Source: Arthrobacter sp. StoSoilB19
GTDB taxonomy: Bacteria > Actinomycetota > Actinomycetes > Actinomycetales > Micrococcaceae
Assembly (NCBI RefSeq): GCF_019977275.1
Contig: NZ_AP024650.1
Span: forward strand, 2,108,001-2,172,000
Direction: 5' to 3'
DNA length: 64,000 nucleotides
The position numbers and the translations under genes are program-made. Positions 1-64,000 of this stretch are shown one piece after another. Positions within the stretch are counted from its first letter, which is position 1, and each line of letters opens with the position of its first letter. Below the pieces are notes generated by a model. The model did no database searches, had not been told where the DNA came from, and saw nothing but the letters and a program-made list of their open reading frames with translations.

Positions 1-488
1 TGCTGCAGGAACTGCGCGACAGCTCCGACGTCGTCCTCGACACCTCCAACTACAACGTCCACGGGCTGGCCACCGCCATCACCGAACTGTTCAGCGAAAC
101 CGGTCCGGTGGCGCTTCGGCTGAATGTCATGAGCTTTGGCTTCAAGTACGGCCTGCCGGTGGACGCCAACTATGTGGCCGATGTCAGGTTCATCCCCAAC
201 CCGCACTGGGTACCGCAGCTGCGCCCGCTGACGGGCCTGGACAAGGACGTCAGCGACTACGTGCTCGAGGCCGAAGGCGTCAAGAACTTCGTGGACCGGT
301 ATGTCCTGGCACTCGAACCCGTCCTGGAGGGCTACCGCAGGGAGAACAAGCACTACGCCACCATCGCCGTCGGCTGTACGGGCGGCAAGCACCGCTCCGT
401 TGCGGTCGCCGTGGAACTTTCCAAGAAACTTGCGCAGTACCCCCGGGTCACGGTGACCACCGCGCACCGGGATCTGGGCCGCGAATAA
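1..488 (+). CDS. rapZ: RNase adapter protein RapZ, 3' part (5' end outside window)
   Basis: The C-terminal 161 codons of a RapZ/YvcJ-family nucleotide-binding protein, read in the frame whose first full codon is at base 3. The N-terminal P-loop lies outside the window. The visible part carries the family's conserved FGFKYG stretch and the C-terminal [10 protein letters not shown] motif. In E. coli RapZ controls decay of the small RNA GlmZ and so amino-sugar synthesis; in Gram-positive bacteria the role is less clear, but the protein binds nucleotides. The stop overlaps the yvcK start (TAATG), so translation is probably coupled. The rapZ-yvcK-whiA order is conserved in Actinobacteria, usually behind uvrC. 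The family call is secure; function in this organism is inferred. Confidence 0.93.
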
Positions 489-1507
489 TGGCACTTTTCA
501 CCGGAGCACTGCCCCTGGTGCCGCCTGCCGCCGGCAAGGGCTCGGGCCAGCAGGACAAGGGCCCCAACGTGGTGGCCCTGGGCGGCGGCCACGGCCTTGC
601 GGCCTCGCTGTCCGCGCTCCGCCTGCTCACCTCCGAACTCACCGCGGTGGTCACAGTGGCGGACGACGGCGGGTCGTCGGGGCGTCTGCGCGAGGAGTAC
701 GGTGTCCTTCCGCCGGGAGACCTCCGCATGGCGCTGTCTGCGCTCTGCGACGACACCGACTGGGGCCGTACCTGGCGCGATGTCATGCAGCACCGGTTCC
801 GCGCCGCAAAGGGACCTGGCGGATCGCTGGACGAGCACGCCATGGGGAACCTGCTGATCGTCACGCTCTGGGAACTGCTGGGGGACACCGTCGCAGGGCT
901 CAAATGGGCGGGTGCCCTGCTGGGCGCCCGCGGCCAGGTCCTGCCCATGTCCACCGTGCCACTCACCATTGAAGGTGATGTGCGCGTGACCGCACCTGAC
1001 GGCTCAACCGCGCTGCAAACCATCCACGGCCAGGCCCGCTGTGCCGTGGCAGGCTCACTCGAGGAGGTCCGCCTCCTGCCGAAAGCGGCGCCGGCCTGCA
1101 CGGACGCCCTGACGGCCATCGAACTGGCGGACTGGGTGGTCCTGGGTCCGGGCTCCTGGTACACGTCCGTCCTGCCGCACCTGCTCCTGCCGGAGATGCG
1201 CCAGGCCCTCTGCAGCACCCCCGCCAAACGCTGCCTGACCATGAACCTTGCCACGGACACCAAGGAAACCACGGGCATGACGGCGGCGGACCATCTCCAC
1301 GTCCTGCGGCGCTACGCGCCGGAGTTCAGCGTGGACGTGGTCCTGGCCGATCCCACCTCCATACCGGACCGCCGGGAGTTCGAGAAGGCCGCCGGCATGA
1401 TCGGCGCAGAGGTGGTCTTGGGTAAAGTAGGGGCGTCGGGACGCCGCCCTGTCCACGAGCCGCTGCGGCTGGCGACGGCGTACCAGGACATTTTTGGGAA
1501 CAGTTAG
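488..1507 (+). CDS. yvcK: gluconeogenesis factor YvcK/CofD-like protein
   Basis: 339-residue YvcK-family protein of the CofD-like Rossmann fold. The N-terminal glycine-rich GGGHGL motif (about residues 31-36) and the DDGGSSGRLR motif (about 59-68) are the family's ligand-binding signatures. In Bacillus and mycobacteria, homologues bind UDP-sugars and affect carbon metabolism and peptidoglycan synthesis. The ATG overlaps the rapZ stop by one base, and whiA starts 10 bases after this stop, so the three genes form one transcription unit. The length is normal for the family and nothing is missing. Role here is by family only. Confidence 0.93.
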   Translation: MALFTGALPLVPPAAGKGSGQQDKGPNVVALGGGHGLAASLSALRLLTSELTAVVTVADDGGSSGRLREEYGVLPPGDLRMALSALCDDTDWGRTWRDVMQHRFRAAKGPGGSLDEHAMGNLLIVTLWELLGDTVAGLKWAGALLGARGQVLPMSTVPLTIEGDVRVTAPDGSTALQTIHGQARCAVAGSLEEVRLLPKAAPACTDALTAIELADWVVLGPGSWYTSVLPHLLLPEMRQALCSTPAKRCLTMNLATDTKETTGMTAADHLHVLRRYAPEFSVDVVLADPTSIPDRREFEKAAGMIGAEVVLGKVGASGRRPVHEPLRLATAYQDIFGNS

Positions 1508-1516
1508 GAAGGTGCC

Positions 1517-2497
1517 ATGGCACTGACAGCATCAGTCAAGGAAGAACTGTCCCGTCTGGACATCAAGAAGTCATCAGTGCGCAAGGCTGAGGTTTCCGCC
1601 ATGCTCCGGTTTGCCGGGGGACTGCACATCATCTCCGGCCGGATCGTCATCGAGGCGGAAGTGGACCTGGCCTCTACGGCGCGCAGGCTCCGTGCCGCCA
1701 TCGCAGAGGTCTACGGACACCAAAGCGAAATCATCGTCGTTTCCGCCGGCGGACTCCGGCGCGCCAGCCGCTACGTCGTCCGCGTAGTCCGTGACGGCGA
1801 GGCGCTGGCACGCCAGACCGGCCTCCTGGACGGACGCGGACGCCCCGTGCGCGGCCTGCCGTCCGCCGTCGTGAACGGTTCCGCGGCGGACGCCGAGGCC
1901 GTCTGGCGCGGGGCCTTCCTGGCCCACGGCTCCCTCACGGAACCCGGCCGGTCATCATCGCTGGAGGTCACCTGCCCGGGGCCAGAATCCGCCCTGGCCC
2001 TGGTGGGCGCGGCCCGCCGCCTGGACATCCAGGCCAAGGCCAGGGAAGTCAGGGGAGTGGACCGGGTGGTGATTCGCGACGGTGACACCATCGCCGCACT
2101 CCTGACCCGCATGGGAGCCCACGACGCCCTGATGGTCTGGGAGGAGCGCCGCATGCGCAAGGAGGTCAGGGCAACCGCCAACCGCCTCGCCAACTTCGAC
2201 GACGCCAACCTGCGCCGTTCCGCACAGGCAGCGGTGGCGGCAGGGGCAAGGGTGGACCGGGCACTGGAAATCCTCGGCGACGACGTTCCGGACCACCTGA
2301 AGTACGCAGGCGAACTGCGGGTGGCGCACAAGCAGGCCAGCCTGGACGAGCTGGGCCGCCTGGCCGACCCCGTCATGACCAAGGATGCTATTGCCGGCAG
2401 GATCCGCCGGCTGCTGGCCATGGCGGACAAGCGCGCCCTTGACCTGGGCATTCCCGGAACGGACGCCAATGTGACGCCCGAAATGCTGGACGAGTAA
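1517..2497 (+). CDS. whiA: DNA-binding protein WhiA
   Basis: 326-residue WhiA. The protein starts [14 protein letters not shown], typical of the family, and has an N-terminal LAGLIDADG-endonuclease-like fold (about residues 1-220) followed by a C-terminal helix-turn-helix (about 240-310, around [18 protein letters not shown]). In Streptomyces WhiA is a sporulation regulator that works with WhiB; in non-sporulating Actinobacteria and Bacillus it links to cell division and chromosome segregation. AGGAAGG lies just before the ATG, supporting this start. It is the third gene of the rapZ-yvcK-whiA unit. Confidence 0.95.
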
Positions 2498-2521
2498 CCG
2501 CCCCATAGAATCAAAAATAAT

Positions 2522-2542
2522 TCCGGGCACCAGCTGCCCGGA
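2522..2542 (+). terminator. short hairpin after whiA
   Basis: An 8-bp perfect stem (TCCGGGCA/TGCCCGGA) with a 5-base loop, 25 bases after the whiA stop. No T-run follows, so it is a possible weak terminator or RNA 3' end at the close of the rapZ-yvcK-whiA unit. Confidence 0.45.
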
Positions 2543-2599
2543 TGCACAATCCGAGAGTTACCAACCGGGCCTGACGGGTCCACGATATTGGAGGATTTT

Positions 2600-3226
2600 G
2601 TGACCGAGTACGTATTGCCGGAACTCAGCTACGACTACGCCGCCCTCGAACCGCACATTTCCGCGCGGATCATGGAACTGCACCACAGCAAGCACCACGC
2701 CGCCTACGTGGCAGGCGCCAACAACGCCCTCGCCCAGTTGGCCGAGGCGCGCGAAAAGGGCGACTTCGCCAACATCAACCGGCTTTCCAAGGACCTCGCG
2801 TTCCACACCGGCGGCCACATCAACCACTCCGTGTTCTGGAAGAACCTCTCCCCGGACGGCGGCGACAAGCCCGAGGGCGAGCTGGCTGCCGCGATCGATG
2901 ACGCCTTCGGCTCCTTCGATGCCTTCCGTGCACAGTTCTCCGCCGCTGCCCTGGGCCTCCAGGGATCGGGCTGGGGCTTCCTCGCCTACGAGCCCATCGG
3001 CGGAAACCTCGTCATCGAGCAGCTGTACGACCAGCAGGGCAACACGGCACTGGGAACCACCCCGCTGCTGATGCTGGACATGTGGGAGCACGCCTTCTAC
3101 CTGGACTACGTCAACGTGAAGGCCGACTACGTCAAGGCCTTCTGGAACATCGTCAACTGGGCGGACGTTGCCAAGCGTTTCGAGGCAGCACGCACCAACG
3201 CCACGGGACTCATCACCCTCCCGTAG
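2600..3226 (+). CDS. sodA: superoxide dismutase (Mn/Fe family)
   Basis: 208-residue Fe/Mn superoxide dismutase, which converts superoxide to peroxide and oxygen in the cytoplasm. Metal-ligand regions are visible: the His in MELHHSKHH (about residue 28), the His in HINHSVFW, and [11 protein letters not shown] with the C-terminal Asp/His ligand pair. GSGWGFLAY is the usual core segment. The GTG at 2600 is preferred over the TTG 12 bases upstream, because GGAGG at 2590-2594 sits 5 bases before it and the protein then starts at the conserved beta segment. Single-gene unit followed by a strong hairpin. Mn versus Fe use cannot be settled by reading. Confidence 0.95.
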
Positions 3227-3292
3227 TGGGCGGTACCATACCCTGCTGTAACAAACTTCACATTCGGACTTAAACCACCCGCAATGTGGACC

Positions 3293-3320
3293 GTCCGCCC
3301 CCGCACTTGCGGGGGCGGAC
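3293..3320 (+). terminator. strong GC hairpin after sodA
   Basis: A 12-bp perfect stem (GTCCGCCCCCGC/GCGGGGGCGGAC) with a 4-base ACTT loop, 67 bases after the sodA stop. There is no T-tract. Probable terminator separating sodA from the glycolytic operon. Confidence 0.7.
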
Positions 3321-3370
3321 CCAGTTAAACGTAAGATAGGTCACGGAAGGCGGTTAGCCTTCAGCAATGA

Positions 3371-4498
<1,128 letters not shown>

Positions 4499-4508
4499 GG
4501 TTAGACAC

Positions 4509-5735
4509 ATGACATCTCACACCCTCAACGAACTGATCGCTGAAGGTGTCCGCGGGCGGTACATTCTGGTTCGAAGTGACCTGAATGTGCCGCTCGACGG
4601 CTCTACAGTCACTGATGATGGCCGTATCAAGGCCTCCCTGCCAGTGCTGCAAAAGCTCACGGACGCCGGTGCCCGCGTGCTGGTAACAGCCCACCTCGGA
4701 CGCCCCAAGGGCGCCCCGGAAGACAAGTACTCCCTCCGCCCCGCAGTGGACCGCCTCGCCGAACTGGCAGGCTTCAAGGTCACCCTTGCAGCCGACACCG
4801 TCGGCGATGCCGCCAAGGCAGCCGCCGCGTCGCTGCAGGACGGTGAAGCGCTGGTCCTTGAGAACGTCCGCTTCGACGCCCGCGAAACCAGCAAGGACGA
4901 CGCTGAACGCGGAGCCTTCGCGGATGAGCTCGTGGCGCTCACCGGCGGCAACGGCGCCTACGTGGATGACGCCTTCGGCGCCGTCCACCGCAAGCATGCC
5001 AGTGTCTATGACGTCGCCACCCGGCTTCCGTCATACCAGGGCGACCTGGTGCACGCCGAAGTGGAAGTCCTCCGAAAGCTGACCACCGACACCCAGCGCC
5101 CCTATGTGGTGGTGCTCGGCGGCTCCAAGGTCTCGGACAAGCTCGCGGTCATCGACAACCTGATCGGCAAGGCTGACACCATCCTGGTGGGCGGCGGCAT
5201 GCTCTTCACGTTCCTGGCGGCAGCAGGCCACAAGGTTGGCTCCAGCCTCCTTGAGGAGGACCAGATCACCGTCGTCCAGGACTACCTGAAGCGCGCGGCC
5301 GATGCCGGCACGGAATTCGTTGTCCCCACGGACGTTGTGGTGGCAGAGAAGTTCGCCGCCGACGCCAGGCACGAGACCGTGGCAGCCGACGCCATTGAAG
5401 GCAGCAGCTTCGGCGCCCAGGGCATCGGCCTGGACATTGGGCCGGATACAGCGGCTGCCTTCTCCGAACGGATCAAGGGCGCGCGGACAGTCTTTTGGAA
5501 CGGCCCCATGGGTGTCTTCGAATTCGAGGCATTCTCGGCCGGCACCCGTGCAATCGCCCAGGCCCTCACCGAAACCGGCGGGTTCACCGTGGTGGGCGGA
5601 GGGGACTCCGCTGCCGCTGTGCGCACGCTGGGTTTCAGTGATGACCAGTTCGGACACATTTCCACTGGCGGCGGCGCCAGCCTGGAATACCTTGAAGGCA
5701 AGGAACTCCCCGGCCTCAGCGTCCTGGACCGGTAG
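4509..5735 (+). CDS. pgk: phosphoglycerate kinase
   Basis: 408-residue phosphoglycerate kinase, which transfers phosphate from 1,3-bisphosphoglycerate to ADP. Seen in order: [10 protein letters not shown] near the N-terminus, HLGRPKG (substrate site), GGSKVSDK at the start of the nucleotide domain, and GGGDSAAAV near the C-terminus. Length and motif order are normal. Ten bases separate it from the gap stop, so the two are almost certainly co-transcribed. Confidence 0.97.
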
Positions 5736-5858
5736 GGCCAGGCCGGTAGAACCACCGCTGCTTTCCCAGCAGTAAACGGACTTCGCAGTCCTCCGGCCGG
5801 CAGGTTGCCCGCGGCAGCCTGCCGGCCGCACACATATCAAGAACTTTTTGGAGATTAC

Positions 5859-6674
5859 GTGACTACGTCAACGAACGGCGCTTTCGACCGCAAGCCCTTC
5901 ATCGCGGGCAACTGGAAAATGAACATGGACCACGTCCAGGGCATCACGCTCCTGCAGAAGCTGGCCTGGACCCTCTCCGACGCCAAGCACGACTACAGCC
6001 GCGTCGAGGTGGCCGTCTTCCCGCCGTTCACGGACCTCCGCGGTGTCCAGACCCTGGTCCAGGGCGACGACCTGCAGGTCGCCTACGGCGGCCAGGACCT
6101 GTCCCAGTTCGATTCAGGAGCCTACACCGGCGACATTTCCGGGCAGTTCCTGAACAAGCTCGGCTGCAAGTACGTCCTGGTGGGCCATAGCGAACGCCGC
6201 ACCATCCACAACGAATCCGATGACGTCCTCAACGCCAAGGTCAAGGCCGCCTTCAGGCACGGGGTCACCCCGGTCCTCTGCGTCGGCGAAGGCCTTGAGA
6301 TCCGCCAGGCCGGAACCCACGTCGACCACACGCTGCAGCAGCTCCGTGCCGGAGTGTCCGGCCTGACGGCCGAACAGGCCGCCGAACTGGTGGTGGCCTA
6401 CGAGCCCGTCTGGGCCATCGGCACCGGTGAAGTGGCAGGACCGGAGGACGCACAGGAAATGTGCGCCGCCATCCGCGCCGAGCTGGAATCGCTGTTCGGT
6501 GCCGGGACAGCCGGCAAGACCCGCCTTCTCTACGGCGGTTCGGTAAAGGCCAACAACGCGGCAGCGATCCTGCAGGAACGCGACGTGGACGGCCTGCTGG
6601 TGGGAGGCGCAAGCCTCGACCCCGCCGAGTTTGCTAATATTGTCAGGTTCGAGAGCCACCTGGTCGCGGACTAG
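5859..6674 (+). CDS. tpiA: triosephosphate isomerase
   Basis: 271-residue triosephosphate isomerase. GNWKMN (catalytic Lys), GHSERR (catalytic His), [11 protein letters not shown] (catalytic Glu) and YGGSVKANN (phosphate loop) are all intact. The GTG at 5859 follows TTGGAG at 5848-5853. A start at 5805 is possible but adds 18 residues with no match to the family. There is a 123-base gap after pgk; no terminator is visible in it, so read-through from pgk is likely. Confidence 0.96.
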
Positions 6675-6722
6675 TCCCCAGCCAGCGAAAACTCCCGTAA
6701 TCCCAACTTCTGAAAGGCCGTC

Positions 6723-6980
6723 GTGGACGTTCTTCATGTCATTCTGCAGATCCTCCTGGGCATCACCAGCCTCCTGCTGACGCTGCTGATCCTCCTGCAC
6801 AAGGGACGCGGCGGCGGGTTGTCCGACATGTTCGGCGGCGGCATGAGCTCGGGCCTCAGCTCTTCAGGCGTGGCAGAACGGAACCTCAACCGCTTCACCA
6901 TCATCCTGGGCGTGACGTGGGGCGTGGTGATCATCGCCCTTGGCCTGATCATGCGGTTCAGCGGGACCGGGGATTCCTGA
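6723..6980 (+). CDS. secG: preprotein translocase subunit SecG
   Basis: 85-residue SecG with two membrane helices (about residues 3-23 and 55-75) separated by the glycine-rich cytoplasmic loop GRGGGLSDMFGGGMSS, which is diagnostic for SecG. It is the accessory subunit of the SecYEG channel. GTG start. It follows tpiA by 48 bases, an arrangement common in Gram-positive genomes, and is closed by a hairpin. Confidence 0.93.
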   Translation: MDVLHVILQILLGITSLLLTLLILLHKGRGGGLSDMFGGGMSSGLSSSGVAERNLNRFTIILGVTWGVVIIALGLIMRFSGTGDS

Positions 6981-7033
6981 CCCCTGCTGTACAAGGTCCT
7001 TTAGGCCCTGCCGCCCGGTAGGCCTGCCAATTA

Positions 7034-7074
7034 GACTGTGGCTGTCGGTTCACCCGGCGGCCACAGTCTTGTTT
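7034..7074 (+). terminator. Rho-independent terminator after secG
   Basis: A 9-bp perfect stem (GACTGTGGC/GCCACAGTC) enclosing a further short CGG/CCG pairing, followed by TTGTTT. It lies between secG and rbpA and probably ends the gap-pgk-tpiA-secG transcript. Confidence 0.7.
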
Positions 7075-7116
7075 AAGCTGCAGGTCCCCGGCGTCCGCTT
7101 CGAGGCAGGAGTCGTA

Positions 7117-7512
7117 ATGGTCCATCCGTCATCAGGCTTCCGGGGCACCCGCGCCGGGGTTACTGCAGGGTCCGGGTCGAGCCTGCAGTCCAACGACTCG
7201 TCCCCGCGCCCTCTTCCCCGTATCCGGGTGTCCTATTGGTGTGCCAGGGGGCATGAGACGCAGCCCGTGTTCCTGAAGATGCCCGAGGACCAGATTCCCG
7301 CGACGTGGGACTGCAGGCGTTGTGGTGGACCCGCCACCAGGGACGGACGGGCCGCGGCTGCTGACGACCCTTTCGACGACGGCTACAAGAGCCATCTGGA
7401 ATACGTTAAAGAACGGCGCTCCGCCCAGGACGCCGAAGACGTCCTGGCCGGAGCGCTGGAAAAGCTACGCGCCCGCGGCGTCCTTCCGGACCAACTGCTG
7501 CGGGACACGTGA
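7117..7512 (+). CDS. rbpA: RNA polymerase-binding protein RbpA
   Basis: 131-residue RbpA, an actinobacterial activator that binds RNA polymerase and the principal sigma factor and stabilises the open complex. Seen: a basic N-terminal tail, the core with CARGHETQPVF and CRRCGGPATRDG (two CxxC-like ends of the RbpA core fold), then the basic linker and the C-terminal sigma-interaction helix (SHLEYVKERRS and onward). The ATG at 7117 is preceded by CAGGAG; a TTG 48 bases upstream is in the terminator stem and unlikely. The last 48 bases overlap pgl, which is encoded on the opposite strand. Confidence 0.93.
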   Translation: MVHPSSGFRGTRAGVTAGSGSSLQSNDSSPRPLPRIRVSYWCARGHETQPVFLKMPEDQIPATWDCRRCGGPATRDGRAAAADDPFDDGYKSHLEYVKERRSAQDAEDVLAGALEKLRARGVLPDQLLRDT

Positions 7513-8283
7513 GGCTGCATTCTCGTCAATCAACCACAGGGTACGGGACGTTCCACGGGGGCCGGACGCCGGTACCTGCACAGGGTTCGCCCCGGCCAGC
7601 GCCAGCCCTACAGCTCCTGCCTTGTCCTCACCGGCCACAACCATCCAAACCTCCGCCGCCGTATTGATGGCGGGAAGGGTCAGCGAGATCCGCAGCGGCG
7701 GCGGCTTGGGGGCGTTCCTGACACCCACCACCGTGCGCTCCTTTTCGCGGATGCCGGCCTGTTCCGGAAACAGCGATGCGATGTGTGCGTCGGGCCCCAC
7801 GCCGAGCAGCACCACGTCCAGCCGGGGGAGCAACGACGGCTCCTCCGGCCGGTCGTCGGACATGTCGGCCGCGTGTTCGTCTGCTGCGGCTTCCCGCAGC
7901 TGGCGGGCGTAGTCCTCGGCGGCTTCCTCCGGAGTGCCGAACTCATCCGAAGAACCAGGGGAGTGCACCCGGTCCGGATCGACGGGGATGTGGGACAGCA
8001 GTGCGTCGAACGCCTGCCTGGTATTCCGCTCAGGATCGGCAGACCCGACGAATCGTTCGTCGCCCCACCAAAAGTTGACCTTGGACCAGTCGACGGCGGG
8101 CGCTGCCGGTGAGTCCGCAACCGCCTTCAGCGTGCCGATCCCCACGGTTCCCCCGGTGAGCACCACGGTGGCTTCGCCGTACTTGTCCTGCACATCAACG
8201 AGCTTGGTGATCAGGCGGGCCGCGATGGCGGCCATGAGGACGGACGAATCTGGATGGATGCTTACTCGTGGGTCAACGCTCAC
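7465..8283 (-). CDS. pgl: 6-phosphogluconolactonase
   Basis: 272-residue 6-phosphogluconolactonase (DevB/SOL family), which hydrolyses 6-phosphogluconolactone in the oxidative pentose phosphate pathway. Visible motifs: the LTGGTVGIG loop, NFWWGDERFV (family signature), and LLGVGPDAHIASLFP (active-site His region). GTG start with AAGGAG upstream. It overlaps the end of opcA by 11 bases and is the last gene of the tkt-tal-pgi-zwf-opcA-pgl run. Its 3' end overlaps the 3' end of the convergent rbpA by 48 bases. Confidence 0.94.
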   Translation of the reverse strand: MSVDPRVSIHPDSSVLMAAIAARLITKLVDVQDKYGEATVVLTGGTVGIGTLKAVADSPAAPAVDWSKVNFWWGDERFVGSADPERNTRQAFDALLSHIPVDPDRVHSPGSSDEFGTPEEAAEDYARQLREAAADEHAADMSDDRPEEPSLLPRLDVVLLGVGPDAHIASLFPEQAGIREKERTVVGVRNAPKPPPLRISLTLPAINTAAEVWMVVAGEDKAGAVGLALAGANPVQVPASGPRGTSRTLWLIDENAASRVPQQLVRKDAAGA

Positions 8284-9214
8284 TGGGTCGGACGCTCCTT
8301 AGATTGGTACGTGGCAGTCCCATAGTAATCACTTCCCCGAAGACTTCGTCCGGGTCGAGGCGGCGGAGTTCTTCGGCGAGGCAGTCGCGGAGGCTGCGGC
8401 GTGGGAGGGAGATCCGTTGGGCGGGTTGGCCGGGTTGGGTGAGTTCGGCGACGGAAAGTCCGGGGCGGAACAGCTGGACGTCGCCGCCGGGGCGGCTGAG
8501 GCGGACGCGGCGGATGCCGGTCCCTGCCGGGTCCGCGACGATGGTCACGGGTGCGTCCAGGGTCAGGGTGAGCCAGGCTGCCAGCAGGATGGTGGAGGGT
8601 GAGTCCGAGGCGCCTTCGACCGCGACGGCCGTGACCGGTGAGGAGTCCACTTCGTCCAGGGCTGCCGCGAGCTGGATCCGCCAGTTGGTCAGCCGGGTCC
8701 AGGCGAGGTCGGTGTCGCCGGCCTTGTAGGTGCGGTGGATCCGTTCCAGTGCGGCCTGGGGGTCGGGTTCGTTCGCGGAGTCGGTGATCCTGCGGTGCGC
8801 GATCGCGCCGATGGAGGTCTCGCACGCGTTCGCGGGGGCGCCGTGCGGCCACCAGGCCACGATTGGGGCGTCCGGGAGCAGCAGCGCGGCCACCAGGGAC
8901 TCGGACTCGTGGGCCAGTTGGCCGTAGCCGCGCAGCACGATCACTTCCGAGGCGCCGGCGTCCCCGCCCACCCGGATCTGCGCGTCGAGCCGGTCTTCAG
9001 CGTCCTTCCCGGCGTCGGCGAGGACGATGATCCGGCAGGGGTGTTCCCGGCTGGCGTCGTTCGCGGCCTCGATCGCTTCTTCCTCGAGTCCGGACTTGGT
9101 CACGACCACCAGGGTCAGGACCCGGCCCAGCGCGATCACGCCGCCCTGCTCGCGCAGGGCCATGAGTTTCTTGGACACCTTTGAGGTGGTGGTGTCGGGC
9201 AGGTTAACGATCAT
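8273..9214 (-). CDS. opcA: glucose-6-phosphate dehydrogenase assembly protein OpcA
   Basis: 313-residue OpcA, an actinobacterial and cyanobacterial partner needed for assembly or redox control of glucose-6-phosphate dehydrogenase. N-terminal MIVNLPDTTTSKVSKKLMAL and the internal WWPHGAPANACETSIGAIAHRRITD region are typical of the family (the WWP and HRRITDS elements). It overlaps the zwf stop by 4 bases (ATGA), which fits a 1:1 partner, and overlaps pgl by 11. Confidence 0.93.
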   Translation of the reverse strand: MIVNLPDTTTSKVSKKLMALREQGGVIALGRVLTLVVVTKSGLEEEAIEAANDASREHPCRIIVLADAGKDAEDRLDAQIRVGGDAGASEVIVLRGYGQLAHESESLVAALLLPDAPIVAWWPHGAPANACETSIGAIAHRRITDSANEPDPQAALERIHRTYKAGDTDLAWTRLTNWRIQLAAALDEVDSSPVTAVAVEGASDSPSTILLAAWLTLTLDAPVTIVADPAGTGIRRVRLSRPGGDVQLFRPGLSVAELTQPGQPAQRISLPRRSLRDCLAEELRRLDPDEVFGEVITMGLPRTNLRSVRPSER

Positions 9215-10770
9215 GGCCTTCTCCAGGTTCGTCCGTCACGGGCCAGCAGCTCATCGGCCGAGGCGGGGCCCCAGGAACCGGGGGCGTAGGGTTCGGGCTG
9301 CTCACTCAGGGACGCCCAGTATTCCTCGAACGGGTCAAGGATCTTCCAGGACAGCTCCACTTCCTCATGCCTCGGGAACAGCGGCGGCTCACCCAGAAGC
9401 ACGTCCAGGATCAGCCGCTCGTACGCCTCCGGCGAGGACTCCGTGAACGAGTGCCCGTAGCCGAAGTCCATGGTCACGTCGCGGACTTCCATTTGCGTGC
9501 CCGGGACCTTGGAACCGAACCGGATGGTCACGCCCTCATCGGGCTGGACCCGGATCACCACGGCGTTCTGCCCGAAGTCATCCTCCCCGTGGTCACGGAA
9601 CAACAGGTTCGGGGCGCGCTTGAAGACCACCGCGATTTCGGTCACGCGCCGGCCCAGGCGCTTGCCGGCCCGCAGGTAGAACGGCACTCCGGACCAGCGG
9701 CGGGTGTGGATGTCCACCCGGACAGCGGCGTAGGTTTCGGTGGTGGAATCGGCGGGGATGCCTTCTTCCTCCAGGTAGCCCTGGACCTGCTCGCCGCCCT
9801 GCCAGCCGCCGGTGAACTGCCCGCGGGCCGAGTGCGTGGACAGGTCGTCCGGGAGCTTGACCGCGGCGAGGACTTTTTCCTTCTCTGCCCGCAGGTCATC
9901 GGCGTTGAAGGAGATCGGCTCCTCCATCGCCGTCAAAGCGAGCAGCTGCAGCAGGTGGTTCTGGATCACGTCGCGGGCCGCGCCCACGCCGTCGTAATAT
10001 CCTGCCCGGCCGCCGGTGCCGATGTCCTCGGCCATGGTGATCTGGACATGGTCCACGTAGTTGGCGTTCCACAACGGCTCGAACAACTGGTTCGCGAAAC
10101 GCAGCGCCAGGATGTTCTGCACCGTTTCCTTGCCCAGGTAATGGTCAATCCGGAACACCGCGTCCGGCGGGAACACCGATTCGACGATGTCGTTCAACTG
10201 CCTGGCCGACTGCAGGTCGTGACCGAACGGCTTTTCGATCACCACGCGCCGCCATTTGTCCCCCTCGGCCTGCGCCAGGCCGTGCTTGGAGAGCTGCCGG
10301 CAGACCTGCTCGAACGCCTTGGGCGGGATCGACAAGTAGAACGCGTGGTTCCCCCGGGTGCCCCGGACGTCGTCGAGTTCCTTGATGGTCTCACCAAGGC
10401 GCTCAAAGGCCGCGTCGTCGTCGAACTCGCCCTGGACAAACCGGATGCCCTCGGACAACTGGTTCCACACGGCCTCATCGAACGGCGTCCGCGCATGGGC
10501 CTGCACCGAGGCCTTCACCTCGGCGGCGAAATCTTCCTTGTCCCACTCCCGGCGGGCAAAACCCACCAGCGCGAAACTCGGCGGCAACAGCCCGCGGTTG
10601 GCAAGGTCATACACCGCAGGCATGAGCTTCTTCCGGGCCAAATCACCCGTGACCCCAAAGAGTACCAACGACGACGGACCGGCAATCCGGTTCAAACGGC
10701 GGTCACGCGGATCGCGCAACGGATTACGCCCGCGGCCCGCGCCCTTCCTGCCGTATTCAGTTTCTGGCAT
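9211..10770 (-). CDS. zwf: glucose-6-phosphate 1-dehydrogenase
   Basis: 519-residue NADP-dependent glucose-6-phosphate dehydrogenase. The Rossmann motif FGVTGDLARKKLMPA is near residues 38-52; the substrate and catalytic motif RIDHYLGKE follows mid-protein; and EKPFGHD precedes it. Normal length with a basic N-terminal tail. Fifteen bases downstream of pgi and overlapping opcA by 4, so the genes are clearly co-transcribed. It makes the NADPH-producing entry step of the pathway. Confidence 0.97.
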   Translation of the reverse strand: MPETEYGRKGAGRGRNPLRDPRDRRLNRIAGPSSLVLFGVTGDLARKKLMPAVYDLANRGLLPPSFALVGFARREWDKEDFAAEVKASVQAHARTPFDEAVWNQLSEGIRFVQGEFDDDAAFERLGETIKELDDVRGTRGNHAFYLSIPPKAFEQVCRQLSKHGLAQAEGDKWRRVVIEKPFGHDLQSARQLNDIVESVFPPDAVFRIDHYLGKETVQNILALRFANQLFEPLWNANYVDHVQITMAEDIGTGGRAGYYDGVGAARDVIQNHLLQLLALTAMEEPISFNADDLRAEKEKVLAAVKLPDDLSTHSARGQFTGGWQGGEQVQGYLEEEGIPADSTTETYAAVRVDIHTRRWSGVPFYLRAGKRLGRRVTEIAVVFKRAPNLLFRDHGEDDFGQNAVVIRVQPDEGVTIRFGSKVPGTQMEVRDVTMDFGYGHSFTESSPEAYERLILDVLLGEPPLFPRHEEVELSWKILDPFEEYWASLSEQPEPYAPGSWGPASADELLARDGRTWRRP

Positions 10771-10785
10771 GGTTGCTTCTGCGCC

Positions 10786-12417
10786 TTAGCTTTCGGTAGC
10801 GGATGCGCGGGTGGACAGGGCAGCGACGATGTCCTGCAGCTGCGCCACGCCGGCGGCACGGTCGGTGAGGTGGAGGCGGAGCACGGGACGTCCGTGCCCA
10901 CCCAGGACCTGGGCGTCGCCTGCTGCCTGTGCGGCGATGAGTTCGCCAAAGCTGAAGGGCCGGTCCGGGATCCCCAGATCCTCGGCGGGGGTGGCGGTGA
11001 CCTGGAGGAACACGCCAATGGCGGGACCGCCCTTGTGGAACTGGCCGGTGGAGTGCAGGAAGCGCGGACCCCAGCCGAACGTCACCGGACGGCCGGTCGC
11101 GGCGGCAAGTTCGTCCCGGATACCCTCCAGCCCGGCGAACGCCAGCCGGTCGAAGTACGCCTGGACGCTCACGTAGCTGTCCGCGGCCAGGGTGCCCAGC
11201 AGGGCCTTGACGGCGCCCTCCGCCGTGGCGGCGTTTCCGAGCCAGTCCCCGCCGCGCACCTCAATGGCGCCGTCGACGAATGCCGCAGGCGTGGGCTCCG
11301 GCTGGGCGTCCAGCAGCCCACGCGCTGCCACCTTGGCGGCCTCAACGTCGGGCTGGTCGAAGGGGTTGATCCCCAGCAGGCGCCCGGCAACGGCGGTGGC
11401 GAACTCCCACACCATCATCTGGGTGGCAAGGCCGCCGGCAATGGCCACCTGGTTGTCACCGGGTTCGACGTCGGCATCCGCGGCGACGAGCCGCACCACC
11501 AGGACGTCGGGGGCACCGGAGGTTACCTCCGGGGCCTGCGGCCCCGCGACGACCGGCAGGATCCCGGTTCCCAGCTTGCCCGTAGACTCGGCGATGAGCT
11601 GCTCAGCCCAGTCCGCGAAGCCAACGATGCCGGAGCCGTCCTCGGCGATGACGACCTTGTTCCGCAGCGGGCTGGTTCCGCCCAGCGCGGCGCCCAGTGC
11701 CAACCCGATGTTTTCAGGGGCGTCGTCGTTGAGGATCTCGGCAGCTTCCTCGGCTTCGTCCAGGAATGCCTGGATGTCCACGCCTGCCAGGCCGGAAGGA
11801 ACCAGGCCGAACGCTGTCAGCGCGGAGTAGCGGCCGCCCACGTTGGGGTCGGCGTTGAAGACGGCGCGGTAGCCGGCTTCGCGGGAGGCCTTGTCCAGCG
11901 GCGATCCCGGGTCCGTCACGATGATGATCCGGCTCTTGGCGTCCACGCCGGCCTCGGTGAAGGCCTGCTCGAAAATCCGGCGCTGCGAGTCGGTCTCCAG
12001 GGTGGAGCCGGACTTGGACGAGACCACGATTGCGGTCTGGCCCAGCCGGTCCGCCAGGGCAGCCCGGACCTGGTCCGGGTCCGTGCTGTCCAGCACTGTC
12101 AGCTCGACGCCGGCGGTGCCAGCGATGACCTCAGGGGCCAGCGAGGATCCGCCCATGCCGCAGAGCACGATCCTGCTCACTCCCTCCGCGCGCAGGGCGT
12201 CGCGGAGTTCCAGGATGTCCTTGACCAAAGGCTGTGAGACTGTTGCCGCCTCCACCCACCCAAGGCGGATTGCCGACTCCGATTCGGCGTCGGGACCCCA
12301 CAGGGTGTGGTCCTTGGCGAAGATCCGCGTGGCGACCCGGTCCTCCACCAGGGCGGGAAGGTGCTGTTCAAGCGCGTGCTGGGCAGCGCCGGTGGCGTCG
12401 AAGCTGAGAGTGCTCAT
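10786..12417 (-). CDS. pgi: glucose-6-phosphate isomerase (divergent actinobacterial type)
   Basis: 543-residue phosphoglucose isomerase with SIS-type sugar-phosphate sites: CGMGGSSLAPEVI (about residues 126-138) and SSKSGSTLET (about 170-179). It is recognisable but differs from the E. coli type in motif spacing; this form is found next to tal and zwf in Arthrobacter relatives. It interconverts glucose-6-phosphate and fructose-6-phosphate, linking the transketolase/transaldolase products back to zwf. It starts 5 bases after the tal stop. Confidence 0.92.
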   Translation of the reverse strand: MSTLSFDATGAAQHALEQHLPALVEDRVATRIFAKDHTLWGPDAESESAIRLGWVEAATVSQPLVKDILELRDALRAEGVSRIVLCGMGGSSLAPEVIAGTAGVELTVLDSTDPDQVRAALADRLGQTAIVVSSKSGSTLETDSQRRIFEQAFTEAGVDAKSRIIIVTDPGSPLDKASREAGYRAVFNADPNVGGRYSALTAFGLVPSGLAGVDIQAFLDEAEEAAEILNDDAPENIGLALGAALGGTSPLRNKVVIAEDGSGIVGFADWAEQLIAESTGKLGTGILPVVAGPQAPEVTSGAPDVLVVRLVAADADVEPGDNQVAIAGGLATQMMVWEFATAVAGRLLGINPFDQPDVEAAKVAARGLLDAQPEPTPAAFVDGAIEVRGGDWLGNAATAEGAVKALLGTLAADSYVSVQAYFDRLAFAGLEGIRDELAAATGRPVTFGWGPRFLHSTGQFHKGGPAIGVFLQVTATPAEDLGIPDRPFSFGELIAAQAAGDAQVLGGHGRPVLRLHLTDRAAGVAQLQDIVAALSTRASATES

Positions 12418-12422
12418 AGGTG

Positions 12423-13538
12423 TTAGGAAGCCTTCCGTGCAGAGGCCAGGGCACCTTCGACGTCGGCCAGCAGTTCCTTCCAGCTGGCCACGAACTTGTC
12501 CAGGCCTTCGGTTTCAAGGAGTGCCACGACGTCGTTGTAGGAGACCCCGAGCTTTTCAAGGGCGTCGAGGGTTGCGTTTGCTTCGGCGTAGGTGCCGGTG
12601 ATGGTGTCACCGGTAACCACGCCGTGGTCGAAGGTGGCATCCAGCGTCTTTTCCGGCATGGTGTTCACCACGCCGCGGGCCACGAGTTCGGTGACGTAGA
12701 GGGTGTCCGGGTAAGCAGGATCCTTCACACCGGTGGAAGCCCACAGGGGGCGCTGGGGGAGAGCCCCGGCGTCGGCCAGCAGCGCCCACCGTTCGGTGGC
12801 GAAGAGCTCTTCGTAGACCTGGTAGGCCAGGCGGGCGTTGGCCACGCCGGCCTTGCCCTTGAGGGCTTTTGCCTCGTCGGTGCCGATCTTGTCGAGGCGC
12901 TTGTCGATTTCCGTGTCCACGCGGGAGACGAAGAACGAGGCAACGGAGTGGATCTTCGAAAGGTCGTGGCCGTTCTCTTTGGCCTGTTCCAGGCCGGACT
13001 GGAATGCATTGATGACCGCGCGGTACCGCTCCAGCGAGAAGATAAGGGTCACGTTGACGCTGATGCCCTCGGCCAGTGTTGCCGTGATGGCTTCAAGGCC
13101 CTCGATGGTTGCCGGGATCTTGATCAGGACGTTGTCCTTGTTGACTCGCTGCGAGAGGTGCTTGGCCTCGGCGATGGTCCCTGCGGTGTCCCAGGCAAGG
13201 CGCGGGTCGACTTCGATGGAGACGCGTCCGTCAACGCCCTTGGTGGCAGCAGCCACGGGTGCAAACAGGTCGCAGGCATCAGCAACGTCGGTGGTGGTGA
13301 TCTCGAAGATCGTGTCTTCCACGCTGGCGCCTTCTGCGGCCTTGCCGGCAATGATGTGGTCGTAGTCCGTGCCGGACGTGATGGCTGCGTGGAAGATGGA
13401 CGGGTTGGTGGTCACGCCGACCACGTTCTTCTCTTCAATGAGCTTGCGGAGGGTGCCGGTCTGCAGGCGTCCGCGGGAAAGGTCGTCGAGCCAGATGGAG
13501 ACTCCGGCGTCGGAGAGCTGCTGGGTGGGAGTAGTCAT
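12423..13538 (-). CDS. tal: transaldolase
   Basis: 371-residue transaldolase of the longer actinobacterial type. The N-terminal [14 protein letters not shown] and [15 protein letters not shown] are family signatures, and the Schiff-base lysine lies in NVLIKIPAT. It transfers a dihydroxyacetone unit between sugar phosphates in the non-oxidative branch. A good ribosome-binding site (AGGAGAT) precedes the ATG in the 28-base gap after tkt. No oddities. Confidence 0.96.
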
Positions 13539-13566
13539 TTCTTGTATCTCCTAAAAGATGAGGGTT

Positions 13567-15693
13567 TCAGGCCTGGAGGCTGGAGATGGAGTCCTTGGCT
13601 GCGGCAGCCACTGCTTCTGCCGTGATGCCGAACTCCTGGAAGAGGCGCTTGTAGTCCGCGGAAGCGCCGTAGTGTTCAAGGCTCACGGAACGGCCGGCGT
13701 CGCCGACGAATTCCCGCCAGCCCAGGGCCAGTCCTGCTTCCACCGAAACGCGTGCCTTGACGGCGGCGGGCAGGACGGATTCGCGGTAGGCGGCGTCCTG
13801 CTTCTTGAACCACTCGACACACGGCATGGAGACAACCCGGGCTGCGATGCCTTCGGCCTGGAGGGCTTCGCGGGCCTGGACGGCCAACTGGACCTCGGAG
13901 CCGGTGCCGATCAGGATCACGTCGGCCGGAACCGTGGCGCCGTCCTTCGAGGCCTCGGCCAGGACGTAGCCGCCCTTTGCAACACCTGCGGTGGAAGCGA
14001 ACGTGTCGCCGTCGGCGTCGCCCGCGCCACGCTCCCAGGTGGGGATGTTCTGGCGGGTCAGGACGATGCCGGCAGGGTTGCTGTGGTTTTCGAGCATGGT
14101 CTTCCACGCAGCTGCCACTTCGTTGGCGTCGCCGGGGCGGACCACGTCCAGGCCAACGATGGCACGCAGCGAGGCGAGCTGTTCCACCGGCTGGTGGGTG
14201 GGGCCGTCTTCGCCCAGGCCGATGGAGTCGTGGGTCCAGACGTACAGCGACGGAACACCCATGAGCGCGCCGAGCCGGATGGCGGGGCGCTGGTAGTCGC
14301 TGAAGATCAGGAAGGTGCCGGAGAAGGCGCGGGTGTTGCCCGCCAGGCTGATGCCGTTCACGATCGAGGCAGCAGCGTGCTCGCGGATGCCGAAGTGCAG
14401 CACGCGGCCGTAGGGGTTGCCGGACCAGGCACCGGTCTGCTTGGAGGCAGGCACGAAGGACGGCGAGCCCTCGATGGTGGTGTTGTTGGACTCGGCGAGG
14501 TCGGCGGAGCCGCCCCAGAGTTCGGGCAGTACCGGGCCCAGCGCGTTCAGTACCTTGCCCGATGCTGCGCGGGTGGAAACGTCCTTGCCTGCCGGGAAGA
14601 CCGGAAGGGCAGCGTCCACGCCTTCGGGAAGTTCCCTGGCCTCGATGCGCTGCAGCAGGGCCGCGCCTTCAGGGTTGGCTGCCTGCCAGGCATTGAAGGA
14701 CTCTTCCCATTCCTTGCGGGCGGCGGCGCCACGGTCCACTACGGAGCGGGCGTGGGCCAGGACTTCCTGGTCCACATCGAAGGACTTGGACGGGTCGAAG
14801 CCCAGGACTTCCTTCAGCGCTGCGACTTCCTCGGCGCCGAGGGCGGAGCCGTGGATCTTGCCGGTGTTCTGCTTCTTGGGCGCCGGGTAGCCGATGATGG
14901 TGCGCAGGGAGATGATGGAGGGCTTGGAGGTCTCAGCCTTCGCTGCGAGCAGGGCCGAGTACAGCTCCTGCACATCTTCCTTGTATTCGCCCGTCTTGGT
15001 CCAGTCCACCCGCTGGGTGTGCCAGCCGTAGGCTTCATAGCGCTTCAGGACATCTTCGGTGAAGGCGATGTCGGTATCGTCCTCGATGGAGATGTGGTTC
15101 TCGTCGTAGATGACCACGAGATTGCCGAGTTCCTGGTGGCCGGCGAGCGAGGAAGCCTCGGCCGTGACGCCTTCCTGGAGGTCGCCGTCGGACGCAATGA
15201 CCCAGATGGTGTGGTCGAACGGCGATTCGCCGGCGGGGGCATCAGCATCGAACAGGCCGCGCTGGCGGCGCTGGGAGTAGGCGAAGCCAACCGAGGAGGC
15301 CAGGCCCTGGCCCAGCGGTCCGGTAGTGATCTCCACGCCGGCGGTGTGCTTGTACTCCGGGTGTCCCGGGGTCAGCGAACCCCACGTGCGAAGCGCCTCC
15401 AGGTCCTTCAGTTCCAGGCCGTAGCCGGAGAGGAACAGCTGGATGTAAAGGGTCAGCGAGGTGTGGCCGGGGGACAGGACGAACCGGTCGCGGCCCAGCC
15501 ACTGCGGATCGCGCGGGTCATGGCGCATCAGCTTCTGGAAAAGAAGGTAAGCGGCGGGGGCCAGGCTCATGGCGGTTCCGGGGTGGCCGTTGCCCACCTT
15601 CTCTACGGCATCGGCGGCCAGGACGCGGATGGTGTCCACGGCGCGCTGGTCCAAGCTGGTCCATGACAGTTCTTGCTCTTCCAAATGTGGCAC
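13567..15693 (-). CDS. tkt: transketolase
   Basis: 708-residue thiamine-diphosphate transketolase. VGNGHPGTAMSLAPAA (substrate His region), GDGDLQEG-type ThDP/Mg motif (seen as ASDGDLQEGVTAEASS), and the pyrimidine-domain motifs FGIREHAAASIVNGI and DSIGLGEDGPTHQPVEQ are all present. The GTG at 15693 gives the usual N-terminus, PHLEEQELSWTSLDQRAVDTIR, with GAGGGG upstream. An open frame extends 52 codons further up but does not look like transketolase. First gene of the pentose phosphate operon; 510 bases separate it from the divergent ctaB. Confidence 0.93.
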   Translation of the reverse strand: MPHLEEQELSWTSLDQRAVDTIRVLAADAVEKVGNGHPGTAMSLAPAAYLLFQKLMRHDPRDPQWLGRDRFVLSPGHTSLTLYIQLFLSGYGLELKDLEALRTWGSLTPGHPEYKHTAGVEITTGPLGQGLASSVGFAYSQRRQRGLFDADAPAGESPFDHTIWVIASDGDLQEGVTAEASSLAGHQELGNLVVIYDENHISIEDDTDIAFTEDVLKRYEAYGWHTQRVDWTKTGEYKEDVQELYSALLAAKAETSKPSIISLRTIIGYPAPKKQNTGKIHGSALGAEEVAALKEVLGFDPSKSFDVDQEVLAHARSVVDRGAAARKEWEESFNAWQAANPEGAALLQRIEARELPEGVDAALPVFPAGKDVSTRAASGKVLNALGPVLPELWGGSADLAESNNTTIEGSPSFVPASKQTGAWSGNPYGRVLHFGIREHAAASIVNGISLAGNTRAFSGTFLIFSDYQRPAIRLGALMGVPSLYVWTHDSIGLGEDGPTHQPVEQLASLRAIVGLDVVRPGDANEVAAAWKTMLENHSNPAGIVLTRQNIPTWERGAGDADGDTFASTAGVAKGGYVLAEASKDGATVPADVILIGTGSEVQLAVQAREALQAEGIAARVVSMPCVEWFKKQDAAYRESVLPAAVKARVSVEAGLALGWREFVGDAGRSVSLEHYGASADYKRLFQEFGITAEAVAAAAKDSISSLQA

Positions 15694-16203
15694 GAAAACC
15701 GGGCCCCTCTCTGTGCTGATGGCGGCTGTACACCGGTTCCGTTTAAGGGCGCACTGCGTGGCGCCTGCTGCGGTGTGTACCAGCCGTTCACCATCGAAAC
15801 GTTGATCCTTGCATTCAGTCACGGACAGCAGCGGGAATGCGTTTTCCACCGCTTTCTTGCTGCGTGCTGATCTGTTGACAGCTTAGCTCTTATCCATTCT
15901 GCGGGCGGCCCAAATCTCACGTTTTGGACGCAATTTCCCCTTTTGTGAATCACCGTCACGAAGGGTTGAGTTAATCTGCTCGAATGGGCCCGTGAGCAAT
16001 CATCTGCGCATATGGCGGGGCAGGGACAGCGCCCGCGGCGCGGTATGATATTCGGAGGCCAACGCCGGGCGTGCATCCCTATCGCCGTCCGGGGTTTCCC
16101 GACTGTTGCACGCACCTGAAGCATTTCCTCCCTTCTTGCCGTGCCCGGGTCCGGGCCGCACGACCGGAGCTGCACTGCCAGCCTCAACTGCCACACAGAA
16201 CGG
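15694..16203. other. divergent tkt/ctaB intergenic region
   Basis: A 510-base non-coding stretch between two divergent operons. Its 5' 200 bases are less G+C-rich than the flanks. A TATGAT hexamer at 16044-16049 could be a -10 for ctaB, but no convincing -35 accompanies it. No gene, RNA or repeat is recognised. Confidence 0.5.
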
Positions 16204-17163
16204 GTGACTGCCACCGTGAGCACAACAGATACGCCGCTGAACGCATCCCGGGCCTCCGGCGCCGGGTTTGCCCGTAAGGCCAAGGCGTATCTCGCCCTCA
16301 CCAAGCCGCGCGTGATCGAACTGCTGCTGGTCAGCACCCTGCCCACCATGATTTACGCCCAGCGGGGCTTCCCATCCATCGGACTGATCCTCGCCACGCT
16401 GGTGGGCGGTGCCTTCGCTGCGGGCAGCGCCGGGGCCTTCAACTGTTACATCGACCGCGACATCGACAAGCTGATGCACCGCACGGAGAACAGGCCGCTG
16501 GTCACCGGTGAAGTCACCCCGCGCGAGGCGCTGGTCTTTTCCTGGCTGCTGGGTGCCGCCTCGATCGTGATCCTCTGGTTCGGAGCCAATCCGCTTTCCG
16601 CCTGGCTGGGGCTGGGTGCCATCTTCTTCTACGTGGTCATCTACACCATGATCCTCAAGCGGCGCACGGCGCAGAACATTGTCTGGGGCGGTGCAGCAGG
16701 CTGCTTCCCGGTACTGATCGCGTGGGCTGCCGTCACCAACTCTGTTGAGTGGCCGGCGGTCGTCCTGTTCATGGTGATCTTCCTGTGGACCCCGCCACAC
16801 TACTGGCCCCTGTCCATGCGTTACGGCGAGGACTACCGGAACGCCAACGTCCCCATGCTCGGTGCCATCGCCGGCGCCAAGGTGGTGTCCGTCCAGGTGG
16901 TCCTGTACGCCTGGGCCATGGTGGCCTGCTCCCTGCTAATGATTCCTGCGGGTGGGGCCGGTTGGGTCTACACCGTAACCGCAGTCCTGGCCGGCGCGTG
17001 GTTCCTCTATGAATCCCATGCCCTGTATTCGCGCGCCCACAGCGAGGACATCCCGGACAAGCGCGCCATGAAGGTCTTCCATGGCTCCATCAGCTACCTG
17101 ACGCTGTTGTTCATCGCGCTGGCGGTGGACCCGTTCGTCGGGCATGCAATCATGGCCGGCTAG
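16204..17163 (+). CDS. ctaB: protoheme IX farnesyltransferase (heme O synthase)
   Basis: About 319-residue UbiA-family membrane prenyltransferase that adds a farnesyl group to heme B to give heme O, the precursor of heme A for cytochrome aa3 oxidase. The first Asp-rich motif ([20 protein letters not shown]) and the second loop around [22 protein letters not shown] are intact, with about nine membrane helices. The start is uncertain: GTG at 16204 or 16216 both fit and no strong ribosome-binding site is seen. It is followed by a strong terminator. Pairs functionally with ctaA at 19762-20724. Confidence 0.93.
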
Positions 17164-17210
17164 GCCCCGGGGCGCAGATCGCCGACGCACATCCCCGGCC
17201 CAAGCCCATC

Positions 17211-17249
17211 GGCGGCCCCCACCTGAGTGGTGGGGGCCGCCGTTTGCGT
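17211..17249 (+). terminator. terminator after ctaB
   Basis: A 13-bp perfect stem (GGCGGCCCCCACC/GGTGGGGGCCGCC) with a 5-base loop, followed by GTTTGCGTT. It lies 47 bases after the ctaB stop. Confidence 0.85.
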
Positions 17250-17283
17250 TAACCCGCGCAGGCTGCGCGTGCACGGAATCGAA

Positions 17284-17311
17284 ACCGATATGACATTTTT
17301 GTCATATCGGT
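17284..17311. promoter_or_regulatory. perfect 28-bp palindrome upstream of the SulP-CA gene
   Basis: Two perfect 12-base arms (ACCGATATGACA/TGTCATATCGGT) around TTTT, 74 bases before the ATG of the SulP-carbonic anhydrase gene and after the ctaB terminator. It is A+T-rich for this genome and has no following T-run in either direction, so an operator for a dimeric regulator is more likely than a terminator. The regulator is not identifiable from the sequence. Confidence 0.65.
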
Positions 17312-17385
17312 CACTTTAAGTGTCATCCATCATGACCAGCTGCTTACGGTGGGGTGGACCCTTCCCTCGATCAAAGGAAAAATCC

Positions 17386-19653
17386 ATGGAAGTCCGTCCC
17401 TCCACAATTCCCGCCCCCAGCCACAGCCCGCCGGGAGGCCGGGGAAGCCGTGGCCGCTTCACCTTCCGCCGCCCGCCGTTTGCTGCCCATTTGGGCGCCG
17501 ACGTACCCGCATCCCTGGTGGTGTTCCTCGTGGCCCTCCCGCTCTCGCTCGGCATCGCAGCCGCGTCGGGAGCCCCCGTCATGGCAGGCCTCATCGCTGC
17601 AGCCGTGGGCGGGATCGTGGCCGGAAGCCTGGGCGGCTCACCGCTGCAGGTGAGCGGACCCGCGGCCGGGCTGACCGTCGTCGTGGCCGGGCTGGTCCAG
17701 GAGTTCGGATGGCAGGTGACCTGCGCCATCACCGCGGCCGCGGGCGCCGTGCAGCTCCTGCTGGGCATCAGTCGCGTGGGCCGGGCCGCCCTGGCCGTCT
17801 CACCGGTGGTGGTCAAAGCCATGCTCGCCGGCATCGGTGTCACCATCATCCTGCAGCAGGTCCACGTGCTTCTCGGATCCCGGCCGGCAGGCTCGGCCCT
17901 CGAGAACCTTGCGGCACTGCCGGCAGCCATCACCAACCTGGAACTGCACGCGGCCCTGCTGGGACTGGCCGTCGTGGCAATCCTGCTGTGCTGGAAGTTC
18001 CTGCCCGCCACGGTCCGGCGTGTTCCGGGCCCCTTGGCCGCCGTCGCGGCAGGAACCGCACTGGCCGTGGCCTTTGCCCCCGGTGTTGAGCGCATCTCCC
18101 TTGATGGCTCCATTTTCGATGCCATCGCCCTGCCGCAGCTTCCGGACAGCAACTGGCGCGCGTTCGCTTTTGCCATCTTGACCATGGCCCTCATCGCCAG
18201 CATCGAGTCCCTCCTGTCGGCCGTGGCCGTGGACAAGATGCAGACCGGTCCGCGGACCAACCTGAACAGGGAGCTCATCGGGCAGGGCACCGCAAACATC
18301 GTTTCCGGGTCCCTGGGCGGCCTGCCCGTGACGGGCGTCATTGTCCGCAGCGCCACGAATGTGGAAGCGGGAGCGGCTTCCCGGACATCCGCAGTGCTGC
18401 ACGGTGTCTGGGTTCTGGCTTTCTCTGCCCTCTTTGCCGGGTTGATCCAGCTGATCCCGCTGGCCGTCCTGGCCGGCCTGCTGGTGGTTATCGGCGCGCG
18501 GCTGATCAAGGTGGCGGACATCCGGACCAGCCTGCGCACGGGAGACCTCACCATTTACGCGGTTACCCTCATCTGCGTGGTGTTCCTGAACTTGTTGGAA
18601 GGAGTCATGATCGGCCTGGCCCTCGCCGCTGCCAGTGTGCTGTGGCGTGTTCTGCGGGCCCCCATCCAGGCGCACCGTCCCGCCGCACCGCCGTCGCCCT
18701 GGCGGGTGACCATCGCGGGATCATGCAGCTTCTTCGCGCTGCCAAAGCTCAACGGCGTCCTGCAGTCGGTGCCCGCCGGCGCGGACGTGGTGGTGGAGCT
18801 CAACGCCGACTATGTTGACCATTCCTTCCGGGAAGCCCTGTTGGCCTGGCAGCTCCAGCACCAGGCCGCCGGCGGCACGGTGAACCTTGAGGAGCACGGC
18901 AACACGGTGTTCCGGGACGCCGCCCACCAGGCTCCCCGGCGCGAGGAAGCCACCGAGTTGCCCCTTCCGCCAAGGAAGGAGCCGTTGTTGCAGGGCGTCA
19001 ACAAATACCACCGCCGGTTTGCGCACCAGGTCCGTCCGCTGGTGCATGACCTGACGGAAGGACAGAACCCGGACAGCCTGTTCGTGGGCTGCATCGATTC
19101 GCGCGTCAATCCGAACCTGATCACCAGCAGCGGCCCGGGGGACCTGCTCACGCTGCGGAACATCGGCAACGTGGTGTGCGGCAATGGCCAGGACGCCTCA
19201 ACGGATTCTGCCCTGTCCTTTGCCGTCAACGGCCTGGGAGTGCAGTCGGTCGCCATCTGCGGGCACTCCAACTGCGGCGCCATGAAGGCGCTGCTCGCAG
19301 AGGCCGGCGGCGAAGACAACAGTTCGCTTGGTCCGGCATTCGGACAGTGGCTGGACCACGCCCGGCCCAGCTACACGGAGCTGCTGGAAGGGCATCCGGT
19401 GGGCCGGCAGGCGGCGGCGGCGGGTTACGCCCGGGTGGACCAACTGGCGATGGTCAACGTGGCCGTGCAACTGGCCAAGCTGCAGGACCACCCGGTGACG
19501 GGCCCGGCGCTGGTGGAGGGAAAGGTGCAGGCAACGGGCCTCTTCTACGACATTGCCACCGCGCAGGTCCTGCAGATCACCGCCACGGGGATCCGGAACC
19601 TTGACCCGGCCGGCGGGTCCGGGCTTCGGATCAACGCCTTCGCTGAACGGTAA
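17386..19653 (+). CDS. SulP-family anion transporter fused to beta-carbonic anhydrase
   Basis: 755-residue fusion. Residues about 40-430 are a SulP membrane domain (10 or more helices, with ASGAPVMAGLIAAAVGGIV at the start). About 440-530 form a STAS-like cytoplasmic domain. About 550-750 are a beta-class carbonic anhydrase with zinc ligands in GCIDSR (Cys, Asp) and GHSNCG (His, Cys). Known members of this architecture are predicted bicarbonate or sulfate transporters coupled to CO2 hydration at the membrane. The ATG at 17386 follows AAAGGAAA. It sits between ctaB and ctaA but is in its own unit, with the palindrome upstream and a terminator downstream. The transported anion is not proven; bicarbonate is favoured by the fusion. 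Confidence 0.92.
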   Translation: MEVRPSTIPAPSHSPPGGRGSRGRFTFRRPPFAAHLGADVPASLVVFLVALPLSLGIAAASGAPVMAGLIAAAVGGIVAGSLGGSPLQVSGPAAGLTVVVAGLVQEFGWQVTCAITAAAGAVQLLLGISRVGRAALAVSPVVVKAMLAGIGVTIILQQVHVLLGSRPAGSALENLAALPAAITNLELHAALLGLAVVAILLCWKFLPATVRRVPGPLAAVAAGTALAVAFAPGVERISLDGSIFDAIALPQLPDSNWRAFAFAILTMALIASIESLLSAVAVDKMQTGPRTNLNRELIGQGTANIVSGSLGGLPVTGVIVRSATNVEAGAASRTSAVLHGVWVLAFSALFAGLIQLIPLAVLAGLLVVIGARLIKVADIRTSLRTGDLTIYAVTLICVVFLNLLEGVMIGLALAAASVLWRVLRAPIQAHRPAAPPSPWRVTIAGSCSFFALPKLNGVLQSVPAGADVVVELNADYVDHSFREALLAWQLQHQAAGGTVNLEEHGNTVFRDAAHQAPRREEATELPLPPRKEPLLQGVNKYHRRFAHQVRPLVHDLTEGQNPDSLFVGCIDSRVNPNLITSSGPGDLLTLRNIGNVVCGNGQDASTDSALSFAVNGLGVQSVAICGHSNCGAMKALLAEAGGEDNSSLGPAFGQWLDHARPSYTELLEGHPVGRQAAAAGYARVDQLAMVNVAVQLAKLQDHPVTGPALVEGKVQATGLFYDIATAQVLQITATGIRNLDPAGGSGLRINAFAER

Positions 19654-19700
19654 TTTCCCGGGACGCCTGCAAGGCGGCGAAACATACAAAGGCGGTAAAC

Positions 19701-19738
19701 GCAGGCGCCCCGGCCCCATCCCGGGCCGGGGCGCCTGC
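19701..19738. terminator. bidirectional terminator between SulP-CA and ctaA
   Basis: A 16-bp perfect G+C stem with a 6-base loop, in the 108-base gap between two convergent genes, so it can serve both strands. No T-tract on either side. Confidence 0.8.
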
Positions 19739-19761
19739 GCGCTGTACGGGTGGGCGGGCGC

Positions 19762-20724
19762 CTACTTCGCTGCCCTGGATGAGTCCACGGCACTGGAACG
19801 GGCGATGTCCCAGGCGTTGGTCGATGCCGCCATCAGCAGGGCCGCGCCGAGCATGTGGGCCGCTACCAGCAGCGCCGGAATACCGTTGTAGTACTGCGTA
19901 AACCCGATCACCGCCTGGAGCACGGTGACGCCCAGGAGGGCCAGGACGGCCGTCCGGAAGGGGCCCGTAATGCGGCGCCTGATGACCAGGACCAGGGCCA
20001 CTACAGTCCCGGCAGTCACCAGGTACGCGGGCACGGCATGGATGTGGGAGAACAAATCCCAGTCCAGGTCGTTGCGGGGAGCATCGGCGTCACCGGCATG
20101 CGGGCCGGCCCCGGTGACCACCACACCGAGCATCACGGCGACGGCGGAGAAAAGCGCGACGGCGGCCGTCACCGGGCGCAGGGGTGCGGGCAGGGCGGCG
20201 GGCCGGGTGGCAAGGAAGCGGCCGGTCCGCCCGAAGGCACGGTTGACCAGCAGGGTGGCGAAGACCACCAGCGCCATGGAGACCAGGAAGTGCAGGCCCA
20301 CCACCCACGGGTTGAGGTTGGTCAGCACGGTGACGCCGCCGATCACGGCCTGGGCGGGGATGCTGGCCAGCAGGCCCAGTGCCAGGAGGAAGAGGTCCTT
20401 GCGCTCCTTCCGGAGGTTCCACAGGTACACCAGCATCAGGGCGGCGACGGCGGCCAGCGCGAACGTCAGGAGCCGGTTGCCGAACTCGATGAAGCCATGG
20501 ATGCCCATCTCCGGAGTGTTTACCAGGGAGTCGGAGGTGCAGCGGGGCCAGGTGGGGCAGCCAAGGCCCGATGCGGTGAGGCGGACGGCGCCGCCGGTGA
20601 CCACCAGAAGCGTCTGGCCGATCAGGGAGGCGACGGCGAGGCGGCGGATGCGGACGTCCACGGTGCGTGGGAGCCGCGAGGCCAGGCGGCCGGCGAGCTG
20701 GGGGAGGCGTGAAGCCGTGGACAC
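19762..20724 (-). CDS. ctaA: heme A synthase
   Basis: 320-residue COX15/CtaA membrane protein that oxidises the heme O methyl group to give heme A. Signatures seen: GGAVRLTASGLGCPTWPRC (with the conserved Cys), the His in IHGFIEFGNRLLT, and a later His in VGLHFLVSMALV, with about eight membrane helices. It is encoded on the strand opposite ctaB. The ABC-2 permease stop lies 7 bases before its start, so it may be transcribed with the exporter pair. Confidence 0.93.
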   Translation of the reverse strand: MSTASRLPQLAGRLASRLPRTVDVRIRRLAVASLIGQTLLVVTGGAVRLTASGLGCPTWPRCTSDSLVNTPEMGIHGFIEFGNRLLTFALAAVAALMLVYLWNLRKERKDLFLLALGLLASIPAQAVIGGVTVLTNLNPWVVGLHFLVSMALVVFATLLVNRAFGRTGRFLATRPAALPAPLRPVTAAVALFSAVAVMLGVVVTGAGPHAGDADAPRNDLDWDLFSHIHAVPAYLVTAGTVVALVLVIRRRITGPFRTAVLALLGVTVLQAVIGFTQYYNGIPALLVAAHMLGAALLMAASTNAWDIARSSAVDSSRAAK

Positions 20725-20731
20725 GGTTATC

Positions 20732-21499
20732 TCAATTCCACTTGAACCAACGGATGGCTGCGGCGCCGGCGATGACCGTCCAGAGCAGCAGGATGAGGGC
20801 GGCGCCGCCGTTCACGGCCCCGTCCAGGAAGGCGGCCCGCATCGATTCGCCCAGGGCGCCGGAGGGCAGGAAGTGCACGACTGCCTGCGCGGCGGCAGGC
20901 AGTCGCCCCGCGGGGATGACGATGCCGCCCATGGCGCCGAGGAGGATCCACAGCAGGTTGGTGATGGCCAGCGTGGCTTCCGGCCGGACTGTCCCGGCCA
21001 CCAGCAGCCCCAGCGCGGTGAAAGCCGCCGCGCCCAGCGCGAGCAGCGCCAGCCCCGGGAGCCAGCCCGCCGCCGTCGGCTGCCATCCCAGGGCCAGGGC
21101 AACCACGCCAACCACCACCACCTGGAGGCACAGAACGGCCAGGACCGACAGGACTTTGCCGGCAATCAGGCCGCCGCGGCCCAAGGGGGTGGTGGACAGG
21201 AACCGGAGTACGCCGTAGCGGCGGTCGAAGCCGGTGGCGATGCCCTGGCCGGTGAAGGCCGTGGACATCGCACACAGGGCCAGGATTCCGGGAACGGCCA
21301 CGTTGATGCGGCTGGATCCCATTCCGTCCAGGAACGGGGTGACCGTCAGGCCCACAAGTGCCAGCAGCGGCAGCACCACTGCCAGGATCAGCTGCTCGCC
21401 GTTCCGCAGCATTGTCAGTGCCTCGTACTTGCCCTGCAGCAGGACCCGGCGCAGCAGGGGCGCCGGCTGCTGGGCCTCCTGCATTGCTGCGGTGCTCAT
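20732..21499 (-). CDS. ABC-2 type transporter permease
   Basis: 255-residue integral membrane protein of the ABC-2 type with six predicted helices, for example LILAVVLPLLALVGLTVTPFL and VLAVLCLQVVVVGVVALALG. Its start overlaps the stop of the ATPase gene by 4 bases (ATGA), so the two make one exporter. Substrate unknown. Its position between ctaA and sufR, also seen in other Actinobacteria as I recall, suggests a link to heme or respiratory assembly, but nothing in the sequence proves it. Confidence 0.85.
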   Translation of the reverse strand: MSTAAMQEAQQPAPLLRRVLLQGKYEALTMLRNGEQLILAVVLPLLALVGLTVTPFLDGMGSSRINVAVPGILALCAMSTAFTGQGIATGFDRRYGVLRFLSTTPLGRGGLIAGKVLSVLAVLCLQVVVVGVVALALGWQPTAAGWLPGLALLALGAAAFTALGLLVAGTVRPEATLAITNLLWILLGAMGGIVIPAGRLPAAAQAVVHFLPSGALGESMRAAFLDGAVNGGAALILLLWTVIAGAAAIRWFKWN

Positions 21500-22467
21500 C
21501 GGATGTCCTTTCCCGAGATATCCAAAAAGACGTCTTCAAGGCTACGCGCCTGAAGGCTCATTGAGGCGGGCATGATTCCCTTCGCCTCCCACCACCGGGC
21601 CAGGGCGGAGAGGTGCCGGGGCGTCAGGGCGCCGGTGATGGTGTAGCTGCCGGCACGGGGTTCGGAAACGTCCACGTCATCCGGCAAAGCGGCTGCCAGG
21701 TCCAGCCCGGGCGGGGCTTCGAACGCCAGCGTCCGGATGTGCCCGCCGTCCTGGTCCGCAACGGGGCTGCGCTGCAGCAGTTCCTGCACGGTCCCTTCGG
21801 CAACGTTGCGGCCGCCGTCGATGATGTACACGTAGTCCGCCAGGCGCTGGGCGTCGTCCATCAGGTGGGTGGTGAGGATGATCCCCATCCCACTGTCACG
21901 CAACTCGGCGATCAGGTCGAACACCAGCTGCCGGGACTGCGGGTCCAGTCCGGCGCTGGGCTCGTCCAGGAACAATACTTCGGGCCTGCCCACCAGGGCG
22001 GCGGCGAGTGCCAGGCGCTGTTTCTGGCCGCCGGACAGCCTGCGCACGCTGGTCCGGCTGAAGGAGTCGATGCCCAGCCTGCCCACCAGGTCTTCCAGCG
22101 GCCACGGGCGGGCGTACAGCCCGGCGATGTGCCGCAGCAGCGGCAGGGGCCGGGCCGACGGCGGGAGGCCGCCGTCCTGCAGCATCACGCCGACGCGGGA
22201 CCGGAGGTCAGCGCCTGCCGCCGCCGGGTCCTGGCCCAGCAGCGAGATGGTGCCGCCACTGCGCTTTTGCAGGCCCTGGGCGCATTCGAGGGTGGTGGTT
22301 TTTCCGGCACCGTTGGCGCCGAGGAGGGCGGTTACCTGTCCGCGCTCGGCAACGAGTGAAACGCCGCTGACAACCCTGAGCATCTTTCCGTCCAGGCTGG
22401 AAAGGGGGCCGACGTCCTTGATGAGCCCATGGATGGACAGAACGGGGGACTGGGGGGATCGCACCAC
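21496..22467 (-). CDS. ABC transporter ATP-binding protein (exporter)
   Basis: 323-residue ABC ATPase: Walker A GANGAGKTTT, signature RLSGGQKQRLALAAAL, Walker B LFLDEPSAGLD, and the switch His in LTTHLMDD. The C-terminal part resembles the usual tail of drug- and lipid-export ATPases. Two adjacent GTG codons (22467 and 22464) are possible starts. A TAGAAT -10 at 22471-22476 places the likely transcript start at or next to the second GTG, so the gene may be leaderless. Divergent from sufR. Confidence 0.88.
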   Translation of the reverse strand: MVRSPQSPVLSIHGLIKDVGPLSSLDGKMLRVVSGVSLVAERGQVTALLGANGAGKTTTLECAQGLQKRSGGTISLLGQDPAAAGADLRSRVGVMLQDGGLPPSARPLPLLRHIAGLYARPWPLEDLVGRLGIDSFSRTSVRRLSGGQKQRLALAAALVGRPEVLFLDEPSAGLDPQSRQLVFDLIAELRDSGMGIILTTHLMDDAQRLADYVYIIDGGRNVAEGTVQELLQRSPVADQDGGHIRTLAFEAPPGLDLAAALPDDVDVSEPRAGSYTITGALTPRHLSALARWWEAKGIMPASMSLQARSLEDVFLDISGKDIR

Positions 22468-22470
22468 AGT

Positions 22471-22476
22471 ATTCTA
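22471..22476 (-). promoter_or_regulatory. putative -10 element of a leaderless promoter
   Basis: TAGAAT on the minus strand. A start 7 bases downstream of its last base falls on the G of the second GTG of the ABC ATPase gene. No clear -35 is seen. Confidence 0.4.
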
Positions 22477-22589
22477 CGGGATGTAGTATTTAGCACCGTC
22501 CCCCGGGCCTGTGCAGCTGCCTGGCATAGGTCAGCCTGCCCTTACTGGAGTGCGGGACTAAATTACGACATGATTGTGTTGTGTATTCC

Positions 22590-23374
22590 ATGACCAACGC
22601 TACTGCCGTGCCTGCGCCCGGGCCTGTGGCTGATGCCGACGAGCGCACCCGGGACCGGGTCCTCGCTGCCGTCCTGGAGCACGGGCCCGTCAGCGCGGCC
22701 GAACTGGGCGACATGCTGGGATTCACCCCGGCCGCCGTCCGGCGCCACCTGGACCACCTGTCGCGTGCGGGCGTCATCGAGGTCAAGCGGGTGGCCAAGC
22801 CCGGCGCGGGTGCCGGCCGTCCGGCCCGCCGCTACGTCCTCAGTTCACAGGGCCAGTCCAGCCTGGGCAACGACTACCTGGACATCGCCGCCCTTGCGCT
22901 CCAGCAGCTGCAAAAGATGGCAGGCCCGGACGCGGTGCGCGCCTTCGCCGAGGAGCGCTTTGCGGACATGGAGCGGCGCTACGCACCCGAAATCGAGCAG
23001 GCCGGCCCGGACATCCGGGACCGCGCCACCGCACTCGCAGCGGCGCTGACCCGCGACAACTTCGTGGCCTCCGCTGCGTCCATCGAGGCAAAGGCACCGC
23101 TGCCCGCGGCGCTTTCCAGCGTGCAGCTCTGCCAGGGCCACTGCCCCATCCAGCAGCTCGCCGCCCGCTTCCCGGTGTTCTGCGACGTCGAGACCGAAGT
23201 CTTTTCAAGGCTGGTGGGCGTTGACGTCCGCCGCCTCTCCACGCTGGCCCGCGGCGGCCACGTCTGCACCACACATATTCCTACAGGCAGGCTGCCTGCC
23301 AAACCGGCCACGGTGCCGGCGGCAGCCCCCGCCAGCCTGGACGAAGTAATCAACCATCAGCAAGAAAGGCCGTG

Positions 23375-23375
<1 letters not shown>
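22590..23375 (+). CDS. sufR: Fe-S cluster-sensing transcriptional regulator SufR
   Basis: About 261-residue winged-helix regulator. The N-terminal DNA-binding part contains [21 protein letters not shown]. The C-terminal part has three cysteines (LCQGHC, then FPVFCDVE) that fit an Fe-S cluster site. In cyanobacteria and mycobacteria SufR represses the suf operon when its cluster is loaded. A GTG at 22581 would add three residues; the ATG is preferred. Its stop overlaps the sufB start, so it is the operon's first gene and probably autoregulates it. Confidence 0.92.
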
Positions 23376-24837
<1,462 letters not shown>

Positions 24838-24838
<1 letters not shown>

Positions 24839-26079
24839 TGACTGCCGAAGCAACTACCGAAAAGGCGCGCGTCGGCGCACCGTCGATCGCCGGTTTCACC
24901 GAGGAGGGCGAGCACCTCGTCGCCTCCAAGGTGGACCGCCACCACAGCCACGGCACACAGGTCATGGCCTCCCGCGCCGAGCGGCTCACCAGCCATGACG
25001 TGGCCGATTTCGCCCTGCCCAACGGCCGGGAAGAGGAATGGCGCTTCACCCCGGTGCGTGAACTGGCCAACCTGCTGTCCGATACCCCGTCGGAGGCCGG
25101 CGCCCTTGGCGTCACGGTCGAGGCACCTGCAGCCGTGGTCCAGCGGACCCTCCGCGCAGGTGAGGCCCCCCGTGGCGCCACCCTCGTCCCCGCCGACCGT
25201 GCCGCCGTCGTGGCTTCCGCGAACGCCGGCGACGCCCAGCTCATCTCCATCCCGGCGAACGCCGAGTTGGACGAGCCGGTGCGCCTGGTCCTGACCGGCA
25301 ACGGCGCAGGCCGCCGGACCAACTCCCACGTGGTGATCGAAGCCGGAGTCAACAGCCGCTCCGTCGTGATCATCGAGCACGACGGCACCTCAGACCACAA
25401 CGGCAACGTTGAGGTCCTGGTTCGCGAAGGCGCCCACCTCACGGTGGTTTCCCTGCAGCTCTGGGGGGACGACGCCAAGCACCTGGCACAGCATGACGCC
25501 GAGGTTGCCAAGGACGCCGTGTACAAGCACATTGCCGTAACTCTTGGCGGCAAGATCGTGCGCCTGAACTCCAACGTCCGCTTCGCCGGGGAAGGCGCCG
25601 AGACACAGCTCCTGGGCCTTTACTACGCCGATGCAGGCCAGCACCTGGAGCACCGTTCCTTCGTGGACCACAACGTGGCCAACTGCAAGTCCAACGTCCT
25701 CTACAAGGGCGCGCTGCAGGGCAAGGGTGCGCACACGGTCTGGGTTGGCGACGTGCTGATCCAGAAGCAGGCCGAGGGCACCGACTCCTACGAGAAGAAC
25801 CAGAACCTGGTCCTGACCGACGGCTGCCGCGCGGACTCCGTGCCCAACCTCGAGATCGAGACCGGCCTGATCGAGGGTGCCGGCCACGCCAGCGCCACCG
25901 GCCGGTTCGACGACGAGCACCTGTTCTACCTGATGGCCCGCGGCATCCCCGAGGATGTTGCCCGCCGCCTGGTGGTCCGCGGCTTCCTGAACGAGATCAT
26001 CCAGCAGATCAAGGTCCCGGCCCTCGAAGAGCGCCTGACCGATGCCGTGGAACGCGAACTCGCGGCAATCGACTACTAG
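24838..26079 (+). CDS. sufD: Fe-S cluster assembly protein SufD
   Basis: 413-residue SufD, structural partner of SufB in the SufBCD complex. It shares the SufB C-terminal pattern (RGIPEDVARRLVVRGFLNE) and the beta-helix repeats, and has the N-terminal EEWRFTPVRE helix typical of SufD. The start overlaps the sufB stop (TAATG). Nothing unusual. Confidence 0.96.
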
Positions 26080-26099
26080 AGACAGGCAGGCAGGAACGT

Positions 26100-26456
26100 A
26101 TGAGCGGCAAACCCAAGGGTGAGCTGGTGTGCAGCGCCAATGACATCCAGGTCAAGCAGGCGCTGCGCATCCTGGTGGACGGCTACCCCGTAGCCGTGGT
26201 CCGGGACTCGATGGGGGACATCCACGCCATCGGTGACACCTGCTCGCACGCGGACATTTCCCTGTCCGAAGGCGACGTGGAAGGTTGCGCCATCGAGTGC
26301 TGGGGGCATGGTTCCCAGTTCGACCTGCGCAGCGGCCAGCCGCTCCAGCTCCCCGCCTACGATCCCGTGCCGGTCTTCGCCGTCGAACTCGACGGGGACG
26401 ACGTCTACGTGGACGTCACCAACGTTTTGAACGGCGCAGCAGTAGACAACTACTGA
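26100..26456 (+). CDS. Rieske [2Fe-2S] ferredoxin-like protein
   Basis: 118-residue Rieske-fold protein with both cluster motifs intact: CSH (CxH) in DTCSHADISLSEG and CWGH (CxxH) in IECWGHGSQFDL. It resembles the ferredoxin subunit of ring-hydroxylating dioxygenases, but no oxygenase is nearby. Placed between sufD and sufC, it is probably an electron carrier or client of Suf assembly; this placement recurs in actinobacterial suf operons. Role inferred. Confidence 0.93.
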   Translation: MSGKPKGELVCSANDIQVKQALRILVDGYPVAVVRDSMGDIHAIGDTCSHADISLSEGDVEGCAIECWGHGSQFDLRSGQPLQLPAYDPVPVFAVELDGDDVYVDVTNVLNGAAVDNY

Positions 26457-26498
26457 GCGCCCGCAGCACCAGACTTACGAGCGAAAAGAAAGAAGAGC

Positions 26499-27293
<795 letters not shown>

Positions 27294-27305
27294 TAAGGAC
27301 TTGTC

Positions 27306-27638
27306 ATGACCGAAATCAAGCCGGGCCGCACGGCCCTGGAGGACGTCGAAGAGGCGCTCAAGGACGTCATCGACCCTGAGCTTGGCGTCAACGTGGTGGA
27401 CCTGGGCCTCCTGTACGGCCTGAAGTACTCCGATGACGACGGTGCGCTCCTGATCGACATGACGCTCACCACCGCAGCCTGCCCGCTCACCGACGTGCTC
27501 GAGGAGCAGGTGGGCCAGGCCCTGGACGGCGTCGTTGACGACTGGCGCCTCAACTGGGTCTGGATGCCGCCTTGGGGTCCCGAGCGGATCACCGATGACG
27601 GCAAGGACCAGATGAGGGCCCTCGGCTTCAACATCTAG
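27306..27638 (+). CDS. sufT: metal-sulfur cluster assembly factor (DUF59/MIP18 family, SufT-like)
   Basis: 110-residue DUF59-family protein. It shows DVIDPELGVNVVDLGLLYGL and the conserved cysteine in TLTTAACPLTDVLEEQ, both family marks. SufT proteins help Fe-S maturation under high demand. It is the last gene of the operon, 12 bases after sufC, and is followed by a long terminator hairpin. Confidence 0.92.
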   Translation: MTEIKPGRTALEDVEEALKDVIDPELGVNVVDLGLLYGLKYSDDDGALLIDMTLTTAACPLTDVLEEQVGQALDGVVDDWRLNWVWMPPWGPERITDDGKDQMRALGFNI

Positions 27639-27698
27639 AAAAAAGTACGACGACGGCCGGTCACCATTCCCGCGAAAGGTGACCGGCCGTCGTCGTAC
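27639..27698. terminator. long bidirectional terminator between sufT and the metallopeptidase gene
   Basis: A 21-bp perfect stem (27645-27665 with 27678-27698) and a 12-base loop. On the minus strand it is followed by a run of six T (the A-run at 27639-27644), a classical intrinsic terminator for the convergent metallopeptidase gene. It can also stop the suf transcript. Confidence 0.9.
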
Positions 27699-27713
27699 CC
27701 CGTTCCATCGAGG

Positions 27714-28595
27714 TTAGAGGCTGGCGGCGCTGAAGGTGTCGCACTGCTTGATGTCGCCGGTCTGGTAGCCCCGGCTGAACCACCGCTGGCGTTCCTCACT
27801 GGAGCCGTGTGTCCAGCCTTCGGGGGAGACACGTCCGGTGGCTGCCTTCTGGATCCGGTCATCGCCCACTGATGCGGCCGCCGACAACGCGTCGTTGACG
27901 TCCTGCTGGGTGAGCGGTTCCAGGTAGGGCTGCCCGGTGGACGGGTCCGGCGTGGTGGATGCGTACTTGGCCCACAGGCCTGCATAGCAATCCGCCTGCA
28001 GTTCCGTACGGACGGAACCGGACTCCGGTCCCTGCGGGTCCTGCTGCGCCCGCTGCAGATCGCCCAGCAGGTTCTGGACGTGGTGGCCGAACTCGTGCGC
28101 CACTACGTATTCCTGGGCCAGAGGTCCGCCTGAGGAACCGAACCGGTCCACGAGTTCCTGGAAGAAACCGGGATCAAAGTAGGCGGTAGTGTCCGTGGGG
28201 CAGTAGAAGGGCCCTACTTCGGAGGTTGCGGCCCCGCACCCGGTGTTGGTGCCGCCGCTGAAGATCACGGCCTCCGGGCGGGGGTACTGCACGTTGTACT
28301 GCTTCAGGTAGCCGGGCCAGAACGCATTGAGGCTGTTCACCGTGCCGGTGATCCGGCAGTCCAGGCGGGCATCGGCGTCCGCTCCGGTGGTGCAGGCCGG
28401 TGCCGTGCCCTGGGACTGTCCGCCGGCACCGTTGTCCACCAGCCCGCCGAGCATGTTCGGGTTGATTCCCAGCAGGAGCGCAACGAGCAGCACCAGGCCG
28501 CCGCCGATTCCGCCGCCGATTTTCACGCCGGTGCCCATGCCCCTACGGTCCTGGACCTGGGAAGGATCAAGCTGCACGTTGTCATTGAAACTCAT
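27714..28595 (-). CDS. neutral zinc metallopeptidase (YpfJ/KPN_02809 family)
   Basis: 293-residue predicted membrane-anchored zinc metallopeptidase. The zinc motif HEFGHHVQ lies mid-protein and is followed by the conserved ELQADCYAGLWA. The N-terminus has a short cytoplasmic part (MSFNDNVQLDPSQVQDRRGM), a glycine-rich stretch and one membrane helix (about residues 28-45). The start at 28595 is the only one that fits the family; the frame remains open upstream by chance. Substrates are unknown for the family. Monocistronic by its position. Confidence 0.92.
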   Translation of the reverse strand: MSFNDNVQLDPSQVQDRRGMGTGVKIGGGIGGGLVLLVALLLGINPNMLGGLVDNGAGGQSQGTAPACTTGADADARLDCRITGTVNSLNAFWPGYLKQYNVQYPRPEAVIFSGGTNTGCGAATSEVGPFYCPTDTTAYFDPGFFQELVDRFGSSGGPLAQEYVVAHEFGHHVQNLLGDLQRAQQDPQGPESGSVRTELQADCYAGLWAKYASTTPDPSTGQPYLEPLTQQDVNDALSAAASVGDDRIQKAATGRVSPEGWTHGSSEERQRWFSRGYQTGDIKQCDTFSAASL

Positions 28596-28653
28596 ATCGT
28601 CACAATACCCGCGGGCCGGGGGCTCAACCCGTGGCGGCCGGTAAAGTTGGTCC

Positions 28654-30060
28654 GTGCCTTTCCTCGACAAGATCCAGCTCTGGGCTGGGCAACGGCCGCA
28701 CGACACTGCCGTGGTGATCGCGGGCCGGCGACTGGACTGGGCGGAGCTGCTGGATGCCGCCGCGGGTCTGGTGCCGGAGATGAAGTCCGTCAGTACCCTG
28801 TGCGAGTCCAATTCGGTGGACTTTGCCGTAAAGTTCGCAGCCGCCGTGGCCGGCGGCCGCCAGTGCGCGGTCCTGGACCCTTCGTGGCCCGCACCGCTGC
28901 AGGAGGATATTGTCCGGCGGGTGGAGGCATGCGCCGTTCCGGCCCAGGTCTCCCCGGACGACGTGCTGGCCGACGGCCCGCCTGGCTCCAGCTTCCTCAT
29001 CGGCCTCACTTCCGGCACTACGTCTGTACCCAAGGCGTTTACCCGCTCCCGGCGGTCATGGCAGCAGTCCTTCGACGCTTCCATCGAGTTTTTCGGGCTT
29101 CGCCAGGACGACGTCACCCTTGCGCCCGGGCCGCTGGCTGCCAGCCTGAACCTCTATGCCCTGGCCGAATGCCTCTACGCCGGATCCGAGTTCCAAACAC
29201 TGGAGACGTTCGACGTCGGCGACGTCCACGCTGCCATCACCCACGACCGGGTCACCCGGCTGGTCCTGGTGCCCACCATGCTGCGGATGCTCAGCGAACG
29301 GGGGATGACAGGGTGCGTGGACGCCTCCGGAATCCGCACCATCATCTGTGCAGGCTCCAAACTCGATGCCCGCACCCTGGAAGCGGCACGGCGCTGGGCG
29401 CCGAACGCCACCATTTATGAGTACTACGGCGCCTCCGAGCTGAGCTTCGTCTCCGGCCTGGGCCTGGCCGCGGGACAGGTTCCGGCGGCGGGCGGCACGG
29501 GAATCGGGCGGCCCTTTCCCGGTGTCGATGTCCGGATCCTGGATGACGGTGGCGCAGCGGTTCCGGACGGCGGCTACGGCAACATCTGCGTCCGCAGCGG
29601 CATGGTGAGCAACGGCTACCTGTGGGGCGACGACGGCGAGGCGCTGCGGTCCTTCGGCGACTGGTACACGGTGGGGGACCAGGGCTACCTTCTGGACGGC
29701 GAGCTGCACATCCTTGGCCGGCGCGCGGACATGATCCTTACCGCCGGAAGGAACGTCTACCCGCACGAGGTGGAACTGGCCCTGGCGGCAGTCCCGGGTG
29801 TGGCGGCAGCGGTGGCCGCCGGCGTGGCTGACGATCTGCGCGGCCAGCGCGTGGTGGCGGGGGTGGTTGCATCCCATGGCGGGCTGACGGCCACGCAGTT
29901 GCGCGCCGGCCTGGAGGACATCCTGTCCCGGCACAAGCGGCCCCTGCAGTACTACCTCCTGCCGGAACTTCCCACCACGGACCGCGGCAAGGTCAGCCGG
30001 AACCTGCTGCTGGAGTGGATCAACACCCGGGACCCCAGGGTACGGCCCCTTGGTGGCTGA
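28654..30060 (+). CDS. acyl-CoA synthetase/AMP-binding ligase (YhfT-like)
   Basis: 468-residue adenylate-forming enzyme. Motifs in order: the phosphate loop LTSGTTSVPKAF, the A5 motif YEYYGASELSF, the A7 motif GDQGYLLDGELHILGR, and A8/A10 in MILTAGRNVYPHEVE with a C-terminal lysine in TDRGKVSRN. It activates a carboxylic acid to its CoA thioester; chain length is unknown. It overlaps the thiolase gene, and both converge with the biotin ECF operon. In Bacillus subtilis the same trio (bioY homologue yhfU, ligase yhfT, thiolase yhfS) forms an operon, so a biotin-related role is plausible. GTG start. Confidence 0.88.
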   Translation: MPFLDKIQLWAGQRPHDTAVVIAGRRLDWAELLDAAAGLVPEMKSVSTLCESNSVDFAVKFAAAVAGGRQCAVLDPSWPAPLQEDIVRRVEACAVPAQVSPDDVLADGPPGSSFLIGLTSGTTSVPKAFTRSRRSWQQSFDASIEFFGLRQDDVTLAPGPLAASLNLYALAECLYAGSEFQTLETFDVGDVHAAITHDRVTRLVLVPTMLRMLSERGMTGCVDASGIRTIICAGSKLDARTLEAARRWAPNATIYEYYGASELSFVSGLGLAAGQVPAAGGTGIGRPFPGVDVRILDDGGAAVPDGGYGNICVRSGMVSNGYLWGDDGEALRSFGDWYTVGDQGYLLDGELHILGRRADMILTAGRNVYPHEVELALAAVPGVAAAVAAGVADDLRGQRVVAGVVASHGGLTATQLRAGLEDILSRHKRPLQYYLLPELPTTDRGKVSRNLLLEWINTRDPRVRPLGG

Positions 30061-31252
30061 CGCGGTGCACGCTGAGCTCCTGCCGCCGGACCGCCAGCCG
30101 GTGATCATCGCCGCCCGCCGCACCCCGGTGTGCCCGGTCAACGGAGCCCTGCGCACCCTGCGGGCACATCAACTCCTGGCCCCGGTGCTGCGCGCGCTCG
30201 TCTCCGAACTGTCCCTGGAGCCGGAGTCCGTTGCCGACGTCGTGATCGGCAACGCGGTGGGCGGCGGCGGAAACGTGGCCCGGTTGGCCTTGCTGGAGGC
30301 GGGTCTGCCCGTCACCGTACCCGGGATCACCGTGGACCGGCAGTGTGGCTCAGGACTGGACGCCATCGTCCTCGCCGCCCGGCTCGTGGCGGCAGGAGGC
30401 AGTCCCGTTTACCTGGCTGGGGGAGTGGAGAGCACCAGCACCGCGCCCCTGCGCGCCAACCGGAGGGACGACGGCGGCCCGGAGTTTTACGCCCGCGCCC
30501 AGTTTGTGCCGGCCAGCTACGGCGATCCGGACATGGGTACCGCCGCGGAAACGGTAGCCGCGGAATACGGCGTCGGCAGGGACCGCCAGGATGCCTTCGC
30601 CCTTGCCAGCCACCGGAAGGCCCTCACGGCGACCCGGGACGGGCGTTTCGCGGGCGAACTCGTGCCACTGGCCACCGCTGCCGGGACCGTCTCCGTCGAT
30701 GGCGGGCCGCGGGCCGGCCTGACCCCCGCCATCATGGCAAGGTTCCCGGCCGCCTTCGTGCCGGGAGGAACCGTTACCGCCGGAAACTCCTGCTTCGACG
30801 CGGACGCCGCCGCCGCCGTCGTCATCACCTCCCTGGAGCGTGCACGCCGGCTGGGGGCACGCGACGGCCTGGTGGTGCGCGGCACCGGCACAGCCGGCGT
30901 GGCCCCCCAGGTACTGGGGATCGGTGCTGCCCCTGCCGCGCGGGAGGTGCTGGCCCGTGCCGGGGTGTCAGCCGGCGAGGTGGGCCTGGTGGAATTCAAT
31001 GAGGCGTTCGCGTCGCAGGCACTTGCCTGCCTGGACCAGCTTGGCATCGATCCCGAGCGGGCAAACCTCGACGGCGGTGCGCTGGCCCTGGGGCATGCCT
31101 ACGGTGCGTCCGGGGCCGTCCTGGTGACGCGGCTGCTGGCCCAGGCGAGGGGCGCCGGCACGCCGGGAACCCTGGGGCTGGCGATGATCAGCATGGCGGG
31201 CGGCATGGGGACCGCGGCACTGCTGGAGTACCGGCAGCTGTCGCCAGCCTGA
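30053..31252 (+). CDS. thiolase-family protein with altered C-terminal active site (YhfS-like)
   Basis: 399-residue thiolase. The nucleophilic Cys in DRQCGSGLD (about residue 98), the NEAFASQA motif and the His in LALGHAYGASGAV are present. The C-terminal motif, normally a CxGGG-type loop carrying the second catalytic Cys, reads SMAGGMG, with Ser (codon 31190-31192) at the Cys position. The acid/base residue for C-C bond chemistry is therefore missing, and ordinary thiolysis is doubtful. The start is uncertain (TTG 30050, GTG 30053 or later). It overlaps the upstream ligase gene by 8 bases, so the two are co-transcribed. Confidence 0.88.
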   Translation: MADAVHAELLPPDRQPVIIAARRTPVCPVNGALRTLRAHQLLAPVLRALVSELSLEPESVADVVIGNAVGGGGNVARLALLEAGLPVTVPGITVDRQCGSGLDAIVLAARLVAAGGSPVYLAGGVESTSTAPLRANRRDDGGPEFYARAQFVPASYGDPDMGTAAETVAAEYGVGRDRQDAFALASHRKALTATRDGRFAGELVPLATAAGTVSVDGGPRAGLTPAIMARFPAAFVPGGTVTAGNSCFDADAAAAVVITSLERARRLGARDGLVVRGTGTAGVAPQVLGIGAAPAAREVLARAGVSAGEVGLVEFNEAFASQALACLDQLGIDPERANLDGGALALGHAYGASGAVLVTRLLAQARGAGTPGTLGLAMISMAGGMGTAALLEYRQLSPA

Positions 31253-31268
31253 TCTTCAGGGGGCTGTG

Positions 31269-31892
31269 TCAGTCCTCGGCCTCGCCGAGGCCGCGGGCGG
31301 CGAGCGCTTCGCCGGTTTGGCGGGCGTAGGCCACGGAGGTGATGAACACGGGCAGGATCAATGCGCGCGGGTTGCGCTCCAGGCCCCGTGCCCGGGCGGA
31401 ATCGCGGACGTCGGCGAACGTGCCGGCAATGAACGGGATGCTGCGAAGCATGATGCCAGTAGTCAGGGCGAAGCGTTCAGGATCGGCGCCGAGCCTCCTG
31501 AACGGACGCGCCAGCCGGACAACGCCATCCAGGAGCTGTTGAATGGGTGTGGTGGCGGTGAGCAGGGACGCCGCCACCACGCAGACCAGGATGTTCAGGA
31601 CGATCCGCGCCGCAGTGGGGCCGCCGAGCTGCCACCACTGGAAGAACCCGATGGCCAACAGCACTGGAGCCAGCGGCCGGACGGCTCCCCAGATCCGTCT
31701 CGCGCCGGCGCCTGCCAACAGGAACAGTCCGGTGAGCATGGCCAGCACGGCAGCGGAGATGCGCCAATCCACGATGACGAAGGACGCCAGGCCGCAGGCA
31801 AACACAAGCCCGAACTTCAGCGCCAGCGGTGCGCGGTGAAGGAGGGAGTTGCCTGGCACGTAATTGGCCAGGAGGAATCCGTGGCCCCTCAC
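31269..31892 (-). CDS. bioN: energy-coupling factor transporter transmembrane protein (BioN/EcfT)
   Basis: 207-residue EcfT-type membrane subunit with about five helices and the two Ala-Arg-Gly signatures that contact the ATPase (SARARGLERN and ALAARGL). GTG at 31892 is chosen because it overlaps the bioM stop as GTGA; an earlier GTG at 31934 would make a 46-base overlap. With bioM and bioY it makes a complete biotin-specific ECF transporter. Confidence 0.9.
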   Translation of the reverse strand: MRGHGFLLANYVPGNSLLHRAPLALKFGLVFACGLASFVIVDWRISAAVLAMLTGLFLLAGAGARRIWGAVRPLAPVLLAIGFFQWWQLGGPTAARIVLNILVCVVAASLLTATTPIQQLLDGVVRLARPFRRLGADPERFALTTGIMLRSIPFIAGTFADVRDSARARGLERNPRALILPVFITSVAYARQTGEALAARGLGEAED

Positions 31893-32620
31893 GGAGCGTC
31901 CCTGCCTGCCGGATTCAGCCCCTGCAGGCACCACGAACGGTAGGCTGCCACGGCTTCGCCAGGGGCGCCGTCAAATGCCACGCGGCCTGCTTCGATGACC
32001 AGGACGCGGTCCATTTCCAGTGCCAGGTCCAGGTCATGGGTGGACATGATGATCTGCTGGTCCAGGTTGGCCAGCGTCCGGCGGAGCAGCTCACGGTTGC
32101 GCAGGTCAAGGAGGGTGGAGGGTTCATCCAGGACCAGGACCGCAGGGTTCACTGCGAGCACGGCGGCGAGCGCCATGAGCTGGCGCTCACCGCCGGACAG
32201 CTCGTAGATGCTCTGGTCGGCCAGGTGCAGGAGCCCCAGCCGTTCGAGCGCCGCGTCGGCCTGGCGACGCCGCTCGGGGCCGTTTTTCACGGAACGGCGC
32301 AGGGACAGCTCCACATCCTCCCTGCCGGTGGGCATCACCAGCTGGGAGAGGGGATCGGTGAAGACGAAGCCGACGTTCCGCCTGACTTTCCGCACGGCAC
32401 GCACTGTATCGTCGCCGTCGACCGTCACCGTGCCGGTGGTGGGCTGGATGAGCCCGTTGACCAGGCGCAGCAGCGTTGACTTCCCCGAGCCGTTGGCGCC
32501 GATGACGCCCACGCGTGCCTCCTCCAGCCGGAGGGTCACCGCGTCAAGGAGGACTTTGGGCTGTGCGGAGTTCTCCGTTTCGACGGCGACGGACGCCTGG
32601 TCAAAGGTCACTGCGGGCAT
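31889..32620 (-). CDS. bioM: energy-coupling factor transporter ATP-binding protein (BioM)
   Basis: 243-residue ECF ATPase: Walker A GANGSGKST, signature LSGGERQLMALAAV, Walker B LVLDEPSTLLD, switch His in STHDLDLAL. The ATG at 32620 gives a normal length; an open frame runs farther upstream through bioY and is not coding. It starts 11 bases after the bioY stop and overlaps bioN by 4 bases. Confidence 0.92.
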   Translation of the reverse strand: MPAVTFDQASVAVETENSAQPKVLLDAVTLRLEEARVGVIGANGSGKSTLLRLVNGLIQPTTGTVTVDGDDTVRAVRKVRRNVGFVFTDPLSQLVMPTGREDVELSLRRSVKNGPERRRQADAALERLGLLHLADQSIYELSGGERQLMALAAVLAVNPAVLVLDEPSTLLDLRNRELLRRTLANLDQQIIMSTHDLDLALEMDRVLVIEAGRVAFDGAPGEAVAAYRSWCLQGLNPAGRDAP

Positions 32621-32631
32621 GGCGGGAGGTC

Positions 32632-33276
32632 CTAGGCGCTTTCGGACGCGGCGGTACGCCGGCGCACGCGGCGGACCAGGACGTCGGGGAAGGCGCGGTG
32701 AAGGGCGACGGCGATCGCGGCGGCGAGGACATTCTTGATGATGTCGCCCGGGTAGAAGACCAGGTCGCCCAGGAAGGCCTGCTCCAGGGTGGCCTTGGAG
32801 TTCAGCGCGATGCCCAGGATGCCCAGCGAGTGCACAACCACGATGCTCGTGGCCGTGGCAGCCACGAAGAACCAGAGGGCGCGGGCCTTGGTGGTGCGTT
32901 TGATCACCACGGTGGCCAGCCATCCCACGACGCCTGCGGCGATGGGGAAGGCGATGATGTAGCCGGCCGAGGGTCCGGCGAGGATGCCCAGGCCGCTGCG
33001 GCCCTGGCTGAAGATGGGCAGGCCGGCCAGGCCAAGGAGCGTGTAAAGCCCGACGGCGGCGAACCCGCGGGCGGGGCCCAGCACCAGTCCGGTGAGCATG
33101 ACGGCCAGGGTCTGGAAGGTGATGGGGACGCCGAAGCCGTTCAGGGCCAGTCCGGGCACCAGGGCTGCGCCGGCCACGAGGGCGGCAAAAACGGCGATCA
33201 GCCCAAGGTCAGTGCCGTTCCAGCGGCGGCGCTCCGTCCGCGGGCTGTTCTTGGGGGTGGTCTCGGTATTGCTCAT
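32632..33276 (-). CDS. bioY: biotin transporter BioY (ECF S component)
   Basis: 214-residue BioY, the membrane substrate-binding component for biotin with six helices. Family motifs: GVPITFQTLAVMLTGLVLGP and GRSGLGILAGPSAGYIIAFPIAA. The ATG at 33276 follows AGGA at a good distance; a TTG at 33300 is possible. First gene of bioY-bioM-bioN. Two TGTACA elements lie just upstream and may be the control site. Arginine-rich C-terminus. Confidence 0.94.
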   Translation of the reverse strand: MSNTETTPKNSPRTERRRWNGTDLGLIAVFAALVAGAALVPGLALNGFGVPITFQTLAVMLTGLVLGPARGFAAVGLYTLLGLAGLPIFSQGRSGLGILAGPSAGYIIAFPIAAGVVGWLATVVIKRTTKARALWFFVAATATSIVVVHSLGILGIALNSKATLEQAFLGDLVFYPGDIIKNVLAAAIAVALHRAFPDVLVRRVRRRTAASESA

Positions 33277-33293
33277 GGTGGTCCTGTCGGGGT

Positions 33294-33317
33294 TGTACAA
33301 GCGGAATCTAATGTACA
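33294..33317 (-). promoter_or_regulatory. paired TGTACA elements upstream of bioY
   Basis: Two copies of the self-complementary hexamer TGTACA, at 33294-33299 and 33312-33317, 18 bases apart. A minus-strand -10-like TAGATT (33305-33310) lies between them. The layout fits an operator over the bioY promoter. No classical BirA box is seen. Identity of the regulator is unknown. Confidence 0.4.
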
Positions 33318-33717
33318 GCCGACGCTACCGGGGTGGAACACCGCCCATTTTGTAGGGGATCTACTAAACCGGGCCGCGCCTGCCTCGGGCTGGGCACAAA
33401 GAGCCCTCGGTCACGGGTCTTGTCGCTTCTTCCGGCGCGTGAGGCCCCCACTGTTGATCGTACCGACGAGGCTCCTATCCACTGGTGGCTGCACCTCTTC
33501 CACCGAACGGTTGTCAGACTTTGTTGCGGGAGTCTCCCGGCTTCTGGGTCTCGGGGGAGAACCCCAGGAGCAGGTGACGACACCGGCGGCGCCAGGGCGT
33601 GGCCCCCGTCCTACCGGCCTCACGTCGAATCGTGTAGGCGCCGCAGGCGCAGCTGGCCGGCGCGCATCCCACTGCCATGCCGGCGTACCTTGGTCCTCAT
33701 GCCCCCATCTGCTCCGA
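33318..33717. other. non-coding region between bioY and the IS30-like element
   Basis: About 400 bases with short chance frames on both strands but no recognisable protein, tRNA or repeat. It may hold remains of older insertions; I cannot identify any. Confidence 0.4.
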
Positions 33718-33756
33718 CGTCTCGAAACCGTCCAGAAAACCACCGGTTTTGAGACG
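33718..33756. repeat. imperfect 13-bp inverted repeat beside the IS element
   Basis: Arms CGTCTCGAAACCG and CGGTTTTGAGACG pair with one mismatch around a 13-base loop, ending about 10 bases before the presumed left end of the IS30-like element. IS30-family elements are known to favour palindromic targets, so this could be the target, or an unrelated terminator. Confidence 0.5.
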
Positions 33757-33765
33757 ATTTGATGT

Positions 33766-35632
33766 GTAGCGGTTAGGGCACCCCTGATTCTGTTGATCGA
33801 AGCAACACCCAATCCAGGGAGTTCCTTCGATGTATCAACAGTTCGATTCGCCCACCGGTGTCAGGTTTCTTGCTCTCATAAAGGAGGGCAAGAGTTTCAG
33901 AGAATCAGTACGGGTGACCGGAGTCGGTAAGGAGACGGGTTACCGGTGGCTGCGTGATGAGTACCTCCGATTCCGCAGCAAAGGCCTCGACCACGTAGCT
34001 GCCCAGGTCGAACTGGGATTCACGTCACGCAATGCCGAGAAATGGAACGAACGCTTCCTGAGAAGCTCCGGGCGCCATCACTTCCAAGTCGACCCAGCTG
34101 TTGAGGAAGCGTTCTGGTCCTCATACTCCACCGGCATGAGCGTATTGGCTGCTGCAACATCAGCAGGCGTAAAGCACACGACAGGGTACCGGTGAGTCTA
34201 CCGGCGTTTCATCGCTCTGCGAAGTGGACTTCCGCTGGCAGAGGTTGTCGATGCGTTACGACTGTCCCCGGGGACAACCGTTAGATGGGAAGCCCAACGG
34301 AGAAAAGAACTGGAAGCCGAAAAAGCACGTCTGCTGAAAGCCGAGCGGGAAGCGATTCGGACCGCGAGGATCGTTGCCGAGAGGGTTGCAGCTCCTTTGT
34401 CTCCAGCACAAAAGCGACGCGCGTTACGGGAGACACGATATTGGGAGTTGGTGGGCTCCGGTGCTTCCAATGCTGCCGCCTGCAGGATGTTGGGCGTGAG
34501 CAGGGTTATCGGGACAAGGCTTCGGAACCAGAGGGCGCAACAGCCACGGGCCAGCCTCAAACCACCATCGGGCAGGTACTTGTGCCTGCGCGAGAGGCTT
34601 CAAATGGCGGACCTGCTCCGCTTGGGATGTTCTCTGCGGCAAATTGGCAGGGAGCTGGGGAGGCATGCCTCGACCATCAAACGGGAGCTTGACCGGCACC
34701 GTGATCCCCGGGGGCGCTACTTGCCCCATATCGCCGATCACGAAGCGCGCAGCCAGCGACGTCGGCCGAGGGATCGGAAATTGCACGCTAATCCACGCCT
34801 GCACGCACTGGTGCAAACAAAGCTAACCAGTCACTGGTCGCCGGAGCAGATCTGCGGGTGGTTGGCGCTGGAATTTCCCGCTGAACCAGCGCTGCGGCTC
34901 TGTCCGGAGACAATCTACCAAGCACTATTGTTCGGCGATCATGGCGGGCTAAGAACGGCTGGCAAGCCACGCCTGCGCACAGGGCGAAAGATTCGTAAGC
35001 ACCGCTGGCGGACAGGATCAGGTCATGGTTCCGTCGTGAAGAACATGACGATGATTCACGAAAGACCGCCAGAGGTTGATGCCAAAGAAGAGGCCGGCCA
35101 CTGGGAAGGTGACCTCATCGTGGGGGTTGGTTCCGCATCCGCTATGGTCACCTTACGGGAACGAAAGACCCACTACGGAATCATCATCAACCTTCCGCAC
35201 GGACACACCGCAGCGCAGACCAACCAAGCGATCATCGCTGCCTTCTCAGGCTTGCCGGCTCACCTGAAGCAGACACTGACTTGGGACCAAGGCGTGGAAA
35301 TGGCCCGTCATCAGGAATTAGCGGCCGCTACCGGACTGCGGATCTACTTCGCGGAGCGGTCCAGCCCCTGGCAACGCGGCGCGAATGAGAACTTTAATGG
35401 CCTCGCGCGCCAATACTTCCCAAAGGGTACGGATCTCTCCGTCCATTCAGAGGTCCACGTCAAACAGGTCTGCGTCGAGCTGAACAGCAGGCCACGCAAA
35501 AGCCTCGGCTACCTCACTCCGGCAGCAATCTTTCAATTCTCGACGGACGGATAGGCTCCCACGCCAAGAGCCTCCAGCTGCCGACTGGCGACGCCTCTCC
35601 CGCGTCCCGTCAGTCTGCCCCTATCCTCCGGT
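33766..35632 (+). mobile_element. IS30-family insertion sequence (ends tentative)
   Basis: The element contains the transposase frame 33830-35554. The ends are tentative. The left candidate, GTAGCGGTTAGGGCA at 33766-33780, has a loose inverted match near 35610-35632 (TGCCCCTATCCTCC against TGCCCTAACCGCT), about 11 of 13 positions with one gap. No target-site duplication was found. About 1.87 kb is long for IS30, in line with the unusually long transposase. The family call rests on the DDE domain; the boundaries are weak. Confidence 0.55.
33830..35554 (+). pseudogene. IS30-family transposase interrupted by one in-frame TGA
   Basis: One continuous frame of 575 codons with a single stop, TGA at 34193-34195 (codon 122); I read every codon from there to 34397 and found no other stop and no frameshift. 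Before the stop: helix-turn-helix GKSFRESVRVTGVGKETGYRW. At the stop: VKHTTGYR*VYRRF, so by analogy with TGYRW the lost codon was probably TGG (Trp). After it: a charged coiled coil, two more helix-turn-helix regions (LGCSLRQIGRELGRHASTIK is the IS30 type), then the DDE core with HWEGDLIVG, TWDQGVEM and NENFNGLARQY. The downstream part could restart at TTG 34397. Most likely a recent nonsense mutation; recoding is possible but unsupported. Confidence 0.85.
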
Positions 35633-36026
35633 TCACAACGTGGCCTGCAGTGGCAGCACTCTTCAGTAGATCTTCAAGGCGATTCCTAAAAAACTGTTCT
35701 GCGCCGAAAAAAGTTCGGTCCGTCAAACGCCACCCGAAAGTGTCAAAAGCGCGTGCCTGAAGCTTGCACCCGTCATCGATTGCTGTCGCCGTAACCTCCA
35801 GGGCAACTGGAAGAACTTTCTCGCCTGAAAGGAGGTTTCCGAGGATCCTATAAAACCAATTAGAGCCAGCACGGATACGTACCGCTCCGCCGTCGATTTC
35901 AACCTTCGCGCGTGACTTAGCGAACGATCCCGCAATGGCTTCGATGGCGGCGCTGGCACCTAAGGGCGATCGCCAGTGCTCAGTTATCTCCACGATTGGT
36001 TTTCCCTTGAAACCATCAGCGCCCAC
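35610..36026 (-). CDS. hypothetical protein
   Basis: Possible 138-residue protein with a GTG start. I do not recognise it. Composition is protein-like: alternating polar and hydrophobic stretches such as VEITEHWRSPLGASAAIEAI, SNWFYRILGNLL and FFGAEQFFRNRLEDLL, no membrane helix, no signal peptide. The DNA is less G+C-rich than the flanks, unlike the usual chance frames here. It ends at the presumed right edge of the IS30-like element, so it may belong to a transferred segment. Real gene status is moderately likely. Confidence 0.5.
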   Translation of the reverse strand: MGADGFKGKPIVEITEHWRSPLGASAAIEAIAGSFAKSRAKVEIDGGAVRIRAGSNWFYRILGNLLSGEKVLPVALEVTATAIDDGCKLQARAFDTFGWRLTDRTFFGAEQFFRNRLEDLLKSAATAGHVVNRRIGAD

Positions 36027-36419
36027 GACAACGCCCCCTTCATTGCGGAAGGACGTGTTCTTTGGACGTCCCGGTACCGAATCTACAGGCGATCTTTCTA
36101 ATAAGGGATAACCTCTTTGCGCAGCCTATCCAGGAGGCCGTTCTACAGCTCCCTTCGTACTCTCGTAGACTTCAACCACAGGGCGACAGAGCCCGAAAGT
36201 AGCCCGTTGTTGCGTCGACCACTTGAATCCGCCGCACCTTCACCGTGCAATCATCGTGCGGGGTAAACGTGCATAGGGAGGCCAGCAACGGTGCCGAGGG
36301 AAGAATCTTGCGTGGCCGCGCGCTCGGCCACCGGCTTACGGGCGGTACATCGTCACTTCCCCAGGCTGAGCCAATGCGCACTGAGATATCCCTGCTCGTC
36401 GTCGTGACAGGATAGACTA
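36027..36419. other. non-coding region with a weak candidate frame
   Basis: 393 bases, less G+C-rich than the core genome. A minus-strand frame (36172-36474) encodes up to 100 residues, but it runs into the start of the acetyltransferase gene and shows no known domain, so I do not call it. No RNA or repeat seen. Confidence 0.4.
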
Positions 36420-36899
36420 ATGAACCTAACACCACTTCCAGACGTTCGTGCGGAGCAGGGAAGCGCGTCCGCACGGGACGCGGCCGGAATCTGGGCTCGC
36501 GCTACCGCTCTGCGGGATCAACTCCCCGTAATTCCAGCGGTCGACGACAAACTGCCGGGTATTGAATCAGCGCTTGCCCTTGACGGGGCGCTGCTACTAA
36601 TGGCCCGTACTGGTGATCGCGCGATGGCGTTCTCGATCGTCGTTCCTCGACTGGATGTTTTGGAAGTGCTCTATCTAGCAGTTGACCCGGAAGCCTGGGG
36701 CAACGGTCTTGCGCGCCAACTCCTTGATCATGTCCGACGCCACTCGCTGGACGTGCAGATTTCTATGGAGCTTTGGGTTATCGCTGACAACACGAGAGCC
36801 ATCGCCTCCTACGAAAGTGCCGGCTGGATTCCAACGTCCGACGTTAAGGTTCGCAACTCGCCGGGCCGGCCGGAACGACGCTACATCCTGTCCCCGTAA
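36420..36899 (+). CDS. GNAT family N-acetyltransferase
   Basis: 159-residue GNAT-fold protein. The acetyl-CoA-binding motif is visible as LAVDPEAWGNGLARQLLDHV (motif A, with WGNGLA at the pyrophosphate loop), followed by ELWVIADNTRAIASYESAGW (motif B region with the conserved Tyr). Substrate unknown. The codon mix is less G+C-biased than the neighbours, and it lies in the accessory segment right of the IS element. Followed after 37 bases by the ABM-domain gene, so they may be co-transcribed. Confidence 0.85.
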   Translation: MNLTPLPDVRAEQGSASARDAAGIWARATALRDQLPVIPAVDDKLPGIESALALDGALLLMARTGDRAMAFSIVVPRLDVLEVLYLAVDPEAWGNGLARQLLDHVRRHSLDVQISMELWVIADNTRAIASYESAGWIPTSDVKVRNSPGRPERRYILSP

Positions 36900-36936
36900 G
36901 GGATCGTCAACCGGACGGCTGTGAGAAGCTGAGCGA

Positions 36937-37227
36937 GTGATTCTGGAGCACGCGATCCTCCCCGTCCGTACCGGCAGCGAGTCGGATTTCGAAGAGGCAT
37001 TCCGGGTGGCGCGACCTCTGATCAGCAGGCAGCCGGGGTTCCGCAGTCTTTCGATTTCGCGGTCGATCGAGTCCCCAAACCTGTACCTTCTCCTCGTTGA
37101 GTGGGATTCGATGGAAGCTCACACCGACGGCTTCCGTGGGTCCGCCGACTACGAGCAATGGAAGGGCCTGCTGCACCATTTCTACGACCCGTTCCCGGTC
37201 GTTGAGCACTTCACAACGGTGCGGTAG
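36937..37227 (+). CDS. antibiotic biosynthesis monooxygenase (ABM) domain protein
   Basis: 96-residue single ABM domain (dimeric ferredoxin-like fold). It shows the usual LEHAILPVRTGSESDFEEAF start, a central PGFRSLSISR strand and the LLVEWDSMEAH strand before the SADYEQWKGLLHHFYDP helix. Members include small monooxygenases and heme-degrading enzymes; nothing here decides between them. GTG start. Confidence 0.85.
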   Translation: MILEHAILPVRTGSESDFEEAFRVARPLISRQPGFRSLSISRSIESPNLYLLLVEWDSMEAHTDGFRGSADYEQWKGLLHHFYDPFPVVEHFTTVR

Positions 37228-37500
37228 CCGATCCCCTTGCGGACAGCCAAACTCGTCCCCTGGTCCGTCTGGATCTGTCTCATGACTCGGGTAAGTAAGA
37301 GTCCCGGTGTTTCGAGGTGCAGAGGCCTTCGAGGCACCGAATGGGCCCAATTGAATGGGCCGCTACCCCTCAGTCGGATCCATACCCGGACGGTCGCCTT
37401 TGGTGAAGAACACGATCCTGCACGAACGTCCATCGCCTCATAACAGAGTGCAGCGAGATGCTTGGTTGGCCCGGGGCCATGCTGACCCGACGTCGGGTAT

Positions 37501-38064
37501 TCAGCGCCTGGTCTCGTACCTGGTCAGCAGCACGCCGTCGGGAAACGGCCGGGTCTCCACCAGGCTCAGGTTTACCCAGTTGTCCAGGGCGGTGAAGAAC
37601 GGCGTGCCGCCGCCCACCAGGACCGGATGGGTGACGAGCACGTAGTCGTCGATCAGCCCGGCCCGCATGGCCGCCCCGGCGAGTGTGGCACCGCTGATGT
37701 CCATGGCGCCGCCGTCGCCGGCCTTGAGCCGGGTGATTTCGGTGACCGCGTCGCCGGTGACCAGGCGGGTGTTCCAGCCGACCGTGCTGATAGTCGAGGA
37801 GAACACTGCCTTCGGCATCTCCCGCCAGCGGTGGGCGAACTCGATCTGCGCCGGTGTGGCGCCAGGCTGCTGGTCGGCAGTCGGCCAGTGGGAGCTCATG
37901 GTCTCCCACAGTTTGCGCCCGTACAGCGCCAGCCCGGTCACCGCAACCCGGTCCGACCACCATTGGAACAGCTCGTCGCTCGGTACGCCCCAGCCGAGGT
38001 TGTCCCCGGGCGCGGCAATGTAGCCATCCACGCTCATGTTCATGGCGAAGGTGAGGTTGCGCAT
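37501..38064 (-). CDS. dihydrofolate reductase / RibD C-terminal domain family protein
   Basis: 187-residue reductase of the RibD C-terminal/DHFR-like family. N-terminal NLTFAMNMSVDGYIAAPGDNLGW and the NADP-binding GDGGAMDISGATLAGAAM with DDYVLVTHPVLVGGGTPFF are typical. The ATG at 38064 follows GGGAGA. These small reductases are common in Actinobacteria, rarely with a known substrate. Convergent with the ABM gene and divergent from the LGFP protein gene. Confidence 0.88.
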   Translation of the reverse strand: MRNLTFAMNMSVDGYIAAPGDNLGWGVPSDELFQWWSDRVAVTGLALYGRKLWETMSSHWPTADQQPGATPAQIEFAHRWREMPKAVFSSTISTVGWNTRLVTGDAVTEITRLKAGDGGAMDISGATLAGAAMRAGLIDDYVLVTHPVLVGGGTPFFTALDNWVNLSLVETRPFPDGVLLTRYETRR

Positions 38065-38439
38065 GGCGATAGTCTCCCGTCGTTTGGTATTCGCTGTACA
38101 GACCGGCGGTTGACGGAGGTGGACCCGTGTGCGCTCCGCAGGCGATAGGAAGTGCCGGAACGGATCACGAGCGGTAGTCCATACACCGCTGCAAACATCC
38201 AGCAGAACTGTCAATTCAGACGTAAATGGTTTCGTGCTGAAAATGCTTTTTAGCAGGCCTCCACAAAATCGAAGTCTATGCAATAACAATGTGGAACTGC
38301 TGTGGAAACCCGAAGAATACGTTCCTTTTGCCGTGTAGGGGCAGGGATTAGGGGGAGCCCGGGATTGTTTCGGATGCCCCCAGCAATGACACTGAACGAA
38401 CTGATAATTGGCGGTGGCATTGGACTCCGGGGAGCTAAA
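38065..38439. other. A+T-richer intergenic region upstream of the LGFP protein gene
   Basis: 375 bases, markedly A+T-rich for this genome around 38200-38300. It probably contains promoters for the divergent reductase and LGFP genes. In-frame ATGs at 38302, 38374 and 38386 exist for the LGFP gene but would put a long non-secretory stretch before the signal peptide. Confidence 0.45.
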
Positions 38440-40788
38440 TTGATTCATAGTCCGTTTTTCCACAGGGGCGAGCGTGGCAGTAGTTCCAGAAGGGCCGCGC
38501 TTTTCCAATTGCTAGGACTTGATCGCTTGGCTTGCGGCCTCCTGACAGCGATGTTGGTTGTGCTGGCTGCTCTGGCAGTGCCGGTCCCGGCGTCGGCTGC
38601 CACCGGTGATGTTGGCGTTGAAGGTCCATCGCATACAGGAACGGACAGTCCCACGGGCACCAAGCGGGCCACCAGTTCGCTGTGGTTCACCGACGGCTCC
38701 TGGTGGGGCAACCTGTGGAGTTCGGCCACGTCGGATTTCCACATCTTCAGGTTCAATGCCGCGACGGGTTCCTGGGTGGATACGGGTGTGGCAACTGATC
38801 CCCGCCCAAGCACCCACCACGACGTGTTGTGGGACGGGAAGACGCTGTATGTGGCCAGCTACCGGTTCGTTAACGACGAGCTGCCGGCTGAGCCCAACTA
38901 CCCCACAACATTGCGCCGCTACAGCTATGACTCGAGCACCAAAAAGTACAGCCTGCTGAGTTCCACCCAGATCAACAACTCCAAAGTTGAGGTCCTGACC
39001 ATCGATAAGGACACCACTGGCAGGGTCTGGGCCACGTGGCAGCAGGGAAACAGGATCTACCTCAACGTGACCGCCACGGACGGCAAAACGTGGGGAACCC
39101 CCTTCCAGCATCCGGCATCGATGAGCAACGTCTCCGTGGATGACACGTCGGCCGTTATCGCGTTCGACGGGAAGATGGGCGTCATGTGGAGCCGGCAGGT
39201 CGGCGACTCCACCGATGGCATGTACTGGAGCTACCACGTCGACGGCGCCTCGACCACGTCCTGGAGCACCCCCGTTGCGGCAGTTTCGGGCCAGAGCAGC
39301 AGCGATGACCATATGAATCTGAAGTGGCTGGACTCCTCGGGTGGCAGGGTTTTCGCCGCTATCAAGACGTCCTACACGTCAGCATCGCAGCCCCTGATAC
39401 AGCTCCTGGCACTCAGTGGAACCACGTGGTCGGCGCACACGATCGCAACCGTGGCGGAGTGTCCCAACCGCGTGATCGTGATGATTGACGAGAGCACCCA
39501 GCGGCTGCGTACTTTCGCCACCTATCCGAAACCTAGCGGCACGACGGATGCCGGTGTCTGCACCAGTACGGGAGGCGCGATCTACGAGAAGTCCACGCCG
39601 CTGGACAAGATCAGCTTCACCACCACCAAGACAGCCCGCATCGTGGACGCCGACCAATATGTGCACAACGTGACCTCGACCAAACAAAACCTCAACAGTG
39701 CCGACCGTGGCACGGCGAACAGCGGCCTGCTGGTGCTTGCGGATGCGAATGCGACCAGCCGGTACTGGCACTACTACGATCCGACCGGCGGCGGCAGCAC
39801 TGATACGGCAGCCCCCACCGTGACGGCGACGTCTCCCGCTGCCGGTGCCACGGGTGTGGCAGTGGCGGCGAACGTGACCGGGACGTTCTCGGAGGCCATG
39901 ACTGCCTCGACGATTACAGCGAACACGTTCACCTTGAAGACGGGGACGACGACGGTGCCGGCCGCCGTGTCGTACAACAGCACAGACAAAGTGGCCACAT
40001 TGAACCCCAGTGCCGACCTGGCGGCCGGTTCGACGTACACGGCAACCATCACGGGCGGCGTGGCCGGGGTAAAGGATGCAGCAGGCAATCCTCTGGCATC
40101 GGACAGGACGTGGACCTTCACCACGGCTGCGCCCGCACCCGCGCAGACTCCCATTGCGGTGAAGGCGGCGTCACTCAACGGTGGGCTGGGAGCAGCCACC
40201 ACCCCGGAGATCTACGGCCTGAAGGACAACGGCGGATACCAGTGTTTTGAACGCGGATGCATCCTCTACTCGCCGGCAACAGGGGCCCACATCTCGGTGG
40301 GGGCGATCCGCAGTCTTTGGGCGGCCACGGGGTTTGAAACCGGCGGGCTGGGATACCCGGTCACCGACGAAGTGGGCGGGCTCAGGGACGGCGGGGTGTA
40401 CCAGAACTACCAGGGCGGCGCCATCATCTGGTCGCCGGCAACAGGGGCCCACATCTCGGTGGGGGCGATCCGCAGTCTTTGGGCGGCCACGGGGTTTGAA
40501 AACGGTGGGCTGGGATACCCGGTCACCGACGAAGTGGGCGGGCTCAGGGACGGCGGGGTGTACCAGAACTACCAGGGCGGCGCCATCATCTGGTCGCCGG
40601 CAACAGGGGCCCACATCTCCGTTGGCGGCATCCGTTCAATCTGGGCCTCCACAGGGTTTGAATCCGGCCGCCTCGGATACCCCACCAGTAACGAATACGC
40701 GACGGGCAATGACGGAAGCGTGGCCCAGAACTACCAGGGCGGCGTTATTCACTGGAGCCCGACCCGGTCCTACATCTCATGGTTCTGA
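38440..40788 (+). CDS. secreted LGFP-repeat protein with Big-type Ig domain
   Basis: About 782 residues from a TTG start with GGGGAG 5 bases upstream. The signal peptide has an arginine-containing n-region, a hydrophobic core (about residues 31-47) and an ASA cleavage site near 53. Residues about 55-450 form a beta-rich, probably propeller-like domain with many Trp and Asp/Thr-rich strands (SSLWFTDGSWWGNLW). About 455-565 form a bacterial Ig-like domain (SPAAGATGVAVAANVTGTFS). About 583-782 carry LGFP repeats (GGLGYPVTDE). LGFP repeats are thought to tether proteins to the actinobacterial cell wall. The start is uncertain; in-frame ATGs lie upstream to 38302. Function unknown; likely a surface-bound carbohydrate- or wall-interacting protein. 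Confidence 0.85.
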   Translation: MIHSPFFHRGERGSSSRRAALFQLLGLDRLACGLLTAMLVVLAALAVPVPASAATGDVGVEGPSHTGTDSPTGTKRATSSLWFTDGSWWGNLWSSATSDFHIFRFNAATGSWVDTGVATDPRPSTHHDVLWDGKTLYVASYRFVNDELPAEPNYPTTLRRYSYDSSTKKYSLLSSTQINNSKVEVLTIDKDTTGRVWATWQQGNRIYLNVTATDGKTWGTPFQHPASMSNVSVDDTSAVIAFDGKMGVMWSRQVGDSTDGMYWSYHVDGASTTSWSTPVAAVSGQSSSDDHMNLKWLDSSGGRVFAAIKTSYTSASQPLIQLLALSGTTWSAHTIATVAECPNRVIVMIDESTQRLRTFATYPKPSGTTDAGVCTSTGGAIYEKSTPLDKISFTTTKTARIVDADQYVHNVTSTKQNLNSADRGTANSGLLVLADANATSRYWHYYDPTGGGSTDTAAPTVTATSPAAGATGVAVAANVTGTFSEAMTASTITANTFTLKTGTTTVPAAVSYNSTDKVATLNPSADLAAGSTYTATITGGVAGVKDAAGNPLASDRTWTFTTAAPAPAQTPIAVKAASLNGGLGAATTPEIYGLKDNGGYQCFERGCILYSPATGAHISVGAIRSLWAATGFETGGLGYPVTDEVGGLRDGGVYQNYQGGAIIWSPATGAHISVGAIRSLWAATGFENGGLGYPVTDEVGGLRDGGVYQNYQGGAIIWSPATGAHISVGGIRSIWASTGFESGRLGYPTSNEYATGNDGSVAQNYQGGVIHWSPTRSYISWF
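40270..40593 (+). repeat. tandem 162-bp repeat in the LGFP region
   Basis: Two adjacent copies (40270-40431 and 40432-40593) differ at only about two or three bases, including silent ones. A third, diverging copy begins at 40594. The 162-bp period equals one 54-residue LGFP unit, so repeat number can change without a frameshift. Confidence 0.9.
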
Positions 40789-40853
40789 GGACCGGACCGG
40801 CGCGTTGTCCGTTTGGTGTCCTGAAACCCCCTGCGACTTGGTAATGTCTGGCC

Positions 40854-41291
40854 ATGCCCATCAAGCTGGAAAACGTCGGCATAGCCGTCCGCGACCTTGA
40901 CGCGGCCATCGCGTTCTTTACCGATCTCGGACTCACCGTCCTGGGCCGGCAGACGGTCAGTGGAGAGTGGGCGGACACCGCCGTGGGCCTTGACGGGAAC
41001 CACGCCAAAATCGCCATGCTCCAAACCCCGGACGGACACGGCCGCCTTGAGCTCTTCGAGTACATCCACCCCGCGGCGATCGAGACTCCACCCACGTTGC
41101 CCAACGAGATCGGCATGCACCGCGTCGCATTCTCAGTGGAGGACATCGACGCAGCACTTGAAATCGCGGCGACGCACGGCTGCCACCCCCTGCGCGGTGT
41201 GGCCACCTACGAAGACGTCTACAAGCTGACCTACGTCCGGGGGCCCAGCGGCATCATCGTAATGCTCGCCGAGGAACTGAAGAAGGGCTGA
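40854..41291 (+). CDS. VOC (glyoxalase/bleomycin resistance) family protein
   Basis: 145-residue vicinal-oxygen-chelate protein with two beta-alpha-beta-beta-beta modules: KLENVGIAVRDLDAAIAFF at the start, then LELFEYIHP (metal Glu), then EIGMHRVAFSVEDIDAALE (metal His) and RGPSGIIVMLAEEL (second Glu). It could be a dioxygenase, an epimerase or a resistance protein; the sequence does not decide. No partner gene is linked. Confidence 0.88.
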   Translation: MPIKLENVGIAVRDLDAAIAFFTDLGLTVLGRQTVSGEWADTAVGLDGNHAKIAMLQTPDGHGRLELFEYIHPAAIETPPTLPNEIGMHRVAFSVEDIDAALEIAATHGCHPLRGVATYEDVYKLTYVRGPSGIIVMLAEELKKG

Positions 41292-41381
41292 GCGCCCGCT
41301 GCAATATACTCCCAACATGCCCTTCTCGCACCCAGCCCTCAATACCCATCGGTCCGTTACCGTGCTGCGCGGAGGCCAGCT

Positions 41382-42395
41382 GTGAGCGGCGGCCTGGTTG
41401 CCCTGCTCGATGACGTTGCGGCCCTGGCCCGGATTGCGGCCGCCTCGGTGGACGACGTCGCGGCCGGCGCCGCCAAGGCTGGGGCCAAGGCCGCGGGCGT
41501 CGTGATCGACGACGCCGCCGTCACCCCGCAGTATGTGTCGGGCTCGGACCCGTCCCGTGAACTGCCGATGATCAAGAAGATCTTTTGGGGCTCCATCCGG
41601 AACAAACTCCTGATCATCCTCCCGGCCCTGCTGCTCATCAGCGCGTTCGTCCCGGGAATCATCCCGTTCATCCTCATGCTGGGCGGCACCTACCTCTGCT
41701 ACGAGGGCGCAGAAAAGGTCTGGCACAAACTCCGCGGCGGCCACGAAGAGGACGGGGATACTCCGGCGGTGGACCGCGGGCACGATGCAGAGGCCAAGGT
41801 GGTCAAGGGCGCCATCACCACGGACTTCATCCTGTCCTGCGAAATCATGGTCATCTCCATGAACGAGGTTGCCGCCGAGTCCATCTGGGTCCGCGCATTC
41901 ATCCTGGTCATGGTCGCGTTCGCCATCACGGTGCTTGTCTATGGCGCGGTTGCACTCATCGTCAAGATGGACGACATCGGGGTCCATCTGGCTGCCAAGG
42001 ACTCTCCCCGCGCCAAGCGCCTTGGGCATCTGCTGGTGAGGGGCATGCCCGCCGTGCTGACCACCATTACCTTGGTGGGAACAATCGCCATGCTGTGGGT
42101 GGGCGGGCACATCATGGTGCAGGGGGCACACGACCTCGGCTGGCATGCACCCTATGACCTGATCCATGCACTCGAGCACCCGGTGGCCGGGGTTGCGGTT
42201 GTGGGCGGCTTCCTGGCTTGGCTGGTCGACACCCTGTGCTCGGCAGTTATCGGTCTCGCCTGGGGCCTGTTAATCCTGGCAGTCGTAGGACCGCTGCTGA
42301 AAGTACTGCCGTTCGGCAAGGCCAAGGGCGGCCACGACGAGCACGCGGAAACGACCCGGGCCGAGGCCCCTGGCCCGAAGAAGCATGACGCCTGA
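41382..42395 (+). CDS. DUF808 family membrane protein
   Basis: 337-residue DUF808 (YedI-like) inner-membrane protein. It starts with the conserved GGLVALLDDVAALARIAAASVDD stretch, then APSVGDPSRELP-like region seen as VSGSDPSRELPMIKKIFWGS, and has about eight membrane helices. C-terminus is charged. Function of the family is unknown. GTG start. Convergent with the radical SAM gene. Confidence 0.9.
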   Translation: MSGGLVALLDDVAALARIAAASVDDVAAGAAKAGAKAAGVVIDDAAVTPQYVSGSDPSRELPMIKKIFWGSIRNKLLIILPALLLISAFVPGIIPFILMLGGTYLCYEGAEKVWHKLRGGHEEDGDTPAVDRGHDAEAKVVKGAITTDFILSCEIMVISMNEVAAESIWVRAFILVMVAFAITVLVYGAVALIVKMDDIGVHLAAKDSPRAKRLGHLLVRGMPAVLTTITLVGTIAMLWVGGHIMVQGAHDLGWHAPYDLIHALEHPVAGVAVVGGFLAWLVDTLCSAVIGLAWGLLILAVVGPLLKVLPFGKAKGGHDEHAETTRAEAPGPKKHDA

Positions 42396-42423
42396 CGGAC
42401 AGCGCGTACCTCGGGAGCGAACC

Positions 42424-43488
42424 CTAGAACGCGTAGCGGATGCGGCAGTAGGGAGTTAACTTCCCCATCAGTGTGGTGAGCTGCCGGACGTACCCCGCCT
42501 TCGCCCGCGCCCGGTACCGGACGTTGCTGAAACCGTTCGACGAGACCTTGGCTTCCTGGAGATCGGGACGCCACAGGACGTCTTCAGCCTGCGGATGCCA
42601 GCCCAGGTTGACCTGGTGCAGCTGGTCATTGTGCGTCAGGAAAATGACTTCCGCGGCCAGCTGCTCCTTGGCCGCCGGCGTCAGGGTCGAATCGAGTTGG
42701 CGCAGCAGCTGCTCCCAGTCCGAGAGCCAGGTGTCGGTGATGATGACGGGGGAGAAGTTCACATGCACCTGGTAGCCGGCCTCAACAAAGTCGTTGATGG
42801 CGGCCATCCGCTCCGCCACCGGCGACGTCCGGACGTCAATGGACTTCGCCAGGTCCGCGGGCATCAGCGAAAAGCGGATCCGGGTGTGCCCGCCGTGCTC
42901 CCAGTCCAGCATTGCCGGGTTGACGAACTTGGTGGCAAAGGACAGCTTCGCATTGGGCAGTTCGCGGAAAAGCGTGACAAGCTCCTCCACGTTGTCGCTG
43001 ATCAGTGCATCGACCGAGCAGTCACTGTTTTCGCCGATGTCGTAGACCCAGAGTTCCGGGTCGCACTGGTTGGGCTCCAGCTTGATCCCCTGGCGGACGG
43101 CGTGCCGCTCAATGGCTCCGGCGATCTGGCCAATGTTGGCGAAGACCGTGACCGGATTGCTGTAGCCCTTGTGGCGCGGCACGTAGCAGTAGGCGCAGGC
43201 CATGGCGCAGCCGTTGGCTGTGGAGGGTGCGATGAAGTCTGCTGACCGCCCATTGGGCTTGACGGCCAGCGACTTCTTGACGCCAAGGACCAGCGCTTCT
43301 GTCTTGATCCGGGACCAGCGCGGGACGTTGGTTTCGTCACCATGCACGTCCGGAATGTTCCAATGGTTTTCGACCAGTACGACGTCGGCATCCGGCCAGC
43401 GTGCCACGATCTCCTGTCCCCGGGGCAGCTCCAACGCGGCAGGCTGGGCGTAGATGCGCCGGATCTGGAGCAGCCGATCGAATTCCAT
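42424..43488 (-). CDS. spore photoproduct lyase-like radical SAM protein
   Basis: 354-residue radical SAM protein of the SplB family. The cluster motif is CAMACAYCY (CxxxCxxC), preceded by the conserved IAPSTANG and followed by VPRHKGYSNPVTVFANI. The real SplB repairs thymine spore photoproduct. This bacterium shows no sporulation genes here, and the family in non-spore-formers has an unproven DNA-repair role. Start ATG at 43488. Divergent from the ABC-F gene. Confidence 0.87.
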   Translation of the reverse strand: MEFDRLLQIRRIYAQPAALELPRGQEIVARWPDADVVLVENHWNIPDVHGDETNVPRWSRIKTEALVLGVKKSLAVKPNGRSADFIAPSTANGCAMACAYCYVPRHKGYSNPVTVFANIGQIAGAIERHAVRQGIKLEPNQCDPELWVYDIGENSDCSVDALISDNVEELVTLFRELPNAKLSFATKFVNPAMLDWEHGGHTRIRFSLMPADLAKSIDVRTSPVAERMAAINDFVEAGYQVHVNFSPVIITDTWLSDWEQLLRQLDSTLTPAAKEQLAAEVIFLTHNDQLHQVNLGWHPQAEDVLWRPDLQEAKVSSNGFSNVRYRARAKAGYVRQLTTLMGKLTPYCRIRYAF

Positions 43489-43700
43489 GACCTCATTCTC
43501 TCCGACACTCCGGGGCCGCAGGCCGCGGTGACGCCCACGGCATCAGCAGCAATTCCCCGCAGCAGGTTCCCGCGGAAAGTGCACTGCTCCGGCGGACGGT
43601 AGACTGGACTGTGCCGTTCTCCGGCCACTCTGCCCCAGCGTCCCTTACGTAGTACGTGCGCGGACCAGGGCGTTCCCTGTTGTGAAAGGCCTTACCTGCT

Positions 43701-45295
<1,595 letters not shown>

Positions 45296-45299
<4 letters not shown>

Positions 45300-45772
45300 C
45301 GCACCTTCAGCTCCAGGGCGCCGGTGATCCTCCGGAGCTGGGCGTAGGTGATGCTGAACATTGACTTGTGGTCCCCTGCTCCGGCCCAGAGCGTTTCGTG
45401 CTCCTGGAGGCTCAAGTCCAGCAGGGTCCTGATTCGCCGTGGGTGGCCGACCGGGGCTACCCCGCCTACTTCCTGGCCGGTATGTTCCAGGACGAAGGCA
45501 GGGGAGGCGCGCCGGATCCGGCCCTGGGCCAACTGCCCGGCCACGAGCTTTGTATCGACGCGCGCGGCACCGCTTGCGAGGATCAGCAGCGGCTCACCGT
45601 TGAGGTCGAAGACCAGGCTGTTGGTGATGGCCGCCAGATCGCACTCCAGAGCTTTTGCAGCCGCCGCCGCCGTCGGCACCCCGGCTTCAAAGGTCCGCAC
45701 CGTGTCGCCGACTCCGGCACCCACCAAGGCCGCCCGCACCAAGGCGACAGGGCCGCCGTCGTCCGTGGTCAT
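45296..45772 (-). CDS. YbaK/EbsC-family aminoacyl-tRNA deacylase
   Basis: 158-residue YbaK-domain protein. It shows FEAGVPTAAAAAKAL, ITNSLVFDLNGEPLL (with the conserved Lys position here occupied within the family fold) and the GxxGGVAPVGH active-site loop. It hydrolyses misacylated tRNA such as Cys-tRNA(Pro). It sits 3 bases downstream of the SURF1 gene and could be co-transcribed. The substrate tRNA is not determinable. Confidence 0.9.
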
Positions 45773-45775
45773 GCC

Positions 45776-46654
45776 TCAGTACCCCTGCGCGTCCAGGAGG
45801 GCGTCTTCTTCCTCCTCCGCCGTGGCCCTCTTGCGCTTGCGCGGCGGGGCCGGCCGGCGGCGGGAGGCGGGGACGGCTGAATGCACGGCGCCGTCCGGCA
45901 GCGCCTCTTCCTCCTCCTCGGCGTCGATCGCTGCATTGCGGGCCTGCTGCCGGGCCGCGTAGCCGAAGCCGACGAACATGAGCACGCCGAAGGCGAACCA
46001 CTGCAGTGAATAGGACAAGTGTGTGCCCTCGTCCGTGGACGGCTTGGGGAACGCGACGGGCATGTCGGCGGACGGCGGCGTCTCCGACGCAAGCTGGCCG
46101 TAGGCCCCCGTGAGCAGGGGATAGCCCAGCTGCGCGGCGTACGTGGGCAGGTCAATCGATGCGAGTTGGCCTTCGGGCGCCCCGCGCTGAAGTTCCGGCT
46201 CGCCGTGCTTCAGGCGGACGACGGCGGTGACCTCACCGGACGGGGGTGCCGGCACCGAATCCGGGCTGCCCGGGTTCTTGTTTCCGATGGGCAGCCAGCC
46301 GCGGTCAATAACGACGGTTTCGCCGGTGGCCAGGCGGAAGGGGACCACCACCTCGTACCCCGGCTGCCCGTTGAGCGGGCGGTTGCGGACAATCCGCTGG
46401 CCGGCGGCATCGTAGGAGCCCTTCAGCTCAACCTGGGTCCACTCCTTGGCCGGGTCCAGCTGGTTGAACTGGTCCCGTGCCTGCGTGAAGGGGATGGGTG
46501 TGGCCGAGTAGTTGCTGACCACGCGGTTGATCTCGGCCAGCGTCTCGGCGCGGCGGTCCATCTGCCAGCGGCCCAGGAAGACGCATGCGGTGGCAAAGAT
46601 CGCGGCCAGCAGGAGATAGCCCAGCCATTTGCTGGAAAAGAGGAAGCGGTACAT
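45776..46654 (-). CDS. SURF1 family protein
   Basis: 292-residue SURF1 protein with two membrane helices (about residues 9-29 near WLGYLLLAAIFATACVFLGR and 208-228 near YSLQWFAFGVLMFVGFGYAA) around a soluble domain; the conserved GRWQMDRRAE segment follows helix 1. SURF1 helps insert heme A in cytochrome aa3 oxidase, matching ctaA/ctaB in this window. After the second helix it has a charged tail with EEEEEA and KRKR runs. Start immediately after the stop of the small gene at 46655. Confidence 0.9.
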   Translation of the reverse strand: MYRFLFSSKWLGYLLLAAIFATACVFLGRWQMDRRAETLAEINRVVSNYSATPIPFTQARDQFNQLDPAKEWTQVELKGSYDAAGQRIVRNRPLNGQPGYEVVVPFRLATGETVVIDRGWLPIGNKNPGSPDSVPAPPSGEVTAVVRLKHGEPELQRGAPEGQLASIDLPTYAAQLGYPLLTGAYGQLASETPPSADMPVAFPKPSTDEGTHLSYSLQWFAFGVLMFVGFGYAARQQARNAAIDAEEEEEALPDGAVHSAVPASRRRPAPPRKRKRATAEEEEDALLDAQGY

Positions 46655-48223
<1,569 letters not shown>

Positions 48224-48364
48224 CTCGTCCGGACCTTGCCCCTGCAGGAAACTAGCCGGGCGGCGCTTATTTGTCGGAGCCGCACAAGGGATATCGGCAA
48301 CAGCCGCTGGCATGATGGACTGCAGACCACAACGATTTAGATGTTTTGAACAAAGGAAGCTCGA

Positions 48365-49129
48365 ATGGGACTGCTGGACAACAAGACGGCCATCGTCACG
48401 GGATCATCGCGGGGCATCGGCGCCGACGTAGCAAAGATCCTCGCCTCGGAGGGGGCCGCCGTCGTGGTCAACTACCGCCAGAAGGCGCCCCGCGCCAACA
48501 AGGTGGTGCAGGGAATTGAAGCCGCCGGCGGACGCGCTGTCGCCGTCGGCGCCGACCTCACCACGCAGGAGGGCGTGCAGGCCCTCGCCAGTGCCGCCAT
48601 GGAGAACTTCGGATCGCTGGACATCCTGGTGCTGAACGCCTCCGGCGGCATGGAAACCGGCATGGGGGAGGACTACGCCCTCAAGCTCAACCGCGACGCC
48701 CAGGTGAACATGCTCAACGCCGCAGTGCCCCTGATGAAGGAAGGATCCCGCGTGGTGTTCGTCACCAGCCACCAGGCCCACTTCATCAACACCGTCCCCA
48801 CCATGCCGGCCTATGAGCCCGTGGCCCGCAGCAAGCGAGCCGGCGAGGATGCCCTGCGCGGCCTGATCCCCAACCTGGCGGAGAAGGGCATCTCCCTGGT
48901 GGTGGTGTCCGGCGACATGATCGAAGGCACCGTCACCGCCACGCTCCTGGACCGCTCCACCCCGGGCGCCATTGAGGCCCGCCGCGCGGAAGCCGGGAAA
49001 CTGTACTCCGTGGAGGAGTTCGCCCAGGTGGTGGCCGGCATGGCAACGGCCGACGTCGAATCCGGCCACACCGAGTACGCCGGCGGAGCCGACTACTTCG
49101 GCAAGGGCGCCCAGCAGCCTTCCAGCTAG
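48365..49129 (+). CDS. atypical short-chain dehydrogenase/reductase
   Basis: 254-residue SDR with an intact cofactor loop (GSSRGIGADVAKIL), NAS instead of NNAG (VLNASGGME) and the serine of FVTSHQAH. The catalytic tyrosine motif is altered: the Tyr in PAYEPVARSKRAGEDAL is followed by Lys after six residues rather than three. Whether it is catalytic is therefore open. AAGGAAG precedes the ATG. It follows the FabG gene after 141 bases and is followed by a strong terminator. Confidence 0.9.
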   Translation: MGLLDNKTAIVTGSSRGIGADVAKILASEGAAVVVNYRQKAPRANKVVQGIEAAGGRAVAVGADLTTQEGVQALASAAMENFGSLDILVLNASGGMETGMGEDYALKLNRDAQVNMLNAAVPLMKEGSRVVFVTSHQAHFINTVPTMPAYEPVARSKRAGEDALRGLIPNLAEKGISLVVVSGDMIEGTVTATLLDRSTPGAIEARRAEAGKLYSVEEFAQVVAGMATADVESGHTEYAGGADYFGKGAQQPSS

Positions 49130-49140
49130 GTACCAGGAAC

Positions 49141-49179
49141 GTGGCTCCCGCTGCCGGGCAATCCGGCGGCGGGAGCCAC
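49141..49179. terminator. bidirectional terminator between the SDR gene and serB
   Basis: A 17-bp stem (11 G+C-rich pairs, one G-U wobble in RNA, then GCCGG/CCGGC) with a 5-base GCAAT loop, in the 73-base gap between two convergent genes. Confidence 0.85.
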
Positions 49180-49202
49180 AGCCATTTAAGGCGCCAGCAG
49201 GG

Positions 49203-50096
49203 TCAGACGCCGGCCACGTGGCGGACGGCGTCCAGGTACGGCATGTTCAGGGCTGCGTCGGCCACGGCGCGCACGGCAGGCTTGGCGTTGAACGCCACCC
49301 CGATCCCCGCAGCGCCGAGCATGTCCAGGTCGTTGGCGCCGTCGCCTACAGCCACGGTGTGCTCCAGGGCGATGTCCTCCGCCGCGGCCCACTCCCGCAG
49401 GTACTTCTCCTTGGCGGCCCTGTCCACCACCGCGCCCAGCACCCTGCCGGTCAGCACGCCGTCAACGATTTCAAGTTCATTGGCCTGCCAGTAGTCCAGG
49501 CCCAGGTCGGCGGCAATTGGCTCAAGGATCTGGTTGAACCCGCCGGAGACCACGGCCACAACGTGGCCGGCCGCCCTGAACGCCGCCACCAACTCCCCGG
49601 CGCCTTCGCTGAGCTTCACTTCGTGGCGCACGGAATGGACGACGTCGGCCGGCAGCCCCGCGAGCACCGCCACCCGGGCGTGCAGGCTCTGGGCGAAGTC
49701 CAGTTCGCCGCGCATGGCAGCTTCCGTGACAGCCGCGACTTCCTCGCGTTTGCCGGCGTAGGCGGCCAGGAGTTCGATGACCTCCTGCTGGATCAGGGTG
49801 GAATCCACATCCATGATCAGCAGCTTCCGGGCAGCGGCCCGAAGACCGGCTGGAACAAGCGCCGTGTCGAAATCTCCGGTCGCGGTGTCCGCCACGGAGC
49901 GGCGCAGGGCGGCGAGCGCCGCCGCGGTCACGTCCGGAAGGGCCAGTTCGAGGATGCGGACCTGGTACCGGTCGTCCGCCGGAGACGATTCGGACAGTAC
50001 CTGGGCGCCGTGCGATGCAAGGACGGAACGCAGCTGCTCCAGCCCGGTGGGGGTCACATTGCGGCCATAGCTGACCGCAGTCACGTTCGAAGTCAT
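49203..50096 (-). CDS. serB: phosphoserine phosphatase
   Basis: 297-residue HAD-family phosphoserine phosphatase, the last step of serine synthesis. Motif I is MDVDSTLIQQEVI, motif II SGGFNQ, motif III in DRAAKEKYL, motif IV VGDGANDLDML. About 85 N-terminal residues form the ACT-like domain seen in actinobacterial SerB. The ATG at 50096 gives MTSNVTAVSYG; the frame is open upstream by chance. Confidence 0.94.
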   Translation of the reverse strand: MTSNVTAVSYGRNVTPTGLEQLRSVLASHGAQVLSESSPADDRYQVRILELALPDVTAAALAALRRSVADTATGDFDTALVPAGLRAAARKLLIMDVDSTLIQQEVIELLAAYAGKREEVAAVTEAAMRGELDFAQSLHARVAVLAGLPADVVHSVRHEVKLSEGAGELVAAFRAAGHVVAVVSGGFNQILEPIAADLGLDYWQANELEIVDGVLTGRVLGAVVDRAAKEKYLREWAAAEDIALEHTVAVGDGANDLDMLGAAGIGVAFNAKPAVRAVADAALNMPYLDAVRHVAGV

Positions 50097-50232
50097 GCCT
50101 GCAATCTTAGCCAGTGCCGACCGGACGGCCGGAATTCGTTGCGGACAGGCGGATAGCGCCGGCACTGCTGCCGGGCCTACCATAGTCGTGGCTGGGTTTC
50201 CGACGGACGCGTCCTGACACCAGGAGACACAG

Positions 50233-50895
50233 ATGGACCAGCCAACCACGATTCCCGGCGACAGGACCGCAGCAGTGTGCGCCTACGCCGCGGCAGCCGC
50301 CGGGGCCCTGGGCGCGGTGACCCTGGGGGCCATGTACGCCGTCGAGGTCCCCCGGGGCGGCCCTTACGTATTCGGCACCATCAACGACGCCACCGGCGCT
50401 GCGTTCAACGTGCTGGCCATTCCGGTCATCCTTCAAGTCCACCGAAGGGCGCCCCGTGCGGTGTGGACGGAGCCAATGACCTGGCTCACGGTTTCAGCCT
50501 GCGCTGCAGGTGCTGCCAGTTCCGCACTGCTTGTCCTGAGATTGCTTGATTTCAACACTTCCACCGCTGTTTCCGTCGCGTCCATCACCCTGCAGGGCGC
50601 ATGGTTCCTGGCCATCCACGCCCGGCTGCGCAGGGTGGAGGACTATCCGCGCAGCCTGTCCGGATTGGGGCGCGCCATCGGCGGTGGAATGCTGTTTGGA
50701 TTTGCCTTGGCTGCAGCAGGCTTCTCCGTGGAGCGGCCGGCGTGGCTGCGGACGGCACTGCTGGCGGCCGGGGCAGCGGCGGCGGGCGCAGCGTGGCTGG
50801 CCTGGCCCTACTGGTATTACAGGGCAGGGCAGTACTTGGGCGGCAGGCTGCGTTCCGGAACTGTGCCGGCGGCCGGAGCCCAGGACGGCGGTTGA
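50233..50895 (+). CDS. conserved membrane protein, unknown function
   Basis: 220-residue integral membrane protein with six predicted helices, for example AVCAYAAAAAGALGAVTLGA near the N-terminus and LRTALLAAGAAAAGAAWLAW near the C-terminus. AGGAGACACAG precedes the ATG, a good ribosome-binding site. Not recognised. Divergent from serB and 91 bases upstream of the ABC ATPase gene. Confidence 0.8.
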   Translation: MDQPTTIPGDRTAAVCAYAAAAAGALGAVTLGAMYAVEVPRGGPYVFGTINDATGAAFNVLAIPVILQVHRRAPRAVWTEPMTWLTVSACAAGAASSALLVLRLLDFNTSTAVSVASITLQGAWFLAIHARLRRVEDYPRSLSGLGRAIGGGMLFGFALAAAGFSVERPAWLRTALLAAGAAAAGAAWLAWPYWYYRAGQYLGGRLRSGTVPAAGAQDGG

Positions 50896-50986
50896 GGGCA
50901 AAGCCGGCGCCAGCCGGAGACTGCCACTTAGGGGGCCTTCACACCGGTTATCAGTCATCTTGTTTTTTGTCCTAGTGTCTACTCCT

Positions 50987-51772
50987 ATGAGTGATGTTCT
51001 GGAACTGGACTCCGTCAGCGTTGTCCGAGGTAAGAAAACCCTGCTGGACAAGGTTGACTGGCAGGTCAATGAAGGCGAACGGTGGGTCATCCTGGGCCCC
51101 AACGGCGCCGGCAAAACCACCCTCCTCCAGATCGCGGCGGCCCGGCTCCACCCGAGCAGCGGCACCGCGGGCATCCTCGACGAAGTCCTGGGCCGCGTCG
51201 ACGTCTTCGAACTCCGCCCGCGCATCGGCCTCTCGTCCGCAGCCCTCGCCACCCAGATCCCCGAACAGGAGAACGTCCTGAACGTGGTGGTCACCGCGGC
51301 CTACGGCGTCACCGGCCGCTGGCGCGAAGGCTACGAGCGCGACGACGAACGCCGCGCGTTCCGTCTGCTGAACGACTGGGGCATGGGGCCGCTCCTCAAC
51401 AGGACCTTCGCCACCCTGTCCGAAGGCGAGCGCAAGCGCGTCCAGATCGCCCGGGCCCTCATGACGGACCCCGAACTGCTCCTCCTGGACGAGCCGGGCG
51501 CCGGCCTGGACCTGGGCGGCCGCGAAGAGCTGGTCCACAAGCTGGGCGAACTCGCCAGCGACGAGGCCGCGCCGGCCATGGTCCTGGTCACGCACCACCT
51601 CGAGGAAGTCCCTCCGGGTTTCACGCACGCCATGCTGCTGCGTGACGGCGGCGTGGTGGCCGCCGGTCCCATCACCGAGGTGCTGACCGAAGAGCACCTG
51701 AGCACCACCTTCGGCCTGCCGCTGTCGGTGACCGAAAACGCCGGGCGCTACACCGCCACAGCCCGCCGTTAG
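50987..51772 (+). CDS. lone ABC transporter ATP-binding protein
   Basis: 261-residue ABC ATPase: Walker A GPNGAGKTT, signature LSEGERKRVQIARAL (variant LSEG), Walker B LLLDEPGAGLD, switch His in LVTHHLEEV. The LSEGE signature and length match a conserved Actinobacterial ATPase related to ModF/YheS-type or iron-uptake ATPases. No permease is beside it; the next gene is a TSUP permease of a different family. An ATG at 50987 is preferred; there is no clear ribosome-binding site, so it may be leaderless. Confidence 0.85.
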   Translation: MSDVLELDSVSVVRGKKTLLDKVDWQVNEGERWVILGPNGAGKTTLLQIAAARLHPSSGTAGILDEVLGRVDVFELRPRIGLSSAALATQIPEQENVLNVVVTAAYGVTGRWREGYERDDERRAFRLLNDWGMGPLLNRTFATLSEGERKRVQIARALMTDPELLLLDEPGAGLDLGGREELVHKLGELASDEAAPAMVLVTHHLEEVPPGFTHAMLLRDGGVVAAGPITEVLTEEHLSTTFGLPLSVTENAGRYTATARR

Positions 51773-51793
51773 AGCAGGCCTGCGCCAACTACC

Positions 51794-52579
51794 TTGGAAC
51801 TCTTCAGCAGCATCATTGTGTTCATCGCCGGCCTGTGGGCGGGCACCATCAACGCGGTGGTCGGGTCCGGCACCCTGGTCACATTCCCGGTGCTCATCGC
51901 CCTGGGCGTGGCCCCGGTGGTGGCCTCCATGAGCAACGCCATGGGACTGGTGGCGGGGACCGCCGCCGGAGCCTTCGGGTACCGGCGCGAACTGGCCGGC
52001 CGGGGTCGGCAGGTGCTGCGGCTGCTGCCGGCGTCGGTCCTGGGCGGCGTCTCCGGCGCCTGGCTGCTGCTGCACCTGCCGGAGAAGGTGTTCCACTACG
52101 TTGCGCCGGTCCTCCTGGTCCTGGCCCTGCTGATGGTGGTGTTCCAGCCCCGGCTCCAGGACTGGGTGCGCAACCGCGAGGCCAACCCCGAACACGCAGT
52201 CCGGGACAAGCGCCACGGGATCCTCCTCATAGTGCTGGTGTACCTGGCCGGCGTGTACGGCGGCTACTTCGTGGCTGCCCAGGGAATCCTGCTGGTCGGA
52301 ATCCTTGGTGTCTTCCTCACCGGCACCATCCAGAACGCCAACGCCATGAAGAACATCCTGGTGCTCGGCGTCAACATGGTGGCGGCCATCTCCTACCTGC
52401 TGTTCGCCTTCGACCGGATCAACTGGCTGGTGGTGCTGCTCATTGCGGTCAGCTCCACCATCGGCGGCCTGCTGGGCTCGAAGGTAGGCCGGAAGCTTTC
52501 GCCGCGCCTCCTCCGCGCGGTGATCTTCAGCCTGGGCATCGTGGCGCTGGCCGTCATGACCGCCAACCTGCTGAAATAA
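51794..52579 (+). CDS. TSUP family sulfite/anion exporter (TauE/SafE-like)
   Basis: 261-residue TSUP membrane protein with about eight helices and the repeated signatures GLWAGTINAVVGSGTLVTFP and GVYGGYFVAAQGILLVGIL. Known members export sulfite, sulfoacetate or similar anions. The substrate is unknown here. TTG start, 21 bases after the ABC ATPase stop, so the two may share a transcript. Its stop is 7 bases before the methyltransferase start. Confidence 0.88.
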   Translation: MELFSSIIVFIAGLWAGTINAVVGSGTLVTFPVLIALGVAPVVASMSNAMGLVAGTAAGAFGYRRELAGRGRQVLRLLPASVLGGVSGAWLLLHLPEKVFHYVAPVLLVLALLMVVFQPRLQDWVRNREANPEHAVRDKRHGILLIVLVYLAGVYGGYFVAAQGILLVGILGVFLTGTIQNANAMKNILVLGVNMVAAISYLLFAFDRINWLVVLLIAVSSTIGGLLGSKVGRKLSPRLLRAVIFSLGIVALAVMTANLLK

Positions 52580-52586
52580 TCACCCG

Positions 52587-53393
52587 GTGACCTTCCACTA
52601 CCTCGACTCTGCCGATGACCCGCGGGTCAGCGACTACACCACCCTGACGGACGTACACCTCCGCAAGCTCCGCGAACCCGCCGAGGGAATGTACATCGCC
52701 GAGTCGTCGCGGGTCCTTCGCAGGGCGTTGGCTGCGGGCCACCAGCCGCGCTCGTTCTTCCTGGCGGAGAAGTGGATGGCGGACCTCGGCGACGTCTTCC
52801 AGGCATATCCCGACGTCCCGGCCTTCATTGGCTCGGCAGCCCTGCTGGAGGAAATCACGGGTTTCCACCTGCACCGCGGCGCCATGGCGGCCATGCAGCG
52901 CCCTGCGCCGGTGCCGCTGCCGGATCTCCTGGCCGGAGCGCGGCGTGTGGCCGTGCTGGAGGACATTGTGGACCACACCAATGTGGGCGCCATCTTCCGT
53001 TCTGCCGCGGCGCTGGACATCGACGCCGTCCTGGTCTCACCCCGGTGCGGGGACCCGCTGTACCGGCGCAGCGTCAGGGTCAGCATGGGCACGGTGTTCC
53101 AGGTTCCCTGGGCGCGCCTGCAGGACTGGCCGGGCGACCTCCAGGTGCTCAAGGACCACAGCTTCACGGTTGCCGCACTGGAGCTGACGCCGGACGCGGA
53201 GGACGTCGACGCCGTCGCCTCGCGAAACGTGGACAGGCTCGCCCTGGTGCTTGGCACCGAAGGCGCCGGCATGAGCCCCCAGACCCTCGCCGCCGTCGAC
53301 CTCGCCGTCAAAATCCCCATGCGCAACGGTGTGGATTCCCTCAATGTTGCTGCCGCCTCGGCCGTGGCGTTCTGGGAGCTCCGGGCGCGGTAG
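52587..53393 (+). CDS. TrmH/SpoU family RNA methyltransferase
   Basis: 268-residue SpoU-type methyltransferase. Motif 1 is VDHTNVGAIFRSAAALDIDAV, motif 2 LVLGTEGAGMS, motif 3 IPMRNGVDSLNVAAASAV, all intact and forming the trefoil-knot SAM site. An N-terminal substrate-binding domain covers about residues 1-110. It probably methylates a ribose of rRNA or tRNA; the exact base is unknown. GTG start, 7 bases after the TSUP gene. Confidence 0.92.
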   Translation: MTFHYLDSADDPRVSDYTTLTDVHLRKLREPAEGMYIAESSRVLRRALAAGHQPRSFFLAEKWMADLGDVFQAYPDVPAFIGSAALLEEITGFHLHRGAMAAMQRPAPVPLPDLLAGARRVAVLEDIVDHTNVGAIFRSAAALDIDAVLVSPRCGDPLYRRSVRVSMGTVFQVPWARLQDWPGDLQVLKDHSFTVAALELTPDAEDVDAVASRNVDRLALVLGTEGAGMSPQTLAAVDLAVKIPMRNGVDSLNVAAASAVAFWELRAR

Positions 53394-53420
53394 GGGTAGG
53401 CGAAGCCGCAGGTGAACCGG

Positions 53421-53450
53421 TTCGTCAGTCCCTCCCGCATCCGCTATGAT
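53421..53450 (+). promoter_or_regulatory. putative promoter of the L31 type B gene
   Basis: TTCGTC (-35, 53421-53426) and TATGAT (-10, 53445-53450) with an 18-base spacer, about 110 bases upstream of the L31 start. No Zur-box-like sequence is obvious near it. Confidence 0.5.
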
Positions 53451-53560
53451 GGATAGCTGGTTGTCCTGCTTTTTCAGCTTCGGCTGATGCAACAGATCCC
53501 AGCCATCCCATTCATACCTGGCAGCTGGCAAAATCCAGCTGCGCGAACAAAGGTCCCATT

Positions 53561-53818
53561 ATGAAGTCTGATACACACCCGAAGTATGAAGCTGTTGTCT
53601 TCAACGACCTGGCCTCCGGCACCAAGTTCCTGACCCGCTCCACCGTGTCTTCCAACAAGACCATCGAGTGGGAAGACGGCAACACCTACCCGGTCATCGA
53701 CGTCGAAATCTCTTCCGAGTCCCACCCGTTCTACACGGGCAAGCAGCGCATCATGGACTCTGCAGGCCGCGTCGAGCGCTTCAACGCTCGCTTCAAGGGC
53801 TTCGGCGGCAAGAAGTAA
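53561..53818 (+). CDS. rpmE2: 50S ribosomal protein L31 type B
   Basis: 85-residue L31 type B. It starts [16 protein letters not shown] and contains the family motif SHPFYTGKQ. It has no CxxC, so it is the zinc-free form. In many bacteria this copy is made under zinc starvation and replaces the zinc-binding L31. Single gene with its own promoter and terminator. Confidence 0.95.
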
Positions 53819-53839
53819 ATTTCTTCCCCAAGGTCTGAT

Positions 53840-53880
53840 GGAATGCCCGCACCGGAAACGGCGCGGGCATTCCGCTTTTA
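53840..53880 (+). terminator. terminator after rpmE2
   Basis: An 11-bp perfect stem (GGAATGCCCGC/GCGGGCATTCC) with a 12-base loop, followed by GCTTTTA, 21 bases after the L31 stop. Confidence 0.85.
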
Positions 53881-53915
53881 ACCGTGCACCCGTTTTCTGG
53901 GGCAGGATGGAAAGC

Positions 53916-55013
53916 ATGACCGAGCCGCATATTCCTGCCCATGATGCCGCCAGCAACCAGCGCCTGCACGGCGAGTACAAGGTTCCGGGCGGCAAGCTCG
54001 TGGTGGTTGACCTGGCCGTGGTGGACGGTGCCTTGTCCGGCGTCTCCGTCAGCGGGGACTTTTTCCTGGAGCCGGACGAGGCACTGGAGGACATTAACCG
54101 CGCACTGACCGGCCTGCCGGACACCACGCCCGCCAAGGACCTCGCAGCCGCCGTCACGGCCGCACTGCCGGCCGGAGCCGTGCTGTTCGGCTTCTCCGCG
54201 GACGCCGTTGCCGTCACCGTCCGCCGTGCCCTGGCCAAGGCAACCTCCTGGGGAGACCACGAGTGGAACGTCATTGCGCCTACCGTGCTTCCCACCGAAA
54301 TCAACGTTGCCCTGGACGAGGTGCTCACCGAGGCCGTCGGCGCGGGGGCTCGCACGCCCACGCTGCGGTTCTGGGACTGGCAGGAGCCGTCCGTGGTCAT
54401 CGGCAGTTTCCAGTCCGTGCAGAACGAGGTGGACCCCGACGGCGTCGCCAGGCATGGCATCAACGTGGTCCGCCGGATCAGCGGCGGGGGAGCGATGTTC
54501 ATGGAGGCCGGCAACTGCATCACGTATTCGCTCTACCTGCCGCAGACCCTGGTGGACGGGCTCAGCTTCGCCGACTCCTACCCCTTCCTGGACGCGTGGG
54601 TCATGGCCGCACTGGAACGGCTTGGCATCAACGCCTTCTACATCCCGCTTAATGACATTGCCACGGACCAGGGCAAGATCGGCGGGGCCGCACAGAAGCG
54701 CCTGGCCAATGGCGGCATGCTGCACCACGTGACCATGAGCTACGACATTGACGCCGACAAGATGGTGGAGGTCCTGCGGATCGGCAAGGAGAAGCTCTCC
54801 GACAAGGGCACCCGCAGCGCCAAGAAGCGGGTGGACCCGCTGCGGCGCCAGACTGGCCTGGCACGCACGGCGATCATCGAGGCGATGATGGCGGTCTTCA
54901 GCGAGCGTTACGGGGCAACGCCGTCAGAGCTGGCGGGACACGAACTGGCGGCCGCCGAGGAACGGGTGGCCGCCAAGTTCGGCACCAGGGAATGGCTCCA
55001 TAGGGTCCCGTAA
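53916..55013 (+). CDS. lipoate-protein ligase family protein with N-terminal accessory domain
   Basis: 365-residue lipoate/biotin ligase-fold protein. Residues about 1-105 match the small accessory domain found at the C-terminus of E. coli LplA (PGGKLVVVDLAVVDGALSGV, then SGDFFLEPDEALEDI). Residues about 120-360 are the catalytic LplA core: RFWDWQEPSVVIGSFQ, RRISGGGAMFMEAG, and the Lys in DQGKIGGAAQKRL. So domain order is inverted relative to LplA, which is known in some bacteria and resembles a fused LplB-LplA. It attaches lipoate or octanoate to 2-oxoacid dehydrogenases, or a related acyl transfer. Start ATG at 53916; 53907 also fits. Confidence 0.88.
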   Translation: MTEPHIPAHDAASNQRLHGEYKVPGGKLVVVDLAVVDGALSGVSVSGDFFLEPDEALEDINRALTGLPDTTPAKDLAAAVTAALPAGAVLFGFSADAVAVTVRRALAKATSWGDHEWNVIAPTVLPTEINVALDEVLTEAVGAGARTPTLRFWDWQEPSVVIGSFQSVQNEVDPDGVARHGINVVRRISGGGAMFMEAGNCITYSLYLPQTLVDGLSFADSYPFLDAWVMAALERLGINAFYIPLNDIATDQGKIGGAAQKRLANGGMLHHVTMSYDIDADKMVEVLRIGKEKLSDKGTRSAKKRVDPLRRQTGLARTAIIEAMMAVFSERYGATPSELAGHELAAAEERVAAKFGTREWLHRVP

Positions 55014-55123
55014 CCGGGCAGCGCCCTGGCCTTAGGGTTCGATGCGCGGGGACTGCCCGTGCGCACCGGCCCCGGCCTTCACTGCGCAAGGCGGGTCCAT
55101 TGGCACCGCGGTTAGCGCTCAGA

Positions 55124-57742
55124 TTACCCGGCGGCCTGCGCGGTGAGTCCCCGCAGCAGGTGGCTGCGCTGCTCGATGATGATCCTGCGCAGGGCGTGCG
55201 GTGCGTCGGGGTTGGCGGCCAGCCAGTCGTCCGTCCGGCGGACCACCGGGTGGTCTTCGGGGCGTGTGCCCGTCGCCAGGTCCTGCGCTGCGGGATAGAG
55301 TCCGCGGACAATCCGGCTGGCGATTTCGATGCTGCGCTCATCCCAGACAGTGCGCAGGCAGTCGAAGTACGGCTCCACGTACGGCTCCAACAAGGCCGGC
55401 GGCGCGGTGGTGAAGCCGGTGATCGTGGCGGTGAGGAGCTGGTTGGAGAGCTCATTCCCCTGGACCGCGGCCTGCCAGGCTGCTGCCTTGACCTCCGGGT
55501 CGGGGCGGGATGCCGTGGCAGTTGCGTGTCCGGCCCGGCCTGAGGCCGTGGTGTCCCGCGCCAGCTCGGCGTCGAGCCCGGCCGCGCTGGCCTGCCCGTT
55601 GGCGGCCAGCGCATGCCAGAGCTGCCAGCGCAGCTCGGCGTCCACCGCCAGGCCCTCCACGGGGAACGTGCCGTCCAGCAGGCCGCGGAGCCGGGGGAGC
55701 GCTGCTGCATCGTGCCGGCTGAGGGTAGCAAGGGTACGCGCCCAGGCAAGCTGCGCGTCGGAGCCCGGGACCGCCCGGTCCAGCTCCGCTATGGCTGCCG
55801 CCAGGAAGGAAGCACGAACACTGTCACGGGTGTCCGCCGGGGTGTAGCGTTCGACGGCGGTAGTTGCATTGTCCAGGATGTTCAGCAGCACCCCGATGCC
55901 CGTCTCAGCCGGACCGAAGGCGGCCACGGCGTCAACATATTGGCTCGCCGGGCTTTCGCCGTCGCGGGCGGAATTCCACAGTGCAGTCCAGCAGAGGGCG
56001 CGGGTCATGGGGTCCTTGATCCGGTCCAGGGATGCACGGACCGTGGCTTCCGACACCGGATCAAGCCGCACCTTGGCGTACGTCAGGTCCTCGTCATTGA
56101 CCAGCAGGAGTGCCGGCCGCGGCTGCCCGGCGAGCTGGGGGAGCACGGTCCGCGCGCCGGCCACGTCCGTTTCGATGCTTCCGGTCCGCACCAGTGCGCC
56201 GTCGGGGTCAAAATCGTAGGAGCCCACCCGGAGGCGGTGGGGGCGCAGCTCCTCACGTCCCGTCACCGGGTCCACTGCTTCCTGGACGATGGCCACCCGG
56301 CCCGGCACGCCGTCGTCGTCCTTCCCGCCGGCGGATCCGAGGTCCAGGGACAATCGGGAAATTCCGGAGGTCTGCAGCCACTGCCGGGCCCATTCGGACA
56401 GGTCCCGCCCCGAGGCGGCAGCCAGGGCCGCGAGGAGGTCGGCCAGGGATGTGTTGCCGTAGGCGTGCTTCCGGAAGTACTCCCGCGACCCGGCGATGAA
56501 GGCGTCGAAGCCGACGTAGGCCACCAGCTGCTTGAGGACCGAGGCGCCCTTGGCGTAGGTGATCCCGTCGAAGTTCTGTTTGGCAGCCTCAAGGTCCGGG
56601 ATGTCCGCCACGATGGGATGGGTGGTGGGGAGCTGGTCCTGCACGTAGGCCCATGCCTTGCGTTTGTTGGCGAAGTTGACCCAGGCCGTGTCCCAGTCCG
56701 TGGCCCGGTCAACACCGAGCGTTCCCATGTAGTCGGCAAAGGATTCCTTCAGCCACAGGTCATCCCACCACTGCATGGTCACCAGGTCGCCGAACCACAT
56801 GTGCGCCATCTCGTGCATGAGCGTGTTAGCCCGCGCCTGGTACTGGGCGTCCGTGGCCCGCGACGTGAACACGTAGCTCTCCGTGAAGGTGACGAGCCCC
56901 GGGTTCTCCATGGCGCCGAGGTTGTATTCGGGGACGAACGCCTGGTCGTACTTGCCCCAGGGGTAGGGAAAGTCGAAGAGTCGGTTGAAGAAGTCGAGGC
57001 CCTTCTTGGTCAGGCTGAAGAGCTGCGCGGTGTCGAAGGAGTCCGCCATGGACGCGCGGCAGTAGAGGGCGAGCGGGACGTCCAGGCTGGTGCCGTCGTC
57101 GAGCGTGGCCTGCCAGCGGTCCTCGGCCTTGAAATACGGACCGGCCAGGACCGTGGTGATGTACGTGGACATGGGCAGGGTGGTGGCGAAGTCCCAGCAC
57201 GCGCTGGCCGGATCGCTGGTCAGCAGGGTGCGGTTGGCCTCGGCGCCGTTGGAGGCAACGTGCCACCCGGCAGGGGCCATCACATGGAAGGTGAAGGTTG
57301 CCTTCAGGTCGGGCTGTTCGAAGTTCGCGAAGACCCGGCGGGCATCGGCGGGCTCGTACTGCGTGTACAGGTAGCACTGGCCGTCCGCGGGGTCCACGAA
57401 CCGGTGCATGCCTTCGCCGGAGCGGCTGTACAGCGCTGTTCCGGTGACCGTGACCTGGTTTTCGGCCCGCAGGTTGTCCAGCCGGATCCGTGCGCCGTCC
57501 ACCACGTCGTCCACCCGCAACCCCTTGCCGTTGAGGAACACGCTGTGCACGTCGCTGCCGATGAAATCCAGGAACGTGGTGGCACCGGGGTTTGCGGTGA
57601 AGGTGATGACGCTGCGGCTGGTGTACCCGGGGACCGCCGGATCCGCTGCCTGCCGCACATCCAGGGAGATGTCGTAACTGGTGGTGCGGACAAGTGCTGA
57701 ACGTTCAGCGGCTTCACGGCGCTGCAGATTCTCATGTGACAC
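55124..57742 (-). CDS. pepN: aminopeptidase N (M1 family)
   Basis: 872-residue M1 metalloaminopeptidase. The exopeptidase motif LGAMENPGLVTF and the zinc motif HEMAHMWFGDLVTMQWWDDLWLKE (His, His, Glu) are intact, mid-protein. An N-terminal beta-sandwich precedes and a large alpha-helical C-terminal domain follows. It removes N-terminal amino acids from peptides in the cytoplasm. GTG start. No signal peptide. Confidence 0.96.
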   Translation of the reverse strand: MSHENLQRREAAERSALVRTTSYDISLDVRQAADPAVPGYTSRSVITFTANPGATTFLDFIGSDVHSVFLNGKGLRVDDVVDGARIRLDNLRAENQVTVTGTALYSRSGEGMHRFVDPADGQCYLYTQYEPADARRVFANFEQPDLKATFTFHVMAPAGWHVASNGAEANRTLLTSDPASACWDFATTLPMSTYITTVLAGPYFKAEDRWQATLDDGTSLDVPLALYCRASMADSFDTAQLFSLTKKGLDFFNRLFDFPYPWGKYDQAFVPEYNLGAMENPGLVTFTESYVFTSRATDAQYQARANTLMHEMAHMWFGDLVTMQWWDDLWLKESFADYMGTLGVDRATDWDTAWVNFANKRKAWAYVQDQLPTTHPIVADIPDLEAAKQNFDGITYAKGASVLKQLVAYVGFDAFIAGSREYFRKHAYGNTSLADLLAALAAASGRDLSEWARQWLQTSGISRLSLDLGSAGGKDDDGVPGRVAIVQEAVDPVTGREELRPHRLRVGSYDFDPDGALVRTGSIETDVAGARTVLPQLAGQPRPALLLVNDEDLTYAKVRLDPVSEATVRASLDRIKDPMTRALCWTALWNSARDGESPASQYVDAVAAFGPAETGIGVLLNILDNATTAVERYTPADTRDSVRASFLAAAIAELDRAVPGSDAQLAWARTLATLSRHDAAALPRLRGLLDGTFPVEGLAVDAELRWQLWHALAANGQASAAGLDAELARDTTASGRAGHATATASRPDPEVKAAAWQAAVQGNELSNQLLTATITGFTTAPPALLEPYVEPYFDCLRTVWDERSIEIASRIVRGLYPAAQDLATGTRPEDHPVVRRTDDWLAANPDAPHALRRIIIEQRSHLLRGLTAQAAG

Positions 57743-57775
57743 CCGGCTATCTAATCACGGTGCTGATTCATTGGC

Positions 57776-58831
57776 TCAGCCGGCGATCAGGAAGGCGGCA
57801 CCCAGGCCCAACACGGCGATCAGGAGCCAGGACGCGAGGGCCGCCAGGAGTGCCTGCCCGCCGGTGTGGAGCAGGGTGCGGATCCGCACCGCAGAGCCAA
57901 GGCCAAACAGGGCCGCACCCAACAGGATGTCCTGCAGCGTGGCCCCGAGGTCCAGCCAGCCGCCGGACAGCCAGCCCGTGGAGCGCAGGCCCACCATGGC
58001 AACAAAGCCCACCACGAACAGCGGCACCAGCGGAGGCATTTCCGCTGTCACGCCCTCGGCGCCCAAGGCCCGCACGCCGTTGCGGTGATGCGCACCCGCC
58101 AGGGCGGCGACGGGCGCCAGCAGCAGCACGCGGGTGAGCTTAACGACGACGGCGACCGCCAGGGCAGCGGTACCTGCGGTTTGCGCCGTGGCCACCACCT
58201 GGCCCACGTCGTGGACCGACGCGCCGGTCCACGCCCCGAAGACTGTGGCCGTGAGTCCCAGGGGCTCGGCGAGGAGGGGCAGGACGCCGATGGCCAGCGT
58301 CCCGCAAAGGGTGACCAGGGCCACGGGCAGGACGGTTTCCACATGCCGGATGCGCCGGACCGCGGCTATGGCGCCAATGGCGGAGGCACCGCAGATGGAG
58401 AATCCGGTGGCCACCAGCAGTGACGTCACGGGCGGGAGGCGGAACAGGCGCGAGATCGCGTACGTCCCGCCGAAACTGGCGGCCACGACGCCCACGATCA
58501 GGACCAGTGCCAGCCACCCCAGGCCCAGGACGTCCATGACACTGACCTTCAGTCCAAGGAGTACGATTCCACCGCGCATCAGGTGCTTGCCGGCGAAGTC
58601 CAGTCCCGGGCGGGCCCGGCCCGCCGTCCAGCCGCCGGCACCGGGCAGGTTGGCGGCGAGCACGCCAAGGACCACGGCCAGGGTCATGGCAGGAAGGGCC
58701 GGCAGCAGCCCATGCACCAGGAACGCCGCCGCGACGGCGGCAGCGGCGGTCAGCAGACCCGGAACCAGCCGGGCAATCCCGGGTCCGGAACCGCCGTGGC
58801 CCGGCGCTGGAAGGCTTCTGCTGACTGGCAC
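57776..58831 (-). CDS. YeiH family putative sulfate exporter
   Basis: 351-residue YeiH-like membrane protein (UPF0324) with about ten helices. The conserved KHLMRGGIVLLGLKVSVMDVLGLG, STCGASAIGA-type segment seen as GFSICGASAIGAIAAVRRI, and the WTGASVHDVGQVVA loop are present. Members are called sulfate exporters, but the substrate is not firmly established. GTG start with AGGTGA upstream. 33 bases before pepN on the same strand, so possibly co-transcribed. Confidence 0.9.
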   Translation of the reverse strand: MPVSRSLPAPGHGGSGPGIARLVPGLLTAAAAVAAAFLVHGLLPALPAMTLAVVLGVLAANLPGAGGWTAGRARPGLDFAGKHLMRGGIVLLGLKVSVMDVLGLGWLALVLIVGVVAASFGGTYAISRLFRLPPVTSLLVATGFSICGASAIGAIAAVRRIRHVETVLPVALVTLCGTLAIGVLPLLAEPLGLTATVFGAWTGASVHDVGQVVATAQTAGTAALAVAVVVKLTRVLLLAPVAALAGAHHRNGVRALGAEGVTAEMPPLVPLFVVGFVAMVGLRSTGWLSGGWLDLGATLQDILLGAALFGLGSAVRIRTLLHTGGQALLAALASWLLIAVLGLGAAFLIAG

Positions 58832-58944
58832 TCACCTACTGTGCCCGACAGTGCCCGTAAAGTACGAACCGGGCCATTGGCGCCAACACGCCAGAATGGA
58901 TGGCAGTAATGAATTCGAAACAAAAAGATGGTTGGCTATTGGAC

Positions 58945-60501
58945 ATGTCAGACCTATTCCAGGATTACTCCGAGGCCGCAGGCCGCACCGGAGCCTACGA
59001 CGAGATGTTCGCCCCGGGGCAGCAGGCCAGGGACTCGTACGGGCAGGTGGCGGACGCGCTCCGGAAGCTCTCCCTGGCGGACGTCAGCGCACGCGCCGAC
59101 TCCATGGCCCGCACCTTCCTGGACCGCGGCGTGACGTTCGACTACGCGGGCGAGGAGCGGCCCTTTCCGCTGGACATCGTTCCCCGGGTCATCCCGGCGG
59201 CGGAATGGGACGTACTGGAAAAGGGCGTTGCCCAGCGCGTCCGCGCCCTGGAAGCTTTCCTGAACGACGTCTACGACAAGATGACCGTGGTGTCCGATGG
59301 CGTGATCCCGCGCCAGCTGGTGACCACCAGCGCCCACTTCCACCGGCAGGTCCACGGCTTCGAGCCGGCAGGCGGGGTCCGGGTCCACATCTCCGGCATC
59401 GACGTGGTCCGCGATGCCGCGGGCACTTTCCGGGTCCTGGAGGACAATGTCCGCGTCCCTTCCGGCGTCAGCTACGTGCTGGAGAACCGGCGTGCCATGG
59501 CCAAGGGCCTGCCCGAGGCCTTCGGCCAGCAGCTCATCCGGCCCGTCGAGGAATACCCGCGCCGCCTGCTCTCCGCCCTGCGCAAGACCGCACCCGCGGG
59601 CGTGGACGATCCCACCGTCGTCGTCCTGACGCCCGGGGTGTTCAACAGCGCCTACTTCGAACACACCCTCCTGGCCGGCCTGATGGGCGTTGAGCTGGTG
59701 GAGGGCCGCGACCTGATCTGCCGCGGAAACCGCGTCTACATGCGCACCACGGCCGGTGAACAGCGCGTGGATGTCATCTACAAGCGGATCGACGACGACT
59801 TCCTTGACCCGCTCCAGTTCCGCTCCGATTCCATGCTCGGCTGCCCCGGACTGGTGAATGCCGCCCGCGCCGGCGGCGTCACCATCGCCAACGCGGTGGG
59901 CAATGGCGTGGCCGACGACAAACTGGTTTACAGTTACGTGCCTGAACTGATCCGCTACTACCTCAGCGAGGAACCCATCATCGCCAACGTGGACACCTTC
60001 CGCCTGGAGGAAAAGGAGGCCAGGGAGTACACCCTGGACAACCTCGCGGAGCTGGTGGTCAAGCCCGTTGACGGTTCCGGCGGCAAGGGCCTGGTCATCG
60101 GTCCGGATGCCTCCAAGGACGAACTGGACGCCCTCCGGCAGCGGATCATCGCGGACCCCCGCGGCTGGATTGCCCAGCCGGTACTGCAGCTCTCCACCGT
60201 TCCCACCCTGGGCGGGGACAAATTCGGCCCGAGGCACGTGGACCTGCGGCCCTTTGCCGTGAACGACGGCGACAACGTCTGGGTGCTCCCGGGCGGCCTG
60301 ACCCGCGTGGCACTGAAGGAAGGGTCCCTGATCGTCAACTCCAGCCAGGGCGGCGGATCCAAGGACACCTGGGTCCTGGCCGATTCACCCCAGATGCCGG
60401 TGGAAACCGTGCCCCGGCAGTCCGTCACGGTCCGTGAACGGGTCTCCGTGTGGCCGGTGGAAAGCAACTGGCGCGACCGCCAGTCGGAGCAGCAGCAGTG
60501 A
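58945..60501 (+). CDS. circularly permuted type 2 ATP-grasp protein
   Basis: About 518 residues (533 if it starts at the ATG 58900). The start at 58945 gives MSDLFQDYSEAAGRTGAYDEMF, which matches the family; no clear ribosome-binding site decides. The core shows HFHRQVHGFEP, DVVRDAAGTFRVLEDNVRVPSG, the ATP-binding VKPVDGSGGKGLVIGP, and RHVDLRPFAV, the metal-binding region. Such enzymes form amide bonds by carboxylate-phosphate intermediates; substrate unknown. It is linked to the alpha-E and transglutaminase genes downstream, a conserved trio. Confidence 0.9.
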   Translation: MSDLFQDYSEAAGRTGAYDEMFAPGQQARDSYGQVADALRKLSLADVSARADSMARTFLDRGVTFDYAGEERPFPLDIVPRVIPAAEWDVLEKGVAQRVRALEAFLNDVYDKMTVVSDGVIPRQLVTTSAHFHRQVHGFEPAGGVRVHISGIDVVRDAAGTFRVLEDNVRVPSGVSYVLENRRAMAKGLPEAFGQQLIRPVEEYPRRLLSALRKTAPAGVDDPTVVVLTPGVFNSAYFEHTLLAGLMGVELVEGRDLICRGNRVYMRTTAGEQRVDVIYKRIDDDFLDPLQFRSDSMLGCPGLVNAARAGGVTIANAVGNGVADDKLVYSYVPELIRYYLSEEPIIANVDTFRLEEKEAREYTLDNLAELVVKPVDGSGGKGLVIGPDASKDELDALRQRIIADPRGWIAQPVLQLSTVPTLGGDKFGPRHVDLRPFAVNDGDNVWVLPGGLTRVALKEGSLIVNSSQGGGSKDTWVLADSPQMPVETVPRQSVTVRERVSVWPVESNWRDRQSEQQQ

Positions 60502-60561
60502 GCCGCGCCGCCGTCGGGCATTTCCCTTTCACTGTTCCGGGCACGCTGGAGGTAGCCGCGA

Positions 60562-61488
60562 ATGCTTAGCCGTATTGCCGAGTCCCTGTTTTGGATCGGC
60601 CGCTATGTCGAACGGGCGGACGGAACCGCCCGCATCCTTGACGTTCACCTGGAACGCCTGAACCACCTCCCCATGGAGGAGCGCAAGAGCGTGGCCCAGG
60701 AACTGCTGGCGGTCATGGGTGCCCGGCCGCAGAGCGAGGACTTCGGCCTGCCGGAACTGCTCCATGCCCTGGCCTACGACAAGACCAGCGCCACGTCCAT
60801 CGCCGGCTCCCTGGGTGCTGCCCGTGAGAATGCCCGCCGTGCCCGCGAAACCGTGTCCTCGGGCCTCTGGGAGAGCCTGAACACCACCTATTACGGCTTG
60901 AGCCAGCACCGCAAGGACGTGGTGGGCACCTACCGCTTCTGCAACTGGACCCTGGAGCGCACCGCCATGGTCAGCGGCCTTGCCGACACCACAGTGAGCC
61001 ATGACGAAAGCTGGCTCTTCCTGGTCCTGGGCCGTTCGTTGGAACGCGCGGACATGACGGCCAGGATGCTGTCCACCCGCGACGTGCTCTCCGCCGGCAT
61101 GTCCTGGGTCAACATGCTGCGCTGCGCCGGTGCCTATGAATCCTTCCTGCGCACCCGCCGGGCGGCATTCGGGGACCAGCACGCCGCGGAATTCCTGCTG
61201 CTGGACCGGCTGTTCCCCCGCTCCATCGTCTACGCGCTGCGGGACGCCGACGAGTGCCTGGCCAAGCTGGACCCGTCCGCGCAGCGGGTGGGCTTCATCA
61301 ACGACGCCCGCCGCATCGTGGGGCAGGCCCGGACCTTCCTTGAGTTCCACCGGACGGATGACCTCATGTCCGAACTGCCCGAGCACATGGAGCGTGTACA
61401 GAAGGCAGTGTCCCAGGCCTCGGATGCCATTTCCCGTAAGTACTTCAATCAGGCGGACGAACTTGCCTGGGTGGGAGAAGTGTCATGA
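60562..61488 (+). CDS. alpha-E domain protein
   Basis: 308-residue alpha-helical protein of the alpha-E family. It starts with the signature MLSRIAESLFWIGRYVERADGTAR and repeats LGRSLERADMTARMLSTRD mid-protein. No catalytic residue is known; Iyer and colleagues predicted it as a partner of ATP-grasp peptide ligases. 60 bases after the ATP-grasp stop; its stop overlaps the transglutaminase start by 4 bases (ATGA). The ATG is at 60562. Confidence 0.93.
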   Translation: MLSRIAESLFWIGRYVERADGTARILDVHLERLNHLPMEERKSVAQELLAVMGARPQSEDFGLPELLHALAYDKTSATSIAGSLGAARENARRARETVSSGLWESLNTTYYGLSQHRKDVVGTYRFCNWTLERTAMVSGLADTTVSHDESWLFLVLGRSLERADMTARMLSTRDVLSAGMSWVNMLRCAGAYESFLRTRRAAFGDQHAAEFLLLDRLFPRSIVYALRDADECLAKLDPSAQRVGFINDARRIVGQARTFLEFHRTDDLMSELPEHMERVQKAVSQASDAISRKYFNQADELAWVGEVS

Positions 61489-62336
61489 CCCGGTTGAGCA
61501 TCGTCCACAGGACGGCCTACAAGTACAACAAACGGGTGACCCTGTCCTACAACGAGGCCCGGATGACGCCGCTGACGGATTCGCAGCAGGTGGTCCTGGA
61601 GTCCGTGGTGAAGGTGTCCCCGTCCCAGGCGGCGGTGAGCACCTACCGCGACTACTGGGGGACCAGGGTGACCGCGTTCGACATGCAGATGCCGCACGAG
61701 AACCTCGAGGTGGTCTCCAACATCACGGTGGAAGTCCACCGTGCCGAGAAGATCCCGGCTGAAGCGGACATCGTGGGCTGGGACGTCCTTGCCTCCCCGG
61801 AGACGCTGGATGCGTTCAGCGACTGGCTGCCGCAGTCCCGGCTAAGCGGGCCGGGCGACGAAGTGCTGGGCATCATCCCGGACGTCGTGGCCGGGAAAAA
61901 CCCGCACGAGGCCGCCATGGCCGTCTTTGCCTGGATGCGGGGGGAGATGACGTACATGTCCGGCTCCACCGCCGTCACCACCAATGCGGAGGAAGCCTGG
62001 GGCCAGCGCCAGGGCGTGTGCCAGGACCTGGCGCACCTGGCCATCGGTGCCCTGCGAAGCTGCGGCATTCCGGCCCGCTATGTGTCCGGCTACCTGCACC
62101 CGCGGTCCAGCGCCGGCATCGGCGAGACCGTGGCCGGGCAGTCGCACGCGTGGCTGGAATGGTGGGACGGTGACTGGCGCAGCTGGGATCCCACCAACCA
62201 CAAACCCGCCGGCGACTTCCACGTCACGGTGGCCCGCGGACGGGATTACCGTGACGTGCCACCGCTCAAGGGCATCCTGTCCGGAGGCGGCGGGTCCGCC
62301 TTGAAAGTCAGCGTGGAGATCACGCAGCTCGCCTGA
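61485..62336 (+). CDS. transglutaminase-like cysteine protease/amidase
   Basis: 283-residue transglutaminase-fold protein with the N-terminal domain (HRTAYKYNKRVTLSYNEARM) and the catalytic triad in the C-terminal part: Cys in RQGVCQDLAHLAIG, His in QSHAWLEWWDG, Asp in WRSWDPTNHK. It may cleave or cross-link peptides made by the ATP-grasp enzyme. Last gene of the three-gene unit, followed by a bidirectional terminator. Confidence 0.93.
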   Translation: MTRLSIVHRTAYKYNKRVTLSYNEARMTPLTDSQQVVLESVVKVSPSQAAVSTYRDYWGTRVTAFDMQMPHENLEVVSNITVEVHRAEKIPAEADIVGWDVLASPETLDAFSDWLPQSRLSGPGDEVLGIIPDVVAGKNPHEAAMAVFAWMRGEMTYMSGSTAVTTNAEEAWGQRQGVCQDLAHLAIGALRSCGIPARYVSGYLHPRSSAGIGETVAGQSHAWLEWWDGDWRSWDPTNHKPAGDFHVTVARGRDYRDVPPLKGILSGGGGSALKVSVEITQLA

Positions 62337-62345
62337 GCCACGTCA

Positions 62346-62374
62346 GGTTCCCCGGCTTCCATCGCCGGGGAACC
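62346..62374. terminator. bidirectional terminator after the transglutaminase gene
   Basis: An 11-bp perfect stem (GGTTCCCCGGC/GCCGGGGAACC) with a 7-base loop between convergent genes. Confidence 0.85.
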
Positions 62375-62387
62375 CGGGCCGCCGGCT

Positions 62388-62858
62388 CTATTCCGGCGCC
62401 GTCCTGGCGGTGCTGCTGATCTGGGTCCACCATGTCATCGGATCAGTGACCTTGAAGCGGCGGCCCGTGACTGAGTCCGGGGTGATGCGCACGAATGCGT
62501 CCTTCCGCCCCGACTGCCACGGGAAGAGGTACAGGCGGGAGGTCTCCAGCACCTCCTCGGTGCTCTTGACCAGGGCGGCGGTGCCCTTGATCACCACGCT
62601 CCATGCCAGGCCCGTGTCGGCGTCCACACCGTCCGCCTCCACGGCTACTGCGGCATCGTCGCCGGTCGCCGCCGAGAGTTTGGTTCCCTGGCCGGTCCGG
62701 AAGACCAGCGTGCCGCCGTCCACCGTGTAGTTCACCGGGAAGATGTCCGGGCGTCCCTCAACCAGTACTGCCAGCCTGCCCACGGACACGGTACGCAACA
62801 GGGCCCAGCATTCATGGTGTTCGAGGTTCTGCACTTGGGTAGATGACTCGTTGCTCAT
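62388..62858 (-). CDS. pyridoxamine 5'-phosphate oxidase-fold family protein
   Basis: 156-residue split-barrel FMN-binding protein of the actinobacterial PNPOx-like family. The motifs LRTVSVGRLAVLVEGRPDIFPVNYTVDGGTLVFRTG and ATGDDAAVAVEAD match the flavin/F420-binding barrel. Cofactor (FMN, F420 or heme) and substrate are unknown. ATG start. Confidence 0.88.
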   Translation of the reverse strand: MSNESSTQVQNLEHHECWALLRTVSVGRLAVLVEGRPDIFPVNYTVDGGTLVFRTGQGTKLSAATGDDAAVAVEADGVDADTGLAWSVVIKGTAALVKSTEEVLETSRLYLFPWQSGRKDAFVRITPDSVTGRRFKVTDPMTWWTQISSTARTAPE

Positions 62859-62876
62859 GCGGTGAGCATACGCCCT

Positions 62877-64000
62877 TCACCAAGGGCTGGGCTTGTAATC
62901 CTTCAGGAAGACACCGTACTGGTCCTCGCCCTTTTCGCCCATGACGATTGGATCGTAAACGCGGGCCGCGCCGTCTACCAGGTCCAGGGGTGCGTGGAAG
63001 CCTTCCTCCATGAGCCGGACCTTGGTGAAGTGGGGACGTTCGTCCGTGATCCAGCCGGTGTCCACCGCGGTCATCAGGATGCCGTCGGTGTCCAGCATCT
63101 CCTGGGCGCTGGTGCGGGTCATCATGTTCAGCGCGGCTTTGGCCATGTTGGTGTGCGGATGTCCCGGGCCCTTGTAGGCGCGGGAGAACTGGCCCTCCAT
63201 GGCTGAGACGTTCACGATGTACTTCCGCCGTGCGGAGGAGCGCTTCATGGCCCCGCGCAGGCGGCTGACCAACAGGAACGGCGCGGTGACGTTGCAGAGC
63301 TGCACCTCGAGCATCTCGAGGGGATCCACTTCGTCCACCACCTGGGTCCAGCTGTTGATGGTGGCAAGGTCCGGGACCAGGCCGCCGGCGTCGATGGCGG
63401 TCCCCGAAGCGATCCGCTCCAGCGATGCGGATCCGGTGGACAATGCCAGTGATGTGATGGCGTCGCCGGCCAGGACCGGATGTTCGGTGACGCTGCCTGC
63501 AAGCGCCAGCGGGTGCTTGTCATGGGCATGGCCGAAGGTCAGCAGTTCGGGGCCGCCGTTGGCCGCTTCAAGCGCCGCGGGCAGCGGCTCGTCCTCGGCG
63601 TCCACCAGCGGCTTGTAGGCGTTGCCGGAGCGGCGCACAGTCTGGGCGGCGTTGTTGATGATGATGTCCAGTGGACCGGCCTCGTTGAGGGAGTCGGTCA
63701 GTGCCATGACCTGGGCAGGATCGCGCAGGTCGATGCCCACGATCCGGAGCCGGTGCAGCCACTCGCCGCTGTCTTCCATGGCGATGAAGCGCCGGGCCGC
63801 ATCCTTGGGGAAGCGGGTGGTGATGGTGGTGTGCGCCCCGTCGCGCAGCAGCCGGAGGGCGATGTACATCCCGATCTTGGCGCGGCCCCCGGTCAGCAGG
63901 GCGCGGCGGCCGGTCAGGTCGGTCCGGGCGTCGCGCTTGCTGTGGCTGAAGGCAGCGCATTCGGGGCAGAGCTGGTGGTAGAAGGCGTCCACCTGCGTGT
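62877..64000 (-). CDS. large SDR-family oxidoreductase, 3' part (5' end outside window)
   Basis: The C-terminal 374 residues of an SDR that in relatives is about 480 residues long, with an N-terminal helical part outside the window. The visible start continues a zinc-ribbon half (DAFYHQLCPECAAFSHSKRD), then the Rossmann loop LTGGRAKIGMYIALRLL and NNAAQTVRR. At the catalytic position the motif reads HTNMAK, so the usual YxxxK Tyr is Thr. It is probably membrane- or zinc-associated and may not be a standard dehydrogenase. The GTG at 63992 is not the true start. Confidence 0.88.
   Translation of the reverse strand, partial: TQVDAFYHQLCPECAAFSHSKRDARTDLTGRRALLTGGRAKIGMYIALRLLRDGAHTTITTRFPKDAARRFIAMEDSGEWLHRLRIVGIDLRDPAQVMALTDSLNEAGPLDIIINNAAQTVRRSGNAYKPLVDAEDEPLPAALEAANGGPELLTFGHAHDKHPLALAGSVTEHPVLAGDAITSLALSTGSASLERIASGTAIDAGGLVPDLATINSWTQVVDEVDPLEMLEVQLCNVTAPFLLVSRLRGAMKRSSARRKYIVNVSAMEGQFSRAYKGPGHPHTNMAKAALNMMTRTSAQEMLDTDGILMTAVDTGWITDERPHFTKVRLMEEGFHAPLDLVDGAARVYDPIVMGEKGEDQYGVFLKDYKPSPW

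Follow-up and report, generated by a model that had tools for sequence, protein, structure and literature searches.

We report here that the acyl-CoA ligase and the thiolase encoded beside the biotin transporter genes of an Arthrobacter strain, whose genome is a single contig of 4.37 Mb, are, judged by their sequences, distant members of the Bacillus YhfT and YhfS families. Pairs of this type are repeatedly linked to bioY, and their thiolases show what appears to be a new feature, namely a missing Cys378 combined, in most cases, with a cysteine at the position of Ser247. We tentatively propose that the pair could carry out the first steps of a module for biotin-vitamer salvage that is linked to the importer; an imported vitamer with a shortened side chain would be activated and re-elongated. 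The window (G000:C1:2108001-2172000), by which we mean the whole 64-kb stretch of DNA that was analysed, has the following features at this locus:

28654..30060, + strand, YhfT-type acyl-CoA ligase, 468 aa, GTG start (Pfam AMP-binding; best NCBIfam match PRK07638)
30050..31252, + strand, YhfS-type thiolase (Thiolase_N/C; confident AlphaFold model; residue counts compared with those of controls)
31272..31934, - strand, bioN, T component of an ECF transporter, CbiQ family (Pfam; the real start is possibly further inside the ORF)
31892..32620, - strand, bioM, ATPase of an ECF transporter (Pfam ABC_tran and NCBIfam)
32635..33276, - strand, bioY, biotin-binding S component (PF02632, E 4.7e-37)
33348..33367, - strand, palindromic motif TTAGTAGATCCCCTACAAAA upstream of bioY, a candidate operator for a biotin regulator

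All five ORFs are intact, with the ligase and the thiolase on the + strand and the three transporter genes on the - strand, so that, as the preliminary description had read them and as the ORFs, Pfam and NCBIfam confirm, the enzyme genes converge with bioN-bioM-bioY (33276-31272). The Pfam domains found are AMP-binding and AMP-binding_C, Thiolase_N/C, CbiQ, ABC_tran and BioY, and the adjoining BioY, ABC and CbiQ-type components identify an ECF biotin transporter, BioYMN. The ligase start agrees with an MPFL N-terminus that is conserved among relatives. The thiolase starts somewhere in 30050-30080 and stops at 31252; its open frame begins before the ligase stop, with an overlap of about 10 bases, and its stop codon lies about 20 bp from that of bioN. 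The bioY gene starts at 33276, and its promoter motif at 33348-33367 lies beyond the span of the five genes. An Rfam scan of the 64-kb window returned no RNA element.

A resemblance to the B. subtilis yhfUTS set had been noted previously, and it stands in the sense that PRK07638 and PRK06690 are the nearest named families, both at scores below their curated cut-offs: 235 bits for the ligase (cut-off 518) and 315 bits for the thiolase (cut-off 498), the latter coming second to a general thiolase subfamily model. Because of these scores the designations YhfT-type and YhfS-type are used here, and the window genes are not counted as members proper. The bioY-linked proteins of Bacillota exceed both cut-offs (659 bits for the ligase of locus L047, 576 bits for the thiolase), and the window ligase is about 30% identical to the Bacillota members. 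Like yhfUTS and the bioY and yhfS-yhfT genes of S. aureus, the window combines BioY with a PRK07638-type ligase and a PRK06690-type thiolase. It differs in that its pair converges with a three-component bioYMN, whereas the yhfUTS pair follows a lone bioY; in that no operator was found at the window ligase, whereas the yhfUTS genes belong to the BirA regulon; and in that its thiolase has Ser at position 378, where the Bacillota have Gly.

The window ligase contains the motifs SGTTSVPKAFTR...SW, YYGASE and GRRADMI, and its lysine K446 is intact. The signature PKxFxRxxxSW that follows the P-loop in bioY-linked ligases is also found in it, and K127, R131, S135 and W136 are invariant across 45 aligned ligases, that of the window included. 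The closest folds to its predicted model are MenE, 4CL and aryl-acid ligases, and the best 50 fold matches contain no long-chain fatty acyl-CoA ligase; the nearest NCBIfam names include fatty-acid ligases.

The AlphaFold model of the thiolase is confident (pLDDT 92.9) and matches solved thiolases; the question therefore concerns the chemistry, not the fold, which is ordinary. The Zoogloea thiolase uses Cys89 as its nucleophile and Cys378 as its base, with an oxyanion hole made up of His348 and Asn316, and the canonical thiolase fingerprints that we used are CXS, NEAF, GHP and CXG (PMC3406046). The window thiolase, numbered here as the 390-aa form starting at 30080, retains Cys89 within an intact CXS fingerprint (C89 G90 S91) and the histidine, as His339, within a GHP motif in which G338-H339 is kept and Pro, present in most relatives, is replaced by Ala; Cys378 is replaced by Ser371, the sequence S371-M-A standing in place of the CXG fingerprint. 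The aligned position that we take to be that of Ser247 is occupied by Cys238. With the Zoogloea ramigera enzyme and Thermus TT0182 (1ulq, 42% identical) the protein shares the fold (TM about 0.9), Cys89, His348 and NEAF; in contrast to these ordinary biosynthetic and degradative thiolases, it has no Cys378 base, has Cys at the Ser247 position, and bears in its active-site loop an invariant Asp (D149). The mycobacterial TLP1 and TLP2 proteins also combine a thiolase fold with altered fingerprints and the loss of the CXG motif, but they have additionally lost the Cys89, NEAF and GHP motifs (PMC3406046), whereas the window type keeps Cys89, His and NEAF.

These changes are characteristic of the bioY-linked thiolases. 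Neither Cys89 nor His varies between the window protein and its relatives, and NEAF is largely retained, while Cys378 is missing from every bioY-linked thiolase examined; its position is occupied by Ser or Ala in actinobacteria and by Gly in all 78 of the Bacillota sequences that have a residue there. Cys is found at the Ser247 position in 22/23 actinobacterial and 71/79 Bacillota thiolases, and Thr in six additional actinobacterial sequences. The control thiolases, which come from the host family and are not linked to bioY, have both Cys378 and Ser247 (21/21). In an unrooted tree, a branch with 100/99 support separates all controls from the bioY-linked thiolases, among which the actinobacterial (98/92) and the Bacillota proteins (96/86) form separate groups. 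The new Cys at the Ser247 position may replace Cys378 as the base; without Cys378, the enzyme could also catalyse something other than a Claisen condensation.

Of 149 genomes of the host family, 44 have a YhfS-type thiolase no more than about 6 kb from bioY, where about 4.6 would be expected (positions of thiolases and bioY compared by hand; expectation based on nine thiolases per genome). Since the observed number is so far above the expected one, and since the gene order is retained while ligase identity drops to 37% among the 20 best loci, the pairing is more than chance. The ligase adjoins the thiolase in all of these 20 loci except L012, where the contig breaks off. Three orders occur in the family: the convergent one of the window; bioY-ligase-thiolase-bioM-bioN, with the pair inside the transporter unit; and bioM-bioN-bioY-ligase-thiolase. 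In five further genomes of the family the pair is away from bioY, and at one distant locus the ligase stands between bioY and bioM with no thiolase. The concern that the pairing might be rare among bioY loci therefore does not apply to the host family, at about 30%; it does apply to the wider phylum, where the pair is uncommon and the ligase was found in at least 6 of 396 genomes when a strict threshold (E 1e-70) was applied, a lower bound because scoring was confined to the four best first-look candidates of each genome.

The association recurs in Bacillota, which bears out the earlier remark that it is a repeated one. For this set, 11 million genome contigs were scanned with a ligase profile; the seed was a Bacillus cereus-type YhfT sequence, and only the retrieved loci serve as evidence. 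The 80 best loci are all titled Bacillota, and in them the thiolase adjoins the ligase in 79 and BioY is present in 77, nearly always in the order bioY-ligase-thiolase on one strand. Further downstream, Pfam and NCBIfam identify a FAS1_DH-type dehydratase subunit at no fewer than 28 loci (a lower bound, as some genes are hidden by longer antisense ORF calls), a MaoC-type subunit at 37 and an adjacent FabG-like SDR at 11, and all five enzymes stand in a row at six loci (L108, L111, L120, L121, L122 and L126). This extension of the operon by a dehydratase pair and a reductase appears to be a new feature. Together, the ligase, the condensing enzyme, the ketoreductase and the dehydratase cover one C2-elongation cycle except for its enoyl reductase, which was not found in the operon. 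The same set, thiolase, SDR reductase and two-subunit MaoC-type dehydratase, serves in reverse beta-oxidation and in HadAB-FabG elongation; the Bacillota operons differ in their link to a vitamin importer and in having no enoyl reductase. The set could in principle work in reverse, and we infer the direction of elongation from the regulation.

The yhfS-yhfT promoter of S. aureus is subject to biotin-dependent repression by BirA (PMC6391492, PMC7235819), and a review gives BirA/biotin repression of yhfTS for both B. subtilis and S. aureus (PMC11089781), in agreement with the biotin control that had been stated for yhfUTS. The genes would thus be expressed under biotin shortage, which speaks against a role in biotin catabolism. 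BirA-like inverted repeats, with a spacing of 14-15 bases among the sites printed, were found upstream of bioY in 52 of 77 Bacillota operons with the pair, as against 1/77 after shuffling. In the Arthrobacter genome, the motif at 33348-33367 (0.01 expected in the window) has similar counterparts in several relatives and, within this genome, recurs only upstream of bioB, which suggests a two-site biotin regulon; it was sought at the window ligase promoter and was absent there. A biotin-related role of the pair, as had been supposed, is upheld by the linkage to BioY and by the repression of yhfS-yhfT by biotin.

Of the two thioesters that had been suggested as products of the pair, the biotin-related one is plausible. 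We hypothesize, with more reserve for the complete pathway than for its front half, that biotin-starved bacteria might import biotin catabolites with a shortened side chain and rebuild the pentanoyl chain by means of a dedicated ligase, a thiolase whose catalytic Cys would have been relocated, a FabG-like reductase and a dehydratase of the two-subunit MaoC type. BioYMN would import biotin and possibly catabolites shortened by beta-oxidation such as bisnorbiotin, which is two carbons short and which we propose because the module would add two carbons to something imported together with biotin; in human serum, bisnorbiotin (21-591 pM) is about as common as biotin itself (140-356 pM) (PMC9106636). 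The ligase would convert the imported vitamer to its CoA thioester, to which the thiolase with its rearranged active site may add two carbons by Claisen condensation. The 3-keto group would then be reduced by the FabG-like SDR and dehydrated by the FAS1_DH/MaoC pair. In many Bacillota these enzymes belong to the same operon; the Arthrobacter genome presumably encodes such enzymes elsewhere, the reductase and dehydratase genes being absent at the window locus. Finally, an enoyl reductase would restore the pentanoyl side chain, and free biotin would be released. No description of a bacterial bisnorbiotin salvage pathway was found in the literature searched. In favour of salvage are the linkage to the importer itself, which extends to insertion between bioY and bioM-bioN, the complete five-enzyme operons in genomes that have neither bioB nor bioD (L111 and L126, for example), the expression of the genes under biotin scarcity, as indicated by the BirA-like operators and the published S. 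aureus repression, and the nearness of the ligase model to MenE, 4CL and aryl-acid ligases. It is weakened by the enrichment of the pair with bioB and bioD, which salvage would not predict, by the missing enoyl reductase and the want of a reductase and a dehydratase at the window locus, by a window ligase promoter that does not carry the bioY motif, and by the non-Claisen chemistry that the loss of Cys378 could imply.

The main rival to salvage, which we regard as unlikely but worth serious attention, is a biotin-sparing lipid response: a shortage of biotin would make acetyl-CoA carboxylase and hence malonyl-CoA limiting, and the module would activate free fatty acids and, through thiolase, reductase and dehydratase, extend acyl-CoAs with acetyl-CoA, bypassing malonyl-CoA. 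The elongation gene set and its repression by biotin fit this reading as well as they fit salvage, the pair is present in auxotrophs, and fatty-acid ligases are among the names nearest to the ligase. However, the genes are linked to a transporter S component, even inside bioY-bioMN, and not to fatty-acid genes, the thiolase active site is changed in every member, and the ligase fold is closest to aryl-acid and MenE enzymes; it is only the transporter linkage and this ligase fold that make us prefer salvage. The other thioester suggested earlier, a pimeloyl one, fares far worse as a supply for biotin synthesis. The pair would then activate glutarate or pimelate and elongate it to provide BioF with pimeloyl-CoA, and glutaryl-CoA plus C2 would suit the chemistry; a modest enrichment of the pair with bioB and bioD (odds ratio 2.8 with Fisher p 0.005 for bioB, 2.4 with p 0.019 for bioD; no correction for kinship) also speaks for it. 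The BioZ, BioW and BioI routes to pimeloyl groups use thioesters, and BioZ performs a condensation of the thiolase superfamily; these enzymes are tied to the bioF-A-D-B synthesis genes, whereas the yhfTS-type pair occurs in genomes that do not have them. The Arthrobacter genome has bioB, but bioD was not found in it, and its only bioF-type match (C1:1466178) is below the cut-off and far from bioB, so that the pair is an improbable source of pimeloyl-CoA here. We based the calls of biotin synthesis on bioD and bioB because the bioF model is uninformative alone: most genomes have one match away from bioB and bioD, probably a related alpha-oxoamine synthase. Among 49 pair-carrying genomes of the host family, 25 have no bioD and 16 have neither bioB nor bioD, and among 49 Bacillota genomes that carry it, 29 have no bioD and 15 no bioB, the genomes of L111, L126 and L102 being among these; as many of these genomes are drafts, single absences weigh less than the overall pattern. 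Moreover, in each of three prototrophs examined the bio operon includes a P450, whether the pair is there (G009, G142) or not listed (G007), and by analogy with BioI this P450 is a plausible pimeloyl source. We therefore consider pimeloyl supply very unlikely.

Alternatively, the thiolase homologue might be no condensing enzyme but a partner with acyltransferase or thioesterase-like activity, which would take the activated biotin-like acyl group off CoA and pass it to a different acceptor, a form of metabolic trapping after import. Retention of Cys89 and His348 with loss of Cys378 in all bioY-linked sequences examined would suit such a role, as would the distant locus at which the ligase, with no thiolase, lies between bioY and bioM. 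Against this, the reductase and dehydratase of the Bacillota operons make most sense with a 3-keto product, and the Cys gained at the Ser247 position in most members could replace the base; we judge the idea improbable. Least credible is neutral synteny, in which an Arthrobacter-like block would simply have been co-inherited. The sufT gene and a zinc peptidase gene are indeed conserved neighbours too (sufT - peptidase - ligase - thiolase - bioNMY), but other gene orders occur within the host family, bioY operons with the pair occur in a second phylum, and biotin control is experimental in S. aureus. As a full explanation, it is ruled out by the independent arrangements.

What does the pair mean for its carriers? 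Although yhfTS expression responds to biotin in both B. subtilis and S. aureus, the literature that we found describes the products only as putative fatty-acid enzymes. The function of these genes is now directly testable, because pimelate supply is excluded in many carriers and a near-complete elongation operon has been found. The thiolases that have no Cys378 are an active-site variant of structural interest. If the salvage reading is true, biotin catabolites, usually deemed waste, would be a usable source of the vitamin, and the reckoning of biotin availability in soil and on hosts would change.

On its other side, the ligase of the ligase-thiolase pair adjoins genes that are kept beside it across much of the host family (Micrococcaceae):

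27306-28583 of the window, with counterparts at family loci L032-L043: region of sufT and a YpfJ-type zinc peptidase gene

Since these neighbours are conserved beside the ligase, the pair also stands at the end of a SUF iron-sulfur operon. Upstream of bioY lies a mobile element, at a site where relatives of the genus show ABC-ATPase-like matches:

34397-35554 of the window: IS30-family transposase gene

The association of the ligase with the transporter takes other forms in more distant genomes:

L027, 5860-9222, a distant actinobacterial locus: bioY-ligase-bioM-bioN, thiolase absent
L119, 4235-5971, Paenibacillus sp. PCH8: distant adenine-deaminase-like amidohydrolase gene

The gene order at L027 shows that the ligase can go with the transporter alone. 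At L119 the amidohydrolase sits between the biotin importer (BioY-ECF) genes and the ligase within one apparent operon, and the substrate of this amidohydrolase could be an amide or a cyclic ureide.

In three bio operons of the host family (L165, L169 and L171), divergent TetR-type genes (assigned by Pfam at L169) adjoin bioB-bioA-bioF; such genes are candidate BioQ regulators for the palindrome found at bioY and bioB. The host genome retains bioB itself:

L031, 6969-8021 (G000:C1:2034968-2036020): bioB of the host genome

No bioD was detected in this genome or in three other bioB-carrying genomes of its genus, and bioB is likewise kept without a detectable bioD in 15 of the 49 pair-carrying Bacillota genomes. 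The lack of a detectable bioD beside bioB suggests that these bacteria rely on imported dethiobiotin, or on another BioB substrate.
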